DNA of 64,000 nt from Moraxella sp. (GTDB taxonomy: Bacteria; Pseudomonadota; Gammaproteobacteria; Pseudomonadales; Moraxellaceae), in the NCBI GenBank assembly GCA_030528385.1, contig JAUMYZ010000002.1:62001-126000 (forward strand), in the 5' to 3' direction. Below the pieces are notes generated by a model. It did not search any database. It saw nothing but the letters and a program-made list of their open reading frames with translations, and had not been told where the DNA came from. How positions within the stretch are numbered: the stretch's first letter is position 1; the number at the start of each line of letters is the position of its first letter. Shown here piece after piece: positions 1 through 64,000 of the stretch. A program made the translations under genes and the position numbers.

Positions 1-885
1 GTCAAAGGCTCTTATAGCAAAGACACACCCGACATGCCAAAACTGGTGGCATTGGTATTGCGTGGCGACCACACCTTAAACGAGCTAAAAGCTGAAAAAC
101 TGCCCGAGATTAAAGCCCCGCTTGAAATGGCAACCGAAGAGCAAATGGCACAAGCAGGGCTTATCAAGGGTTATATCAGTGTGGATTTGGCACAGTATAA
201 TATCCCCGTCATTGCTGACAGAAGTGCTGCGGTACTGGCGGATTTTGTCAGCGGAGCAAATGCAATGGACAAACACAGCACAGGCATGAACTGGGAGAAA
301 GACGCGGTTTATACCAAAGTTGCCGACATTCGCAACGTGGTGGACGGCGACCCATCGCCAGACGGCAAAGGCACACTGCATATCAAACGCGGCATAGAAG
401 TGGGGCATATTTTTCAGCTGGGCGACAAATATTCTAAGGCTCTCGGCTGCACCGTGCTGGGCAAAGACGGCAAACCTTCGGTCTTGATGATGGGCTGTTA
501 TGGCATTGGCGTCAGTCGTATCATCGCCGCCGCCTTGGAGCAAAACCACGATGACAAAGGCATTTTGTGGGCGGACACTCCTGACCCTACCGACAACATC
601 GCCCCATTTAGCGTAGCAGTCGTACCGATGAAATCCAAAGACGGCTCTGCTGAAGCCAAAGCCGATGAGCTCTATGAACTGCTTAAAAACAAAGGCGTTA
701 ACGTACTACTAGATGACCGAGACGAGCGGGCAGGCGTAAAATTTGCCGACCTAGAACTCATCGGCATACCCCACCGCATTGTGGTGTCCGAGCGTAATTT
801 GGCAGACGACAAATACGAATACGCCAAACGTGGTAGTGATGACAAAGAGCTATTAAGCCTTGATGAGCTGTTGGCTAAGTTTTAG
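1..885 (+). CDS. proS: Prolyl-tRNA synthetase, C-terminal part (5' end outside window)
   Basis: The frame is open from base 1, so only the last 294 residues are present. ProRS charges tRNA-Pro with proline in the cytoplasm. The visible part starts inside the YbaK-like insertion domain that hydrolyses Ala-tRNA-Pro (segment [16 protein letters not shown]). It continues through class II motif 3 ([18 protein letters not shown]) and the anticodon-binding domain ([20 protein letters not shown]). The sequence closely follows the bacterial (E. coli-type) ProRS. It ends with TAG at 883-885. No terminator was evident before the next gene. Confidence 0.96.
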
Positions 886-1026
886 CATTTGACAACAAAC
901 TTAAGTTTTTGTCTGGGATTTTTGCCAAAACAAACTCTAAATCTTAGCTAAGTTTATACTGTCTTTGGTTTGTTATCATAGCCCCAACAAAGCGATAAAT
1001 CACTTATCGCTACACGGAGAAAAGCC

Positions 1027-1329
1027 ATGAAACTGACCAAAGCCCTACTGACCGCACTTGTCATCACCACCGCCAGCGTTGCCACCGTTACCGCTCATGC
1101 CGATGATTATCGTGAATTTCAGCTTCGCCAAGACGCCAATTTTGGCAAAACCGTTCAAAAAGCGGTTGATATTTTGACCAAAAAAGGTTATCAAGTCGGT
1201 GAAGTGGACGTAGATTATAAATGGGGCAAGCCTGTTTTAGAAATTGAAGCCTACAAAAACCACCAAGAATACGACATCGTCATGAGTTATCCTGACCTAA
1301 AAATTCTTAGCGAACGCCCTGACTGGTAA
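1027..1329 (+). CDS. Small secreted PepSY-like protein, copy 1
   Basis: A 100-residue protein with an N-terminal signal peptide (hydrophobic residues about 5-22, Ala-rich, cleavage near THADD). The mature part is a compact alpha/beta segment ending EYDIVMSYPDLKIL, which resembles the PepSY/YpeB-type fold (inferred by eye). The probable location is the periplasm. ATG 1027 follows a GGAG-type ribosome site near 1016. It lies 30 bases upstream of a paralogue sharing the same ending (EYDI..SYPDL), so the two are probably one operon. The function is unknown; PepSY proteins often inhibit or bind proteases. Confidence 0.8.
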   Translation: MKLTKALLTALVITTASVATVTAHADDYREFQLRQDANFGKTVQKAVDILTKKGYQVGEVDVDYKWGKPVLEIEAYKNHQEYDIVMSYPDLKILSERPDW

Positions 1330-1359
1330 TTTATCTTGTTGATTTATAAGGAGAAAATT

Positions 1360-1686
1360 ATGAAACTTATCAAAGCTCTCGCCATTGCATTCACCATCGG
1401 CACCGCTGCAATCGGCACTGTCCATGCTGGCTATGACTACGAAGACCAAATTGAAAACAGCGTTCGCACGGACGCCAATTATCAAGCCAATGTACAAAAG
1501 GCAGTCAAAATGCTAGAAGCCAAAGGCTACGTTGTCAAAAAAATCAAAGCCGACACCTACAAGACTTCACGTTTTGCCAAGCCACAGCCTGCTTTGGAAG
1601 TAGAAGCCTACAAAGGTCAAGTAGAATACGACATCAAACTTAGCTATCCTGATTTGCGCATCCTAAAAGAGCGTATGGACGACTAG
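1360..1686 (+). CDS. Small secreted PepSY-like protein, copy 2
   Basis: A 108-residue paralogue of the preceding gene. It has a signal peptide (MKLIKALAIAF...VHA), then a mature domain with the same spaced motifs: RTDANYQANVQKAV, then LEVEAYKGQVEYDI, then SYPDLRILKE. The start is set at ATG 1360, eight codons inside a longer TTG frame, because AAGGAG lies just upstream (1348-1353). It ends just before a strong intrinsic terminator, consistent with a two-gene operon. The function is unknown; a periplasmic location is inferred. Confidence 0.8.
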   Translation: MKLIKALAIAFTIGTAAIGTVHAGYDYEDQIENSVRTDANYQANVQKAVKMLEAKGYVVKKIKADTYKTSRFAKPQPALEVEAYKGQVEYDIKLSYPDLRILKERMDD

Positions 1687-1715
1687 TCAGTTTAATTCAT
1701 CTTGTCAAATTCACT

Positions 1716-1742
1716 AAAGGGCGCATCGCACGCCCTTTTTGT
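1716..1742 (+). terminator. Intrinsic terminator of the PepSY pair
   Basis: A perfect 8-bp stem (AAAGGGCG 1716-1723 with CGCCCTTT 1731-1738), a 7-base loop and a following T run. It lies between convergent genes, so it may also help end hisF transcripts from the other strand. Confidence 0.85.
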
Positions 1743-1766
1743 TTCGTTTGGTGTTTGTTAAATTTG

Positions 1767-2540
1767 TTAGATTTGACGCACCGCAATGCCTTGACTTGCC
1801 ATAAAGGCTTTGGCTTGGCGTATCGTATAATCACCAAAATGAAAAATGCTCGCTGCCAGCACTGCGTCTGCCCCGCCTTGTAACACACCGTCCGCTAGGT
1901 GTTGCAAATTACCCACTCCACCTGAAGCAATCACAGGGATACCCACCAAATCACTGATGGTGCGGGTCAATAACAAATCATAACCTGCTCGTGTGCCATC
2001 ACCATCCATGCTGGTTACCAAAAGCTCGCCTGCCCCCCGCTGGGTCATTTTAACCGCCCATTCAATGGCGTTAATGCCTGTGGCTTTGCGACCGCCGTGG
2101 GTAAAAATCTCAAACCCCACCGAACCATCAGCGTTTAGCACCCTTTTTGCGTCAATAGACACGACAATGCACTGACTGCCAAAACGAGCGGCAGCATCAC
2201 TGACCAAATCAGGATTGGTGATGGTAGCCGAGTTAATGCCAACCTTGTCCGCCCCAGCATTGAGTAGGTTACGAATGTCGTCAATCTTACGCACGCCACC
2301 GCCCACCGTCAGCGGAATAAAGATGTTTTTGGCGATTTGCTCCACCATGTGATAGGTGGTGTCTCGTCCGTCCGATGTGGCGGTGATGTCCAAAAAGGTA
2401 ATCTCGTCCGCCCCATCATCGTTATAACGGGTGGCAACAGACACAGGGTCGCCTGCGTCTTTGATGTCCACAAAATTAACGCCTTTGACCACACGACCAT
2501 TTTCTACATCAAGGCAGGGAATTAAACGTTTGGCTAGCAT
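1767..2540 (-). CDS. hisF: Imidazole glycerol phosphate synthase, cyclase subunit
   Basis: A 257-residue (beta/alpha)8 enzyme of histidine biosynthesis. HisF uses ammonia delivered by HisH to convert PRFAR into imidazole glycerol phosphate and AICAR. The catalytic aspartates are visible in [14 protein letters not shown] (about D11) and VSIDAKR (about D130). The phosphate-binding glycine loops TVGGGV and VIASGGVGN are intact. The length matches the family and the ATG start [11 protein letters not shown] is canonical. The gene stands alone here, with no hisH or hisA beside it, so histidine genes are dispersed in this genome. Confidence 0.97.
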
Positions 2541-2661
2541 GATTTGTCTCTATGAATTTAAAAATCCCCATCGTAACAAATCTGCCCTACCATTGGCAAT
2601 GATTTTAGGTATGTTTGTTTTTCTAAAATGTTTTTTATTTTAAATCTTGAAAATAAAAATG

Positions 2662-2690
2662 TTGCGTTTACATGACAGTCTTTGTATTAT
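2662..2690 (+). promoter_or_regulatory. Putative sigma-70 promoter of the glt operon
   Basis: TTGCGT (2662-2667) and TATTAT (2685-2690) are separated by 17 bases and lie 75 bases upstream of the gltI start. No other good candidate was seen in the hisF-gltI intergenic region. Confidence 0.6.
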
Positions 2691-2765
2691 AAGTCAAAGC
2701 AAGTTCATTGATTTTTGGAGCATTCAACGCTTGCTGATGGGTTTTTATTTACAGGAGAGTAACAC

Positions 2766-3719
2766 ATGAAACCACTTTTTCAATTATCCGCCCTAGCACT
2801 GTCATCTGCCCTATTAGTGGCGTGTGGTGGCGATAAAGCAGCACAAGACACCGCCAAAACGGACACACCCACCACCAACACCCAAGGAACACTGGATAAA
2901 ATCAAACAATCAGGCACGATTGTTTTGGCTCATCGTGATTCGTCCATTCCCTTTTCCTATATCGCAGACAACCCCAACCAACCTGTTGGCTATGCACACG
3001 ATTTACAACTTAAAGTGGTAGAAGCCCTAAAAAAAGAGCTAAATATGCCCGACCTAAAAGTCCGCTACAATTTAGTTACGTCCCAAACTCGCATTCCCCT
3101 TGTCCAAAATGGTACGGTGGATTTAGAATGCGGCTCAACCACCAACAACCCTGAGCGTCAGCAACAAGTGGATTTTTCGGTGGGCTTTTTTGAGATTGGC
3201 ACTCGCCTTTTGACCGCCAAAGATTCAGGGATTAATGGTTTTGACGATTTAAAAGGCAAAACCTTAGTAACCACCGCAGGAACGACATCAGAACGCTACA
3301 TCAAACAATACAACGATGAGAAAAAAGCAGGCATTAACATCGTTTCTGCCAAAGACCACGGCGAAGGCTTTCTTATGCTAGAAAGCGGACGAGCCGCCGC
3401 CTTTATGATGGACGATGTACTACTGGCAGGCGAACGCGCCAAAGCCAAAGACCCTGCCAAATGGCATATCGTGGGCGAGCCACAATCCTTTGAGATTTAT
3501 GGCTGTATGGTACGCAAAGGCGATGTTGCCTTTAAGAAAATCGTAGATGACACCCTAAAAGCCGTCTATGCATCAGGTGAGATTAACAGCATTTATGACA
3601 AATGGTTTACTCAGCCCATTCCGCCAAAAAATGTCAATATGGAATTTGCCATGTCTGACAACCTAAAAGCTCTGATTGCCAATCCGCACGACCAAGCAGA
3701 GCCACAAAAAGCACCATAA
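2766..3719 (+). CDS. gltI: Glutamate/aspartate ABC transporter substrate-binding lipoprotein
   Basis: A 317-residue binding protein that captures glutamate/aspartate in the periplasm for GltJKL. It matches E. coli GltI through segments such as SQTRIPLVQNGTVDLECGSTTNN, TAGTTSERY, SAKDHGEGF, AFMMDDVLLAGERAK and PIPPKNVNM. Unlike E. coli GltI it starts with a lipoprotein signal (MKPLFQL... with lipobox LVAC, Cys at about residue 20), followed by a Thr/Pro/Asp-rich linker. It is therefore probably membrane-tethered. The start follows AGGAG at 2754-2758. It is the first gene of gltIJKL; a hairpin terminator after it probably sets binding protein above permease levels. Confidence 0.95.
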   Translation: MKPLFQLSALALSSALLVACGGDKAAQDTAKTDTPTTNTQGTLDKIKQSGTIVLAHRDSSIPFSYIADNPNQPVGYAHDLQLKVVEALKKELNMPDLKVRYNLVTSQTRIPLVQNGTVDLECGSTTNNPERQQQVDFSVGFFEIGTRLLTAKDSGINGFDDLKGKTLVTTAGTTSERYIKQYNDEKKAGINIVSAKDHGEGFLMLESGRAAAFMMDDVLLAGERAKAKDPAKWHIVGEPQSFEIYGCMVRKGDVAFKKIVDDTLKAVYASGEINSIYDKWFTQPIPPKNVNMEFAMSDNLKALIANPHDQAEPQKAP

Positions 3720-3736
3720 GCCTTTTGATGTTTGGC

Positions 3737-3767
3737 AAAAACCACTCATGTTTTTGAGTGGTTTTTT
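3737..3767 (+). terminator. Terminator/attenuator between gltI and gltJ
   Basis: An 11-bp stem (AAAACCACTCA 3738-3748 with TGAGTGGTTTT 3755-3765), a short loop and a T run. It sits inside the operon, so it probably reduces read-through from gltI into the permease and ATPase genes. Confidence 0.8.
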
Positions 3768-3803
3768 AAAACTTGCCAACAAAAGCAAATATAGGAAATT
3801 TAT

Positions 3804-4547
3804 ATGAATTATCACTGGAATTGGGGCGTGCTACTACAACCAACTGGCGTGGGCAGTGAACTGTATTGGCACTGGCTGTTAAAAGGGTTGGGCTGGCTAC
3901 TGGTCATCGGTTCGGTGGCATGGGTCATTGCTTTGGTGTTAGGCAGTATCTTGGGGGTGATGAAAACACTGCCCAACAAAACCGCTCGCACCATTGCCAC
4001 CATGTGGGTGGGATTTTTTAGAAACATACCATTATTGGTACAACTGTTCTTTTGGTTTTATGTCGCACCCACATTATTGACCGAAAGTCTGAGAAATTGG
4101 TGGTTTACGTCCTTGTCATTTAACACTTCGGCGGTCATCTCTGCCACCATCGGTCTTGGATTGTTTACTTCTGCTCGTATCGTAGAACAGGTGCGTACAG
4201 GCATTGAGTCCTTACCAAAAGGGCAGACCAGTGCCGCCTATGCCCTAGGGTTTAGTACCGCTCAGGTGTATCGCCATGTACTACTGCCCCAAGCCTTTCG
4301 GGTCATCTTGCCGCCCATGTCATCAGAGCTGACCAACTGTTTTAAAAATGCGTCTGTGGCATCACTTGTTGGCGTGGCAGAGCTTATCAGCCAGACCAAA
4401 ACCATCAGCGAATACACACAAAATAATTTTGAAGTCTATACCTTTGCGACCATCATTTATCTTATTTTTAACATGACACTCATCTTTGGCATGACGTATC
4501 TAGAAAAAAAGGTGCGTATTAAAGGACAAATTGGGAGTACGGTATGA
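3804..4547 (+). CDS. gltJ: Glutamate/aspartate ABC transporter permease GltJ
   Basis: A 247-residue inner-membrane permease of the polar amino acid (HisMQ) type. The N-terminus MNYHWNWGVLLQPTGVG is the GltJ signature. Several membrane helices follow, as does the EAA loop that docks the ATPase (segment EQVRTGIESLPKGQTSAAYALGFS). With GltK it forms the channel for glutamate/aspartate uptake. Its stop overlaps the gltK start by four bases, indicating translational coupling. Confidence 0.93.
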   Translation: MNYHWNWGVLLQPTGVGSELYWHWLLKGLGWLLVIGSVAWVIALVLGSILGVMKTLPNKTARTIATMWVGFFRNIPLLVQLFFWFYVAPTLLTESLRNWWFTSLSFNTSAVISATIGLGLFTSARIVEQVRTGIESLPKGQTSAAYALGFSTAQVYRHVLLPQAFRVILPPMSSELTNCFKNASVASLVGVAELISQTKTISEYTQNNFEVYTFATIIYLIFNMTLIFGMTYLEKKVRIKGQIGSTV

Positions 4548-5206
4548 ACGAATTACAGCTTGCCATGCCTGCTCTGATGGCAGGATTTTGGATAACATTA
4601 AAAGTCTTGGTGCTGGCTATTATTGGTGGTCTTGCCATCGGAACACTGCTGGCACTCATGCGACTGTCTGGCAAAAAATGGTTGTCAGTGCCAGCAACTT
4701 TATACGTCAATTATTTTCGCTCCGTGCCACTGCTTTTGGTATTGCTTTGGTTTTATTTTGCTGTGCCGATGATTTATAATTGGATAACGGGCAAATATTT
4801 TACCTTAGATACCGCCTTTACGTCCTGCGTGGTGGCGTTTATGGTCTTTGAAGCGGCGTATTTTTCTGAGATTGTGCGGGCGGGCATTCAGTCTATTGGA
4901 CGGGGGCAAGTCTCCGCTGCTTATGCTCTTGGCATGACTTATAAACAAACCATGCAACTGATTATCCTGCCCCAAACTTTTCGCAAAATGCTTCCTTTGG
5001 TTTTGCAACAATGTATCATCTTATTTCAAGACACGACCTTGGTATTTGCCATTGGTTTGGTGGACTTTTTCCGTGCGTCCTACGTGCGTGGCGACTTGAT
5101 GGGCTATCTGACACCGTATATTTTAGGGGCGGGATTTGTATATTTTATCATCAGTTTGACGGCATCCACAGGGGTCAATGCCCTAAAAAAACGGCTTAGA
5201 TTTTAA
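4544..5206 (+). CDS. gltK: Glutamate/aspartate ABC transporter permease GltK
   Basis: A 220-residue partner permease of GltJ with about five hydrophobic helices and an EAA loop (EIVRAGIQSIGRGQVSAAYALGMT). FRSVPLLLVLLWFYFAVP is typical of GltK. The ATG overlaps the gltJ stop (ATGA), and gltL begins 23 bases after its stop. It works in the inner membrane. Confidence 0.93.
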   Translation: MNELQLAMPALMAGFWITLKVLVLAIIGGLAIGTLLALMRLSGKKWLSVPATLYVNYFRSVPLLLVLLWFYFAVPMIYNWITGKYFTLDTAFTSCVVAFMVFEAAYFSEIVRAGIQSIGRGQVSAAYALGMTYKQTMQLIILPQTFRKMLPLVLQQCIILFQDTTLVFAIGLVDFFRASYVRGDLMGYLTPYILGAGFVYFIISLTASTGVNALKKRLRF

Positions 5207-5229
5207 ACATACTTGATAAGGAAAAAAAT

Positions 5230-6048
5230 ATGGCAATCGTACAACAAATTAACGAAACCACATGGATTAACGAATTTGGTGGCTTGGTATCCAACGAAGG
5301 ACATGCCACCGATGAAATGATGATAAAAATCCGCAACGTTTCAAAATGGTATGGCAATTTTCAGGTGCTGACCGACTGCACCGCCCATGTCCATAAAGGC
5401 GATGTGGTGGTGGTCTGTGGCCCATCAGGCTCGGGCAAATCCACACTCATCAAGACGGTCAATGGCTTAGAGCCTTTTCAAAAAGGCACAATCACTGTCG
5501 GTGAGACGTCTGTGGGCGATAAAAACACCGACCTTGCCAAATTGCGCAGCCGTGTGGGCATGGTGTTTCAACATTTTGAGCTGTTTCCCCATTTGTCCAT
5601 CAAAGAAAATCTCACCATCGCCCAAATCAAGGTGCTTGGTCGCACAGAAGATGAAGCCACCAAAAAAGGATTGGGCTATCTTGACCGTGTTGGACTTTCT
5701 GCTCACGCCAACAAATATCCCGCTGAGCTTTCTGGCGGACAACAGCAACGTGTTGCCATCGCTCGTGCCTTATCTATGGACCCTGTGGCAATGCTGTTTG
5801 ATGAACCCACGTCCGCCTTAGACCCTGAGATGATTCAAGAAGTGCTAGATGTCATGATTAGCCTAGCAAAAGAAGGCATGACCATGATGTGTGTAACACA
5901 TGAAATGGGTTTTGCTCGGCAAGTGGCAAACCGCATCATCTTTATGGATGAAGGAAATGTGGTGGAAAATTGTAGCCGTGATGAGTTTTTTGGTGGGGCA
6001 AGAAGTGAGCGCGCCAAATCTTTTTTGTCAAAAATTCTCAATCACTAA
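5230..6048 (+). CDS. gltL: Glutamate/aspartate ABC transporter ATPase
   Basis: The ATP-binding subunit. Walker A is GPSGSGKST, the Q loop is in FQHFELFPH, the signature is [15 protein letters not shown], Walker B is [14 protein letters not shown] and the H-switch is in THEMGF. At 272 residues it is about 30 longer than the usual 241. The extra part is an N-terminal stretch (MAIVQQINETTWINEFGG...) before the canonical MIKIRNVSKWYGNF. ATG 5230 is preceded by AAGGA at 5219, while the internal ATG at 5317 has no good ribosome site, so the extension is probably real. It is the last gene of the operon. Confidence 0.94.
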   Translation: MAIVQQINETTWINEFGGLVSNEGHATDEMMIKIRNVSKWYGNFQVLTDCTAHVHKGDVVVVCGPSGSGKSTLIKTVNGLEPFQKGTITVGETSVGDKNTDLAKLRSRVGMVFQHFELFPHLSIKENLTIAQIKVLGRTEDEATKKGLGYLDRVGLSAHANKYPAELSGGQQQRVAIARALSMDPVAMLFDEPTSALDPEMIQEVLDVMISLAKEGMTMMCVTHEMGFARQVANRIIFMDEGNVVENCSRDEFFGGARSERAKSFLSKILNH

Positions 6049-6056
6049 TCACCAAC

Positions 6057-6083
6057 AAAACCGTCAATGCTGGCGGTTTTTAT
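6057..6083 (+). terminator. Terminator of the glt operon
   Basis: A ten-bp stem, AAAACCGTCA (6057-6066) with TGGCGGTTTT (6071-6080), including one G-T pair. It has a four-base loop and a T-rich tail, nine bases after the gltL stop. Confidence 0.8.
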
Positions 6084-6116
6084 CTAGGTCAATCATGGTG
6101 GTGTAATTGTTATCCC

Positions 6117-6149
6117 CCACCGCCATAAACCCTTGACTTTAGGCGGTGG
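6117..6149 (+). repeat. Left-end subterminal hairpin of the IS605-type element
   Basis: An inverted repeat CCACCGCC (6117-6124) with GGCGGTGG (6142-6149). It is extended by TAAA/TTTA with one unpaired A, and lies just outside the tnpA stop. Hairpins at this position are what TnpA of this family recognises. Confidence 0.7.
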
Positions 6150-6170
6150 ATATAAGGCGGTTACAGCCTA

Positions 6171-6590
6171 CTAATGAGATGTGTTTTGCTGTTCAATATA
6201 CTGCCTAATAATCCCAATCGGTGCACCACCACAGCTGCCTGCAAAGTAGCTTGGAGACCACAACGCACCGCCCCATAGCTTTTCTTGAATACTTGGATAT
6301 TGTTTTTGTCTGATTTTGCGACTGGACACCCCTTTAAGAGAATTTACCAACCTAGAAATACTCACCTTTGGTGGATAATGCACAAGTAAATGAACGTGGT
6401 CATCTTCCCCATCAAATTCAACCAAAGTACTTTCAAATTCAAAACAAACCCGCTCAAAGATAATTCTCATTTCATCTAAAATCTCCTTGGTAAAGACTTC
6501 TCGTCTGTATTTAGTAACAAAGACCAAATGCACATGAAGGTTAAAAACCACATGGCGACCCCGTCTTAGTTCAGTTTTTTGACTTGACAT
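6171..6590 (-). CDS. tnpA: IS200/IS605 HUH transposase TnpA
   Basis: A 139-residue Y1 transposase. The HUH metal-binding pair is visible as HVH (residues 65-67, in EDDHVHLLVHYPP) and the catalytic tyrosine as Y131 in IRQYIEQQ. The opening HVVFNLHVHLVFVTKYRR is characteristic. It cuts and rejoins single-stranded DNA at the element ends. The length is normal for the family and no disruption was seen. It is divergent from tnpB. Confidence 0.95.
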   Translation of the reverse strand: MSSQKTELRRGRHVVFNLHVHLVFVTKYRREVFTKEILDEMRIIFERVCFEFESTLVEFDGEDDHVHLLVHYPPKVSISRLVNSLKGVSSRKIRQKQYPSIQEKLWGGALWSPSYFAGSCGGAPIGIIRQYIEQQNTSH

Positions 6591-6638
6591 AAAATTAGAC
6601 CAATATATAATAATGATGTCATCATTATACCAAACCCC

Positions 6639-7709
6639 ATGAAAACCTTAAAACTTCGTATCTACACCAAACATTCAAACCAACTTGAAAAACTCTCAAG
6701 CTCGGTCAATTTCGTGTGGAACTACATCAACGAGCTTGGGTTTAAATACTTACAAAAACATCATAAGTTCCTATCTGCTTATGACCTAAACCAATACACC
6801 AAAGGTGGTGGAGAATATCTGGGTTTACACTCCCAAACCGTTCAAGCCATCAACGAAACTCACGCTAAAAGCCGTAAGCAATTCAAAAAAGCCAAACTAA
6901 GCTGGCGAAGTAACCACCCAAACGCAAAAAGAAAATCATTGGGCTGGATACCCTTTAAGCACTCCGCCATCAAACTTGTTAAGACCTACCAAACCAATAA
7001 AACTGCGTTAAAATCAAAATTACAATTATCACTTGCCAAAGGTAACAAACTTACCATCACTGTCTTTGACCAATACAGCTTATCAAATTATGACTTAAAC
7101 ACTTGCGAAATCGTACAAGACAGTCGTGGGCATTGGTATGCGTGTATCACGGTCAAAGACTTTCCAAAAAAAGACTGTGGCACAAAGTCTGCGGGATTGG
7201 ATTTAGGCTGTAAAACAGCAGTAACTTGTTCTAATGGTGATATGCTACACACTAAGTTTATTCACAAATACGCCAGTAGGCTTGTCAAAGCCCAAAGAGC
7301 AAACAAAAAGAAACTCATTAAAACCATTCACGCTAAAATTAAAAATAGCAGGCTTAACGCCATTCATCAATTTACAAACAAACTGGTCAAACAAAATGCT
7401 TTGATTGTGATTGGTAAACTTATCTCATCTAACTTTACTTCAACCAACCTAGCCAAATCTGTCTATGACGCAAGCTGGTTTGAACTTAAAAGACAGCTGG
7501 AATACAAATGCAAGCATGCAGGTTGTCTTTTAGTAGAAGTAAATGAAAAGTTTACAACCCAAACCTGTTCGTGTTGTGGGAAGATTTCTAACAACAGTCC
7601 CAAAGGTAGAACAGGTTTGGCAATAAGAGAATGGACTTGTGGTGCTTGTAACACCACGCATGACAGAGATATCAATGCAGCCAAGAACATTCTTAAGTCT
7701 CGGACGTGA
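6639..7709 (+). CDS. tnpB: TnpB RNA-guided nuclease of the IS605-type element
   Basis: A 356-residue TnpB. Family members are RNA-guided DNA nucleases that use an omega RNA from the element's right end. The RuvC-I aspartate is D188 (GLDLGCKTAV). The zinc ribbon uses C310, C313, C334 and C337. RuvC-III is HDRDINAAKNI (D342/D344). The usual RuvC-II glutamate is absent: the motif reads IVIGKL with glycine at 259, and a candidate replacement is E288 (LEYKC). This resembles TnpBs described as having a rearranged catalytic site. The C-terminal block TTQTCSCCG..SPKGR..REWTCG is typical. No frameshift was seen. Confidence 0.95.
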   Translation: MKTLKLRIYTKHSNQLEKLSSSVNFVWNYINELGFKYLQKHHKFLSAYDLNQYTKGGGEYLGLHSQTVQAINETHAKSRKQFKKAKLSWRSNHPNAKRKSLGWIPFKHSAIKLVKTYQTNKTALKSKLQLSLAKGNKLTITVFDQYSLSNYDLNTCEIVQDSRGHWYACITVKDFPKKDCGTKSAGLDLGCKTAVTCSNGDMLHTKFIHKYASRLVKAQRANKKKLIKTIHAKIKNSRLNAIHQFTNKLVKQNALIVIGKLISSNFTSTNLAKSVYDASWFELKRQLEYKCKHAGCLLVEVNEKFTTQTCSCCGKISNNSPKGRTGLAIREWTCGACNTTHDRDINAAKNILKSRT

Positions 7710-7757
7710 TACGCTAGTTGTAGGAAGCCCCTTGCTTTAGTAAGGGGAGTGCGTCAC
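7710..7757 (+). ncRNA. Right end of the element: probable omega RNA scaffold 3' end
   Basis: Immediately after tnpB comes a hairpin CCCCTT (7728-7733) with AAGGGG (7742-7747), then GTGCGTCAC ending at 7757. In this family the transcript of the tnpB 3' end and right end is the omega RNA, and the flanking DNA beyond the end supplies the guide. Its true 5' end would lie within tnpB and cannot be fixed here. The 3' boundary is inferred from the TCAC tip. Confidence 0.6.
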
Positions 7758-7819
7758 GGCAAAATTTACAAAAAAGACTTAAAATACTCGTTTTTAATTC
7801 ACACCATAAAGAGCGCGCC

Positions 7820-8833
7820 ATGTCTGTCTACACCCACTTATCCGATGATGAATTTTTTGCCTTTTGTGGCTTGTATGGGGTCAAATTTAAAAAAGCCATT
7901 CCCATCGTTCAAGGGGTCAAAAATTCCAATTGGTTCATTGGGACAGACACCGACCAAGGCGATGAATTTAGCTACGTCTTTACTCTGTACGAAGAACGTG
8001 CCCCTTGCGACATCATCAAGATGGCAACCGTCATGCACGCCCTAAAAGACCGCCTACCCATCGCACCACCGCTTGTTAAGCTGACCGCCAAAGGTGATGA
8101 CATCGGCACAGATTGTGTCATGCGCTACGAAAACAAAGCCATCTTAATCGTGCCAAAGCTCTCAGGCTCACACCCCACCACCACTGATAACGCCATGTGT
8201 CATGAGATGGGCGTGGCATTGGCAACCTTGCACAAGACCCTACAAACGCTTACCCCTGCCGAAAATTATGGCGTGCCACTGTACGACTGGACAAGGGTCA
8301 AGATTCGTGAAACTGCCTATATGCCCACCGACGAAGCCCGCTTGATGAATGACATTTGGACAGCTTATGCCAGCTTGCCAAGCGATTTGCCCAAGGGATT
8401 GTGTCATTTGGATTTGTTTGCAGATAACACTTTGTGGGATTTTGGTGGCGAGCGTGCCAAACTGACAGGACTGCTTGACTTTACCGAAGTGAGCGTGGAG
8501 CATTATTTGATGGACATTGCCATTACCATCAATGACTTTTGTACCACTTGGGGCAACGCCACTGACGGCGAGCGCGTGCAGTTTGATAGCGACAAAATGA
8601 ATGCTTTTATAGACGGCTATGAGAGTGTCCGCCCACTGACTGCTGATGAAAAACAAGCCCTGCCCGTCATGCTGGCTTATTCTGCCACCATTTTTTGGCT
8701 GTTGCGTCTTAACGTCATCTATTATAACCGTGAACAAGGACGCACAGGCGATGACATTATGGTCAAAAACCCTGATTTGATGAAACGGCTAGCGAGTTAT
8801 CATTGGGGAAATGTTCATAGGGACAAAGCATGA
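7820..8833 (+). CDS. thrB: Homoserine kinase (type II, choline-kinase-like)
   Basis: A 337-residue kinase phosphorylating homoserine on the path to threonine. It belongs to the aminoglycoside/choline-kinase fold (Pseudomonas-type ThrB), not the GHMP fold of E. coli ThrB. Visible features are IVQGVKNSNWF near the N-terminus, the Brenner catalytic motif HLDLFADN (about residues 197-204) and the metal-binding DFTEV. The ATG at 7820 gives MSVYTHLSDDEF, typical of the family. Its stop overlaps the next gene by four bases (ATGA). It follows the IS605-type element, whose insertion may have affected its upstream region. Confidence 0.88.
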   Translation: MSVYTHLSDDEFFAFCGLYGVKFKKAIPIVQGVKNSNWFIGTDTDQGDEFSYVFTLYEERAPCDIIKMATVMHALKDRLPIAPPLVKLTAKGDDIGTDCVMRYENKAILIVPKLSGSHPTTTDNAMCHEMGVALATLHKTLQTLTPAENYGVPLYDWTRVKIRETAYMPTDEARLMNDIWTAYASLPSDLPKGLCHLDLFADNTLWDFGGERAKLTGLLDFTEVSVEHYLMDIAITINDFCTTWGNATDGERVQFDSDKMNAFIDGYESVRPLTADEKQALPVMLAYSATIFWLLRLNVIYYNREQGRTGDDIMVKNPDLMKRLASYHWGNVHRDKA

Positions 8834-9828
8834 ACTTTGATAAGCTCAAACCATGGCTGACACCCCAACAGCAGCTTGACTTATTAAAAAGTCGTGGCTT
8901 GATTGTTAATGACGATGGACGGGCATTACATTATTTGCAGGTGCTGGGCTATTATCGGCTTAGTGGCTATTTTTATCCTTTTCGTGAGTTGGCACAACAT
9001 CAAAGACAAAATACGTTTATCAAAGACACGACGTTTGACAATGTGTTGACATTATATCTGTTTGATAAAAATTTACGCTTTTTGGCATTTGATGCCTTAG
9101 AGTGTATAGAGATGGCAATTCGCACCGACATTGCTCACACGCTTGGCAAAAGACACTCCAATGCTCACGAAATGGCAGAGCATTTGGACGGTAAGTTTTG
9201 CCAACGTTTTCATTTGGCTGGCAAAAAAGTCAGCCAAAAATCCGACCATCAAAAATGGCTAGATAAATATGACAGCTTGGTCAATCGTAGCAAAAAACAA
9301 GATTTTATCGCTCATTATTTGGATAAATATGGGCGATTACCGATTTGGGTGGCTTGTGAGATTTTGGATTTTGGGGCGTTATCGCATTTATACGGTGGTT
9401 TAAAATACAAAGACCGTGAAATCATTGCCAAAAAGTATAAATCAACCCCGAACATCTTGGCTGATTGGCTAAAAAGCCTAAACTTCATTCGTAATGTCGT
9501 CGCCCATCATGGCAGACTGTGGAATGTCAATGTGGTCAATCGCAGTGATTTTGCGAAGTCGTTTGTGGGTGAACCCGCTGAAAAATTAGACAACCACCGA
9601 GTTTTCGGCTACTTTTATATCATGGCAACATTACTTGATGTCATCAGCCCAAATTCAACATTTAAAGAACGCTTAACTTACCATGTGCATAACAATTTTC
9701 CAAAAATCACCAACTCTGCCATCAGTCTAAAAGACTTTGGCTATCGTGCTGATTGTATTACTCCTTGGCTGACGACATCGCCCAAGAAAAATAATGAACC
9801 AACTGCCTTGCTGACAAACACCCAATAG
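8830..9828 (+). CDS. AbiF/AbiD-like abortive infection protein (Abi_2, HEPN)
   Basis: A 332-residue protein of the Abi_2 family. The family signature LxxRGLxV...LxxxGYYRLSGYFYPFR is at residues 19-52. Two HEPN-like R-x4-H motifs are visible: R98-H103 (IRTDIAH) and R221-H226 (FIRNVVAHHGRLWN); the second is the classical one. Members are putative RNases acting in abortive infection or toxin-antitoxin systems, and AbiF proteins are reported to pair with small structured RNAs. The start overlaps the thrB stop (ATGA), so it is translationally coupled to a housekeeping gene. A strongly folded intergenic segment follows. Phage defence is inferred, not shown. Confidence 0.88.
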   Translation: MNFDKLKPWLTPQQQLDLLKSRGLIVNDDGRALHYLQVLGYYRLSGYFYPFRELAQHQRQNTFIKDTTFDNVLTLYLFDKNLRFLAFDALECIEMAIRTDIAHTLGKRHSNAHEMAEHLDGKFCQRFHLAGKKVSQKSDHQKWLDKYDSLVNRSKKQDFIAHYLDKYGRLPIWVACEILDFGALSHLYGGLKYKDREIIAKKYKSTPNILADWLKSLNFIRNVVAHHGRLWNVNVVNRSDFAKSFVGEPAEKLDNHRVFGYFYIMATLLDVISPNSTFKERLTYHVHNNFPKITNSAISLKDFGYRADCITPWLTTSPKKNNEPTALLTNTQ

Positions 9829-9900
9829 AAAGCCCCTGATTACTTTTGTTCATAGAGAACGAAGCAGGGTCAGGGGGCATATTAGTCTCATTATAATACA
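9829..9900 (+). ncRNA. Structured RNA candidate next to abiF
   Basis: A nested fold: outer stem GCCCCTGA (9832-9839) with TCAGGGGGC (9870-9878, one extra G), and inner stem around CTT..GTTC (9843-9851) with GAACGAAG (9857-9864) closing an ATAGA loop. A downstream GTCTCA (9885-9890) could pair with the loop region. It starts four bases after the abiF stop. There is no long T run directly after the stem, so a plain terminator is less likely. AbiF genes are known to have adjacent regulatory RNAs, so this is proposed as the antitoxin-like RNA. Boundaries are approximate. Confidence 0.55.
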
Positions 9901-9976
9901 ATTTACTAATTTGTCAACTTGTTATTTTGTAACATACGTCAGTCCATATTCAATTTTTTAATTTAAGAAACCAATC

Positions 9977-10861
9977 ATGTGCCAACTCCTTGGAATGAAC
10001 TGCAACACCCCCACCGACATCGGTTTTAGTTTTACAGGCTTTCGTCAGCGTGGTGGAGCGACCGACCATCACGAAGATGGTTTTGGGATTGCATTTTTTG
10101 AAAAAAACAGCAACGGCAAAATTGGCTTACGGCTGTTTCACGATGACAAACCTTGCCACCTGTCGCCTGTGGCAGACTTGGTCAATAGCTACCCCATCAA
10201 AGCCATGAACGTCATCGCCCACATCAGAAAAGCCACCACAGGCGAGCATAGCCTTGCCAACGCCCACCCTTTTGTGCGTGAAGTGTGGGGCGAGCAGTGG
10301 GTATTTGCTCACAATGGGCAGATGACCGACAGCTTTATCCGCCAATCACTGCGCCTGCACGCCAATGGCAACGCCGAGCATTACACACCCGTAGGCGACA
10401 CCGACAGCGAGCTGGCGTTTTGTTATCTGTTAAACCGCCTAAAAACCACCTTCAAATCCCGCCCATCTGATGAAGCACTCTTTGCCTTTTTGACGGCTCA
10501 ATGCCGCTATCTGTCCGCCAATGGATTATTTAACTGCTTGATTTCTAACGGAAAATGGCAACTGGCTTATGCAGGCAGTTTGTTGTTTTATCTGACACGC
10601 AAAGCCCCCTTTGGTGAAGCCAAACTCTCTGATGGCGAGATGAGTGTCAATTTTAGCGATGTTACCACCAGTAAAGACAAGGTTACGATTTTGGTTACCA
10701 TTCCTTTGACCAACAACGAAACTTGGCAGCAGCTGGCGGTGGGAGAATGTTTGGTGTTCGCTGATGGCGATGTGGTCTTTAAAGACACGCCCAGCAAAAA
10801 AACCTATCTGTCCATAGAAGACGGTATCGCCCTTGCTCGCTCTGTGGGCGCTTCTGTTTAG
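9977..10861 (+). CDS. Class II glutamine amidotransferase domain protein (YafJ-like)
   Basis: A 294-residue protein starting MCQLLGMNCNTPTDIGFSF. Cys2 becomes the N-terminal nucleophile once Met is removed, as in Ntn-type glutaminases. Other matching motifs are GGATDHHEDGFGIAFFE, IAHIRKATTGEHSLANAHPF and WVFAHNGQM. It resembles E. coli YafJ and related stand-alone amidotransferases, which release ammonia from glutamine for an unidentified acceptor. The downstream gene is a siderophore receptor, with no evident functional link. Confidence 0.88.
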   Translation: MCQLLGMNCNTPTDIGFSFTGFRQRGGATDHHEDGFGIAFFEKNSNGKIGLRLFHDDKPCHLSPVADLVNSYPIKAMNVIAHIRKATTGEHSLANAHPFVREVWGEQWVFAHNGQMTDSFIRQSLRLHANGNAEHYTPVGDTDSELAFCYLLNRLKTTFKSRPSDEALFAFLTAQCRYLSANGLFNCLISNGKWQLAYAGSLLFYLTRKAPFGEAKLSDGEMSVNFSDVTTSKDKVTILVTIPLTNNETWQQLAVGECLVFADGDVVFKDTPSKKTYLSIEDGIALARSVGASV

Positions 10862-10874
10862 TACACAGGATATA

Positions 10875-10893
10875 CATAATAAAAATTCTCATT
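10875..10893 (+). promoter_or_regulatory. Candidate Fur box before the siderophore receptor
   Basis: The A/T-rich 19-mer at 10875-10893 (CATAATAAAAATTCTCATT) fits the Fur consensus GATAATGATAATCATTATC at about two thirds of positions. A TATACT -10-like hexamer follows at 10915-10920. Placement before an iron-siderophore gene supports iron control, but the match is imperfect. Confidence 0.45.
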
Positions 10894-10956
10894 TACATTT
10901 AAGAAAAATTCCCATATACTTGGCGGCATTGTCAGTATGTTAAATGTGTCTTAGAA

Positions 10957-13221
10957 ATGATGAGAACAACCTTAGCACGCACTCCCAAACAACTGGTTTT
11001 GTGTTTATTGCCCTTGATGGGCACGCCTGCCTTAGCCGACGATATACCAAGCGACACCCCAATGGTGAAGCTGCCACCAATCACCATCACAGTAGAGCGA
11101 CAAGTCAAACAGTCTTTGGGTGTGTCGCACATCAATCAAACAGATTTACAAAAAACGCCTGTCAGTCATGACATTGCAGAAATCGTTCGGAAAATGCCTG
11201 GTGTCAATTTGACAGGCAACTCAGCAACAGGACAACGCGGCAATCAGCGACAGATTGATATTCGGGGCATGGGACCTGAAAACACCTTGATTTTGGTTGA
11301 TGGCAGACCCATCAGTTCCCGCAATGCGGTGCGTTATGGCTGGCGGGGCGAGCGAGACACTCGCGGCGATTTGCAGTGGATTCCCAGTGAAGCAATTGTC
11401 AAGATTGAAGTGTTGCGCGGACCTGCAGCGGCTCGTTATGGCAGTGGCGCGATGGGTGGTGTGGTAAACATTATCACCAAAAAAGTCAGTGATGATTATC
11501 AAGGCTTGGCACAAGTTTATGCCAAAAAACCACAAAACAACAAAGAAGGCGGCTCATATCGCGTGGGAGCAAGCGCCAGCGGCGCATTGCTGCCTGATGT
11601 GCTGGGTTTTCGTGTCTATGGCAATTTTAACAAAACCCAAATGGACGACCCAGACATCAACCCTTTGGTGCCCTTAATCAACAGCGATGGTTCATCTTAT
11701 TTGGTGCGTGCAGCAGGGCGCGAAGGCGTGAGCAACAAAGATGTTGGCTTGCGTTTGGCATGGCAAATCAATCCTGAGCACAGCCTAAGTTTTGATGTCA
11801 TGTATGGTTGGCAGGGCAATCAATACACAGGCGACACTCAGCACAGCAACCGCGACGCCACCGCAAGCGACGCCAAGAGCCGCAATAAAGCCAGTAACGA
11901 GCTGCTAAAAAGCCTGATAGGTCAGCAAACCAACAAAATGACTCGCCAAAGTCATGCCATCACCCATGACGGTTTGTATGCTTGGGGTGAAAGTCGGGTG
12001 ATTGCCCAATATGACAAAACCAAAAATACTCGTCTAAACGAAGGTTTGGCGGGCGGACCTGAAGGGGTGATTATTGATGGCAATCTTGAAAGCACCCAGC
12101 TGGACACTTGGCGATTGCACGCCCAAACCCACATTCCATTCAACTTTGGCAACATTCCCCAAACCTTAACCCTTGGGGCAGAATACGCCAAAGACCAACT
12201 CAAAGACGCCGCCAATACCGATGAAGGCACAGACGCCAGATTGGCATATGCTCACTTGTATGTGCGTGGCGACCGCAGTAAAATGACATCACAAATCATC
12301 TCCGCCTATGCCGAAAACCATTTAACGCTTGGTGAACGCGCCAATCTTGCTTTGGCTGCGCGTTATGATTATCACAATCAATCGGGCAGCAATCTTAGCC
12401 CATCGCTCAATCTGAGTTATGATTTTGGGCAAGGCTTGAGTGCCAAAGCAGGCATTGCTCGCGCCTATAAAGCCCCCAATCTGTATCAAAATTCCGAAGG
12501 CTATTTGCTGGGAACACGGGGCAATGGCTGTCCCACACACATTCAACGCCAAGCCTGCGTCCTACAAGGCAATCGCCATTTAAAGCCTGAAACGTCCATC
12601 AATACCGAGTTTGGATTACAGTATCGCAACAACACCATCAACGCCAGTGCCACTTATTTTCGCAATGACTACAAAAACAAAATCGTTGCAGGTTGGACGG
12701 CAGCACAAACCAACACTTTGGGCAAAAACACGCTCAATCTGCTCAAATGGGAAAACACCCCAAATGCTTTGACTGAAGGCATTGAAGGCAGTTTTGCTTG
12801 GCAAAAAGGCAACACGCGTTGGACAAACAACCTAACTTATATGTTAAAGTCCATTGACAAACGCACCAACAATCCGTTGTCCATTGTGCCAACCTACACC
12901 CTAAATTCCAACCTTAACCAACAAATCAACGACGATTGGGACATTAACTTAAGTTATACCCATTACGGCAAACAAAAACCCCGCAAATACGCCGAAAACA
13001 ACATTGAAAATGCCGCAGGCGATGGTTTGTTACATACCCAAGCCGTCAAAAGCTATGGCATCATGTCGGTCAATACTGGCTATCGCTTTAACAAAGCTCT
13101 TAGTGGTCGGATTGGCATTGACAACATCTTTAACCAACAAAAACTGCGAGACAACACCCAAAGCCAAACCTACAACGAAACGGGGCGTGCTTATTTTGCC
13201 AGTTTACATTATCAATTTTAA
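10957..13221 (+). CDS. TonB-dependent catecholate siderophore receptor (FepA/PfeA-like)
   Basis: A 754-residue outer-membrane receptor importing ferric catecholates, probably enterobactin-like. It has a signal peptide to about residue 27 (ALA-DD) and a TonB-box-like PPITITV. The plug carries QIDIRGMGPENTLILVDGRP, RGERDTRGDLQWIPSEAI and IEVLRGPAAARYGSGAMGGVVNIITK, which are FepA/PfeA hallmarks. A 22-strand barrel follows, ending in aromatic YF..LHYQF. Two cysteines in GNGCPTHIQRQACVLQG match the disulfide loop of FepA-type receptors. It overlaps the esterase gene by one base (TAATG) and is probably Fur-regulated. Confidence 0.93.
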   Translation: MMRTTLARTPKQLVLCLLPLMGTPALADDIPSDTPMVKLPPITITVERQVKQSLGVSHINQTDLQKTPVSHDIAEIVRKMPGVNLTGNSATGQRGNQRQIDIRGMGPENTLILVDGRPISSRNAVRYGWRGERDTRGDLQWIPSEAIVKIEVLRGPAAARYGSGAMGGVVNIITKKVSDDYQGLAQVYAKKPQNNKEGGSYRVGASASGALLPDVLGFRVYGNFNKTQMDDPDINPLVPLINSDGSSYLVRAAGREGVSNKDVGLRLAWQINPEHSLSFDVMYGWQGNQYTGDTQHSNRDATASDAKSRNKASNELLKSLIGQQTNKMTRQSHAITHDGLYAWGESRVIAQYDKTKNTRLNEGLAGGPEGVIIDGNLESTQLDTWRLHAQTHIPFNFGNIPQTLTLGAEYAKDQLKDAANTDEGTDARLAYAHLYVRGDRSKMTSQIISAYAENHLTLGERANLALAARYDYHNQSGSNLSPSLNLSYDFGQGLSAKAGIARAYKAPNLYQNSEGYLLGTRGNGCPTHIQRQACVLQGNRHLKPETSINTEFGLQYRNNTINASATYFRNDYKNKIVAGWTAAQTNTLGKNTLNLLKWENTPNALTEGIEGSFAWQKGNTRWTNNLTYMLKSIDKRTNNPLSIVPTYTLNSNLNQQINDDWDINLSYTHYGKQKPRKYAENNIENAAGDGLLHTQAVKSYGIMSVNTGYRFNKALSGRIGIDNIFNQQKLRDNTQSQTYNETGRAYFASLHYQF

Positions 13222-14174
13222 TGCCGAACAAAACCATGAAAAAAATCGCTTTATTGATGATGTTGCTCGCTGGGGGCAATTGCGCTGCGGCACATCAAAA
13301 GACCCCACCACCAGCGCAATCACCAACCACTTGGCAAGCAGTAACCTTACTGGACAGCCAACAACGCACGCTTTATTCCAAATTCACCAATAAAAATTAT
13401 TTAATCCAAGTAACCGCTGTTGGCTCGCCCCCCACCGATGGCTATCCTGTGGTGTATGTGCTTGATGGCAATGTGTTTTTTCCAACCGCAAGCACGGTAG
13501 CACAGACCTTGTATGGCAGACCCAATCAAACCACCCCAAAATCCATGCTGATTGTTGGCATCGGCTACGCTGACAGCAAAGGTTTTCACGTCAAGGCACG
13601 CGCCGAAGATTACACGCCACCATCGGCCAATTACCCCACCCCACAAGGCGAAATACAAAAATTTGGTGGCGCTGAGCAATTTTATCAATTCATTCGCCAA
13701 GAATTACAACCCATGCTCTACACACATTGGGCAATCAACCCCAACCAACAAAGCCTATTTGGACATTCCTTTGGTGGCTTGTTTGTGCTTTATACGCTAT
13801 TTAATCACCCACAAAGTTTTCAAAATTATCTGGCAGCCAGCCCGTCTCTGTGGTGGAACCAAGGTCGGATTGCCGATGATTTAACCAAACTTGACAACAC
13901 CCATCATGCCATTCGCCGCATACTCATCACCCAAGGTGAACTGGAAAATGGCCGCAAAAAACATCAGTTCATCCCTGAAAATTTACCAAAAAGTACGCCC
14001 ATCAGCGATTTGAATAATCAGCAGTTGGCAAATTATTTGCAGCAACAGCTGCCCCACACCAAAATAACACATCAACACAATTTGGGACAAAATCATGGCA
14101 CCAATGCTTATCCATCCTTGGCACAAGCGCTGTTTTTGCTGTACCAAGACTGTGTGGCAGACAGTCAGTGTTAA
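13221..14174 (+). CDS. IroE/Fes-type siderophore esterase, alpha/beta hydrolase
   Basis: A 317-residue hydrolase of the IroE/BesA esterase group, which open the trilactone ring of enterobactin-like siderophores to release iron. Visible features are VVYVLDGNVFF, the nucleophile elbow GHSFGGLF, AASPSLWWN, and the catalytic His in GQNHGTN. A hydrophobic signal segment (KKIALLMMLLAGG) suggests a periplasmic location, as in IroE. ATG 13221 overlaps the receptor stop; a second ATG at 13236 (MKKIALL) is an alternative start. Coupling with the receptor makes a complete uptake-and-cleave pair. Confidence 0.88.
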   Translation: MPNKTMKKIALLMMLLAGGNCAAAHQKTPPPAQSPTTWQAVTLLDSQQRTLYSKFTNKNYLIQVTAVGSPPTDGYPVVYVLDGNVFFPTASTVAQTLYGRPNQTTPKSMLIVGIGYADSKGFHVKARAEDYTPPSANYPTPQGEIQKFGGAEQFYQFIRQELQPMLYTHWAINPNQQSLFGHSFGGLFVLYTLFNHPQSFQNYLAASPSLWWNQGRIADDLTKLDNTHHAIRRILITQGELENGRKKHQFIPENLPKSTPISDLNNQQLANYLQQQLPHTKITHQHNLGQNHGTNAYPSLAQALFLLYQDCVADSQC

Positions 14175-14236
14175 TATTGCAAAATTCATTCTTTGGCTAT
14201 GCTATACTGACACATCTTTAAACACCGATTAATGAC

Positions 14237-15112
14237 ATGCCCCAGTTGATTGCCGATTTTGCCACTGATTTTGCCCAAATTGACCAACAAGCCGTTTGGC
14301 TGTTGCCTTTTTTGCCCATTCATCACGCCTTTAAAGAAAGTTTTGCAGGTGGTGAACTGTCCGATTGGCTCAATGAGTATTTTTATCAAAACAACTTAAC
14401 ACCGACCAACAGCAGCAACAAACCCCTAACTTTCACCAGTCAAAATGCGCTGCCACACGGCACCGCTTATGAAGCCTTTATCGCCAAAACAGGCAAAATC
14501 CCCACACGCAACAACCTACACGATTGGTTTGGGGCATGTATTTGGTCAATTTTCCCCGAAAGCAAAGCGCTGCTCAACGCCAAACACATTGCCAATCTCA
14601 CCGACGACAATCAGCGCAACCGCCTGCGCGACACCGCCACCATTTTTGATGAAAATGGTGCAATTTTGGTGGTGTGCGATGACGATGTCGGACAAAGCAT
14701 TGGCGCAAGCCTGCAACATTTTGACTGGCGCAACTGTCTTGTAACGCCGCGTCATGCTTGGCACAACCCATATTGTGCCAGCACCAATGACAAAGCCCAA
14801 CTGTTTATCTTTGGTCATGCCCTGCTTGAGCAACTAATCACCCCCAGAAAACCGCTGTGCAGCCACACGCTCATCATCACCATACCAGCCGCTTTTTTTC
14901 ACTTGTCTTTGTCTGCCAAACTTCACACTTTGGACAAAAAACTGCGCCAAACACTGGACGCACTGCTTGTAGACGGTGTTACGCCCAGACAATTTAATCC
15001 GCTGCCCGTGTTGGGCGTGCCACATTTTTGGCAAGAAAACAGCGACGCCACTTTTTATCAAGACGATTTTGTGTTTCGCGCGGGTCGTCAGCACCACAAA
15101 ACACAAAAATAA
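14237..15112 (+). CDS. DUF3025 family protein
   Basis: A 291-residue protein recognised as DUF3025 by the block HGTAYEAFIAKTGKIPTRNN followed by LHDWFGACIWSIFPESKALLNA, and by RDTATIFDENGAILV. There is no signal peptide or membrane helix, so it is probably cytoplasmic. The function is unknown. It has its own probable promoter (extended -10 TGCTATACT ending at 14208). It follows the esterase by 62 bases on the same strand, so weak co-transcription is possible. Confidence 0.85.
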   Translation: MPQLIADFATDFAQIDQQAVWLLPFLPIHHAFKESFAGGELSDWLNEYFYQNNLTPTNSSNKPLTFTSQNALPHGTAYEAFIAKTGKIPTRNNLHDWFGACIWSIFPESKALLNAKHIANLTDDNQRNRLRDTATIFDENGAILVVCDDDVGQSIGASLQHFDWRNCLVTPRHAWHNPYCASTNDKAQLFIFGHALLEQLITPRKPLCSHTLIITIPAAFFHLSLSAKLHTLDKKLRQTLDALLVDGVTPRQFNPLPVLGVPHFWQENSDATFYQDDFVFRAGRQHHKTQK

Positions 15113-15191
15113 CTCCAAAAAAATATCGCCTTTGACCGCCATTTCTGTTATCTTAAACGCATACAGATTTGCTTTGACCAAAGGGGGTTTT

Positions 15192-15577
15192 ATGAAAAGC
15201 TGTATCAAATTGTTGCCCTTGGTTGTGTTGTGTTGCCTGACAAGTGTCGGTCATGCGCAACCAAAGCCACACCGATTGTCTTTGCCAAGGGCAGCTATTG
15301 TGGCAGTTATACAGGAGAAATCAGCAATAGCAAAACGTTCAGTTTGTTTTTGCTAAAAAATCAATACCTAAATGTACACTATAACGCCAATGAAGTTAAG
15401 ATAAGAGTTACAGATAAGGCGGGCAAAGTATACAAAAACGACCACCAAGAAAATGGTACATATATGCTTAGCCCAATCCCCAAGAAAGGCAATTATTACA
15501 TCACCGTTACCCCAAAACCCAAATATCGCCACTCATGGCAAAAGATTGAGTTCTGCGCCGAAGACATAGACCTATAA
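15192..15577 (+). pseudogene. Frameshifted small secreted protein
   Basis: A clear signal peptide, MKSCIKLLPLVVLCCL..GHAQ, is read in one frame from ATG 15192. The matching mature domain (KATPIVFAKGSYCGSYTGEISNSKTFSLFLLKNQYL...) is in another frame to the stop at 15577. One extra base near 15262-15268 (ACCAAAG) would join them as AQPKATPIVFAKG. The mature part resembles small beta-sandwich domains with a GSYTGEI..K.FSLFL pattern, like pre-peptidase C-terminal domains. It is either a recent pseudogene or a base missed in sequencing. Confidence 0.7.
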
Positions 15578-15592
15578 AGCACCAAACAAAGC

Positions 15593-15622
15593 CGCCAGCC
15601 ATTTTAAATCTGGCTGGCGCTT
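15593..15622. terminator. Hairpin between convergent genes
   Basis: A nine-bp stem, CGCCAGCCA (15593-15601) with TGGCTGGCG (15611-15619), between the frameshifted gene and the UDG-family gene. The T tracts beside it are poor on both strands, so it may be a bidirectional transcription barrier. Confidence 0.5.
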
Positions 15623-15635
15623 GTGTTGTTATTGA

Positions 15636-16265
15636 TTAAGGCGCTTTTTGGTCAAAAGTGCTCGGCAACAATCCTGCCCTATAAAAAAATGCCTGATAGG
15701 CAGCGATTTTCTTTTCTAGCGTTTGTGGATAAGCCCTTGAAGAAGATGGCAACCGACAAATGGTCAGTTGTCGCCCATCAATTTTTGCAGCACAACACTG
15801 ATTGACCTTAGGAAGGCTCAGCCTTGGTTGGGTACTGTCTTGGTTGATGAGCTCAATCAATATCTCGGTAGCCTTGCCGCCTGTGGTAAATAACCACTCA
15901 ACCTGCGGCACCAAAGACAAAATGTTTTTTAAATTGACCGTTGAAACAACGCTTAAATGACTGTCTGCAGCGTTGCCTTTTTGGCGAATGACTTGAGTAA
16001 CGGTTGGGCATTCGCCAATACCAACCTTGTGCAAAAAACGTTTGATTTTGTGGTGGTCAAAGCGCTTTTCAGTGCCAACGCGAAAATAATCCACATCATC
16101 AAAGAAGACTTTGCCATAAATGCGCCACATGTCGTTGTTAAAATTGGGATAATGAAATGGCATGCACCATTTATCACGGGTCGGCGGCATTGTTCCCATC
16201 ATCAGCGCGGTGGCACAAGCAGGCAATACAGGGTCAAAAGGGTGGTTCTCAACACAAATTGACAT
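15636..16265 (-). CDS. Uracil-DNA glycosylase superfamily protein
   Basis: A 209-residue protein with the UDG-fold motifs of the Mug-like branch: N-terminal MMGTMPPTRDKWCMPFHYPNFNNDMWRI (water-activating/uracil pocket region) and C-terminal LPSSSRAYPQ (the HPSP-like leucine loop region). Members remove deaminated bases from DNA; the exact substrate cannot be read from the sequence. It lies six bases from ccmE on the same strand, so it may ride on the ccm transcript, although there is no functional link. Confidence 0.8.
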   Translation of the reverse strand: MSICVENHPFDPVLPACATALMMGTMPPTRDKWCMPFHYPNFNNDMWRIYGKVFFDDVDYFRVGTEKRFDHHKIKRFLHKVGIGECPTVTQVIRQKGNAADSHLSVVSTVNLKNILSLVPQVEWLFTTGGKATEILIELINQDSTQPRLSLPKVNQCCAAKIDGRQLTICRLPSSSRAYPQTLEKKIAAYQAFFYRAGLLPSTFDQKAP

Positions 16266-16270
16266 GGCGG

Positions 16271-16786
16271 CTATTTGCTTTGCTCTTGATTGCGTTTGTC
16301 CACTTCGCTCATGGGCACCGCTGGCACAAATTGCCCATTATTGACATCGGTGCCACGATTGGCATGGTCTTGTTTTAAGGATTTGGCGACTTCTGGGGGC
16401 ATATAATTTTCATCATGCTTGGCAAGCACTTCACTGGCAACAAAAGTACCACCCTTTAGCTCACCTGTGGCGACCACACCTGAGTTTTCAGCAAACAAAT
16501 CGGGCAAGACGCCCCGATACACCACAGGCACCACCGATTGAAAGTCGGTGATGCTAAACTGGACATTTAATGGGTCTTGGGGGTCGCGTCTGACACTGCC
16601 TGCCACCACCATGCCCCCAGCGCGAATGCGTTTGGCTTCTGGCGCTTTGCCCGAGCTGATGGCAGTGGGATCAAAATAATAGTCTGTCTGCTGACCAATG
16701 GCATATAAAATCAGACCAACGGCCACTGCCACTCCCACCAGCATGGCAATCACCCACATGAGTTTTTTTTGACGAACTGTGTTCAT
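16271..16786 (-). CDS. ccmE: Cytochrome c maturation heme chaperone CcmE
   Basis: A 171-residue membrane-anchored periplasmic chaperone. It has one N-terminal helix (residues about 9-30) and then an OB-fold domain with [13 protein letters not shown] and [21 protein letters not shown]. The heme-binding His is in [13 protein letters not shown]. CcmE carries heme from the CcmABCD complex to CcmFH. The C-terminal tail is polar, as in many members. It forms ccmC-ccmD-ccmE with the two genes before it; ccmF/G/H do not follow. Confidence 0.95.
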
Positions 16787-16802
16787 AAATCGCCCTAATT
16801 GG

Positions 16803-17012
16803 TTATATGCTCAGTTGTTTGCGCTGTTTATTGGTCAGCTTGGGACGCTTTGGTTGGCGACTTAGTTTGTTCAGCATGGCTTTGCGCTCATTTTTGGCAT
16901 ACCATATCAGCAACAACAAACAACCAAAGGTAATGCCATAACACGCCCACACATAGCTGGCATGCCCACCCATGTGGACAAAATCATAAATGGTTGCAAA
17001 ATAAGGACTCAT
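16803..17012 (-). CDS. ccmD: Heme exporter protein CcmD
   Basis: A 69-residue single-helix membrane protein. The N-terminus [22 protein letters not shown] is the CcmD pattern, followed by one transmembrane helix and a basic cytoplasmic tail. It stabilises the CcmC-CcmE complex for release of holo-CcmE. Identity is supported mainly by position between ccmC and ccmE. Confidence 0.88.
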
Positions 17013-17055
17013 CGCTTGCTACCTGTGTAAAAGAACTTAAAATAGCTGGCTTGTT

Positions 17056-17856
17056 TTAGGTCTTGGGTTTTTGTTCGGCTAGCCATTTACTCACCCACGC
17101 TTTGTTGTGTTCGCGCAGCAAAATCAACGAATTGGTGCGATAAATTGCCAACGCCGCCACCAAAAAATACATACCGAGCATCATAATCAGCAATGGCACC
17201 CACATACTGGCTGACATTTTTGGGGCATTGGTGATGGTAAAGGTCGCTCCTTGGTGCAAGGTATTCCACCACTCCACCGAATATTTGATGATGGGCAAAT
17301 TTATCACGCCCACAATGGACAAAATCGCCGCTGCCTTACCACGGTTTTGGCTGTGCTCAAAAGCGGCAAACAACGCCATCACCCCTGCGTACAAAAACGC
17401 CAAAATCAACATACTGGTTAGGCGCGCGTCCCACACCCAATAAGTGCCCCAAGTGGGCTTTGCCCAGATTGCTCCTGTGAGCAAACTTAACACACAAAAC
17501 ACAAAACCAATGGGCGCAATGGCTTGGGCGACCAAATTGGCGGTTTTGATTTTCCACACCAAAAAAATCACCCCCAAAATTGCCATCGCAAAATAAATAC
17601 TCATCGCCAAACTGGCGGCTGGCACGTGCACAAAAATAATGCGATAACTGTTGCCTTGCAGATAATCAGGCGGCGCAAAAGCCAGCCCCCAAACCACACC
17701 AACACCAATCAATATAACAGCAATCAACGACAGCCATTTCACCCAAGGCGCAAACAGCTTAAAAAACCGCTCTGTCCCCACAGTGGTCAAAAACGCCTGC
17801 CAAATACGGACAAAAAACCCTGCTTGTGATGTGGTGGTTTGATTGGATTTGGGCAT
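17056..17856 (-). CDS. ccmC: Heme exporter/lyase CcmC
   Basis: A 266-residue protein with six hydrophobic helices of the heme-handling family. The tryptophan-rich WWD-type motif appears as KPTWGTYWVWDARLTS, with conserved histidines around it (IFVHVPAA, EWWNTLHQGA). CcmC attaches heme to CcmE in the periplasm. ccmA and ccmB, which usually lie upstream, are missing here; the next gene upstream is on the other strand. Confidence 0.95.
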   Translation of the reverse strand: MPKSNQTTTSQAGFFVRIWQAFLTTVGTERFFKLFAPWVKWLSLIAVILIGVGVVWGLAFAPPDYLQGNSYRIIFVHVPAASLAMSIYFAMAILGVIFLVWKIKTANLVAQAIAPIGFVFCVLSLLTGAIWAKPTWGTYWVWDARLTSMLILAFLYAGVMALFAAFEHSQNRGKAAAILSIVGVINLPIIKYSVEWWNTLHQGATFTITNAPKMSASMWVPLLIMMLGMYFLVAALAIYRTNSLILLREHNKAWVSKWLAEQKPKT

Positions 17857-18129
17857 ATGGCTACTTCAACACAATAAAAACTTGTTTAAAATCAAAATGC
17901 CTAATTATATCATGTTATGATGGTCTTTAAAAAGTTTTGCACCCATTTATGGCGGCAAATTATATCAATTTATCACTGCAACAAAACTCATCAACCAACA
18001 AAACAGCACCCAAGCCGTCATTGAATAAAAAATTTTATTATTTTTTCAAAAATGATTTGCCCAAAGACGGGTTTTAGGTCAAAATATAAGGCATTTTTTA
18101 AATCAACAGCCCTAAATGTAGGAAATTGT

Positions 18130-18900
18130 ATGACCAATCGCCCTGTTGCCCTTGACTTACAAGACATTCACAAAAATTATGGCTCACTTGAAGTGCTCAA
18201 AGGCGTTTCTTTGACTGCCTATGACGGCGATGTCATCAGCATTTTAGGTTCTAGTGGCTCAGGCAAATCCACCCTGCTGCGCTGCATAAATTTGCTAGAA
18301 AAGCCCAGCGTTGGCAAAATTTTTGTTGGTCAAGAAGAGTTGTTGCTCACCCCCAAAAAAGGTGAATTGGTCGCCAAAAACCCCAGACAGCTTGAAAAAC
18401 TGCGCGCCAAAATTGGTTTTGTGTTTCAAAACTTTAATTTGTGGCCACACAAAACCATTTTACAAAACATCATTGAAGGCCCAACCCAAGTGCTTGGTAT
18501 CAAAAAAGACGAAGCCATCAACGACGCTGAGCGGCTGCTCAAAAAGGTGGGGCTGCTAGACAAAAAAGACGCCTATCCCGACAACTTGTCTGGCGGTCAA
18601 CGTCAGCGTGTGGCGATTGCTCGGGCGCTTGCCATGCGTCCACAGGTGTTGCTCTTTGATGAGCCCACTTCAGCGCTTGACCCAGAGCTGGTCAATGAAG
18701 TTCTTGCCGTCATGCGTGAGCTTGCCAGCGAAGGTCGCACCATGCTCATTGTAACCCACGAAATGCGTTTTGCACGAGAAGTCTCCAGCAAGGTGGTGTT
18801 TTTGCACCAAGGGCGCATTGAAGAGATGGGCACACCCAGCGAAGTTTTTGACCACCCAAAATCCGAGCGTGTGCGCGAGTTTATGGCATCACACCGTTAA
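18130..18900 (+). CDS. hisP: Polar amino acid ABC transporter ATPase (HisP-like)
   Basis: A 256-residue ATPase. Walker A is GSSGSGKST, the Q loop is in FQNFNLWPH, the signature is [15 protein letters not shown], Walker B is [14 protein letters not shown], and THEMRF follows. The 20-residue insert between the N-terminal strands and the Q loop ([17 protein letters not shown]) is typical of HisP. ATG 18130 is chosen over an upstream ATG because AGGAAA precedes it and it gives the usual length. It is first in a five-gene cluster for histidine/lysine/arginine/ornithine-type uptake; the substrate is inferred. Confidence 0.88.
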
Positions 18901-18923
18901 TTGATTGTTTTTAAGGAAGTTTT

Positions 18924-19736
18924 ATGTTAAAACGTTTTGCAAAATTTGCCATCGGCTTGAGTGCCATCATTGCCTTGACTGGTTGTGGTGAAGACAAAGC
19001 CAAAGACACAAGCGCCCAAGAGCGCAAATTGGTCATCGCCACCGAAGCCAATTACCCCCCCTTTAATGACATCACCGCCGATGGCAAGATTGTTGGTTTT
19101 GACGTTGATGTCATCAACGCCGTTTGCACCGAAATCAAAGCCAAATGCGACATCATTGCCCAAGACTGGGACGGCTTACTACCTGGTCTTTTGACCAACA
19201 AATATGACGCGGTGATTGCTGGCATGTCCATTACCCCAGAGCGTCAGCAACAGGTGGATTTTAGCGAGCCGTATTTTGCCAACACCATGGTGTGGCTTGC
19301 CAAAAACGATGGCTCATTTGACCCCAACAACATCAAAAATTTGATTTTGGGCGGACAACGCGCCACATCACCTGCCGATTATATCCAAAAGAAATACGAC
19401 GGCAAAGATGGCAACCGCGTGCAGCTTTATGACACCTACACCAATGCCTATCTTGACCTAAAAGCAGGTCGCAACCATGCGGTCATGGCAGAAAAAGTGT
19501 CAGCCGCCGATTGGCTACAAAAAAACGGACAAGGGTTTGGCTTGGTGGGCGATGAAATTGACAACAACGACAATTTGGGCATCGCCGTACGCAAAGGCGA
19601 CACCCTAAAAGATGAGTTCAATAAAGCGCTGGCAACACTCAAAGCCAATGGCACCCTTGCCAAACTTGAAGAAGCCAGTTTTGGGGCAAATACTGACGCA
19701 GCACCAACTTCTGCCCCACAAGACAGCAAAAAATAA
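18924..19736 (+). CDS. Amino acid ABC transporter substrate-binding lipoprotein 1
   Basis: A 270-residue SBP_bac_3 protein of the HisJ/ArgT type. It has a lipoprotein signal with lipobox LTGC (Cys about residue 21). Binding-fold motifs are IATEANYPPFNDIT, GFDVDVINAVC, DGLLPGLLTNKYDAVIAGMSITPERQQQVDFSEPY and IAVRKGDTL. It is followed at 29 bases by a paralogue with the same layout. Probable ligands are basic or polar amino acids. Confidence 0.88.
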   Translation: MLKRFAKFAIGLSAIIALTGCGEDKAKDTSAQERKLVIATEANYPPFNDITADGKIVGFDVDVINAVCTEIKAKCDIIAQDWDGLLPGLLTNKYDAVIAGMSITPERQQQVDFSEPYFANTMVWLAKNDGSFDPNNIKNLILGGQRATSPADYIQKKYDGKDGNRVQLYDTYTNAYLDLKAGRNHAVMAEKVSAADWLQKNGQGFGLVGDEIDNNDNLGIAVRKGDTLKDEFNKALATLKANGTLAKLEEASFGANTDAAPTSAPQDSKK

Positions 19737-19765
19737 ATGATGAAATCATCAAGGAGCGTATCAAT

Positions 19766-20572
19766 ATGAAATTTAAGCTGTTAGCAGTTATCTTGTCAGC
19801 CCTTGCGCTTGGTGCTTGTGGTGATAACACACCCAAACAAGCAACCACCAGCGAAAAAACCGTGCGCATTGTTACTGAGTCTAGCTTCAAGCCATTTAGC
19901 TATTTGGACAATCAGGGCAACTTGGTGGGTTTTGAAATTGACCTTGCCAACGCCCTTTGCCAAGAGATGAAAGCCAAATGCGAAATCAACAGTCAAGATT
20001 GGGACAGTTTAATTCCCAGTCTACAAACCGACAAAGCAGACGCCATCATGGCGGGCATGTCCATCACGCCTGAGCGCGCACAAACCGTTGATTTTACTGA
20101 CGCTTATTTTGATAATACCCTAATTTTGGTGGGCAAAAAAGGCGTAACCGCCACCATTGATGACGTTGCCAACAAAAGCGTTGGGGTGCAGCAAGCCACC
20201 GTCTCTGCCGAGTACCTTGCCAAAAACCAACCCAAAGCCATCGTCAAAACTTATGACAAACAAGACAATGTCTATTTAGACCTTAATTCAGGTCGCATTG
20301 ACTTTATGCTCTCTGACATTGTCCCTGCACTTGATTGGTTAAAAACCGAAACAGGTCAAAACTTTGAAGTCAAAGGGCAGCCCATTGACATTGGCGACAA
20401 AATTGGCATTGCCGTGCGCAAAGATGACGCCCTAAAAGCTGAGTTTAACACTGCGCTGGCAGCACTAAAAACCAATGGCAAATACCAAGAGCTTTTGGGC
20501 AAGTATTTTGATGTCAATTTTGACACCACCAGCCCAGACTCAGCAACCAGCAGCACCCAAAGCCAAAAATAA
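19766..20572 (+). CDS. Amino acid ABC transporter substrate-binding lipoprotein 2
   Basis: A 268-residue paralogue of the preceding gene. It has lipobox LGAC, then VTESSFKPFSYLDNQGNLVGFEIDL, DSLIPSLQTDKADAIMAGMSITPER, and DKIGIAVRKDDALKAEF. Differences in the pocket region (ESSFKPFSY against EANYPPFND) suggest a different ligand for the same permease. The preferred ATG 19766 follows AAGGAG. A 130-base gap separates it from hisQ. Confidence 0.88.
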   Translation: MKFKLLAVILSALALGACGDNTPKQATTSEKTVRIVTESSFKPFSYLDNQGNLVGFEIDLANALCQEMKAKCEINSQDWDSLIPSLQTDKADAIMAGMSITPERAQTVDFTDAYFDNTLILVGKKGVTATIDDVANKSVGVQQATVSAEYLAKNQPKAIVKTYDKQDNVYLDLNSGRIDFMLSDIVPALDWLKTETGQNFEVKGQPIDIGDKIGIAVRKDDALKAEFNTALAALKTNGKYQELLGKYFDVNFDTTSPDSATSSTQSQK

Positions 20573-20702
20573 GTTCGCCAAAATAGGTGGATTTTTGGTA
20601 GAATAGTCGGTTTATACCGCGTTAGAAATGGGCAGTATTGTTGCTTGCCTGTTTTGCTTTGTAAACTGACCCAACCGACATCAATCCACAAAGGGCGATA
20701 CT

Positions 20703-21425
20703 GTGTTACAACTTCAAGGCTATGGTGAACTGCTCACACAAGGCACGCTGCTTACCATCAAGTTAAGTTTGGTGAGTCTTGCTTTTGGCTTATTCTTTGG
20801 ATTACTAGGAGCGACCGCCAAACTCTCTCACGTCTGGATTTTTAGACAACTTGCCAACCTTTATACCACCATTGTGCGGGGCATTCCCGAACTTTTGGTG
20901 GTGCTTGGCATTTATTTTGGTGGCGGCATCATCGTCTCTGCCATTGCCAAAAACGTCTTTGGTTATACAGGGCGCATAGACATCAGCAGTTTTTGGGCGG
21001 GGGTGGTCGCCTTATCATTCATGTTTGGCGCTTATGCCACTGAAGTGTTTCGCATGGCCATCAAAGAAATCCCCCAAGGACAATGGGAAAGCGCCAAAAG
21101 TTTGGGCATGCGCCCTTTTCAAACCTTTTGGCGAATCATTCTGCCACAGATGTGGATAATCGCTCTGCCAGGTTTGGGCAACTTATTTTTGGTGCTGCTC
21201 AAAGACACCGCCCTGATTTCACTCATCGGTCTAAAAGATGTGATGTACTATACATCTCGCGCCGCCCAATCCACCCAACAACCGTTCACTTTTTATTTGG
21301 TGGTGGCACTGATTTATCTGTGCCTAACCATTGTGGTTACTGCATTTATCAGCGTTAGCGAATGGCGCGTCAATCCAAGCAAACGTTATGCCAAAAAACT
21401 GCTCAAAAAAGGAGTAAAAGCATGA
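20703..21425 (+). CDS. hisQ: Amino acid ABC transporter permease (HisQ-like)
   Basis: A 240-residue inner-membrane permease. It opens LQGYGELLTQGTLLTIKLSLVSLAFG and has the EAA loop EVFRMAIKEIPQGQWESAKSLGMRPFQ. Five hydrophobic helices are visible. The start codon is GTG at 20703, seven bases after an AGGGCG site. The stop overlaps the next start (ATGA), so it is coupled to the partner permease. The symbol is by similarity to the His/LAO system. Confidence 0.87.
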   Translation: MLQLQGYGELLTQGTLLTIKLSLVSLAFGLFFGLLGATAKLSHVWIFRQLANLYTTIVRGIPELLVVLGIYFGGGIIVSAIAKNVFGYTGRIDISSFWAGVVALSFMFGAYATEVFRMAIKEIPQGQWESAKSLGMRPFQTFWRIILPQMWIIALPGLGNLFLVLLKDTALISLIGLKDVMYYTSRAAQSTQQPFTFYLVVALIYLCLTIVVTAFISVSEWRVNPSKRYAKKLLKKGVKA

Positions 21426-22129
21426 TTTGGAACTGGCAAGCAATTTTCACTCACTTTCCAGAACTGCTCAAGGCTTCTTTGGCAACCATTGAATTGGTGC
21501 TGCTTTCAAGTTTTGTTGGTTTGTTTCTTGGGCTAATCTTGGGTCTAATGCGTCTGTCTGGCAATCCTTTGATTAGCATACCGCCTTTTTTGTACATCTT
21601 CTTTTTTCGTGGCACACCACTTTTGGTGCAGATATTCTTAATTTATTATGGACTGGGGCAATTCCAGTTTGTTCAAAACAGTTTTTTGTGGGAGCCCGTC
21701 CTAAGCCAAGCCTATTGGTGCGCCATCATTGCCTTGACGCTCAATACCGCTGCCTATGTTGGCGAGATTATTCGTGGCGCCATTGAAGCTGTGCCCGCAG
21801 GCGAACTGGAAGCCGCCGACGCGCTGGGCATGTCGCCCATACAAAAACTCAAACGCATCACATTGCCACGCGCCTTTGGTATCATGATACCCGCTTATAG
21901 CAACGAAGTGATTTTTTTACTCAAAGGCTCAGCACTGGCATCAACCATCACGGTGATGGATTTGATGTACGCTTCAAAAATCATCATCGCCAAAACCTAT
22001 CTGCCCCTAGAAATCTATTTTGCAGCAGGGGTGATTTATTTGTGTATCTCTTGGCTGTTGTTGTTTTTGTTTCGCCAACTAGAACAACACATCAACCGAC
22101 ACAAACACCACACACCAACAGCCGCTTAA
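21422..22129 (+). CDS. hisM: Amino acid ABC transporter permease (HisM-like)
   Basis: A 235-residue permease beginning MIWNWQAIFTHFPELLKASLATIELVLLSS. It has FRGTPLLVQIFLIYYGLGQF and the EAA loop EIIRGAIEAVPAGELEAADALGMS, typical of HisM. The start at ATG 21422 overlaps the hisQ stop and has GGAG upstream; a longer upstream frame is rejected. It is the last gene of the cluster and converges on rpoC. Confidence 0.88.
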   Translation: MIWNWQAIFTHFPELLKASLATIELVLLSSFVGLFLGLILGLMRLSGNPLISIPPFLYIFFFRGTPLLVQIFLIYYGLGQFQFVQNSFLWEPVLSQAYWCAIIALTLNTAAYVGEIIRGAIEAVPAGELEAADALGMSPIQKLKRITLPRAFGIMIPAYSNEVIFLLKGSALASTITVMDLMYASKIIIAKTYLPLEIYFAAGVIYLCISWLLLFLFRQLEQHINRHKHHTPTAA

Positions 22130-22135
22130 TTTTTC

Positions 22136-22168
22136 CCCAAAAACAAAAGCCCGCATAAGCGAGCCTTT
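22136..22168 (-). terminator. Terminator of the rpoBC transcript
   Basis: Read on the minus strand, AAAGGCTCGC (22168-22159) pairs with GCGGGCTTTT (22154-22145), with a TTAT loop, two G-U pairs and a T-rich tail. On the plus strand the wobbles become mismatches, so it works mainly for rpoC. It starts 16 bases past the rpoC stop. Confidence 0.85.
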
Positions 22169-22183
22169 GTGGGGAGATGGAGT

Positions 22184-25100
22184 TTATTCAAAACCACCGC
22201 TTTGATTGATTTCGTCAGCAAAAGCTTTGGCAAAATCGTCATGATTGGTGTCTGTTTTTTCGGCAAGCACATCGTCAGCCACCAAAGTGTCGCCTAGGGC
22301 TTTTTGTGCTTGGCGCTGGCGGTTCTGGTGATAAGCCAGACCCGTACCTGCTGGAATCAAACGACCAACAACCACGTTCTCTTTGAGTCCGCTAAGCTCG
22401 TCCACTTTGCCCATCACAGCCGCCGCCGTCAAGACACGGGTCGTCTCTTGGAATGACGCTGCCGAGATAAAGCTCTCTGTCGCCAAGCTCGCTTTGGTAA
22501 TGCCCAAAAGCTGACGCTCAAACTGCACTGGGAACTTATTATTGGCAATCAATTGCGCGTTAAGCGTGCGGATTTTTGAGTATTCGGCTTGGTCGCCCTT
22601 AAAGTAGTTAGAATCGCCACCATCAACAATTTCAACCTTGCGTAGCATTTGCCGCAAAATCACTTCAATGTGTTTGTCGTTGATTTTAACGCCTTGTAAG
22701 CGGTACACTTCTTGGACTTCGCTGACCACATAATTTGCTAATGCCGTCTCGCCCTTCAGACGCAAGATGTCGTGCGGATTTTGTGGGCCGTCTGACACCA
22801 CTTCACCACGCTCCACCGTCTCACCTTCAAAGACGTTGATTTGACGCCATTTTGGAATCAACTCTTCGTGAGTGTTGCCATCTTCGTCAGTGATGATAAA
22901 GCGGTTTTTGCCTTTGGTTTCTTTGCCAAAGCTCACCACCCCGCTCATTTCTGCCATGATGGCATGGTCTTTGGGACGGCGCGCTTCAAACAAATCTGCC
23001 ACGCGCGGCAAACCACCCGTGATGTCCTTGGTGCCCGATGTGGCTTGTGGTACGCGACCGAGCACCGAGCCTGCAACCACTTTTTCACCTTCGCTGACAC
23101 GAATGGCGGTCTCTGCAGGTAAAAAATAAACCACTTCTTTGCCATCATCGGTGTCTAAGATGACCGCAGGGCGCAAGTCTTTGGCAATGCTTGGGCGGTC
23201 TTTGACTGCCAAGATTTCAAAAGAAGTAACGCCTGTGGTGTCGTCCATCTTGACCGTTGCTGTGGCGCCATCGGCAATGTCGCTAAAGCGCACCGTGCCT
23301 GCAAATTCGGTGATAATTGGGTGAGTATGCGGGTCCCATTTTGCCACCACATCGCCAGTGGCCACTGACGCACCATCATGCACCAAAACATTAGAACCAT
23401 AAGGCACTTTATAGCGCTCACGCTCACGACCTTGAACGTCTGCAACGCCAATTTCTGCCGAACGCGACACCACCACCAAATGACCATCAGCATGTTTGAC
23501 CGTCTTCATATTATGAAAACGCACCACACCATCATTACCAACCGACACGCTGTTATCAACCGTGGCAGAGCTTGCTGCACCGCCCACATGGAACGTACGC
23601 ATGGTCAGCTGCGTGCCTGGCTCACCGATAGACTGAGCCGCCATCACACCAACAGATTCACCAATATTGACCAAATGACCGCGTGCCAAATCACGACCAT
23701 AACACTTGGCACACACCCCATGCACAGATTCGCAAGTAATGACCGAACGCACCCACACTTCGTCAATGGCGTGCTTGTCTAGGGTTTCAACCAAGCGCTC
23801 ATCAATAAGCACGCCTTTGGCAATGACCACTTCGCCATCGTGATTGAGCACATCTTTGGCGGTTACACGACCCAACACACGGTCGCCCAAACGTTCGACA
23901 ATCTCACCACCTTTAATCACAGGCGTCATGCGCTGACCTGTTTCGGTACCACAGTCGTCTTGAGCAATTACCAAGTCTTGTGCCACATCAACCAAACGAC
24001 GAGTCAAATACCCCGAGTTGGCGGTTTTTAGTGCGGTATCAGCCAAACCCTTACGCGCGCCATGCGTTGAGATAAAGTATTGCAACACCGACAATCCTTC
24101 GCGGAAATTGGCTTTAATGGGCGTTTCAATGATGGAACCGTCTGGTTTTGCCATCAAACCACGCATACCCGCCAGCTGACGAATCTGGGTGGCGCTACCA
24201 CGTGCGCCCGAATCAGCCATCATATAAATAGAGTTGAATGACTTTTCGCGTTCAAGCTCACCTTGGGCATTGACCACTTCATCGCTGGACAAGTTGTCCA
24301 TCATCGCGTTGGCAATTTTATCGCTGGTACGCGACCAAATGTCCACCACTTTATTATAACGTTCACCTGACGTTACCACCCCTTGCTCAAACTGCAATTC
24401 AATCTCACGCACTTCAGCATCGGCAGCTTCAACGATTTGCTTTTTGGTGGGCGGAATGACCATGTCTTCCATACCAATAGAAATGCCCGACAAAGTGGCT
24501 TGGGCAAAACCAAGGTACATCAAATGGTCAGCAAACAACACCGACTCTTTTACCCCCAATTTGCGATAACAAGAGTTGAGCAATTTTGAGATGTTTTTCT
24601 TGGTCATCTCCACGTTACATTCGCCAAACGCCATCCCTTCGGGCATGATGTTCCAAATCAACAAACGACCTGCAACGGTGTCTTTAATCTCTGTGTGGGT
24701 GGTTTTTTCACCAGTTTTTTCATCAATGATGGTCTCAGTAACACGCACCTTGATTTTGGCATTGACGTTTAGGTCTTCAGAGCCAATAGCGCGCAGTGCT
24801 TCATTGACCGTACTAAACACCATGCCTTCGCCTTTGGCATTGATATGGCTGCGGCTGATATAGTACAGACCCAAAACCACGTCCTGCGATGGTACGATAA
24901 TCGGCTCACCGTTAGCAGGCGACAAGATGTTATTGGTGGACATCATCAAGGCGCGGGCTTCAAGTTGCGCTTCTAAAGTCAAAGGCACGTGTACCGCCAT
25001 TTGGTCGCCGTCAAAGTCTGCGTTAAATGCCGCGCACACCAAGGGGTGAAGTTGAATGGCCTTGCCTTCAATCAACACAGGTTCAAAGGCCTGCAAACCC

Positions 25101-26401
25101 AAACGGTGCAAGGTCGGTGCACGGTTTAGCAACACAGGGTGCTCACGAATGACGCTGGCAAGCATGTCCCAGACCACCGGCTCTTCACGCTCCACCATCT
25201 TTTTGGCGGCTTTGATGGTGGTGGCAATGTTGTTTTGCAAAAGTTTGGCATAAGTAAATGGTTTAAATAGCTCCAACGCCATTTTCTTGGGCAAACCACA
25301 CTGGTGCAAACGAAGCGTTGGCCCAACCACAATCACCGAACGACCCGAGTAATCCACGCGTTTACCCAGCAGGTTTTGACGAAAACGCCCTTGCTTGCCC
25401 TTAATCATGTCAGCCAGCGATTTTAAGGGGCGTTTGTTTGAACCAGTGATGGCGCGACCACGACGACCATTGTCAAGCAGCGCATCCACCGCTTCTTGGA
25501 GCATGCGTTTTTCGTTGCGCACAATGATGTCAGGAGCGTTAAGTTCCAACAGACGCTTTAAACGGTTGTTGCGGTTAATGACGCGGCGGTACAAATCGTT
25601 CAAATCCGATGTCGCAAAACGACCACCTTCCAAAGGCACCAGCGGACGCAAATCCGGCGGCAATACTGGCAACACCGTCATCACCATCCATTCAGGCTTA
25701 TTACCAGAATCACGGAACGCTTCCAAGAGCTTTAGGCGCTTGGACATTTTTTTGAGTTTGGTCTCAGAACCTGTTTGGGGAATGTCGGCACGCAACTCTT
25801 CAATCTCGCGCTCAACATCAATGTCTTTGAGCAAATCCTGCACCGCTTCAGCGCCCATTTTGGCGATAAACTCATCGCCATACTGCTCAAGAGCGTTAAA
25901 ATACTGCTCATCATCTAGCAGCTGGTATTTTTCAAGATTGGTCATACCAGGGTCGGTAACAATATAGCTTTCAAAATAGAGCACCCGCTCAATATCACGC
26001 AGCGTGATGTCAAGCAGCAAGCCAATACGGCTGGGCAACGATTTTAAAAACCAAATATGCGCCACAGGGCTAGCAAGCTCAATATGCCCCATACGCTCAC
26101 GACGCACTTTGGCGGCGGTTACTTCAACACCACATTTCTCGCAAATAATGCCTTGAAATTTGCGGCGCTTATATTTGCCACACAAACATTCAAAATCTTT
26201 TACAGGACCAAAGATTTTGGCACAAAACAAGCCATCACGCTCTGGTTTAAAGGTGCGGTAGTTAATCGTTTCAGGTTTTTTTACTTCGCCATAAGACCAA
26301 GATTGGATGGTGTCGGGCGATGCCAAAGAAATTTGAATGCTGTCAAACTCTTTCATGCCTGCATCTACAGGTGCTTTCATATTGTCTAATAAATCTTTCA
26401 A
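22184..26401 (-). CDS. rpoC: RNA polymerase beta' subunit
   Basis: A 1405-residue catalytic subunit, normal length. The N-terminal zinc site is [20 protein letters not shown] (about residue 70). The magnesium-binding active site is [12 protein letters not shown] (about residue 460). The second zinc cluster is [19 protein letters not shown], and the bridge/trigger region includes [18 protein letters not shown]. It is transcribed after rpoB with a 55-base gap and ends at a strong terminator. No insertion or frameshift was seen. Confidence 0.99.
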
Positions 26402-26456
26402 AAGATTTCTCCGCTCAATTTATCTTAATTGATAACATGCCATTGGTTGTACTGAT

Positions 26457-29400
26457 TTACTTTTTTTCTCTTAAATCAATGTTAATGCCCAATGAGCGAA
26501 TTTCTTTGGTTAATACATTGAACGATTCTGGCATACCAGGATTCATGTACTGTTCACCATCAACGATGTTTTTGTACATACGCGTACGCCCTTCCACATC
26601 GTCCGATTTGACGGTAAGCATTTCTTGTAAGGTATAAGTCGCACCATAAGCTTCAAGCGCCCAAACTTCCATCTCACCAAAACGCTGACCGCCAAACTGT
26701 GCTTTACCACCAAGTGGCTGCTGAGTAACCAAACTGTACGAGCCCGTTGAGCGCGCGTGCATTTTGTCATCAACCAAGTGGTTGAGTTTGAGCATATACA
26801 TATAGCCAACCGTTACAGGGCGGTCAAACTTTTTGCCTGTGCGTCCATCATACAGCGTTTGCTGACCTGTGGGCGATAAGCCTGCCAGTTTTAACAGCTC
26901 TTTAATTTGTGTTTCTTTGGCACCATCAAAGACCGCCGTCCCCATGGGCACGCCTTGGCGCAAATTGTTTGCCAATGCCAACAAATCTTCGTCAGACAAA
27001 CTGTCCAAATCCACCTGCTCGCCGCCAACTTGGTTATAAATCTTGTCCAAAAACGCTCTAAGCTCACCAACACTGGCTTGGGTGCGCAACATCTCATTGA
27101 TTTTGTCGCCCAAACCATGTGCCGCCATGCCCAAATGCGTCTCTAGCACCTGACCGATATTCATGCGCGAAGGCACGCCCAACGGATTGAGCACAATGTC
27201 AATGGGATTGCCTTTTTCGTCATAAGGCATGTCTTCAACAGGCATAATGCGCGAAACCACACCCTTATTACCGTGGCGACCCGCCATCTTGTCGCCTGGC
27301 TGAATGCGACGTTTGACCGCCAAATAGACCTTAACAATCTTTTGTACGCCATGCGCCAAGTCATCACCTGCGGTCAGTTTGCGTTTCTTTTCGGCATAAC
27401 GGTCATCAATTTCTTTTTGTTTGTCCGCCAAAAACTCTGCAATTTGCCCCAAACGTTCAGAGATTTCTTCTTCAATTGGCTGGATGTCAAACAAAGTCTG
27501 CAGTGGCAGGTTCTCCAAATCGCCTTCGGTCAACACAGTGCCCGCCTTAAACCCAGCACCACCACTGACCTTCTGACCCGACAACAAAGTCATCACTCGA
27601 CCACGTGCCGCTGCTTCAAAAATCACCAACTCTTCCTTTAAATCTTTGCGATAGTTGTCCAGCATCGCTTTTTCAATGGATTTGGCACGGCTGTCTTTTT
27701 CCAATCCATCGCGCGTAAACACTTGTACGTCAATGACTGTTCCTTTGGTTGATGATGGCACACGCAAAGACGTGTCTTTAACATCAGCAGCCTTTTCACC
27801 AAAGATGGCACGCAATAGCTTCTCTTCTGGGGTAAGCTGACTTTCACCTTTTGGCGTTACCTTACCCACCAAAATATCGCCTGCGTCCACTTCTGCCCCA
27901 ATGTAGACAATCCCTGCTTCGTCTAGGTTTGCCAGCGCAGCTTCGCCCACATTTGGAATGTCGCCTGTGATTTCTTCAGGCCCCAACTTGGTATCGCGAG
28001 CAATACAAGTCAGCTCTTGAATGTGAATGGTGGTAAAACGGTCTTCTTGCACCACGCGCTCAGAGAGCAAAATGGAATCTTCAAAGTTATAACCATTCCA
28101 CGGCATGAACGCCACACGCATATTTTGACCCAGCGCCAACTCGCCCAAGTCGGTAGAAGGCCCATCTGCCAAAATATCGCCTTTGGCAATCACATCGCCA
28201 GCATTGACGATGACACGTTGGTTGATACAGGTATTTTGGTTGGAACGCGTGTATTTAATCAGGTTATAAATATCAATGCCCGCTTCTCCCGCCAACATCT
28301 CATCTTCATTCACGCGCACAATGATACGACTGGCGTCCACTTCTTCAATGACGCCGCCACGCTCTGCCACCACACACACGCCACTGTCGCGCGCAACATT
28401 GCGTTCCATGCCAGTTCCAACCAAGGGTTTATCACTGCGCAAAGTAGGCACGGCTTGGCGTTGCATGTTTGAGCCCATCAAAGCACGGTTGGCGTCATCG
28501 TGCTCCAAAAACGGAATCAAGCTGGCCGCCACCGACACCACTTGGCGGGGTGATACGTCCATATGCGTTACTTTTTCAGGGCTCATGCGCACCGATTCGC
28601 CTTGATAACGCACCATAACCATCTCTTCGGTCAGCTCACCTTTATCGTTCATCGGTGAATCTGCCTGCGCAATGACCGTACCCACTTCTTCAATGGCAGA
28701 CATGTACTCAGTACCATCAGTTACTTTACCGTCCACCACACGGCGATAAGGCGTCTCCAAAAAACCGAACTTATTGGTCTTGGCAAACACTGCCAGTGAG
28801 TTAATCAAACCAATATTTGGACCTTCGGGCGTCTCAATCGGACACACACGACCATAATGAGTAGCGTGAACGTCGCGCACTTCAAAGCCTGCACGCTCAC
28901 GCGTCAAACCACCTGGCCCTAGGGCTGAGACACGGCGTTTGTGGGTAATTTCTGACAATGGGTTGTTTTGATCCATAAATTGCGACAACTGGCTTGAACC
29001 AAAAAATTCTTTGATAGACGCCACCACGGGTTTGGAATTAATCAAATCTTGGGGGGACAGACTGTCAGACTCAGCCGTTGTCAAACGCTCTTTTACAGCC
29101 CGCTCCACGCGCGCCAAACCAATGCGGAATTGATTTTCGGTCATCTCACCCACCGAGCGAATGCGGCGGTTACCCAAGTGGTCAATGTCATCTACCGTAC
29201 CGCGACCATCACGAATCTCAATCAACTCTTTTAACACATCAATGATGTCTTCTTTGGACAGCACACCTTGTTCGCGCTGCACTTCTATGTCATCTGTATC
29301 AATAAACTCACGACCCAGACGGCGATTAAATTTCATGCGCCCAACATTGGACAGGTCATAACGCTCATGACTAAAGAACATTGATTCAAACAGCTTTTCG

Positions 29401-30554
29401 GCGGTTTCTAAGGTTGGTGGCTCGCCTGGACGCATGACTTTATAAATTTCAATCAATGCTTCTTCGCGAGTTTTGACCACATCGGCACGCAAGGTATCTG
29501 CAATATAAGCACCGTGGTCAATGTCATTGGTAAACAAAATATTAAAATGTGCCACGCCTTTGTCAAGCAACTTAACCAATAATTCATGGTCAATCAACGT
29601 ATTGGCATAAGCAACCACGTCATCATTCACCACGATGTCTTCTGCCAAAACGCGCTCGTACAAATACTCGTCGGGCACGGCAAGTTTGGTGATGCCAGAT
29701 TGCTTGATTTCTTTGACGCGGCGGGCATTGATACGCTTGCCCTGCTCAACAATCACTTTACCATCAGCCGTAACGATGTCAAACTGCGCCATCTCACCAC
29801 TGAGTCGCTCAGCAATCAGCTCAATTTCAAAACCTTGCTCGCCCTTTGATACGTTGACGGTCTCAAAAAAGGTGTGCAAAATGTCTGTGGTTGACATACC
29901 AATGGCACGCAAAATAATCGTTGCCAGCAGTTTGCGACGGCGGTCAATACGCGCATAAACCAAATCTTTGATGTCAAATTCAAAATCCAACCACGAGCCA
30001 CGATAAGGAATGATACGCGCATGATAAAGCACTTTGCCGCTTGAGTGCTTGCCTTTGTCATGGTCAAAAAACACCCCTGGTGAACGATGTAATTGGGACA
30101 CAATGACGCGCTCTGTGCCGTTGATAATAAAGGTGCCATTTTTAGTCATCAGGGGAATCTCACCCATGTACACATTGCTTTCGCGAATGTCTTTGATGGC
30201 CACCTTACCGTCTTTATTGTCTTTGTCTTTGATGATAAGGCGAATTTTGACACGCAAAGGCGCAGCAAAGGTTGAACCACGCATGATACATTCACGCTCA
30301 TCAAACTCAGGCGCACCCAAATAATACTCAACAAACTGCAACTCTGCCCCACCAGCATGGCTTTGAATGGGAAAAATTGAAGTGAACGCCGCTTGCAAAC
30401 CAAAGTTTTTGCGCGCTTTGGGCTTGGTGTTTTTTTGCAAAAATTGCTCGTAAGAATCCGTTTGAATGGCGAGCAAATTTGGCACCTGCATCACATCTGG
30501 CAGCCTAGAAAAACTTTTGCGAATGCGTTTTTTTTCAGTATAAGAATATGCCAT
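26457..30554 (-). CDS. rpoB: RNA polymerase beta subunit
   Basis: A 1365-residue subunit forming the active-site cleft with beta'. The rifampicin region [21 protein letters not shown] and the following [14 protein letters not shown] are identical to sensitive E. coli at the usual resistance positions (Asp516, His526 and Ser531 equivalents), so rifampicin sensitivity is predicted. The C-terminal [14 protein letters not shown]-like segment ([17 protein letters not shown]) and [11 protein letters not shown] are intact. It is preceded by a 362-base gap with an attenuator. Confidence 0.99.
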
Positions 30555-30916
30555 TAAGATTCCTTACATAAAAGCTAGAGAAACATCAAAGTGAAGTGAT
30601 GTTGTTGTTAAAACCATATTGACCAGAGCCAAAAACCCATGCAACTTTTTAAAAAAGCAAGGCGCGAAAAAACGCCAAATACCATGCGTATCTAGCTTAT
30701 TTGGATTTTTATCGTGTGGGTACTTTGCATAAGAAGCGTTTGTCCTTTTCAAAAGTGCGATATCAATAAACAACCATCTTTTGTCCTATACCACACAAAA
30801 GGTCAAATACCATATTATAATCAAAAAAGCCCAACAACGCAAGAACATCATTGGACTTTCTTGTAAACTCAAAACGGCAGCACTGGTGTGCTTAAGTCGC
30901 CATCGTATAAAGTGGC
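30555..30916 (-). other. rplL-rpoB intergenic region
   Basis: A 362-base gap without a credible gene. It holds the attenuator hairpin at 30821-30858 close to rplL and an A/T-rich rpoB leader with a small GGCG/CGCC hairpin near 30661-30677. No strong internal promoter was recognised. The position matches the partial terminator and RNase-processed region known between these genes in enterobacteria. Confidence 0.6.
30821..30858 (-). terminator. rplL-rpoB attenuator
   Basis: On the minus strand AAGTCCAA (30858-30851) pairs with TTGGGCTT (30834-30827, one G-U pair), followed by a T run at 30828-30823. It is placed to lower transcription of rpoBC relative to the ribosomal protein genes. Confidence 0.75.
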
Positions 30917-31285
30917 TTATTTAAGCTCAACGCTTGCACCAGCTTCTTCAAGTTTCTTCTTAAGCTCTTCAGCTTCAGCTTTGGTTGCACCTTCTTTAAG
31001 AGTTTGTGGCGCACCTTCAACCAAATCTTTGGCTTCTTTTAGACCCAGACCAGTAACTTCGCGCACCACTTTAATGACAGCAACTTTCTTATCGCCAGCG
31101 CCAGTCAATACCACGTCAAAGTCGTCTTTTTCTTCAGCAACAGGCGCATCGCCAGCAGCCACAGGAGCAGCCAAGGCAGCAGCAGACACACCAAACTTCT
31201 CTTCCATCGCAGAGATAAGCTCAACAATTTCCATCACTGATTTTTCTGCGATTGCGTCTAGGATTTGTTCATTTGTTAATGACAT
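30917..31285 (-). CDS. rplL: 50S ribosomal protein L7/L12
   Basis: A 122-residue stalk protein. The N-terminal dimerisation part is [33 protein letters not shown], then an Ala-rich hinge, and the C-terminal factor-binding domain has [27 protein letters not shown]. It lies 48 bases after rplJ in the same operon. Confidence 0.98.
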
Positions 31286-31333
31286 AGCAATTATTCCTAT
31301 AAAAAAATATTAAAAATAAAACAGGTTAAATAA

Positions 31334-31837
31334 TTAAGCCGCTTCTTCTTGCAACTTATCACGAAGTGCAGCCAAAGTACGGGCAAGTTTGCCTGCTGCT
31401 GCTTCTTTCATGGTACCCATCAAACGTGCAATGGCTTCGTCATAAGTAGGTAAGGTTGCAAGTTTATCAATGGATTTTGCATCAATAAATTCGCCTTCAA
31501 AAGCTGCGCCTTTGATTTCAAACTTGTCGTTGCCCTTTGCAAATTCTTTGAACAAACGGGCTGCTGCACCTGGGTGTTCGTTTGAAAATGCAATCAAAGT
31601 TGGACCAACGAAAACATCATTCATGCAAGCAAATTCGGTGTCTTGCAACGCACGACGCAACAAAGTGTTACGTACAATGCGCATATCAACACCTGCTGCA
31701 CGAGCTGACTTACGAAGTTCGGTCATCTGTGCCACTGTAACGCCACGAGAATCGGCAACTACAGCAGAGAGCGCACCTTTGGCGACTTCATTGACTTCAG
31801 CAACAATTGCTTGTTTGTCTTGAAGGTTTAGTGCCAT
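31334..31837 (-). CDS. rplJ: 50S ribosomal protein L10
   Basis: A 167-residue stalk base protein that anchors L7/L12 dimers to 23S rRNA. Matching segments are [26 protein letters not shown] and [13 protein letters not shown]. It follows a long untranslated leader that probably binds L10-L12 for feedback control. The C-terminal helix has the L7/L12-binding pattern [12 protein letters not shown]. Confidence 0.98.
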
Positions 31838-32076
31838 GGGTTGTCTCCATATTTATTGTTTAACACAATAAGCAAATTTTACAAATTATTTAATTGCTTA
31901 AATAAATTGCACCAGTATTACGGCGACTTGTATTTGTCTTACCGTCTGCGTAGGCTTATGATTTTACTCATAATTTATATTGCTACTTGATGACAATTAA
32001 CAATACCTACGGTCTTAGACAGCACAACCCGTGTGCTGAACTAATGGTTATTATATGCCAGCCTATTTATAACAGA
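31838..32076 (-). promoter_or_regulatory. L10 leader of rplJL mRNA
   Basis: The roughly 240 transcribed bases between the promoter and the rplJ start hold no gene but several local inverted segments (for example CAGCACACGGGTTGTGCTG around 32011-32029 on the minus strand). Size and place match the r-protein leaders bound by L10-(L12)4 to repress translation. The assignment rests on position and length, not on a checked consensus. Confidence 0.6.
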
Positions 32077-32081
32077 CCAGC

Positions 32082-32109
32082 ATTATAAGCGAAAAACCAT
32101 AAAAATCAA
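32082..32109 (-). promoter_or_regulatory. Promoter of rplJL-rpoBC
   Basis: On the minus strand TTGATT (32109-32104) and TATAAT (32087-32082) are 16 bases apart. The -10 is a perfect consensus. The -35 lies inside the 3' arm of the rplA terminator. Confidence 0.8.
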
Positions 32110-32125
32110 GTTATTTTTGATTTTT
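32101..32125 (-). terminator. Terminator after rplKA
   Basis: A perfect nine-bp stem, AAAAATCAA with TTGATTTTT, joins 32125-32117 to 32109-32101 on the minus strand. It has a 7-base loop and a T-rich tail, eleven bases after the rplA stop. The stem is all but GC-free, so termination may be partial. Confidence 0.65.
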
Positions 32126-32135
32126 CGCTTGTATT

Positions 32136-32840
32136 TTAGGATTTATTGGCGCGATGTGGCACTGGGTCAATGGCAATACCAGGTCCCATTGTGCTTGACA
32201 AAGTAATCTTTTTGATATAGATACCTTTTGACGTCGCAGGTTTGGCGCGTTTTAGGTCATTTAGCAGCGCGGTGGCATTTTGTTCAATTTGCTCACCAGT
32301 AAAACCAATCTGACCGATAGACGCATGAATGATGCCCGATTTGTCCACACGGTACTGTGCCTGACCTGCTTTGGTGTTTTTTACTGCTGTTGCCACATCA
32401 GCCGTTACTGTGCCCACTTTTGGGTTTGGCATAAGACCACGCGGACCCAAGATGGTACCCAACTGACCCACCACACGCATGGCATCAGGAGAAGCAATCA
32501 CCACATCAAAGTCCAAATTACCCGCTTTGATACTCTCTGCCAAATCTTCAAAACCCACCACATCTGCACCCGCTTCTTTGGCAGCATCGGCAGCGGCGCC
32601 TTGGGCGAATACTGCCACACGCTTGGTCTTGCCAGTGCCTGCAGGCAAGTTAGTCGCACCACGCACCACTTGGTCGGATTTACGTGGGTCTACACCCAGA
32701 TTGATGGCGATGTCAATTGATTCTGTAAATTTTGCTGGTGGCAAGCTGTTTAAAATCGCTACCGCCTCTTCAATGGTGTACAGTTTGCTATTATCAACTT
32801 GCTCATTGATAAGTTTTTGGCGTTTGGTTAGCTTAGCCAT
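32136..32840 (-). CDS. rplA: 50S ribosomal protein L1
   Basis: A 234-residue protein of the L1 stalk, binding 23S rRNA and, in other bacteria, its own mRNA as repressor. Matching motifs are [31 protein letters not shown] and [15 protein letters not shown]. The start overlaps the rplK stop by one base (TAATG), showing coupling. Confidence 0.98.
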
Positions 32841-33271
32841 TATACACCCTCCACATTAAGACCCATTGAACGCGCTGTGCCAGCCACTGTGCGCACTGCT
32901 GCTTCAAGGTCAGCAGCCGTCAAGTCTGCTTCTTTGGTTTTGACAATTTCTTCTAGTTGTGCGCGAGTTACGGTGCCAACTTTATTTTTGTTTGGCACGC
33001 TTGAGCCTTTGCTGATACCAACCGCCTTGCGTAGCAACACTGCCGCTGGTGGTGATTTCATGATAAATGTAAAGGATTTATCACTAAACACAGTAATCAC
33101 CACAGGCACTGGCAAGCCTGGCTCCATATTGGCAGATGCGGCGTTAAATTCTTTACAGAACGCCATAATGTTCACGCCTTTTTGACCCAAAGCAGGACCA
33201 ATCGGTGGTGAAGGGTTTGCCTTGCCAGCAGGCACTTGTAGTTTGATGTAACCATCAATCTTTTTTGCCAT
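32840..33271 (-). CDS. rplK: 50S ribosomal protein L11
   Basis: A 143-residue protein of the GTPase-associated centre. [27 protein letters not shown] and the thiostrepton-region prolines are intact. It is coupled to rplA. A 98-base gap separates it from nusG; no strong promoter was recognised there. Confidence 0.98.
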
Positions 33272-33369
33272 GAAAATCTCTCCAATGGTGGGTAATAACG
33301 CCGAAAACAGCTCCCCAAAATAACAAATTAGTAACTATCACTAACCCAAAAAGCGCTATTGTACAACAG

Positions 33370-33900
33370 CTAAATAATTTTTTCAACTTTGGCGAATTCA
33401 AGCTCAACTTCGGTGGGGCGGCTAAACACGCTCACCGTCAAATACAACTTGGACTTGTCATAATCCACTTTTTTGACCAAACCTTTAAAATCGGTAAACG
33501 GTCCATCAATGATAAGCACTTCTTCGCCAGGCTCAAACAAGGTCTTGGGACGCGGCGCTTCATTGCCTTTGTTTAAGCGATTTAAAATGCGGTCAGCTTC
33601 GGCTTGGGTGATTGGCGCGGGGTTTTCTGGCGTGCCGCCAACAAAACCAGTGATGTTGGGGCATTCTTTGACCACGTGCCAAGTGTCTTCGCGCATTTGC
33701 ATATTGATAAGCACATAGCCAGGAAACAACTTGTGTTCAACCGTGCGCTTTTTGCCTTCACGCATTTCAATCACTTCTTCGGTTGGCACCAGCACATCGC
33801 CAAAATATTCACCAAGCCCACTGCGCTTAATCCGCTCAATCAATGAGCGCTGAACTTGTTTTTCGTACCCTGAAAATGCCTGAATGATATACCAACGCAT
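33370..33900 (-). CDS. nusG: Transcription elongation/antitermination factor NusG
   Basis: A 176-residue factor. The NGN domain opens MRWYIIQAFSGYEKQVQRSL and includes FPGYVLINM; the C-terminal KOW domain has FEPGEEVLIIDGPFTDFKGLV. NusG links RNA polymerase to Rho or to ribosomes. The start at 33900 (MRWY) is chosen over an upstream ATG because a GGAAAAAGAG ribosome-site region precedes it and it matches the family length. It follows secE by 14 bases. Confidence 0.98.
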   Translation of the reverse strand: MRWYIIQAFSGYEKQVQRSLIERIKRSGLGEYFGDVLVPTEEVIEMREGKKRTVEHKLFPGYVLINMQMREDTWHVVKECPNITGFVGGTPENPAPITQAEADRILNRLNKGNEAPRPKTLFEPGEEVLIIDGPFTDFKGLVKKVDYDKSKLYLTVSVFSRPTEVELEFAKVEKII

Positions 33901-33914
33901 CGCTCTTTTTCCAA

Positions 33915-34412
33915 TCAATGTAAAATAAAACCAAGCAGATAATTAAATAAATTATCAACCAGCCAAATAAAAAAGCCAACAATCACCATCACCACAATCA
34001 CCTGCCATGTGTAGCGCAAAGTTTCATTTTTGCTAGGCCAAGTAACGCGGCGCAATTCAATGCCTGCATCCTTTAATAAAGTTTTAAAGGCAGAACCTTG
34101 ATGGGTAAATGCCAGACACACCAGCGCCACCACCACCAAAACAACCGTGATGGCAAATTGAGTCAAGCTGTTGCTGGCAGGCGCCCAGTATTTGGGCAAA
34201 TATTGAGAGATAAGGGTTGAGCTGATAAGCGCCACAATGGCAATCAACCACAAAACCAAGTCTTTTGTTGAACGCTTTTTGGCAACTTCAACCACATTTT
34301 CTTCGGAAATGACAACCGCTTTATGCTTATCCAACATACTTCGAGCCAAAGCCTTTGCATCAGATAATTTATTTTCCAAGTTGTCTTTTTGATTATCTTT
34401 ATTATCACTCAT
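33915..34412 (-). CDS. secE: Preprotein translocase subunit SecE
   Basis: A 165-residue inner-membrane protein with a charged, lysine-rich N-terminus and three hydrophobic helices (about residues 50-75, 85-108, 137-165), the E. coli-type layout. The conserved amphipathic segment RRVTWPSKNETLRYTWQV is present. SecE clamps SecY in the export channel. It lies just after tRNA-Trp and is co-transcribed with nusG. Confidence 0.96.
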   Translation of the reverse strand: MSDNKDNQKDNLENKLSDAKALARSMLDKHKAVVISEENVVEVAKKRSTKDLVLWLIAIVALISSTLISQYLPKYWAPASNSLTQFAITVVLVVVALVCLAFTHQGSAFKTLLKDAGIELRRVTWPSKNETLRYTWQVIVVMVIVGFFIWLVDNLFNYLLGFILH

Positions 34413-34484
34413 GCAGAAGTCTGCCTTGGATTAACCAATAATTAGGATTAAAGGGAAATGGTAACGATACTGATGGTATAGAGA

Positions 34485-34560
34485 TGGCAGGCGACGAGGG
34501 ACTCGAACCCCCAACCTGCGGATTTGGAGTCCGCTGCTCTACCAATTGAGCCAGTCGCCT
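34485..34560 (-). tRNA. trnW: tRNA-Trp (anticodon CCA)
   Basis: A 76-base cloverleaf on the minus strand. The acceptor arms AGGCGAC and GTCGCCT are complementary. The D-arm is GCTC..GAGC, the anticodon stem-loop is CGGACTCCAAATCCG with CCA at the centre, and the T-arm is GGGGGTTCGAGTCCCTC. The terminal CCA is encoded. The tRNA-Trp-secE-nusG order is common in Proteobacteria. Confidence 0.98.
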
Positions 34561-34578
34561 AGGTTGTTAAGTGTGCTA

Positions 34579-34606
34579 ATTATACCGATAATTTTTCTAA
34601 ATGCAA
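34579..34606 (-). promoter_or_regulatory. Promoter of tRNA-Trp-secE-nusG
   Basis: On the minus strand TTGCAT (34606-34601) and a perfect TATAAT (34584-34579) are 16 bases apart, ending about 19 bases before the tRNA. Confidence 0.85.
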
Positions 34607-34687
34607 GCATTTTTTTAACTTTATTGCTGACTTTTCTTTGTTAAACATTGATGTTAAGATATTGGCGTTTACTTTTGGAGAATCCTA

Positions 34688-35161
34688 ATGAAAAGCATCA
34701 CACAACTGGCTTTGGGGCTGCTGTTTTTGTCTTTGATGGCTTGTACAAGTTTGCCAGACGCCAAACAAACCCCAACAACCAACAACAAAACCACCATCAT
34801 CGCCAGCAATTATGGTCATCAAGAAACCATTGAGCGCCTACAAGACGCCATTCAAAGCAAGGGCATGACGGTGTTTTCGTTGATTGACCATCAAGCAGCC
34901 GCCAAACAACAAGGCTTACAAATGCAACCTGCCACAGTCATCATCTACGGCAACCCCAAAGCTGGCACGCCATTGATGGTCAAAGACCCGGCCTTTGCGC
35001 TTAGCTTGCCGCTAAAAGTCTTGGTTACCAAGATTGACGGACAGGTGAGCGTTGCGTATACGCCCAGCGATGTGCTGATTAAAGGCACAAACATTGAGCC
35101 CAGCGACGTCGCCAACACTTTGGTCAACGCCGAAAAACTCATTCAAGCGACCATCAAATAA
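34688..35161 (+). CDS. DUF302 domain lipoprotein
   Basis: A 157-residue lipoprotein with signal MKSITQLALGLLFLSLMAC (lipobox LMAC). The mature domain matches DUF302: ETIERLQDAIQSKGMTVFSLIDHQAAAKQQGL, then TVIIYGNPKAGTPLM and LPLKVLVTKIDGQVSVAYTP. The function is unknown; the fold is a compact alpha/beta sandwich. GGAG lies before the ATG. It is divergent from tRNA-Trp and convergent with the EamA gene. Confidence 0.88.
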   Translation: MKSITQLALGLLFLSLMACTSLPDAKQTPTTNNKTTIIASNYGHQETIERLQDAIQSKGMTVFSLIDHQAAAKQQGLQMQPATVIIYGNPKAGTPLMVKDPAFALSLPLKVLVTKIDGQVSVAYTPSDVLIKGTNIEPSDVANTLVNAEKLIQATIK

Positions 35162-35185
35162 CGCTAACGACGTCGGTGGTGTCGC

Positions 35186-38162
<2,977 letters not shown>

Positions 38163-38305
38163 TTAAATGATAAGGGGCAGACCATCGTGCCCAAAAACTG
38201 ACAAAAATTTTGCAAGATTTTACAGGCTAAATCGCAAAAAAACAAATACTTATCACAATTGTGCGTGCTATAATTTATGGCAGCTTTGTTCACTTAAGGA
38301 AATTT

Positions 38306-38856
38306 ATGAAGTCAACCACTTTGCTTGTCATGTTTGGCGCAACACTTGGTTTGGTTGCTTGCGGCAGTGGCAGCGACAGTACTGCACCCACACCAATGGT
38401 TACACCACAAAACGCCAATCCAGCACCAAAACCTGCCATTGGTGGCAACATCACCCCAAACCACAAAGACAACAGCGTCGCCAAAGCAAACACCAGTTCT
38501 GCCACAACAGACAACATCAATCGCGTGGTGATTGACGGCAAAACCATTGACTTCATACCAGCAGGCTTGAGTGCACAATACATCAACATCAGCGCTAACA
38601 ATATGACGCGCGTTGGCGGCAGCTCTGCACTCAGTTATACCCGTTTTGGCTACACCAAAGAAGGCAGAAGCGGACAAATCAGCACCGGCACCCCCACTTA
38701 TTCGCCCAAGGTCAATTGACCACCCAAATGCCCACCACAGAAACTGCCATCCACAAAGGCTATGCCACACACATTAAACAAGGCAACATCGCCGTTGGTC
38801 AATCTGAATTTAGCGTAGATTATGGCAAAAAAATAAACAAAACTTGGACAAGGTAG
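38306..38856 (+). pseudogene. Frameshifted, truncated Slam-dependent-type surface lipoprotein
   Basis: ATG 38306 (after AAGGAAA) opens a lipoprotein signal MKSTTLLVMFGATLGLVACG, then a Thr/Pro/Asn-rich linker and a domain with INRVVIDGKTIDFIPAG and ALSYTRFGYTKEGRSGQ. The frame stops at 38719. The expected continuation (QLTTQMPTTETAIHKGYATHI..GQSEFSVDYGKKINKTW) is in another frame and stops at 38856. A one-base loss near 38700 explains this. The C-terminal piece resembles the TbpB/fHbp-like small barrel of Slam-exported lipoproteins but is too short, so it is both shifted and truncated. Confidence 0.7.
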
Positions 38857-38878
38857 CAACTCACTTGCTGCCTTTTTT
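38852..38878 (+). terminator. Terminator after the lipoprotein remnant
   Basis: An eight-bp stem, GGTAGCAA (38852-38859) with TTGCTGCC (38865-38872, one G-T pair), a CTCAC loop and TTTTTT. Confidence 0.8.
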
Positions 38879-38882
38879 ATTT

Positions 38883-40253
38883 ATGGCAAAATACACAATT
38901 TTATTTTTGTATCTTTGGCAAGCGTCATTGGCACTTGCCAGCGACAGCTTAGACAGTCTTGAACAACGCCAAGAACAACGCTGGCAGCCCCAGTAGCTAT
39001 TTACACATGGTAACCAAGAACATTTGCCACACTTCTTCGCTCAGCAGCTGCTTGACAATCCCCAATTTTGGAACAATTACTGGACAATGCCCCTGACACT
39101 CACAACACAGATGCGGTGCGTATTTTGTTGCCCATTTATCAACAATCCAAATACCAAGACGAAATCTTGCTCATGTACGCACAATCCACTTTGGTAAATA
39201 CCAACCAGCAACATAAGCAAGCCATTGAATTATATAGACAAATCATTGCAAAACGTCCTGAGCTCACTCCCATGCACTTTCAGTTGGCGTTTTTGTTGTC
39301 GGCAGACAAACAATGCGAAGCCGCCAAACACCAACTGGACAAAATCCATCGCGAACGTGATTTACCTGACCACGTCGCTCAACAAATCCATCAAGCCCAT
39401 CAGTGGATAAAGCAACAACAGCGCTGGAGCGTACAAACACGCTTGCGTTATCTGCACGACAAAACGTCAACCAAGCCCCCACCACACAAAAGGCGGGCTG
39501 GACACCGCCACAACCACAAACAGCGCAAGGGCTGGCTTATTATCTTTTGTTAAATAAAATCACCCCCATATCCAACAACTGGGCAATACGTCACCAAAAC
39601 GCCCTTGATGGCAAAAGCTACAACAAACACGATTATGACGACATCAATGCGCAGTTTGAATTAGGCATTAAGCACCAAAATGCGCAACAAGAATGGTTCA
39701 TCAGCCCCACTTATGCACGGCATTGGTTTGCAGGTAAGTCGTATTCACGCAGCATTGGCGTGCGCGGACAACACATCAACAGACCATCACCCCATTGGCA
39801 GCATTTTGTTTCTGCCAAATACAGCCACAAAAAAACACGACCAACGGCACTTTTTGGACGGTCATACCTTTGGCGCGTCAGCGTCTGCCATTTATGCCAC
39901 TTTAGCAAGGCGTCTTGGCTGATGGTATGGACGCCCAAAAAGTCCACATCAAAGACACCAGTGAGCACCACAAACGCGCTGGCATATGGGCTGGCTGGGA
40001 AAAAGATGGCAACAAGACTTGTCTGTCGCCACCCATGCAGGCGCCGCCAAAAGAAACCACGCTTATCCTGACGTTTTTCAACTTGTTCGCAAAGACACAG
40101 AATATTTTGCACAAGTCAATGTATGGCACAGAGCCGCGCATTGGCAAGGACTGACGCCAAGACTGGTTTGGACGTGGCAACGCACAGACAGCAACCACTT
40201 CGCACAGCCACCACAAACACCATGTCTTTGTGGAAGTTGGCAAGATATTTTAG
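38883..40253 (+). pseudogene. Slam (surface lipoprotein assembly modulator, DUF560) remnant
   Basis: Reassembling frames gives a Slam-like protein. It has a signal peptide (MAKYTILFLYLWQASLALA), then a TAG at 38994-38996, an N-terminal TPR-like part (VRILLPIYQQ, AIELYRQIIAKRPELTPMHFQLAFLL), and barrel segments QTAQGLAYYLLL, TYARHWFAGKSYSRSIGVRG, HHKRAGIWAGW, VNVWHRAAHWQGLTPRLVWTWQRTDSNH and the end HHVFVEVGKIF. At least six frame changes (near 39068, 39460, 39833, 39910, 40015, 40200) and one nonsense codon destroy it. Slam is an outer-membrane barrel that exports lipoproteins to the surface. This copy cannot work. Confidence 0.82.
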
Positions 40254-41074
40254 GTGGGCGCATAGTTTTTTACTTTAAGATACATTTTGTTAAGATAGTC
40301 ATCATCAAACAAATAGCCCTTTTCATCATGAATGTCTGCGTCTAGGTCTTTGGCAATCATGCGCGCCGTTGAAACCATGCTATTAAAACCACGCAAAGCG
40401 TGCGGATTGGGCAGCACCAAAAACAGCGCCAGCGCCACAAAATGACTGTCCGCCAAAGTATTTAGGTCAAAACCCTGCATGCCATTATCATGGGTAACGC
40501 CCAGCATACTAAACCACAAGTTGCCCTTGCCGTCTTGGTGCTCATAACGGTGATACAGATTTTTGACCCCATAACGCAATTCATAATTGCGCACGATGTT
40601 TAAGATGTCTTTGCCCAACAGTCCTACATGGTTGCGTGGTGTAATGACAATGCTAATGCCATCTTTGGCGTGCAACAACGGGTCATTATTTTGGTCAAAG
40701 ACTTGAGCTTGGTTCAAATATTCATCAATGATGGGTGAGTTTTGTGTAAATTTGGCAGAGTTTAGGGCGCTCTTTGTTGGCACGCTTTCTAGGACTGTGT
40801 TTGCCACGTCAGTCTGACTTTGTTGGGGGGTCTCAGCATTGTCCACTTCTTGGGTCTTTGGCTCTGACAGTGGCTCGGCGGTGTCCACTGACGCCATGGT
40901 TGGCACAGGCAGTTGTCTTTGGTCTCTTGGCAAAATTGGCAAATCGTTTTTGTATGCCAACCGCTCTGGGTCGCCTGCGTATTTTTTGCTGCGCGCCAAA
41001 CGAAAAAAAATAACCACACCAACAATGATTGCCAAACAAGCAACAATCACAAAAAAATCGTTCATGAATCTCAT
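40250..41074 (-). CDS. zipA: Cell division protein ZipA
   Basis: A 274-residue protein. It has an N-terminal membrane helix (residues about 5-25), a basic then Pro/Thr/Gln-rich linker, and a C-terminal FtsZ-binding domain recognised by NYELRYGVKNLYHRYEHQDGKGNLWFSMLGV, FDLNTLADSHFVALALFLVLPNP and FNSMVSTARMIAKDLDADI. ZipA tethers the FtsZ ring to the membrane. The second Met (MNDFFVI) is an alternative start. Its stop abuts the Slam remnant; in relatives ligA usually follows directly. Confidence 0.88.
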   Translation of the reverse strand: MRFMNDFFVIVACLAIIVGVVIFFRLARSKKYAGDPERLAYKNDLPILPRDQRQLPVPTMASVDTAEPLSEPKTQEVDNAETPQQSQTDVANTVLESVPTKSALNSAKFTQNSPIIDEYLNQAQVFDQNNDPLLHAKDGISIVITPRNHVGLLGKDILNIVRNYELRYGVKNLYHRYEHQDGKGNLWFSMLGVTHDNGMQGFDLNTLADSHFVALALFLVLPNPHALRGFNSMVSTARMIAKDLDADIHDEKGYLFDDDYLNKMYLKVKNYAPT

Positions 41075-41150
41075 GCCTTATTTTATCAAACAATCCACAA
41101 AAACAACCGCTGGTTATTTTGCTTACTCCAACTTCTATTTTATCAACTTT

Positions 41151-42122
41151 TTATAAATAACGCTCAACCAGTTGCGCCATCATTGCAATGTGCTGCTCAT
41201 CGGTGTTGAGCGCTGGGATATAGGCATACGCTTTGCCGCCTGCACTTAGATAATTGTCGCGATTTTCAACCGCCAACTCTTCTAAAGTTTCTAAACAATC
41301 CGCCGAAAAAGCAGGACTGAGCACCTGCACCGACACCCCTTGTGCGCCCCATTCAGCCAGCAACTCATCGGTATAAGGCTTGAGCCATTCTTGGGCACCA
41401 AAGCGCGACTGAAAGCTAATCGCCCATTGATGCGCGCTCAAGCCAAGCTCACTGGCCACCAACACTGCCGTTTTGCGACACTGCTCTGGGTAAGGGTCTC
41501 CCTTGTCAGCATAAGGCTTGGGAATGCCATGAAAACTCATCAAGAGCTTATCGGCGCGTCCATGTTCTTGCCAAAACTTACGCACACTGTCCGCCAACGC
41601 TTTGATGTACAAAGGGTGGTCATGATATTCCTTAATAAAGGTCAAGGCAGGGATATTGCGCTGTTTTAAGCAGTATTTGGCAACTTTATCAAACGCCGCC
41701 GCTGTAGAAGTCGCCGAATACTGTGGATACAAAGGCAATATCACAAAATTGTCATAACCCTTGCCCTGCAACTCTGCCAACACATCGCCAATGCGCGGAT
41801 TGCCATAGGTGGTCGCAGCAAAAACAGTACCAGCTTTGCCATTTTCTTGTAATTTTTTTTGCAACAAAATGCTCTGTTGTTTTAAAATCGCCAACAACGG
41901 CGAACCATCGGGTGTCCAAATACTGGCATAAGCGTGCGATACGCGCTTTGGGCGGGTGGTCAAAACAAACAAACGCAAAATCAGTTGCCAAATCAGCACA
42001 GGGATTTCAATCACGCGCGTATCGCTCAAAAATTCTTTGAGATACTTTTTGACGCCTTGGGGCGTGGGTTCGTCTGGCGTGCCCAAATTCACCAATAAAA
42101 CTGCGGTCTTTTTTGTGTGCAT
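41151..42122 (-). CDS. hemH: Ferrochelatase
   Basis: A 323-residue enzyme inserting Fe2+ into protoporphyrin IX, the last step of heme synthesis. Matching motifs are VLLVNLGTPDEPTPQGVKKYLKEFLSD, VILPLYPQYSATSTAA, the catalytic His in LMSFHGIPKPYADKGDPY, and QSRFGAQEWLKPYTDE. The length and ATG start are normal. Confidence 0.97.
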   Translation of the reverse strand: MHTKKTAVLLVNLGTPDEPTPQGVKKYLKEFLSDTRVIEIPVLIWQLILRLFVLTTRPKRVSHAYASIWTPDGSPLLAILKQQSILLQKKLQENGKAGTVFAATTYGNPRIGDVLAELQGKGYDNFVILPLYPQYSATSTAAAFDKVAKYCLKQRNIPALTFIKEYHDHPLYIKALADSVRKFWQEHGRADKLLMSFHGIPKPYADKGDPYPEQCRKTAVLVASELGLSAHQWAISFQSRFGAQEWLKPYTDELLAEWGAQGVSVQVLSPAFSADCLETLEELAVENRDNYLSAGGKAYAYIPALNTDEQHIAMMAQLVERYL

Positions 42123-42337
42123 ACTATCAATCTACATCCAAAACCCCAGTAGTTTAACAGTTTTTCACCATAAATAATAATGCTTTTTATGCTTTTTCCA
42201 CGACAAATTGCCTTATTTTTATTCAAAAATAACCAATGCCATACACAACAAGCAAGTCAGCCCTGTCGGTTTATGATAAGATGAACAAGCATTAACTTGT
42301 CTGTTGGCACACTTTGTATGCCCATCATGGGGGTTTT

Positions 42338-43435
42338 ATGAGAATCAGAGCACAACGCCAAAGCATTACCAGCAATCGCCAGCCTGAAAAGTGGTTTCGG
42401 CGCTTATTGTGGATTGTGGCAATAATTTTTGCTGGTTTTCTGATTGGTTTGGGCGGCAAGATTGTTGCCGATTTGCCGCTGTTTGCCACTTCACAAAAGA
42501 CGGTTGCTGACTATGTAGAAAATCGCCCACATTATGACACACTACAAGACGAGCTAAAAAACCACGAAAAATCCCAAAGCCAGCTCCAAAACGACTGGGA
42601 ACAAAAAAACCTTGCCCTGCAAGAGCAACGCAGCGAAATTGCCAACGCTCAGTCCAGCTTTAACAACTGGCTGGCAACGCGCTCTGTTACTGAGCAATCT
42701 GAGCAAAATCCTGAAGTCATCAAGCGCACTCAAGCCATTGACGCCCTAAAAGCCAAAGAACGGGTGCTAGAACAAGAAAGACACGCCATAGAGCAGCAGC
42801 AGCTCAACGTTGAACAAGCCGCGCAAAAATTACAAAACGACATAGACGCTTTGGAACAAGCCGCCTTTAAAGTCAAAGAAAAAGACGACAAACGCACAGA
42901 ACTGCAAGTGTTTTTGTATCGCCTGCTCATCACACTGCCCTTACTGCTGCTGGCATGGTATTTGTTTGCCAAATATCGCCAAAGCGCCTTTTGGCCATTT
43001 GTGTGGGGCTTTATTTTCTTTGCGCTGTTTGTGTTTTTTGTGGAGCTTGTGCCTTATTTGCCCAATTATGGCGGCTATGTGCGCTATCTGGTGGGCATCA
43101 TCATCACCATCTTTGTGGGACGCTATGCCATCATTGCCATGGAAAAATATTTGGCGCGCAAAAGAGCAGAAGAATCCTTGTCCATCAACGAGCGCCAAGC
43201 CCAAATGAACTATGACCAAGCCCAAGCAAAAATCGCCAAAAGCATTTGTCCTAGCTGTGAGCGCAAACTGGACTTTCAACACCCTGATTTGGATTTTTGT
43301 CCGCATTGCGGCATACATTTGTTTGGTTATTGTGAGAGTTGTCATACCCGCAAAAGCGCCTTTAATCGCTACTGCTGCAAATGCGGCACGGCATGCAACG
43401 CCACCAAACATCATTCATCAGTTGATACTCATTGA
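42338..43435 (+). CDS. Membrane protein with coiled coil and zinc-ribbon domain
   Basis: A 365-residue protein. It has one N-terminal helix (residues about 24-46), a long charged coiled coil (about 70-190, many E/Q/K heptads), three further hydrophobic helices (about 197-275), and a C-terminal double zinc ribbon with CPSCERKLDFQ, CPHCG, CESCH and CCKCG pairs. ATG 42338 (MRIRAQRQ) follows GGGGG; a longer TTG frame is rejected. Similar zinc-ribbon membrane proteins occur in Moraxellaceae, with unknown function. It is divergent from hemH. Confidence 0.75.
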   Translation: MRIRAQRQSITSNRQPEKWFRRLLWIVAIIFAGFLIGLGGKIVADLPLFATSQKTVADYVENRPHYDTLQDELKNHEKSQSQLQNDWEQKNLALQEQRSEIANAQSSFNNWLATRSVTEQSEQNPEVIKRTQAIDALKAKERVLEQERHAIEQQQLNVEQAAQKLQNDIDALEQAAFKVKEKDDKRTELQVFLYRLLITLPLLLLAWYLFAKYRQSAFWPFVWGFIFFALFVFFVELVPYLPNYGGYVRYLVGIIITIFVGRYAIIAMEKYLARKRAEESLSINERQAQMNYDQAQAKIAKSICPSCERKLDFQHPDLDFCPHCGIHLFGYCESCHTRKSAFNRYCCKCGTACNATKHHSSVDTH

Positions 43436-43531
43436 CAATAAGCGACAAGGCTTTGATTGATGACAAATTTATACAAAAACATGTCAAATTCTGGTCAAAA
43501 AAGCCGATAAGCTGTCAATTTTTTACACAAA

Positions 43532-43561
43532 TTGTCGTTTATGGACAAATTTTGTTATAAT
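43532..43561 (+). promoter_or_regulatory. Promoter of the spo0M-like gene
   Basis: TTGTCG (43532-43537), an 18-base spacer and a perfect TATAAT (43556-43561), 33 bases before the start codon. Confidence 0.7.
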
Positions 43562-43593
43562 TTTAACCAGTTTGGAAAACCCAAGGACAACCC

Positions 43594-44328
43594 ATGTTTA
43601 AAAGCCTAACCAACGCATTGGGACTCAACACCCTAAAAGTAGACACCATCTTAGACCAACCTGTGGTGATGGTTGGCGACCGTCTAAGTGGCACGGTTCA
43701 CATCACTGGCACCAGCCACGACAAGCACATCAACCACATCACCTTACATCTTGAGACACTCGCCGAAAAAGACACCGACCATGGCGATGTGCGCCAGACG
43801 CATGTTTTGGGGTCGGTCAGACTGCTTGGTCAACACACCCTAAAAGCCGAAGAGCGCCTTAGCTTGCCTTTTGAGCTTACTTTATCCGCCGAAACGCCCA
43901 TCACCCAAGTGTCTTGTCGTCATAACCAAAGCAAACTGTGGCTGCGCACCGAACTGGATGTGGCAGGCACCCTAGACAGCTCTGACAAAGATTACATCAC
44001 CACCACACCCACACCAACAATGGCACGCTTTTTGACAGCCATGGAACAAGCCGGCTTTAGTATGCACAAATGCGATGTGGAAATTGGCTATTTAAACACC
44101 ACCTATGGCAGTTCAAACTTTGGCTGTTACCAAGAATTTGAATACAGCGGACGCGGTTTTAGTCTAAACAGCGTGGAAGTGTCGTTTTTGCCCAAAGATG
44201 GCTACACCCATGTTGTGCTTGAAATTGACCGCGCGTTTCGCTCAGACAGCTATCAACTCATCACCCTAAACGACACCATGAGTGTGGCAGATATGATGGC
44301 GTTGATTCGTCAAAGAGTAGGAGTTTGA
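43594..44328 (+). CDS. Spo0M-like arrestin-fold protein
   Basis: A 244-residue protein of the SpoOM (sporulation-control) family: LNTLKVDTILDQPVVMVGDRLSGTVHITG, LPFELTLSAETPIT, TELDVAGTLDSSDKDY and a conserved C-terminal part. The fold is arrestin-like. Despite the name it occurs in non-sporulating bacteria, where the role is unclear. It is cytoplasmic, with no signal. AAGGA precedes the ATG. Confidence 0.88.
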   Translation: MFKSLTNALGLNTLKVDTILDQPVVMVGDRLSGTVHITGTSHDKHINHITLHLETLAEKDTDHGDVRQTHVLGSVRLLGQHTLKAEERLSLPFELTLSAETPITQVSCRHNQSKLWLRTELDVAGTLDSSDKDYITTTPTPTMARFLTAMEQAGFSMHKCDVEIGYLNTTYGSSNFGCYQEFEYSGRGFSLNSVEVSFLPKDGYTHVVLEIDRAFRSDSYQLITLNDTMSVADMMALIRQRVGV

Positions 44329-44415
44329 GTAATTTTTAATCTGCTTGAAAATTATACTTGCTTATTTTATTAAAATCTCCTAGAACGTGTCTATGTTTTA
44401 AACAAGGAGTGATTT

Positions 44416-44721
44416 ATGAAATCACAAAAATTCAAGCAGTTTCTTACTTGCTTAACGGTAGCAGTAGCAATGGTTTCCACAATAGGCATATCACCAGTAT
44501 ATGCCAACAGTAAGTCCGATAGTTCAAAAAATGAAAAACATGGCGATGGTGGACGTGCCATGCAGTCGGCAGAGAGACAAATTGCCGAAATAGAAAGACA
44601 AATCAGAGAAGGCAATTTAAGCAAGAAAGAAAAACAAGTGTTGAGAAAGAAAATTCAACGTATTAGAGAAGATGCCCAGAAAAAAGCAAAAGGAGAAGAG
44701 CATGGCAGACGTGGCAGATAA
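44416..44721 (+). CDS. Small secreted charged protein
   Basis: A 101-residue protein with a signal peptide (residues 1-31, VYANS), then a highly charged helix-forming region (SAERQIAEIERQIREGNLSKKEKQVLRKKIQRIRED). AAGGAG precedes the ATG. Not recognised as a named family. Its 3' end overlaps the next start by 20 bases. A startless copy of its 3' end lies at 45284-45359 because of a tandem duplication. Confidence 0.7.
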   Translation: MKSQKFKQFLTCLTVAVAMVSTIGISPVYANSKSDSSKNEKHGDGGRAMQSAERQIAEIERQIREGNLSKKEKQVLRKKIQRIREDAQKKAKGEEHGRRGR

Positions 44722-45154
44722 TGTTTTGGAGTTTATCCCTTGGAAGTCTGTGGGTAAATTTGAGCTTAATAGTGATATTAAAAATTATCAATTCCCCAAA
44801 CAAAATTGGGAATATGGTGAAAAAGATGAATTTGGTGATGAATTTTATAGAGCTACCGACAGTTCTTTAACCATTTCATTTCAAAACAATAAAGTTCACA
44901 ATATCTTTTGTTACGAAACACTGATGTATCAAGGGGTAAATTTAATTGGTTTGACCATTGATGAATTTAAACACATTACCCAATCTGATTATGTCGGCGA
45001 TGTTGATGTGCTAGACTTTGAAGATGACGGCTACCCCCAAAGCGTGTATGAATTTGAAGACATTGGTGCTCAGGTTTGGGAAAAACAAGGTAAAATTGTC
45101 TGTATCATCGTCGCAGACAAGGACAGCTACTCTGACGAACCTGCTGACGACTAA
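44702..45154 (+). CDS. Hypothetical acidic protein, tandem copy 1
   Basis: A 150-residue cytoplasmic acidic protein, MADVADNVLEFIPWKSVGKFEL..., with the block NIFCYETLMYQGVNLIGLTIDEF and an acidic end DKDSYSDEPADD. Start ATG 44702 is chosen because AGGAG sits 7 bases upstream and the product matches the next copy. I do not recognise the family. Size, acidity and tandem copies are reminiscent of immunity proteins, but no toxin gene is nearby, so that is a guess. Confidence 0.7.
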   Translation: MADVADNVLEFIPWKSVGKFELNSDIKNYQFPKQNWEYGEKDEFGDEFYRATDSSLTISFQNNKVHNIFCYETLMYQGVNLIGLTIDEFKHITQSDYVGDVDVLDFEDDGYPQSVYEFEDIGAQVWEKQGKIVCIIVADKDSYSDEPADD

Positions 45155-45180
45155 ACACCGCTTACCACAGCAGACAATGA

Positions 45181-45213
45181 AAAGGCGACAAGGCAACCTG
45201 CTTCGCCTTTTTT
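45181..45213 (+). terminator. Terminator after tandem copy 1
   Basis: AAAGGCGA (45181-45188) pairs with TCGCCTTT (45203-45210), followed by a T run. The same hairpin recurs after copy 2. Confidence 0.8.
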
Positions 45214-45283
45214 ACGCTGCCCTGCCTTGTAAATCCACTTGTTTGCCCTTAAAATACCCCCACAGTCAGCAAAGAAATAAAAA

Positions 45284-45359
45284 GGCAATTTAAGCAAGAA
45301 AGAAAAACAAGTGTTGAGAAAGAAAATTCAACGTATTAGAAAAGCAAAAGGAAAAGAAT
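45284..45359 (+). pseudogene. 3' fragment of the small secreted gene (in unit B)
   Basis: Near-identical to 44611-44701 but with an internal deletion of about 16 bases and no start codon or signal sequence. It is a duplication relic that still supplies the ribosome-site region for the following gene. Confidence 0.7.
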
Positions 45360-45803
45360 ATGGCAGATAATGTTTTGGAGTTTATCCCTTGGCAATCAGT
45401 TGGGGTTTTTAAATTTGATGATGACATTGCCAACTATCAAAATGAGCTTGCCAACTGGGTTTTTGAACCAATTGATAAGTACGGTGATGAGCATTACAAA
45501 ACATCAAATGATACTCGTATAATTAGTATTCATAGTGGCAAAATCGGCAGTATTTTTTGTTACGAAACACTGATTTATCAAGGGGTAAATTTAATTGGTT
45601 TGACCATTGATGAATTTAAAAACATCACTCAATCTGATTATGTGGGTACGCCCGAAGAGATGGATTTTGAAGATGATGGTTATCCACAAGTCATTTATAA
45701 CTTTGATGATATTGGGGCAAGAGTTTGGGTGAAGAAAGGCAAAATCGTAACCATCATCGTCGCAGGCAAAGACAGCTACTCTGACGAACCTGCTGACGAC
45801 TAA
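45360..45803 (+). CDS. Hypothetical acidic protein, tandem copy 2
   Basis: A 147-residue paralogue of the gene at 44702. The N-terminus (MADNVLEFIPWQSVG), the block FCYETLIYQGVNLIGLTIDEFKNITQSDYVG, FEDDGYPQ and the C-terminus KDSYSDEPADD are shared. Residues about 20-55 differ the most (FDDDIANYQNELANWVFEPIDKYGDEHYK), which suggests diverging specificity after duplication. The function is unknown. Confidence 0.7.
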   Translation: MADNVLEFIPWQSVGVFKFDDDIANYQNELANWVFEPIDKYGDEHYKTSNDTRIISIHSGKIGSIFCYETLIYQGVNLIGLTIDEFKNITQSDYVGTPEEMDFEDDGYPQVIYNFDDIGARVWVKKGKIVTIIVAGKDSYSDEPADD

Positions 45804-45829
45804 ACACCGCTCACCACAGCAGACAATGA

Positions 45830-45862
45830 AAAGGCGACAAGGCAACTTGCTTCGCCTTTTTT
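45830..45862 (+). terminator. Terminator after tandem copy 2
   Basis: AAAGGCGA (45830-45837) pairs with TCGCCTTT (45852-45859) plus a T run; a duplicate of the hairpin at 45181. Confidence 0.8.
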
Positions 45863-45950
45863 CATTTTTACCTTTTTCATTTTTGCTGGCTTGTAAATCC
45901 ACTTGTTTGCCCTTAAAATATTTGCTTGACAATAATAACAGAGACATTTT

Positions 45951-47180
45951 GTGAAAAATCACACCCCCCCTTATTTAGACCCCACATCAGTTGGTATCGT
46001 TAGCCCCCAAGTCCTACACTTTGATGAGCCTTTAACCTTAGAATGTCAGCGAGTTTTACCTAGCTTTGAGCTGGTGATTGAAACCTATGGCACATTAAAT
46101 GATGACAAAAGCAATGCCATTTTGATTTGTCATGCTCTATCAGGCAGCCACCACGCCGCAGGCTATCACAGCCAAAGCGACAGCAAAGCTGGCTGGTGGG
46201 ATAATTTGATTGGCAAAGGCAAAGCCATTGATACCAATGAGTTTTTTGTGGTGTGTCTTAATAACATCGGCTCATGCCACGGCTCCACAGGCCCTACCAC
46301 CATCAATCCTGCCACAGGTGAGATTTGGGGGGCAGATTTTCCGCTGATTACCATCAAAGACTGGGTAAAAACACAAGTCTTGCTCTCTGACCGCTTGGGC
46401 ATTGACAAATGGCACGCCATCATCGGTGGCTCTATGGGTGGTATGCAGGCACTGCAATGGTCGGTGGATTATCCTGACCGCTTAGAACGAGCGGTGATTA
46501 TCGCCAGCACCCCCAAGCTCTCCGCCCAAAACATCGCCTTTAATGAAGTGGCTCGCCAGTCTATTTTGTCCGACCCTGAATTTTTTGACGGCTGGTATCT
46601 GAAACATAACACCTATCCACGGCGGGGGCTAATCCTTGCTCGCATGGTTGGACACATCACTTATATCACCGAAGAAGCCATGAAAGCCAAGTTTGGACGC
46701 GATTTAAAATCTGGCAAGTTCATGTACGGCTTTGATGTGGAATTTCAGGTAGAGAGCTATTTGCGTTATCAAGGCGAACGCTTTAGCCAAAACTTTGATG
46801 CCAATACTTATCTTTTGATGACCAAAGCCCTAGATTATTTTGACCCCAGTCGTGATTATGCCGATGATGGTTTGTCCGATGAAGCCGCCCTAAAAGTCGC
46901 CCTAGCTCGCACCAAATGCCAGTTTCTTATCGTGTCCTTTACCACCGACTGGCGGTTTAGCCCAGAACGCTCGGTGGAGATTGTAGACGCACTGATGGCA
47001 AACGAAAAACGTGTGAGCTTTGTCAATGTGGACGCCCCGCACGGACACGATTCGTTTTTGTTTGACATACCCCGCTATACCAGTGCTGTCAAGGGCTTTT
47101 TATCCGCTCCCAAGCTAAAAAGCCAAGTCAAACAAACCAGTCTTAGCCCCAAAGACATCTCAACTCTGGCAAGAGCCTAA
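45951..47180 (+). CDS. metX: Homoserine O-acyltransferase MetX
   Basis: A 409-residue alpha/beta hydrolase-fold enzyme that activates homoserine for methionine synthesis. Visible motifs are [25 protein letters not shown], the nucleophile elbow [12 protein letters not shown], the catalytic Asp in [10 protein letters not shown] and the His in [10 protein letters not shown]. The start is GTG 45951. MetX annotated as an acetyltransferase is often a succinyltransferase in proteobacteria that carry metW, so the acyl donor is uncertain. It is followed by metW at 9 bases. Confidence 0.94.
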
Positions 47181-47189
47181 GGAACACCG

Positions 47190-47807
47190 ATGAACATTGA
47201 CCATCAACTTGCCGAAAAATGGATAAAACCCCACGCCAAAGTGCTAGACTTGGGCTGTGGCGATGGCACGCTGTTGGAGCATTTACAGACCAATTTGGGC
47301 GTGTTTGGTTATGGGCTAGAAATTGACCCTGACAAAATCAACCAAGCCATCGCCAAAGGCTTAAACATCATTGAACAAGACCTAAATGACGGCTTGGCAC
47401 GCTTTACCGACAACAGCTTTGACACAGTGGTGATGGCTCGTGCCTTACAAGCGGTCAAAAACCCCCAAAGCCTGCTCAATGACATGCTGCGCGTCGCCAA
47501 AGAAGGCATTGTAACCTTTCCCAACTTTGCTTATTGGCAAAACCGCGTTTATCTGGGCATTAAGGGCATCATGCCGATGAGCGACACCCTGCCCCACCAG
47601 TGGTATAACACGCCCAACATTCATCTTTGCACCTTTAAAGATTTTGAAAAACTCTGCCACGACAACGACATCGCCATCATTGACAGCGTTGCCATCAGCG
47701 ACAACCCCAACCCCAAAATCCCCAGCACATTGATGGACAAATTCATCAAAAAAGCCCCCAATTTATTGGCAGATGTGGCGATTTATCGTATCAGCAAATA
47801 CCAATGA
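47190..47807 (+). CDS. metW: Methionine biosynthesis protein MetW
   Basis: A 205-residue methyltransferase-fold protein with the SAM-binding motif KVLDLGCGDGTLLEHL and the family blocks NSFDTVVMARALQAVKNP and FPNFAYWQNRVYLGIKGIMPMSDTLPHQWYNTPNIHLCT. It works with MetX in methionine synthesis in related bacteria. It is in an operon with metX. Confidence 0.95.
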   Translation: MNIDHQLAEKWIKPHAKVLDLGCGDGTLLEHLQTNLGVFGYGLEIDPDKINQAIAKGLNIIEQDLNDGLARFTDNSFDTVVMARALQAVKNPQSLLNDMLRVAKEGIVTFPNFAYWQNRVYLGIKGIMPMSDTLPHQWYNTPNIHLCTFKDFEKLCHDNDIAIIDSVAISDNPNPKIPSTLMDKFIKKAPNLLADVAIYRISKYQ

Positions 47808-47921
47808 GCAAGTTGCCTGTTACATTAGCACACACTTTGTCTATACTTTAAAATTGAGTTTTTGGCGATAAAGTGTTACTATAGGGGTTTAAGCGATACA
47901 AATACCCAGTACGGAGTGATT

Positions 47922-48503
47922 ATGAAGTCTTTAAGAGCAGCCCTATTCATCGGCACGCTGTTCAGTGCCAGTGTTGCCAGTGCTGAATTGATTAGCAACG
48001 TTCCTTTGGACACTTCTCGTTTTGAGATTATGGACATTGGCGCGCTCACCGCTCAGGCCAGTCAGGGCAATTATCATGCTCAATTTTTCTTGGCCAAACG
48101 CCTACAAAAGGGTTTGGGCGTTGCCAAAGACGCACCCAAAGCGGTGTATTGGTACACCCGTGCTGCCGAGCAAAACATCGCTCCCGCCCAACTCAACCTA
48201 GGTATCATGTATCTGCGTGGTGAAGGCGTCAAAGCCAATATGGCAGAAGGTCGCAAATGGCTAGAAAAGGCCGCCCATCTTGGCGATAACCGTGCCAGCT
48301 ATGCCCTAGCGATGATTGACGAAAAACAAAAACGTTTGGTGGACGCTTATAAGTGGTACGATTTGTCTAGCCGTGATGGCATGCTTGATGACAAAATCCG
48401 CGATAAAGCCCAAAGCAAAATCAGCCAGCTTGCCCTTAACTTATCATCTAGCGACATTGAAAAAGCCAAAACCAGTGCCGACGATTGGTTTATCATCAAA
48501 TAA
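47922..48503 (+). CDS. Secreted Sel1-repeat (TPR-like) protein
   Basis: A 193-residue protein with a signal peptide (MKSLRAALFIG..ASA) and about three Sel1 repeats: AQFFLAKRLQKGLGVAKDAPKAVYWYTRAAEQ, AQLNLGIMYLRGEGVKANMAEGRKWLEKAAHLG, ASYALAMIDEKQ...DAYKWYDLSS. Such repeats mediate protein contacts in the periplasm. ATG 47922 has CGGAG upstream; an upstream in-frame ATG is rejected. Confidence 0.85.
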   Translation: MKSLRAALFIGTLFSASVASAELISNVPLDTSRFEIMDIGALTAQASQGNYHAQFFLAKRLQKGLGVAKDAPKAVYWYTRAAEQNIAPAQLNLGIMYLRGEGVKANMAEGRKWLEKAAHLGDNRASYALAMIDEKQKRLVDAYKWYDLSSRDGMLDDKIRDKAQSKISQLALNLSSSDIEKAKTSADDWFIIK

Positions 48504-48525
48504 CACCCATTTGTACAAAGAGACC

Positions 48526-48552
48526 TACCCACAACTTAGATTGTGGGTTTTG
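48526..48552 (+). terminator. Terminator after the Sel1 gene
   Basis: ACCCACAA (48527-48534) pairs with TTGTGGGT (48541-48548), with a 6-base loop and then TTTGTTT. Confidence 0.8.
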
Positions 48553-48630
48553 TTTGATTGGTAGGGACACTGATAAACTCTGTGATGTCAATAAGCCAGA
48601 AAACGCTTTACAAGCAAAAGGTTTATAACT

Positions 48631-49461
48631 TCACTTTGTAGCCTGTGCCACACAGTCGTTTGCCCAACGGATAACTGGCATATCTACCATTTGCCCATCT
48701 ATACTAAAAACCGCTTGGCGAGTTTGTTTGTAATGCGCAACGACTTTTTTAGCAAAGGCGAGTTTGTCCTTATCGACGCCCATTTGTTTGATGATGGCGA
48801 CTTGTTTGGGGTGGATAAGTAGCTGTCCACCAAAGCCCAAATCCTGCCACGCTTGTACGTTTTGTCCAAAGCCTGTTTCATCGCCAATATCGGCATAAAT
48901 GGTCTCAATGGGCGGGCTGATGTCATTTGCCAAAGAATGCAGCAACAAATCAGTACGCACCCTATCAAAAAATAGCCGTGCAGATGGCGTGCCGACCGCC
49001 ACACCTGCCGACACCGCCAAATCCAAACAACCATAGCTCATCGCCCACACACCCGCTTTGGCAATATGAGCGATATTTAGTACGCCCTTGGCACACTCTA
49101 CCATGGCAATCACGGGCTTGTTTGTGTGTTGTTTTAGTGTCAAAACATCATCGGCGTGTCTGACTTTGGGCAATACCACCCCATAAATCAAAAGTCGCTG
49201 AACCAACGCCACATCGCCTGCAAAATCAGGGTGGAATACGCCATTGATACGCAGCCAAATCTTATCAAACGCTTGCCAGTCCCAGCTTTGACAAAAGTCG
49301 CTTAGGCTTTGATATAACTGCTCTTTACTTTGTCCAATTACCGCATCTTCTAAATCAATGATGACGTTGTCCGCCCCACTGTCCACCGCTTTGGCGACAC
49401 GGTCAAGGCGGTCAGCTGGCACAAATAAATAACTGCTTTTTTGCTGTTGAACGTTTGTCAT
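48631..49461 (-). CDS. CitE-like CoA-ester lyase (HpcH/HpaI family)
   Basis: A 276-residue TIM-barrel protein. Matching motifs are SYLFVPADRLDRVAKAVDSGADNVIIDLEDAV (with the acidic metal/substrate residues), LWLRINGV-like IWLRINGV, VLPKV, and GGQLLIHPKQV. Family members cleave citryl-, malyl- or similar CoA esters; no citD/citF genes are nearby, so this is a stand-alone member with unknown substrate. The conserved Glu of LEDAV is present. Confidence 0.85.
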   Translation of the reverse strand: MTNVQQQKSSYLFVPADRLDRVAKAVDSGADNVIIDLEDAVIGQSKEQLYQSLSDFCQSWDWQAFDKIWLRINGVFHPDFAGDVALVQRLLIYGVVLPKVRHADDVLTLKQHTNKPVIAMVECAKGVLNIAHIAKAGVWAMSYGCLDLAVSAGVAVGTPSARLFFDRVRTDLLLHSLANDISPPIETIYADIGDETGFGQNVQAWQDLGFGGQLLIHPKQVAIIKQMGVDKDKLAFAKKVVAHYKQTRQAVFSIDGQMVDMPVIRWANDCVAQATK

Positions 49462-49476
49462 AACACCCCTAAAACT

Positions 49477-50037
49477 TTATTTTACCTGACTGACCATATA
49501 ATCCACCGCCGCATACACTTCAGCTTCGGAAACATCGCCTACTGCCTGAGCGGGCATTTTACCAAAGCCTTTGGCAGAGCGTACATACAAGGTATCCATG
49601 CCTTTGTCTAGGCGTTTTGCCCAGTCGGCTTTGGCGGTAAGTTTGGGAGCGTCCAACAAGCCTTGGTCGTGGCAGATTTTACAAGTGGCTTCGTAGCGTT
49701 TTTTGCCTTCTTCTAGGGACAGGGCTTTAACTTCGGTTTTGGGGCTTTCTGTGTTTGCAGGATTGACCGTTGTGGGGGCTTCTTGTGTCTTTGTCTCTTG
49801 TGTTTTTGTTTGTGCCTTGTTGGGGGCTTCTGTATTGGCTTGGGCTGGGCTGGCAGATGGCTCGTTTTGGCTGGCACTAACAGACTCGTTGGCAGTTGGG
49901 GCAGGTTCGGCAGACTTATCGGTTTGGGCTTGGGTGCTTTGAGCAGATTTATCGGTGGCACTCTTGTCATCACCACAAGCACTCAAACACACGATACTTG
50001 CCAATAATACTGCCAAAGCTGGGCTGGGAGTTTTCAT
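49477..50037 (-). CDS. Lipoprotein cytochrome c5-type
   Basis: A 186-residue lipoprotein (signal MKTPSPALAVLLASIVCLSAC, lipobox LSAC). It has a long low-complexity Ala/Thr/Glu/Pro/Gln linker (residues about 22-105) and one heme c domain with CKICH and the c5-type tail KLTAKADWAKRLDKGMDTLYVRSAKGFGKMPAQAVGD..EVYAAVDYMVS. The axial Met is in GKMPA. It probably shuttles electrons while tethered to the membrane; the linker gives reach. The start at ATG 50037 follows AAGGTGA. It needs the ccm system for heme attachment. Confidence 0.9.
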   Translation of the reverse strand: MKTPSPALAVLLASIVCLSACGDDKSATDKSAQSTQAQTDKSAEPAPTANESVSASQNEPSASPAQANTEAPNKAQTKTQETKTQEAPTTVNPANTESPKTEVKALSLEEGKKRYEATCKICHDQGLLDAPKLTAKADWAKRLDKGMDTLYVRSAKGFGKMPAQAVGDVSEAEVYAAVDYMVSQVK

Positions 50038-50182
50038 AAAATCACCTTGCAAATCATAACAACTGTGCTGATACTATACTGAATTTTTTACCAATTTTAA
50101 AGAAAACCCTACTCAAAATCACTTTTTAAGCACCCAACATCGCATTATAATAAAATCAGACAAACAAGCTGGAGTGGTCGCG

Positions 50183-50785
50183 ATGTCTCAATTTAGCTTA
50201 GCAACAATCGTCATGTGCATTGTCATTTTGTCAAGCTGTGCCACACTGTCGCCAAGCGAATGTCAAGTTGCCAACTGGCAAGCCATCGGCTATACTGACG
50301 GCACACAAGGGCGCTATCCTGATTACATCATGCAGCACGCCAAAGCCTGCAGCAAAGTTGGTATCAGTCCCAACAGCGATGCGTGGGAAAAAGGTCGCCA
50401 GCAAGGCTTAACGCAGTACTGCACCCGCCAAAACGCTTATCAACTTGGACAAAGGGGCAGCAGCTTACGCGCGGTTTGTCCTGCCCACCTTATAACATCG
50501 CTCAACGAAGCCCACAAGCAAGGCTATGGCATTTATCAAACCAAACAAGCAATCAACAACATCAAACAACAAATCAATCAAGATGAAAAAACCCTAAACA
50601 AACTGCTTGATGAGTACAAGCGCCTAGCCAATGGTGAAAATCTGCATTATACAAGCGAAAAAGAAGCGCGCGCCTATATGCTCAGTTTGCCTGACAAAAT
50701 TCGTGCGCTGCGCCAAAAACTTGGTCAACACCGAGACAACATTTACCGCCTTGAACGCAAAATCAGCGAACAACAGCTTTTTTGA
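50183..50785 (+). CDS. DUF2799 lipoprotein
   Basis: A 200-residue lipoprotein (lipobox LSSC, SSCATLSPSECQ). The domain matches DUF2799: ANWQAIGYTDGTQGRYPDYI, AKACSKVGISPNSDAWEKGRQQGLTQYC and AYQLGQRGSSLRAVCP. A C-terminal coiled coil follows (IKQQINQDEKTLNKLLDEYKRL). Start ATG 50183 is preferred over GTG 50174 because GGAG lies eight bases before it. The function is unknown. Confidence 0.85.
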   Translation: MSQFSLATIVMCIVILSSCATLSPSECQVANWQAIGYTDGTQGRYPDYIMQHAKACSKVGISPNSDAWEKGRQQGLTQYCTRQNAYQLGQRGSSLRAVCPAHLITSLNEAHKQGYGIYQTKQAINNIKQQINQDEKTLNKLLDEYKRLANGENLHYTSEKEARAYMLSLPDKIRALRQKLGQHRDNIYRLERKISEQQLF

Positions 50786-50899
50786 ATTTTCTGTCCAACG
50801 GCTGGCAATCGTCGGTGGTCAAAAGTTTATTACAATTTATTCCTAAGCTCCCCAAATTAGGCTATAATAGATGATTTTCATTTTGACGCTGAGACCCCT

Positions 50900-53800
50900 A
50901 TGAGCCAAGCAACCGACTATAAAAACACCCTAAACCTTGCTGATACGCCCTTTCCCATGCGTGCTGACCTTGCCAAACGCGAACCTACATGGCTAGATGA
51001 ATGGCAACAAGATGGGCTATACCAAAAAGTGCGACAAGCCAAAAAGGGACTGCCCAAATATATCCTACACGATGGCCCGCCCTATGCCAACGGTCAAATC
51101 CACCTAGGTCATGCGGTAAACAAAGTCCTAAAAGACATCATCACCAAATCCAAAAACCTATCAGGCTTTGACGCTGTGTATGTGCCAGGCTGGGACTGTC
51201 ATGGCTTACCCATTGAACAAAAAGTAGAACAACAAGTCGGCAAAGTCGGGCAAAAAGTAGACGCCAGCAAGTTTCGCCGTCTGTGCCGCGACTACGCCAA
51301 AAGCCAAATCGCCCTACAAATGGCGGACTTCAAACGTCTGGGTGTGCTTGGCGATTGGGACAATCCTTATTTGACCATGAATTTTAGCCAAGAAGCAAAT
51401 ATTGTGCGAGCTTTGGGCAAGATTTATGACAATGGACACATCGTGCGTGGCTTAAAGCCTGTAAACTGGTGCTTGGACTGTGGCTCTGCCCTTGCCGAAG
51501 CCGAAGTGGAATACGCCGACAAAAAAAGCGACGCCATCTATGTGGGCTTTGACATCGTCAATCGTGATGCCCTGCCCCAAACGGCAAATATTGACGGCGA
51601 GCTACAAGCGGTGATTTGGACAACCACCCCTTGGACACTGCCCGCCAACCAAGCCATCAGCGTCCACGAAAAACTAGATTATGTGGTGGTACAAGGCACT
51701 TTGCCCCCGCCTGCCTTTAAACTGCCCACAACCTTAACGGCGGATAACTTTCATCTAAGAGCACTCAGCAAAGACGACAAAGACGCCTTGTGGCAAGTGG
51801 CAAAAGACCCTGTCATTTGGGAATTTATGCCCGAAAAACGCCACGAACCTGCTGTTTTTGACAAATATTTTAAACAATCGCTCGCCCAGCACGCCTATGC
51901 CATCATTGACAATGTCAGCGGACAAGTGATTGGGGCGACACGCTTTTATGATGACAAGCCCAATGACGACAGCATTGCCATTGGCTACACCTTTTTTGCC
52001 CCAAGTTATTGGGGAACAGGCGTCAATGCCAAAATCAAACAAGCGATGTTGGCTTATGCCTTTACCCAACGTCAAACAGTGCTGTTTTATGTCTTCCCAG
52101 ACAACAAGCGTTCTGCTGCTGCCCTAACAAAATTGCAGGCAGTTTATCAAGGCTTTGATGAACAAAGCCAGCGTGATGTTTATGCCATCACCGCCCCAAA
52201 TCCCAGTGCCAAAGTTGCCAAAAGTTTTATCATTGCCAAAGACTTGCTGGCAGATTTTGTCAGCACAACGGGGCTTGGCAATCATCAAGTTTTGACCACC
52301 ATCAGCGGCAAAGAGCTGACCGCTCTGTCTGCCCAACACCCACTTATCAACAGTCGCCAAGTTCCCATCATCACAGGCGAGCACGTTACTGCCGACAGCG
52401 GTACAGGACTGGTGCACACTGCCCCTGCTCACGGTGTGGATGATTATAATATGGGTATTAAATACAGCTTGCCGACCGACAATCCTGTCAGCGGTGGCGG
52501 CGTGTATCTGCCTGAAGCGATGGTGTTTGTCGGTGAGCATATTTATAAAGCCCAACCCAAAATCATTGATACGCTTGCCAGCACAGGCAATTTGCTCAAA
52601 CACAGTAAAATCACCCACAGTTATCCGCATTGCTGGCGACACAAAACGCCGATTATCTTTCGTGCCACGCCCCAATGGTTTATCAGCATGGAAAAAGAAG
52701 GCTTACGCCAGAAAGCCTTAGACGATATTAAAAAGGCAACTTGGACACCCGCTTGGGGGCAAAACCGCATTGAAGCGATGGTTGAAGGTCGCCCCGACTG
52801 GTGTATCTCTCGCCAGCGTACTTGGGGCGTGCCCATTCCCTTTTTTATTCACAAAGAAACTGGCGAGCTGCACCCACAGACCAGCCAGCTGATTGAACAA
52901 GCCGCCCAAATGATTGAAAAAGGCGGCATTGAAGCGTGGTTTGAAGCCACCCCCGCCGACTTTTTGGGCACAGAAGCAGGCGATTATGACAAATGCACCG
53001 ACACACTGGACGTGTGGTTTGACTCAGGCACAACCCACTTTGCCGTACTGGACAAAGACGACAATCTTACCAACCCTGCCGATATGTACCTAGAAGGCTC
53101 AGACCAACATCGTGGCTGGTTTCAAACATCGCTTTTAACCAGTGAAGCCATCTATGGGCGAGCTCCGTTTAAGCAGGTTTTAACGCATGGTTTTGTGGTA
53201 GACGAAAACGGTCGCAAGATGAGCAAATCGCTTGGCAACATCATTGAGCCACAAAAAGAGATTGATAAAACAGGGGCGGACATCTTGCGTCTGTGGATTG
53301 CGTCCGCCGATTATCGCTATGAGATGAGTGCAGGGGCAAAGGTGTTTGCAGGAGCGGTGGACAATTATCGGCGTATCCGTAACACCGTGCGTTTTTTGCT
53401 TGCCAATACCAGCGATTTTGACATAAACAAAGACAGCGTGCCAACAGATGGGCTGGTCAGCCTTGATAAGTACATTTTGCACAAAACCACCCAAGCTCAA
53501 CAAACCATCACCCAAGCCTATGCTGACATGGATTTTCACAGCGTGGTGCAAACGGTGAGCGTGTTTTGCTCGCAGGATTTGGGCGGATTTTATTTAGATA
53601 TTATTAAAGACCGCACCTACACCACCAAGGCAGACGGCAAGCCCCGCCGTTCGGCACAGACCGCTTTGTATCACATCGCCCAAGCCTTAGTCCGCTGGAT
53701 TGCACCGATTTTGCCATTTACCGCCCAAGAAGCGTGGCAATTTATCCGCCCCAATGACAATCAGGACAAATACGTCTTTACCCAGCTGTGGTACGCCGTG

Positions 53801-54187
53801 CCCACGCCCGATATGGACGCCATTACCATCAGCGATTGGGAACAAATCGTCGCCGTCAAAGACACGGTCAATAAGGCGATGGACGAAGCACGCACGGCTA
53901 AGCTCATCAGTAGCAATCTCACCGCCAAAGCCACCATCAGCACCGATGGCGACACCTTTACTGCCCTAAATAAACTGACCGATGAAGCCAGATTTGTGTT
54001 CATCACCAGTGATGTAGAGCTAAAACAAGGCGAAAACAGCGTACTCATCACGCCTGCCGATGGCAAAAAGTGCGTACGCTGCTGGCATATCCGTCCTGAT
54101 GTCGGCACACACGATAAGCACCCCGAGCTTTGCTCTCGCTGTGTGAGCAACGTGGACGGTGATGGGGAAGTGCGCCACTATGCTTAA
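50900..54187 (+). CDS. ileS: Isoleucyl-tRNA synthetase with inserted GNAT domain
   Basis: A 1095-residue class I synthetase charging tRNA-Ile, about 155 longer than the 938-residue E. coli enzyme. HIGH-type motif HLGH is at residues 68-71, the editing motif [10 protein letters not shown] at 241-250, [16 protein letters not shown] at 501-516, KMSKS at 773-777 and C-terminal zinc cysteines CVRCW..CSRC. The extra length is a block at about residues 267-433, in the CP1 editing domain, that reads as a GNAT acetyltransferase (see the separate entry). The frame is continuous, so it is not an assembly frameshift. It is followed by lspA with an 8-base overlap. Confidence 0.97.
51698..52200 (+). other. 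GNAT acetyltransferase-like domain inserted in IleRS
   Basis: IleRS residues about 267-433 have no counterpart in the E. coli enzyme but show a complete RimJ/RimL-like GNAT pattern. The start is [20 protein letters not shown], the middle strands are [18 protein letters not shown], the acetyl-CoA loop is [20 protein letters not shown], and the end is [23 protein letters not shown]. It replaces a short loop between two editing-domain motifs. In-frame ends and the lack of stops show it is translated. Acetyl-CoA binding is inferred from the WGTGVN loop; catalytic activity is unknown. Confidence 0.8.
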
Positions 54188-54704
54188 TCATACGCCACTT
54201 AACACACCCAGTAAACAGGTGATGACTTACTACATCATCGCTGTGGTGGTGCTGATACTTGACCAAGTGAGCAAGTATTATTTTAATAACACCTTTGAGC
54301 TTTATGAAAGTGTGGACGTGATAGCACCTGTCTTAAATTGGACGCTTGCCTATAATTATGGGGCGGCGTTTAGCTTTTTGGCAGACGCTGGCGGTTGGCA
54401 AAAGTGGTTTTTTGCCATCTTGGGCATGGCTGTCTCGGCATTTATCATACACTACCTAAGACAAACCGCCACCAACGCCAAAATGCTGTCATTGGGCTTG
54501 GCACTGATTTTAGGTGGGGCAGTGGGCAATGTCATTGACCGCTTTATTCATGGCTATGTCATTGATTTTATTCATGTGCATTATGCTGATGTGTGGCATT
54601 ATCCGATTTTTAATATCGCTGATATCGGGATATGTGTGGGCACAGCGCTGGTAGTAATAGACATGTTGTTTTTTGAAAAACGGCGCAAAACAGCACGACA
54701 CTAA
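54180..54704 (+). CDS. lspA: Lipoprotein signal peptidase LspA
   Basis: A 174-residue inner-membrane aspartyl peptidase (signal peptidase II) that cleaves prolipoproteins. It has four hydrophobic helices. The catalytic aspartates lie in [11 protein letters not shown] and [17 protein letters not shown] is conserved. ATG 54180 overlaps the ileS stop by 8 bases; ATG 54222 (MTYYIIAVV) is an alternative that matches the usual N-terminus. The many lipoproteins in this window depend on it. Confidence 0.95.
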
Positions 54705-54715
54705 AGGTTGCTCTT

Positions 54716-55072
54716 TTATTTGGGGCAAGTCAGACTAAGCACGACATTTAAGTTTTTGGCAATGGGCACACCCCCTTGCAAATAAGGCGTGTATTTGGCT
54801 CTTTTAAACTGGTCAATGATTTGACTGGCAAGATGAATGTCTTGGACATCCAACCCATAGACGTCGGTTACTTTGCCGTATTTGTCCAACCTTAAGGTGG
54901 CGGACGTTTTGATGACTTCGCCGCTTTTACAGCTTTTGGCAGACAATTTGGTAAAATCTGGAGATTTTATCACTTTGGGGGGCGTGATTGTGTTGGTGTC
55001 TGGATATTTTTTGGTGGCACACGCCACAACAAACAGCGCACTCAACAATAACACAAGGATTTTCATCATCAT
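54716..55072 (-). CDS. Small lipoprotein with TonB C-terminal-like fold
   Basis: A 118-residue lipoprotein (lipobox VVAC). The mature part SGEVIKTSATLRLDKYGKVTDVYGLDVQDIHLASQIIDQFKRAKYTPYLQGGVPI has the beta-alpha-beta pattern of TonB C-terminal domains (RLDKYGKV...A..KRAKYTPY..GGVPI). It lacks the TonB membrane anchor and proline spacer, so it is not the energy transducer itself. It lies on the opposite strand between lspA and fkpB. The function is unknown. Confidence 0.7.
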   Translation of the reverse strand: MMMKILVLLLSALFVVACATKKYPDTNTITPPKVIKSPDFTKLSAKSCKSGEVIKTSATLRLDKYGKVTDVYGLDVQDIHLASQIIDQFKRAKYTPYLQGGVPIAKNLNVVLSLTCPK

Positions 55073-55272
55073 TTCCTATCTTAAACAGCCAAGCCGCCGA
55101 CTTAGTCGTTACAGCCGCACTTGGTAACCTTGCTTAGACCAGTGTCGCAGCTCCAACGACTTATATCACACTGCCATCACCAAGAATACCCCAACACCAA
55201 AGTTACTTGATTTTACTATGACGGCGGCTAAATAAAAAGCCAATTTTATGCTAAACTAGCGCAAATTTTTAT

Positions 55273-55782
55273 ATGAATATGATGAGTATGAATTCCCCCA
55301 TCTTACCCAACGAAGAAATCCGCATCACAGATGGCAGTACCGTACAGCTACATTTTGAAGTTAGCCTGCCTAATGGCACGGTGATTGATAGCACCTTTGG
55401 ACGCGATGAACCTGTCAGCCTAACCATCGGCGATGAAAGTTTGCTCTCTGGCTTTGAGCAGGTGCTGATTAACCTAAAAGCAGGCGACACTCGCACCGCC
55501 CATCTGCCACCTGAGCAAGCCTTTGGCGAGTGGAACAGCGAAAACGTCCAAAGTTTTAGCCGTGCCAAATTTAGCCTATCAGAGCCAAACCCTGTGGTGG
55601 GCATGATGATGGAGTTTGCCGACAAAGGCAACAACACCCTTGCTGGGGTGATTAGCGAAGTCAATGACGATACGGTTAAAGTGGATTTTAATCACCCATT
55701 GGCAGGGCAAGACGTGCTATTTAAGGTGCAGATTTTTAAGGTAACCCCCAAAGGTCAAAGCACACTGACCCTAAAAGCCTAA
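55273..55782 (+). CDS. fkpB: FKBP-type peptidyl-prolyl isomerase, SlpA-like
   Basis: A 169-residue cytoplasmic isomerase/chaperone of the SlpA type: TVQLHFEVSLPNGTVIDSTFGRDEPVSLTIGDESLLSGFEQVL, then an insert-in-flap domain ending HPLAGQDVLFKVQIFKV. In E. coli it sits in ileS-lspA-fkpB-ispH. Here it is still near ileS-lspA, but a minus-strand gene intervenes and ispH does not follow. Several ATGs are clustered at the start. Confidence 0.9.
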   Translation: MNMMSMNSPILPNEEIRITDGSTVQLHFEVSLPNGTVIDSTFGRDEPVSLTIGDESLLSGFEQVLINLKAGDTRTAHLPPEQAFGEWNSENVQSFSRAKFSLSEPNPVVGMMMEFADKGNNTLAGVISEVNDDTVKVDFNHPLAGQDVLFKVQIFKVTPKGQSTLTLKA

Positions 55783-56396
55783 ATTTGTGCTGGGCATTGC
55801 CACACAAAATCCGCGATTGGGGCGTTGGCTTGTGGGCGGTAATCATAATGCCACCACTCGCTATTGATTGGCTTAAAATCATACTTTGCCAAGACGGTTT
55901 TAAGCAATTGGCGGTTGGCAAGCACGTTTTTGGGCAACTGACGATAGCTATGGTGAGCCTTTTGTCCAAAAAAATCAAAAGGCGTTCCCATGTCCAGCTC
56001 TTTGCCTTGCTTATCTACCAAAGTTAAATCCACCGCCGCACCGCGGTTGTGTTTTGAGCCTTTGGCAGGATTGGCGACATAGGTGGCATTTGGCAAAATT
56101 TGCCACATCTTTTTTTGCACAGATAACGGTCGGTAGCAGTCAAACACTTTAATGCGATAGCCCAGCTGTTTAAAGTCTTGATTGGCTTTGATGAGTGCAT
56201 TGGCGGTATCTTGCCTTAGATAGCACTCACCACAAGGATAGACGCTTTGCTTTAAAAAGTTATCACTACTGGCGTATTTCATGTCCAGCACAATGCTGTC
56301 ATCTAGCGTTTTGACATTCACAAAATCAGCGCCAGCAAAGGCTGACATACCAAAACTTAATAATACCAAACAGCTTAGTTGTTTTATCATGCTCAT
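55779..56396 (-). CDS. VanX/DdpX-like D-alanyl-D-alanine dipeptidase
   Basis: A 205-residue zinc peptidase of the VanX family with a signal peptide (MSMIKQLSCLVLLSFGMSAFAG), so periplasmic. Metal ligands appear in SKHNRGAAVDLTL (the SxHxxGxAxD motif) and EWWHYDY (catalytic Glu and the third ligand His). VKVFDCYRPLSVQ-like IKVFDCYRPLSVQKKMW is characteristic. It probably hydrolyses D-Ala-D-Ala released in wall turnover rather than giving glycopeptide resistance. It is co-oriented with, and one base from, the acyltransferase gene. Confidence 0.9.
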   Translation of the reverse strand: MSMIKQLSCLVLLSFGMSAFAGADFVNVKTLDDSIVLDMKYASSDNFLKQSVYPCGECYLRQDTANALIKANQDFKQLGYRIKVFDCYRPLSVQKKMWQILPNATYVANPAKGSKHNRGAAVDLTLVDKQGKELDMGTPFDFFGQKAHHSYRQLPKNVLANRQLLKTVLAKYDFKPINSEWWHYDYRPQANAPIADFVWQCPAQI

Positions 56397-56397
56397 T

Positions 56398-57171
56398 TTA
56401 TGCCGTTAATATTTGTTTGTGTAGCCGACTAAGTCCAACTTCCATACACTCTTGAAGCGTTTGGGTGAGCTCATGGCGAGTTTTGCCATCAGGATAAATG
56501 GGAGCAAGGGGCAAGACATACGCCCTAACGCCACAACTGTCCGCCACCCGTTTTAAACTCTCTGCCATCGTGCGTTTGCCATAATAAGCACAATCGTCTG
56601 ACAACGTGCCATCTTGATTGACATACGCCACAACCACAGGACAAATTGGCAGCCCCGTGTCTATGCTCGCTTGCAACAACTTACCGTGGATTTTTTTGAT
56701 GTGTTTGCCATCGGTGGTGGTCGCTTCAGGAAAGAATACCACCGATGAACCACCACGCAAAAAGTCGGCAATTTGATGACTGACTTCATTGGCATCACCC
56801 GAGCCACGTTTGATAAATAGCGTCCCCCCTGCTTTGGCAAGGCGACCAAAAATAAACCACTCGCCAATTTCTGCTTTGGACAAAAAAAACACAGGAGCGA
56901 CCGACCCCACCACAGGAATGTCAAGCCACGAGATGTGATTGGACACCCACAATCCATGCGTCTGTGGCACAGGCTCTACTTGTACCACTTCCACGCCAAA
57001 AGAATTTGTCATCTTGCGACAAAAAATTTGAATGTATTTGGGCAAAATATCCCGCGGCGGGGCTACAAATGCGCCAATGTTTTGGGCGACACGAAATCCC
57101 CCAATCAAGGTACTGCTCATGGCAACGGCTTTTTTGGTGCGATTGTATTGCGTGCGGATAAAATTTACCAT
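56398..57171 (-). CDS. PlsC-like 1-acylglycerol-3-phosphate acyltransferase
   Basis: A 257-residue membrane-associated acyltransferase. The HX4D catalytic motif is NHISWLD, motif II is around FIKRGSGDANEVSHQIADFL, motif III is VVFFPEATTTDG and motif IV is PICPVVVAYV. It acylates lysophosphatidic acid or a related acceptor in phospholipid synthesis. Threonines in place of the usual EGTR (EATT) are typical of the OlsA/NlaB-like branch. Confidence 0.85.
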   Translation of the reverse strand: MVNFIRTQYNRTKKAVAMSSTLIGGFRVAQNIGAFVAPPRDILPKYIQIFCRKMTNSFGVEVVQVEPVPQTHGLWVSNHISWLDIPVVGSVAPVFFLSKAEIGEWFIFGRLAKAGGTLFIKRGSGDANEVSHQIADFLRGGSSVVFFPEATTTDGKHIKKIHGKLLQASIDTGLPICPVVVAYVNQDGTLSDDCAYYGKRTMAESLKRVADSCGVRAYVLPLAPIYPDGKTRHELTQTLQECMEVGLSRLHKQILTA

Positions 57172-57267
57172 AATATTTTGTACACAAAAATAAAGTCGTC
57201 ATGCTATATAAAAACCACAAAAAATGCAAGTGGTTTTGTGAACGAACGTCCATACAACAACACACGA

Positions 57268-57972
57268 CTACCCCAACGCACCGCCAAAACTAAAGATTGC
57301 GCCATTGTGCCACATTTGCACATACGTAACGACTTGGTCGTGAGAATAGGTATGGCGACTTAGACGCAGTGCTGGGTATTGGCTGGGCATTTGCAGCAAA
57401 TCGGCAATCAATTTGGGACAAAACAACGCTTCTATTTGGTATTGTCCACGCACCAACGGCACTTGCAACATCAGATAATCGCTGGTATTGACTTGAGTAA
57501 AATCTTGCGACGCAAACTCCGGCACCAGTGCCAAATCCACCCAGCGTCTTTCTACTTGCAGTGGCACATCATTGCCCAAATGCACCAACAGCACTTCAAA
57601 TATCTTTTGCTCTGGCGCAAACACGCGCTGTGCTTCTGTCTCGAGTGCGTCATACGCCACCAATTTTTTATCAATCACACGCACGTCATAACGTTTGCCC
57701 ATGCGTTGAATGTCTTGACGAATGTTATGCACAGTTACAAAGGTGTCGCTAAACTGCTTTTGGGCAACAAAAGTGCCAGAACCTTGACGACGTTCCAGCA
57801 CTTGCATGTCGGTCAGCTCCTTTAGGGCACGATTGACCGTCATGCGAGATACGCCAAATTGCTCCGCCAAAGCCATTTCGGTGGGAATGGCACTGCCCAC
57901 TTGCCACACCCCAGCGTGGATATTGGCAAGGATGCTGTCTTTGATGATTTGATAAACGGGTTTTTTAGGCAT
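57268..57972 (-). CDS. hutC: Histidine utilisation repressor HutC (GntR/UTRA)
   Basis: A 234-residue repressor. It has an N-terminal winged helix-turn-helix (IPTEMALAEQFGVSRMTVNRALKELTDMQVLERRQGSGTFV) and a C-terminal UTRA ligand domain that binds urocanate (LLVHLGNDVPLQVERRWVD, NTSDYLMLQVPLVRGQYQIEA). HutC blocks hut transcription until urocanate accumulates. A matching palindromic operator lies before hutU. It is separated from hutU by one unknown gene. Confidence 0.93.
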   Translation of the reverse strand: MPKKPVYQIIKDSILANIHAGVWQVGSAIPTEMALAEQFGVSRMTVNRALKELTDMQVLERRQGSGTFVAQKQFSDTFVTVHNIRQDIQRMGKRYDVRVIDKKLVAYDALETEAQRVFAPEQKIFEVLLVHLGNDVPLQVERRWVDLALVPEFASQDFTQVNTSDYLMLQVPLVRGQYQIEALFCPKLIADLLQMPSQYPALRLSRHTYSHDQVVTYVQMWHNGAIFSFGGALG

Positions 57973-58164
57973 GGATTTTACTTACAAAATGTTTGTGGTA
58001 TTGTCCACCAGACATAAATTTATCATCAAATCAGATAAATCACACTATTTTAAAAAGTCCAAACTGAACCACAATCACTAAACCAGTGTATCAGCATGGA
58101 CTTTTTTAGTGGCTATTTTAACAGATTAACCAGACTTTCTGTGAAAACTCTGACAAAGCCAACA

Positions 58165-58794
58165 TCAAAAATCATCAAAGCCAATATGAATGGCATCTGT
58201 TGGAATACCTGTGTGATGAGCAATCAGCTCTTTGGCTTTGGCAACCGCCACAGGCACAGACCAGTATTCGCCAGACGTTGCCTCTGCCGTTTCGTCTTGC
58301 TTGTCGGTGTTGTCATCTGCAAGCTCTGTTTTGGGCAAAGTCTGCCAAATTAGGCTATCAAAATCCAATCCCAATCTGTCAAAAGCGTCTTGGATACCAA
58401 ACTGCTCACTGTCATAATAGGTAATGGACTGTATGCCACCTGTCAAGGTTCGCCATGCGTTTTTGATGGAAATATGAGCATATTCTTGAAAATGAAACGC
58501 CTTTCTTTCTATGGTTTTGTCGTTGCCGTGTTTGTCTTTTTCAATGAATTTATGTCTTGTAACACCGTTTGGTTTGTTTACTTTTACCAATAAAAAGCCT
58601 TCGCCATGCTCTAGATTTCTATCGGCATCTGGATTATTACGCTTGTTATGGGCAATGAGCAAATAGTCCACCTGATTGGCACGAGCAAAATCGGTGATGG
58701 GAAACCCACAACGCCCTTGGTTGAGCACAGTTGCTGCGTCATCGTAGCTAAAAACGGCGGCAAAGTTGGATTGATTTTGTACAGTTATGAGCAA
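58165..58794 (-). CDS. Hypothetical protein within the hut locus
   Basis: A 209-residue protein with no signal or membrane helix. It contains FPITDFARANQVDYLLIAHNKRNN, GEGFLLVKVNKPNG and SITYYDSEQFGIQDAFDRLGLDFDSL. I do not recognise the family. The only available start is TTG 58794, preceded by GGGG and a nearby stop upstream, so the N-terminus may be truncated. It lies between hutC and hutU in hutC orientation. It is not HutD-like by eye. Confidence 0.6.
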   Translation of the reverse strand: MLITVQNQSNFAAVFSYDDAATVLNQGRCGFPITDFARANQVDYLLIAHNKRNNPDADRNLEHGEGFLLVKVNKPNGVTRHKFIEKDKHGNDKTIERKAFHFQEYAHISIKNAWRTLTGGIQSITYYDSEQFGIQDAFDRLGLDFDSLIWQTLPKTELADDNTDKQDETAEATSGEYWSVPVAVAKAKELIAHHTGIPTDAIHIGFDDF

Positions 58795-58877
58795 TGACCC
58801 CGAATTTTATGATTTGTGGCTTTGGTGGACATTTTTATGATGATAAAAACCGCTTGCATTACCCCCAAATTTTTGCT

Positions 58878-58897
58878 AAATTTGTCTATACAAATTT
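58878..58897 (+). promoter_or_regulatory. HutC operator before hutU
   Basis: A perfect palindrome of eight-base arms, AAATTTGT and ACAAATTT, around CTAT, 21 bases before the hutU start. The core TTGTCTATACAA closely resembles known HutC operators of the TTGTATATACAA type. Binding here would block the promoter. Confidence 0.75.
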
Positions 58898-58918
58898 TTT
58901 GAAACAAAAGGACATGAT

Positions 58919-60610
58919 ATGAGCCAATTTACCCGCACTGACACCAGCCGTGTTATCAAAGCCCCCACAGGCACGACGCTCACCTGTAAAAGCTGGCTGA
59001 CCGAAGCCCCTTATCGCATGATTCAAAATAACTTACACCCTGACGTTGCTGAAAACCCGCAAAGTCTTGTGGTCTATGGTGGCATTGGGCGTGCCGCTCG
59101 CAACTGGGAATGCTATGACAAGATTTTAGAAACCCTAAAAACCCTAGAAAACAACCAAACTTTGCTGGTGCAATCGGGCAAGCCTGTGGGTGTGTTTAAT
59201 ACCCACGAAAACGCCCCACGAGTGCTCATCGCCAACTCAAACCTAGTGCCAAAATGGGCGACTTGGGAGCATTTTAATGAGCTTGACCGCAAAGACCTAT
59301 TTATGTATGGGCAGATGACCGCAGGCAGCTGGATTTATATCGGCACCCAAGGCATCGTGCAGGGCACTTATGAGACCTTTGCTGAAGCAGGCCGCCAGCA
59401 CTATAACGATGACTGGACAGGCAAATGGATTTTGACCGCAGGGCTTGGTGGCATGGGTGGGGCACAGCCCTTGGCGGCGACCTTTGCAGGGGCGGTGTCT
59501 TTAAACATTGAATGCCAGCAGTCCAGCATTGATTTTCGTTTGCGTACTGGCTATGTGGACAAACAAGCCGACAGTCTTGACCACGCTTATGAGCTGATTG
59601 CCGAACATACCAGCAAAGGCGAAGCGGTGTCCATTGCCCTGCTTGGCAATGCCGCTGAAATTTTGCCAAAAATCGTTGAGCGTGCCAAAGCAGGCGGTAT
59701 GAAGCCTGATTTTGTAACCGACCAAACGTCCGCCCATGACCTTATCAATGGCTATTTGCCCATCGGCTGGACGGTGGACGAGTGGAAAGCTGCCGCTGCC
59801 GACCCAAGTCAGCACGAACGCCTAAAAGCCGCCGCCGCCAAATCTTGTGCTGTACATGTTGGGGCTATGCTAGATTTGCAAGCGATGGGCGTGCCTGCCA
59901 CTGATTATGGCAATAATATCCGCCAAGTCGCCTTTGATGAAGGGGTGAAAAACGCCTTTGATTTCCCTGGCTTTGTGCCTGCCTATATCCGTCCCTTGTT
60001 TTGTCAGGGCAAAGGGCCGTTTCGCTGGGTGGCACTGTCGGGCGACCCTGAAGACATCTACAAAACCGACCAAAAAATCAAAGAGCTGTTCCCTGACAAC
60101 ACCCATGTCCACCGCTGGCTAGACATGGCAAAAGAACGCATTCACTTTCAGGGCTTGCCTGCTCGCATTTGCTGGCTGGGCTTGGGCGAACGCCACAAAG
60201 CAGGTTTGGCATTTAATGAAATGGTCAAAAATGGCGAACTCAAAGCCCCCATCGTCATTGGTCGCGACCACCTAGACACAGGCTCGGTTGCCAGCCCCAA
60301 CCGTGAAACTGAATCCATGAAAGACGGCTCAGACGCTGTGTCTGACTGGGCATTATTAAACGGTATGCTTAATGTCGCAGGCGGTGCAACGTGGGTATCG
60401 CTCCATCACGGCGGTGGCGTGGGCATGGGCTATAGCCAGCACTCGGGCATGGTGATTGTCGCCGATGGTACAGACGAAGCCGCCAAACGCCTTGCCAATG
60501 TGCTGGTCAATGACTGTGGCTCTGGGGTTATGCGTCATGCCGACGCAGGTTATGAGCTTGCCATCAAGACTGCCAAGGAATTTGGGCTAAATCTGCCCAT
60601 GATAAAATAA
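58919..60610 (+). CDS. hutU: Urocanate hydratase
   Basis: A 563-residue NAD-dependent enzyme, the second step of histidine breakdown, turning urocanate into imidazolonepropionate. Matching motifs are [41 protein letters not shown], the NAD site [16 protein letters not shown], and [14 protein letters not shown]. The length is normal. A terminator follows it, so hutH may have its own promoter. Confidence 0.97.
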
Positions 60611-60616
60611 AGAGTG

Positions 60617-60659
60617 CACCCACTTTGTTTTAATCTTTGATGACAAAGTGGGTGTTTTA
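60617..60659 (+). terminator. Terminator after hutU
   Basis: A perfect 12-bp stem, CACCCACTTTGT (60617-60628) with ACAAAGTGGGTG (60643-60654), followed by TTTTAT. Confidence 0.88.
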
Positions 60660-60817
60660 TCATCAGTCAAATACACCACCACAAACGGCATTTCTCATCA
60701 GGCATATCATTAAATGCAACCAAGACAAATTCGCCAAAAAAAATCGTGCCAGATTGCACGCACTGATGGAGTTTGGTTTGTTTGGTGGCGTATTTTTGTT
60801 TAATTAGGAACCATCTT

Positions 60818-62377
60818 ATGACCAAAGCTACCATCACTTTAACCCCTAGAAAACTCACCTTTGCCCAGCTTCGCACCATTTATAACAGCCCTGTGCAGAT
60901 TGAGCTTGACAAGGACGCTTATACGCTGATTGACCAATCACACCAAGCTGTGCAAGCCATCATCGCTCGTGATAAGCCTGCTTATGGCATTAACACAGGT
61001 TTTGGGCTGCTTGCCAAAACTCGCATTGCCGATGATGAGTTGGAATTACTACAAAAAAACTTAATTTTAAGCCACTCGGTTGGCACAGGTGAGCTGCTGC
61101 CTGCGGGCGTGGTGCGACTGATTATGGTGATGAAGCTGTCTAGCCTTGCTCAAGGGGCATCAGGGGTACGCCGTGATGTGGTGGACAGCATTATCCATCT
61201 CATTAACCACGACATTATCCCTTGCATTCCTGCCAAAGGCTCGGTGGGAGCGTCAGGCGACCTTGCTCCTTTGTCGCACATGACACTTGCCATGCTTGGC
61301 GAAGGCGATGTCTTGATGAATGGTCAAATCACCCCTGCCAAAGACGCCCTAGCCCAAGCGGGACTTGCTCCCATCACGCTGGCTGCCAAAGAAGGCTTGG
61401 CACTGATTAACGGCACACAAGCGTCCACCGCCCTTGCCATTCGTGGCTACTTTATGGCTCAAGACCTGCTGGCAGCAGCGACCATCACAGGCAGTATGTC
61501 CATTGACGCTGCCATGGGTTCAGACGCTCCCTTTGATGAACGTATTCACAAAGTGCGTGGTCATCACGGACAAATCCAAATCGCCAAAGCCCACCGCGGC
61601 TTGATTGACGGCAGTCAAATCCGTGCGTCTCATATTGATGGCGATGACCGCGTCCAAGACCCCTACTGCCTACGCTGTCAGCCACAGGTCATGGGGGCGT
61701 GCCTTGATGTCATTAACAAAGCAGGCGACACCTTGCTGATTGAAGCCAATGCCGTTACCGACAATCCCTTGATTTTTGATAATGACGGCGACGCTTTGGC
61801 GGTCTCTGGGGGCAACTTCCATGCCGAGCCTGTGGCATTTGCCGCTGATATGCTGGCACTCGCCATCAGCGAGATTGGCTCAATGAGCGAACGCCGTGTG
61901 GCGTTGTTGATTGACAAGACCCTATCAGGACTGCCTGCCTTTTTGGTGGAAAATGCGGGGGTCAATTCAGGCTTTATGATTGCCCATGTAACCGCCGCTG
62001 CCCTAGCCAGCGAAAACAAATCGCACGCCCACCCAGCGAGTGTGGACAGCATTCCCACTTCTGCCAACCAAGAAGACCATGTGTCGATGGCAACCTTTGC
62101 GGGGCGACGCCTGTTTGAGATGGCACACAACAGTGCCACCATTGTCGGCATTGAGTTGCTCGCTGCTGCTCAAGGCATTGATTTTCATGCTAAGGCAAAT
62201 TTGGCAACGTCCGCTCTTATTGGGCAAGCTCATGGCAAACTGCGTAGCAAGGTCGCTTTTTATGACAAAGACCGCTATTTTGCCCCCGACATTGAAAACG
62301 CCAAACAGCTGGTGCTCACTGGCGAGCTTAGCCAGCACTGGGCAGAGTTGCGTGCCGACTGGTATCACAATGCCTAA
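60818..62377 (+). CDS. hutH: Histidine ammonia-lyase
   Basis: A 519-residue enzyme converting histidine to urocanate and ammonia. The MIO cofactor forms from the ASG triad in [25 protein letters not shown], the active-site tyrosine region, and [14 protein letters not shown] are intact. ATG 60818 follows TAGGAA; an upstream in-frame ATG at 60773 is rejected because it lacks a site and exceeds the family start. It forms a hut cluster with hutU, hutG and hutI. Confidence 0.97.
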
Positions 62378-62386
62378 GCGGTGAGC

Positions 62387-62432
62387 GTGCCACCAAAAAG
62401 CCTGAATGTTCTTTTGGGCTTTTTTGGTGCAC
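62387..62432 (+). terminator. Hairpin terminator after hutH
   Basis: A long, nearly perfect stem joins ACCAAAAAGCC (62392-62402) to GGGCTTTTTTGGT (62416-62428), extended by GTGC/GCAC-like ends. T-rich arms serve either strand; it lies just after the hutH stop. Confidence 0.7.
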
Positions 62433-62494
62433 AGATATTAAATTGGCATTTTTTGTTTTACAATGCCACACAAACCACAACTTTTGGATAAAAA

Positions 62495-63499
62495 ATGCAC
62501 ACCCCCTTTAACCCTTCCATTTATCAAGGTCGCAGCGAGCCTTTTGAAGACCACTGGGCACAATATTGGTATCAGCACATTGGGGCGTACCAAGACCAAC
62601 TGGTCGCCTTAATTGGCTTTGCCTGTGACCAAGGCGTAAATCGCAACCAAGGACGCATTGGGGCAAAACACGCCCCCAACGTCATCAAATCCGCCTTGGG
62701 TAAATTGCCCATCGGCATAAACTTACAAAAACATCACGATGATTTGTCCTGCTTGGTCGGCGATGTGGGCAACATCGCTTGCGTGGACGGCGATGTCATC
62801 GCTGATGATTTACTAGAAACTGCCCAAAATGACTATGCCCAAACGGTCGGCAAACTTATCCAAAACGGCAAAACGGTCATCGGCATTGGTGGCGGGCATG
62901 AGATTGCTTTTGCGTCTTTTAGGGGGCTGTATCAGGGTTTGGCAGATAATAAAAAACGCATTGGTATCATCAATTTAGACGCTCATTTTGATTTGCGTTC
63001 GGACAAGTACGCCAGCAGTGGCACGCCTTTTTTACAAATCGCCAACAGCCTAAAAGCAGAGAGCAAACCCTTTGACTATCTGGCAATCGGCATTAGCGAC
63101 TTTGCCAACACCGCCAGTTTATTTGCCAAGGCGGACGCACTTGGTGTTGGTGTTATTGGCGAAGACGACTGTCTGCGATTGCCCTTTGGCGATGTTCAAA
63201 AACGCATGGACGACTTTATCGCCCAAGTTGATGTGCTTTATGTTACGCTGGATTTGGACGTGTTGATGGCGGCCGTCATGCCTGCGGTCAGTGCCGTCAA
63301 TGCCAAGGGCTTGCCCCTTGATTTTGTGGAACGCTGTCTTGACCATATCATACAAACTGGCAAAGTAGGCATGATGGACATTGCCGAATTTAACCCCAAT
63401 TATGACATTGATGGACATGGGGCAAAGGTCGCTGGGCGAATTTTGGCAAAGATGATTGAGCAAATCTTGCTGCATTGCCCCCACCAAAAACAGCCATGA
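62495..63499 (+). CDS. hutG: Formimidoylglutamase
   Basis: A 334-residue arginase-fold enzyme splitting N-formimidoylglutamate to glutamate and formamide. Manganese ligands are seen in GIGGGHEIAFASFRGL, NLDAHFDLR and TLDLDVL. The N-terminal GFACDQGVNRNQGRIGAKHAP is typical of HutG. Use of HutG implies the one-step formimidoylglutamate route rather than the HutF route. Confidence 0.95.
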   Translation: MHTPFNPSIYQGRSEPFEDHWAQYWYQHIGAYQDQLVALIGFACDQGVNRNQGRIGAKHAPNVIKSALGKLPIGINLQKHHDDLSCLVGDVGNIACVDGDVIADDLLETAQNDYAQTVGKLIQNGKTVIGIGGGHEIAFASFRGLYQGLADNKKRIGIINLDAHFDLRSDKYASSGTPFLQIANSLKAESKPFDYLAIGISDFANTASLFAKADALGVGVIGEDDCLRLPFGDVQKRMDDFIAQVDVLYVTLDLDVLMAAVMPAVSAVNAKGLPLDFVERCLDHIIQTGKVGMMDIAEFNPNYDIDGHGAKVAGRILAKMIEQILLHCPHQKQP

Positions 63500-63521
63500 G
63501 AATTGATTGTGGCTTAAAAAA

Positions 63522-63578
63522 TATCACAAAAACCAATCTGCGTTTTTAAAAGGTGATTTTGCTTGTTTTTTTGTGATA
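63522..63578. repeat. Inverted repeat between hutG and hutI
   Basis: Perfect 11-base arms TATCACAAAAA (63522-63532) and TTTTTGTGATA (63568-63578) flank a 35-base A/T-rich spacer. It may be a weak terminator for hutG or a paired protein-binding site; the arms do not match the HutC core. Confidence 0.5.
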
Positions 63579-63641
63579 AAAATAAAGACAAACTCACCCA
63601 AAATAAGCGTTTGATTGTTGATTACTTTTATGGAAAATATT

Positions 63642-64000
63642 ATGTATAACCCAATACATTGCGACACCCTAATTACCCACGCCAATATCGCCACTTTTAA
63701 TGATAAGTTTGGTTTTGGGGCAGACGTGCCTTATGGACAAATTTTGGACGGGGCAGTTGCCATCAAAAACGGCAAAATCGCTTGGCTGGGCAAGATGACA
63801 GATTTGCCCAAAGACCTACAAGCAAACACCACCTTAGATGCACAGGGCAAGTGGCTCACCCCTGCCTTAATTGACTGCCATACCCATCTGGTCTACGCAG
63901 GCAGTCGCAGTGATGAATTTGAAATGCGTCTGCAAGGCGTGGATTATGCCACCATCGCCAAAAACGGCGGTGGGATTTTATCAACCGTGCGTGCCACTCG
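63642..64000 (+). CDS. hutI: Imidazolonepropionase, N-terminal part (3' end outside window)
   Basis: The first 119 residues of HutI, which hydrolyses imidazolonepropionate to formimidoylglutamate. The metal-binding [22 protein letters not shown] and the following [15 protein letters not shown] are characteristic of the amidohydrolase. ATG 63642 is preferred because GGAAAA lies eight bases upstream; ATG 63630, four codons earlier in frame, is an alternative. The gene is cut by the window end. Confidence 0.95.

Follow-up and report, generated by a model that had tools for sequence, protein, structure and literature searches.

The window, as we call the whole 64,000-nucleotide stretch of Moraxella sp. 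DNA analysed here, contains on its forward strand an ileS gene coding an isoleucyl-tRNA synthetase (IleRS), whose editing domain harbours an embedded acetyltransferase domain of the GNAT type. The gene and its features are the following.

50900..54187, forward strand: ileS, 1095 aa, containing the embedded GNAT domain (Pfam, NCBIfam, genome search)
51620..51649, forward strand: threonine-rich editing peptide, residues 241-250, intact (IleRS alignment)
51695..52213, forward strand: block inserted into a hairpin turn within the editing domain, residues 266-438 (alignment with insert-free IleRS; phmmer against 8c9e)
51752..52135, forward strand: GNAT domain proper, residues 285-412 (PF13302)
52010..52027, forward strand: acetyl-CoA loop W371-G-T-G-V-N376 (alignment with the PacT homologue 8gxk; conserved in carriers)
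52112..52114, forward strand: S405, aligned with RimL Ser141 and MccE Ser553 (alignments; role according to excerpts of PMC4363471)
52415..52447, forward strand: second editing motif, residues 506-516, intact (IleRS alignment)

The open reading frame has no internal stops, and its product matched in Pfam the class-I synthetase, anticodon-binding and zinc-finger domains, together with Acetyltransf_3 (PF13302; E 3.4e-18, 67.1 bits versus a gathering cut-off of 25.4). The top NCBIfam match was NF040702.1, ileS_w_GNAT, scoring 2088.9 bits over model positions 1-1100 (cut-off 1999); the equivalog cut-off of the IleRS model TIGR00392 (621.4 bits) was also passed, with 903 bits. The IleRS of the E. 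coli control genome matched NF040702 below its cut-off. The architecture is thus already catalogued as a curated NCBIfam exception model, and NCBI curators had therefore set it apart before this analysis. A search of the whole genome of the window (20 contigs, 99.98% complete) with PF13302 gave four matches, three of them above cut-off, ileS being the one in a 1108-aa open frame. The same genome contains a single IleRS-level match among the matches listed, the next one having 25% identity, from which we infer that the fusion protein must serve as the IleRS of the cell. The downstream neighbour of ileS is lspA, while the upstream open frame has no NCBIfam match; rpoB and rpoC (TIGR02013, TIGR02386) adjoin each other on the reverse strand at 22184-30554, about 20 kb from ileS.

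Alignment with insert-free relatives places the block in the turn between the segments ..DYxxVxx and ..xFIVAxDL, in a region of the CP1 editing domain that forms a beta-hairpin in IleRS. A phmmer comparison with the solved IleRS 8c9e puts the break at residues 266|442 of the window protein, corresponding to 257|261 of 8c9e. The block is separated by 15 residues from the threonine-rich peptide and by 67 residues from the second editing motif, and the turn that accommodates it is variable among the insert-free relatives. Near the block, only short imperfect or two-copy repeats were found, which were taken as chance rather than as insertion scars. A sequence-only reading of this DNA had described a GNAT domain with a full RimJ/RimL-like pattern, including an acetyl-CoA loop, at 51698-52200, within the CP1 editing domain and between two intact editing motifs. 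Indeed, both motifs are intact, the bounds agree within a few residues with those obtained from the alignment, and the domain search that the reading called for returned a GNAT, so that the outcome in which no such fold would be found falls away. The kinship with RimJ/RimL and the retained loop were borne out as well, by the PF13302 match, by the 8gxk alignment and by the RimL/MccE profile comparison described below.

The HIGH and KMSKS motifs, the threonine-rich editing peptide, the editing His and Asp and the zinc cysteines are functional motifs of IleRS. L017, L019, L021 and L118 were not included in the alignment A2. In the aligned IleRS, T241-243, N250, H506, D515, the HLGH sequence and the four zinc cysteines were identical in 10/10 carriers of the insert and in 16/16 non-carriers. 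The KMSKS motif of the window lies at 53216-53230 and reads KMSKS; the KLSKS variant occurs in 15 of the 26 aligned IleRS, seven of ten carriers and eight of 16 non-carriers, the remainder having KMSKS. No column of the core showed disjoint residues between the ten carriers and the 16 non-carriers, and the strongest difference in residue frequency between them was equalled in 77/300 label shuffles; co-adaptation of the core to the insert was rejected on these results. The absence of a core residue tracking the insert would be neutral to negative for a tight functional link between the GNAT and the editing site.

The residues expected for cofactor binding are largely retained in the block. PacT contacts acetyl-CoA through M47, T100, L102, G108, G110, N140, L141, R142 and K149, as given in excerpts of PMC9561280. 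Their counterparts were located through 8gxk, a PacT homologue aligned with the block, and through the spacing between them. Six contacts are kept in the inserts (T/S364, G372, G374, N402, R404 and K411); at the position of L102 there is a hydrophobic residue, L141 is not conserved, and no counterpart could be assigned to M47. Among the ten carriers, G372, N402, R404 and S405 are invariant, G374 is replaced by S in one (G007) and K411 by N in another (G004). S405 aligns with RimL Ser141 and MccE Ser553, to which a general-acid role is assigned in excerpts of PMC4363471. The genes used for this comparison were rimL of E. coli K-12 and a MccE-like gene that matches the published pocket at residues 436, 451, 453, 466, 493, 511 and 553. 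A profile built from the inserts and their relatives matched a RimL/MccE profile with 98.9-99.3% probability at 14-15% identity, while a shallow profile of the inserts only, compared with E. coli RimL alone, reached 6.5%; the match shows that they have a class of fold in common, but it cannot tell one GNAT function from another. As to the adenine sandwich of MccE, Phe466 is matched in the alignment by a conserved Y/F (Y323), and Trp453 by M/L/T/S at a place where the positioning of the adjacent gap is uncertain. W307 and F320, which have the same 13-residue spacing as Trp453 and Phe466, were considered as copies of this pair and rejected, hhalign placing W453 elsewhere. By sequence, the nearest solved structures are of the PacT type (1yre and the homologues 8gxk, E 1.5e-13, 8gxf and 8gxj), not RimL. 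On these conserved residues, the block is predicted to bind acetyl-CoA and to be active within the fusion.

The fusion was found in seven of 22 genomes of the genus of the window, 19 of which gave an IleRS, and in three of six genomes of a second genus. Overall, the IleRS search covered 57 genomes, G003, G017 and G019 giving none; G019 is listed as 100% complete, yet it provided no IleRS, RpoB or GNAT candidate. Within the family, 299 genomes were scanned and ten fusions recovered; the other matches listed lie in frames of at most 248 aa. The fusion of the window was the only one in a scan of 369 genomes of the class (E up to 1e-15), and its protein the only one to pass the NF040702 cut-off among 398 genomes of the phylum, 369 of which had an IleRS-type match; a GNAT of quite different sequence, if fused to IleRS, would escape both scans. 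The open frames that hold the IleRS-type matches of three genomes (G330, G1041 and G1059) are unusually long, at 1305, 1179 and 1219 aa; the extra length may be merely an upstream open frame. All ten carriers have the insert at one common site, the open frames measuring 1102-1158 aa and the insert identities being 45-98%. An assembly artefact, the other outcome that the sequence-only reading had named as fatal to its claim, is practically out of the question, given the same site in ten genomes of two genera, two of them single-contig assemblies (G001 and G007), and the separate NCBIfam model.

The fusion is real and it is kept by selection. Pairwise dN/dS values were 0.08-0.15 for the insert (seven carrier pairs) and 0.05-0.12 for the IleRS core (six computable pairs); the insert is under purifying selection. 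Its GC content is lower than that of the core in all ten carriers.

Free-standing GNATs from other genera (L046 and L066-L071), having 32-40% identity with the insert of the window and including the W and CoA-loop motifs, form the sister group of the inserts. In a tree of the ten inserts, these seven relatives and four more distant GNATs (11 of 14 free-standing frames, L048, L050 and L073 being left out), the inserts form one clade, with support 86/93 (unstarred), which was recovered against the seven relatives in all 200 bootstrap trees; as the ten inserts form one clade, a single capture of the GNAT by ileS would be the simplest reading. None of the three free-standing GNATs tested matched an NCBIfam model specific to them. 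Of their eight neighbourhoods, three were inspected, with translations judged by eye: no antitoxin-like gene adjoined the GNAT in these three, and in one an ArsR-like HTH gene lies about 2.6 kb away. At L127, a free-standing sister GNAT (4710-5222) begins 57 bases after a 612-aa gene which, from its translation, is presumably glmS; the two may be co-transcribed. A phage origin of the GNAT was rejected, since none of 50,697 phage records was matched by tblastn with the core GNAT at E 1e-5. The plasmid matches comprised 33 records, all below 60% identity; among the 20 of these listed, those with an annotation are ordinary GNAT genes. Identity with a defence system was likewise discarded, as no PADLOC model matched up to E 1.

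The distribution of the insert is patchy even among close relatives. The tree of the IleRS core, built on 29 rows after removal of the insert, requires six changes of insert label, at least five of which are forced by starred branches; in the RpoB tree (TIGR02013 marker, 22 rows) six changes are required, all forced. In both trees, G001, which has the insert, adjoins G002 and G018, which lack it. The insert is not clearly clustered on either tree, because shuffled labels often need equally few changes (124/500 for RpoB, 90/500 for the core). RpoB was used in addition because ValRS, initially a candidate species marker, had to be rejected: its tree (L075-L094, 20 genomes, without G009) conflicts strongly with those of IleRS and RpoB, a conflict that suggests that synthetase genes may recombine often in this genus. 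RpoB matches were absent in five of 27 genomes (G009, G011, G014, G019 and G028). L035, the same contig stretch as L006, was left out, and the partial L030 was not used in trees.

Insert and core also disagree on which carriers are related. G001 and G012 have 83.3% identity in the insert versus 76.5% in the core, whereas G009 and G012 have 66.7% in the insert versus 86.9% in the core. In the far-core tree G009 and G012 are joined (SH-aLRT 99), while in the insert tree G001 groups with G012, and a pairing of G009 with G012 is rejected (AU p 0.0205 for protein, 0.0028 for DNA). At least one lateral exchange of the insert between lineages follows firmly from this disagreement, that between G001 and G012 being the only firm one. 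Further exchanges are likely. A clade of G007 with G001, G004, G009 and G012 is rejected by the far core (p 3e-53) and favoured by the insert tree, which does not exclude the alternative: an insert tree with G007 held to G000 and G015 was not rejected (p 0.19 for protein, 0.08 for DNA), nor was the poorly resolved tree of insert-near columns with G007, G013 and G020 held together (AU p 0.235). In sliding windows along IleRS, G007 is near G013/G020 at both ends and near G009/G001 around the junction. The mosaic-segment signals of G007 and G001 exceeded all 2000 shuffles in a permutation test that treats sites as exchangeable; six of its eight comparisons gave 0/2000 and the others 5/2000 and 11/2000, with the comparison of G012 against G009 and G001 using two references that both carry the insert. 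G051, G046, G022 and G025 were left out of the insert/core identities, the sliding windows and the later analyses, and G028, G031, G035 and G030 also of the far-core and insert-near-column trees. Homologous recombination in the flanks would be the natural mechanism of exchange.

Most acetyl-CoA contacts are retained, as is the catalytic serine, and no other IleRS was found in the genome. On these grounds we tentatively favour, at less than an even chance, an acetyltransferase that is active while attached to a functional IleRS and that most likely N-acetylates the alpha-amine of a small substrate handled by the synthetase. It would then be a plug-in, probably active acetyltransferase, for which we infer the substrate. 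Candidates would be valine, norvaline or homocysteine set free during proofreading, the aminoacyl-adenylate of a misactivated amino acid, or an antibiotic of the aminoacyl-nucleotide kind that imitates such an adenylate; N-acetylation might thus provide, as with RimL and MccE, a second route of clearance or protection beside hydrolytic editing. A small aminoacyl substrate is preferred since the fused synthetase must cope with valine, norvaline and homocysteine. Excerpts of PMC5370406 place homocysteine among the amino acids that IleRS deals with. The preference is also based on RimL and MccE, which acetylate many aminoacyl-adenylates with little preference for the amino acid (excerpts of PMC3817062), and on the patchy, laterally traded alleles, which fit protection against an intermittent challenge. 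Counting against this reading are the superfamily-level similarity to RimL and MccE, the PacT-type closest structures, the loss of L141, the alignment, uncertain at this place, of MccE Trp453 with non-aromatic residues and the lack of a core residue tracking the insert.

A bolder version, which we regard as possible but rather doubtful, is that of a bifunctional synthetase. IleRS is reported to have an aminoacyl-CoA activity, making Ile~S-CoA or Val~S-CoA (excerpts of PMC5370406); the GNAT could N-acetylate these thioesters, or Ile- or Val-adenylate, as a third, acetyl-CoA-dependent kind of proofreading or as drug protection, or it could use the aminoacyl~S-CoA as acyl donor, putting Ile or Val on an amine without tRNA. 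If so, the traded ileS alleles would spread a new chemistry of proofreading or protection.

The kinship with PacT, which excerpts of PMC9561280 report to acetylate aminoacyl-tRNAs, directs attention to the tRNA itself: as with ItaT, whose main target is Ile-tRNA(Ile) and whose action is countered by Pth (excerpts of PMC9177977), the domain could acetylate Ile-tRNA(Ile), or mischarged Val-tRNA(Ile), at the amino group while the tRNA is on IleRS. This could serve to switch translation off, or else to deliver the mischarged tRNA to clearance by peptidyl-tRNA hydrolase. However, acetylation of the cognate Ile-tRNA by the sole IleRS would be self-toxic without an antitoxin, and no antitoxin-like gene lies beside ileS or, in the three neighbourhoods inspected, beside the free-standing relatives, which makes this substrate unlikely. 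We give similarly little weight to a protein or peptide substrate, such as lysines or N-termini of ribosomal proteins, of neighbouring proteins or of IleRS, by which translation would be coupled to the acetyl-CoA level; the RimJ/RimL-type kinship and the solved relative 2z0z, by name a ribosomal-protein-alanine acetyltransferase, speak for it, while the patchiness in close relatives argues against a core regulatory role.

That the insert behaves as a module, exchanged and without a tracking core residue, and that free-standing sister genes exist, would also be expected if the domain had kept the unrelated small-molecule or polyamine-like substrate of its free-standing ancestor and were riding on IleRS for expression; this appears improbable, in that ten carriers hold the insert at one site although a separate gene would do. 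The variable turn and the repeated gain or loss would suit a mere passenger as well, folded and tolerated at the surface, of no enzymatic benefit and spread by recombination with ileS. Passive insertion was one of the options left by the sequence-only reading: its purely passive form is made less likely by the kept motifs and by a purifying selection close to that on the core, part of which, like the conservation of CoA and catalytic residues, folding constraint alone could explain. The passenger as a whole has in our judgement a low probability.

Synthetases that proofread belong to the best conserved of all enzymes, and it is unusual for the editing domain of what is probably the only IleRS of a cell to contain a second enzyme. 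The fusion makes it testable whether acetylation can work beside hydrolysis in clearing wrong amino acids, or can shield the synthetase from aminoacyl-nucleotide inhibitors; the repeated gain and loss in close relatives, with no core residue tracking the insert, supplies natural pairs with and without it. As to earlier descriptions, the sequence-only reading knew of no described role for a GNAT at this site. The titles and beginnings of abstracts listed from the open PMC literature, which leaves subscription journals mostly outside, contained no description of the fusion, in agreement with that statement; the architecture itself, on the other hand, already had its curated model.

The free-standing GNATs L046 and L066-L071 are the sister group of the insert but are separate genes. 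RimL and MccE, acetyltransferases of aminoacyl-adenylates and of L12, have by profile the same superfamily fold, with the catalytic serine aligned; they differ by the low identity, by the adenine-stacking Trp, which in an alignment uncertain at this place is not matched by an aromatic residue in the insert, and by not being fused to a synthetase. PacT of the PacTA system (1yre; 8gxk, 8gxf, 8gxj) includes the closest solved relatives by sequence and has most acetyl-CoA contacts in common; the insert, unlike PacT, is embedded in IleRS, and the similarity has E values of merely 1e-13 to 1e-9. The adjacent Xre or RHH antitoxin gene that is the hallmark of PacT, ItaT and TacT was not seen beside ileS, and because of this the fusion is not filed as a toxin-antitoxin GNAT; nor is it filed as RimL or MccE. 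Ordinary IleRS (TIGR00392; solved 8c9e, 1ffy) has the same checked catalytic, editing and zinc residues, without the approximately 173 extra residues of the fusion at turn 257-261 of 8c9e. NF040702.1 (isoleucine--tRNA ligase, N-acetyltransferase domain-containing; an exception-type model) has the same full-length architecture, no difference being seen. Since this architecture was already catalogued, the value of the present analysis is in function and history and not in the discovery of the fusion: new here are the patchy carriers, the one insert clade, the purifying selection, the at least one exchange and a core in which no residue separates carriers from non-carriers.
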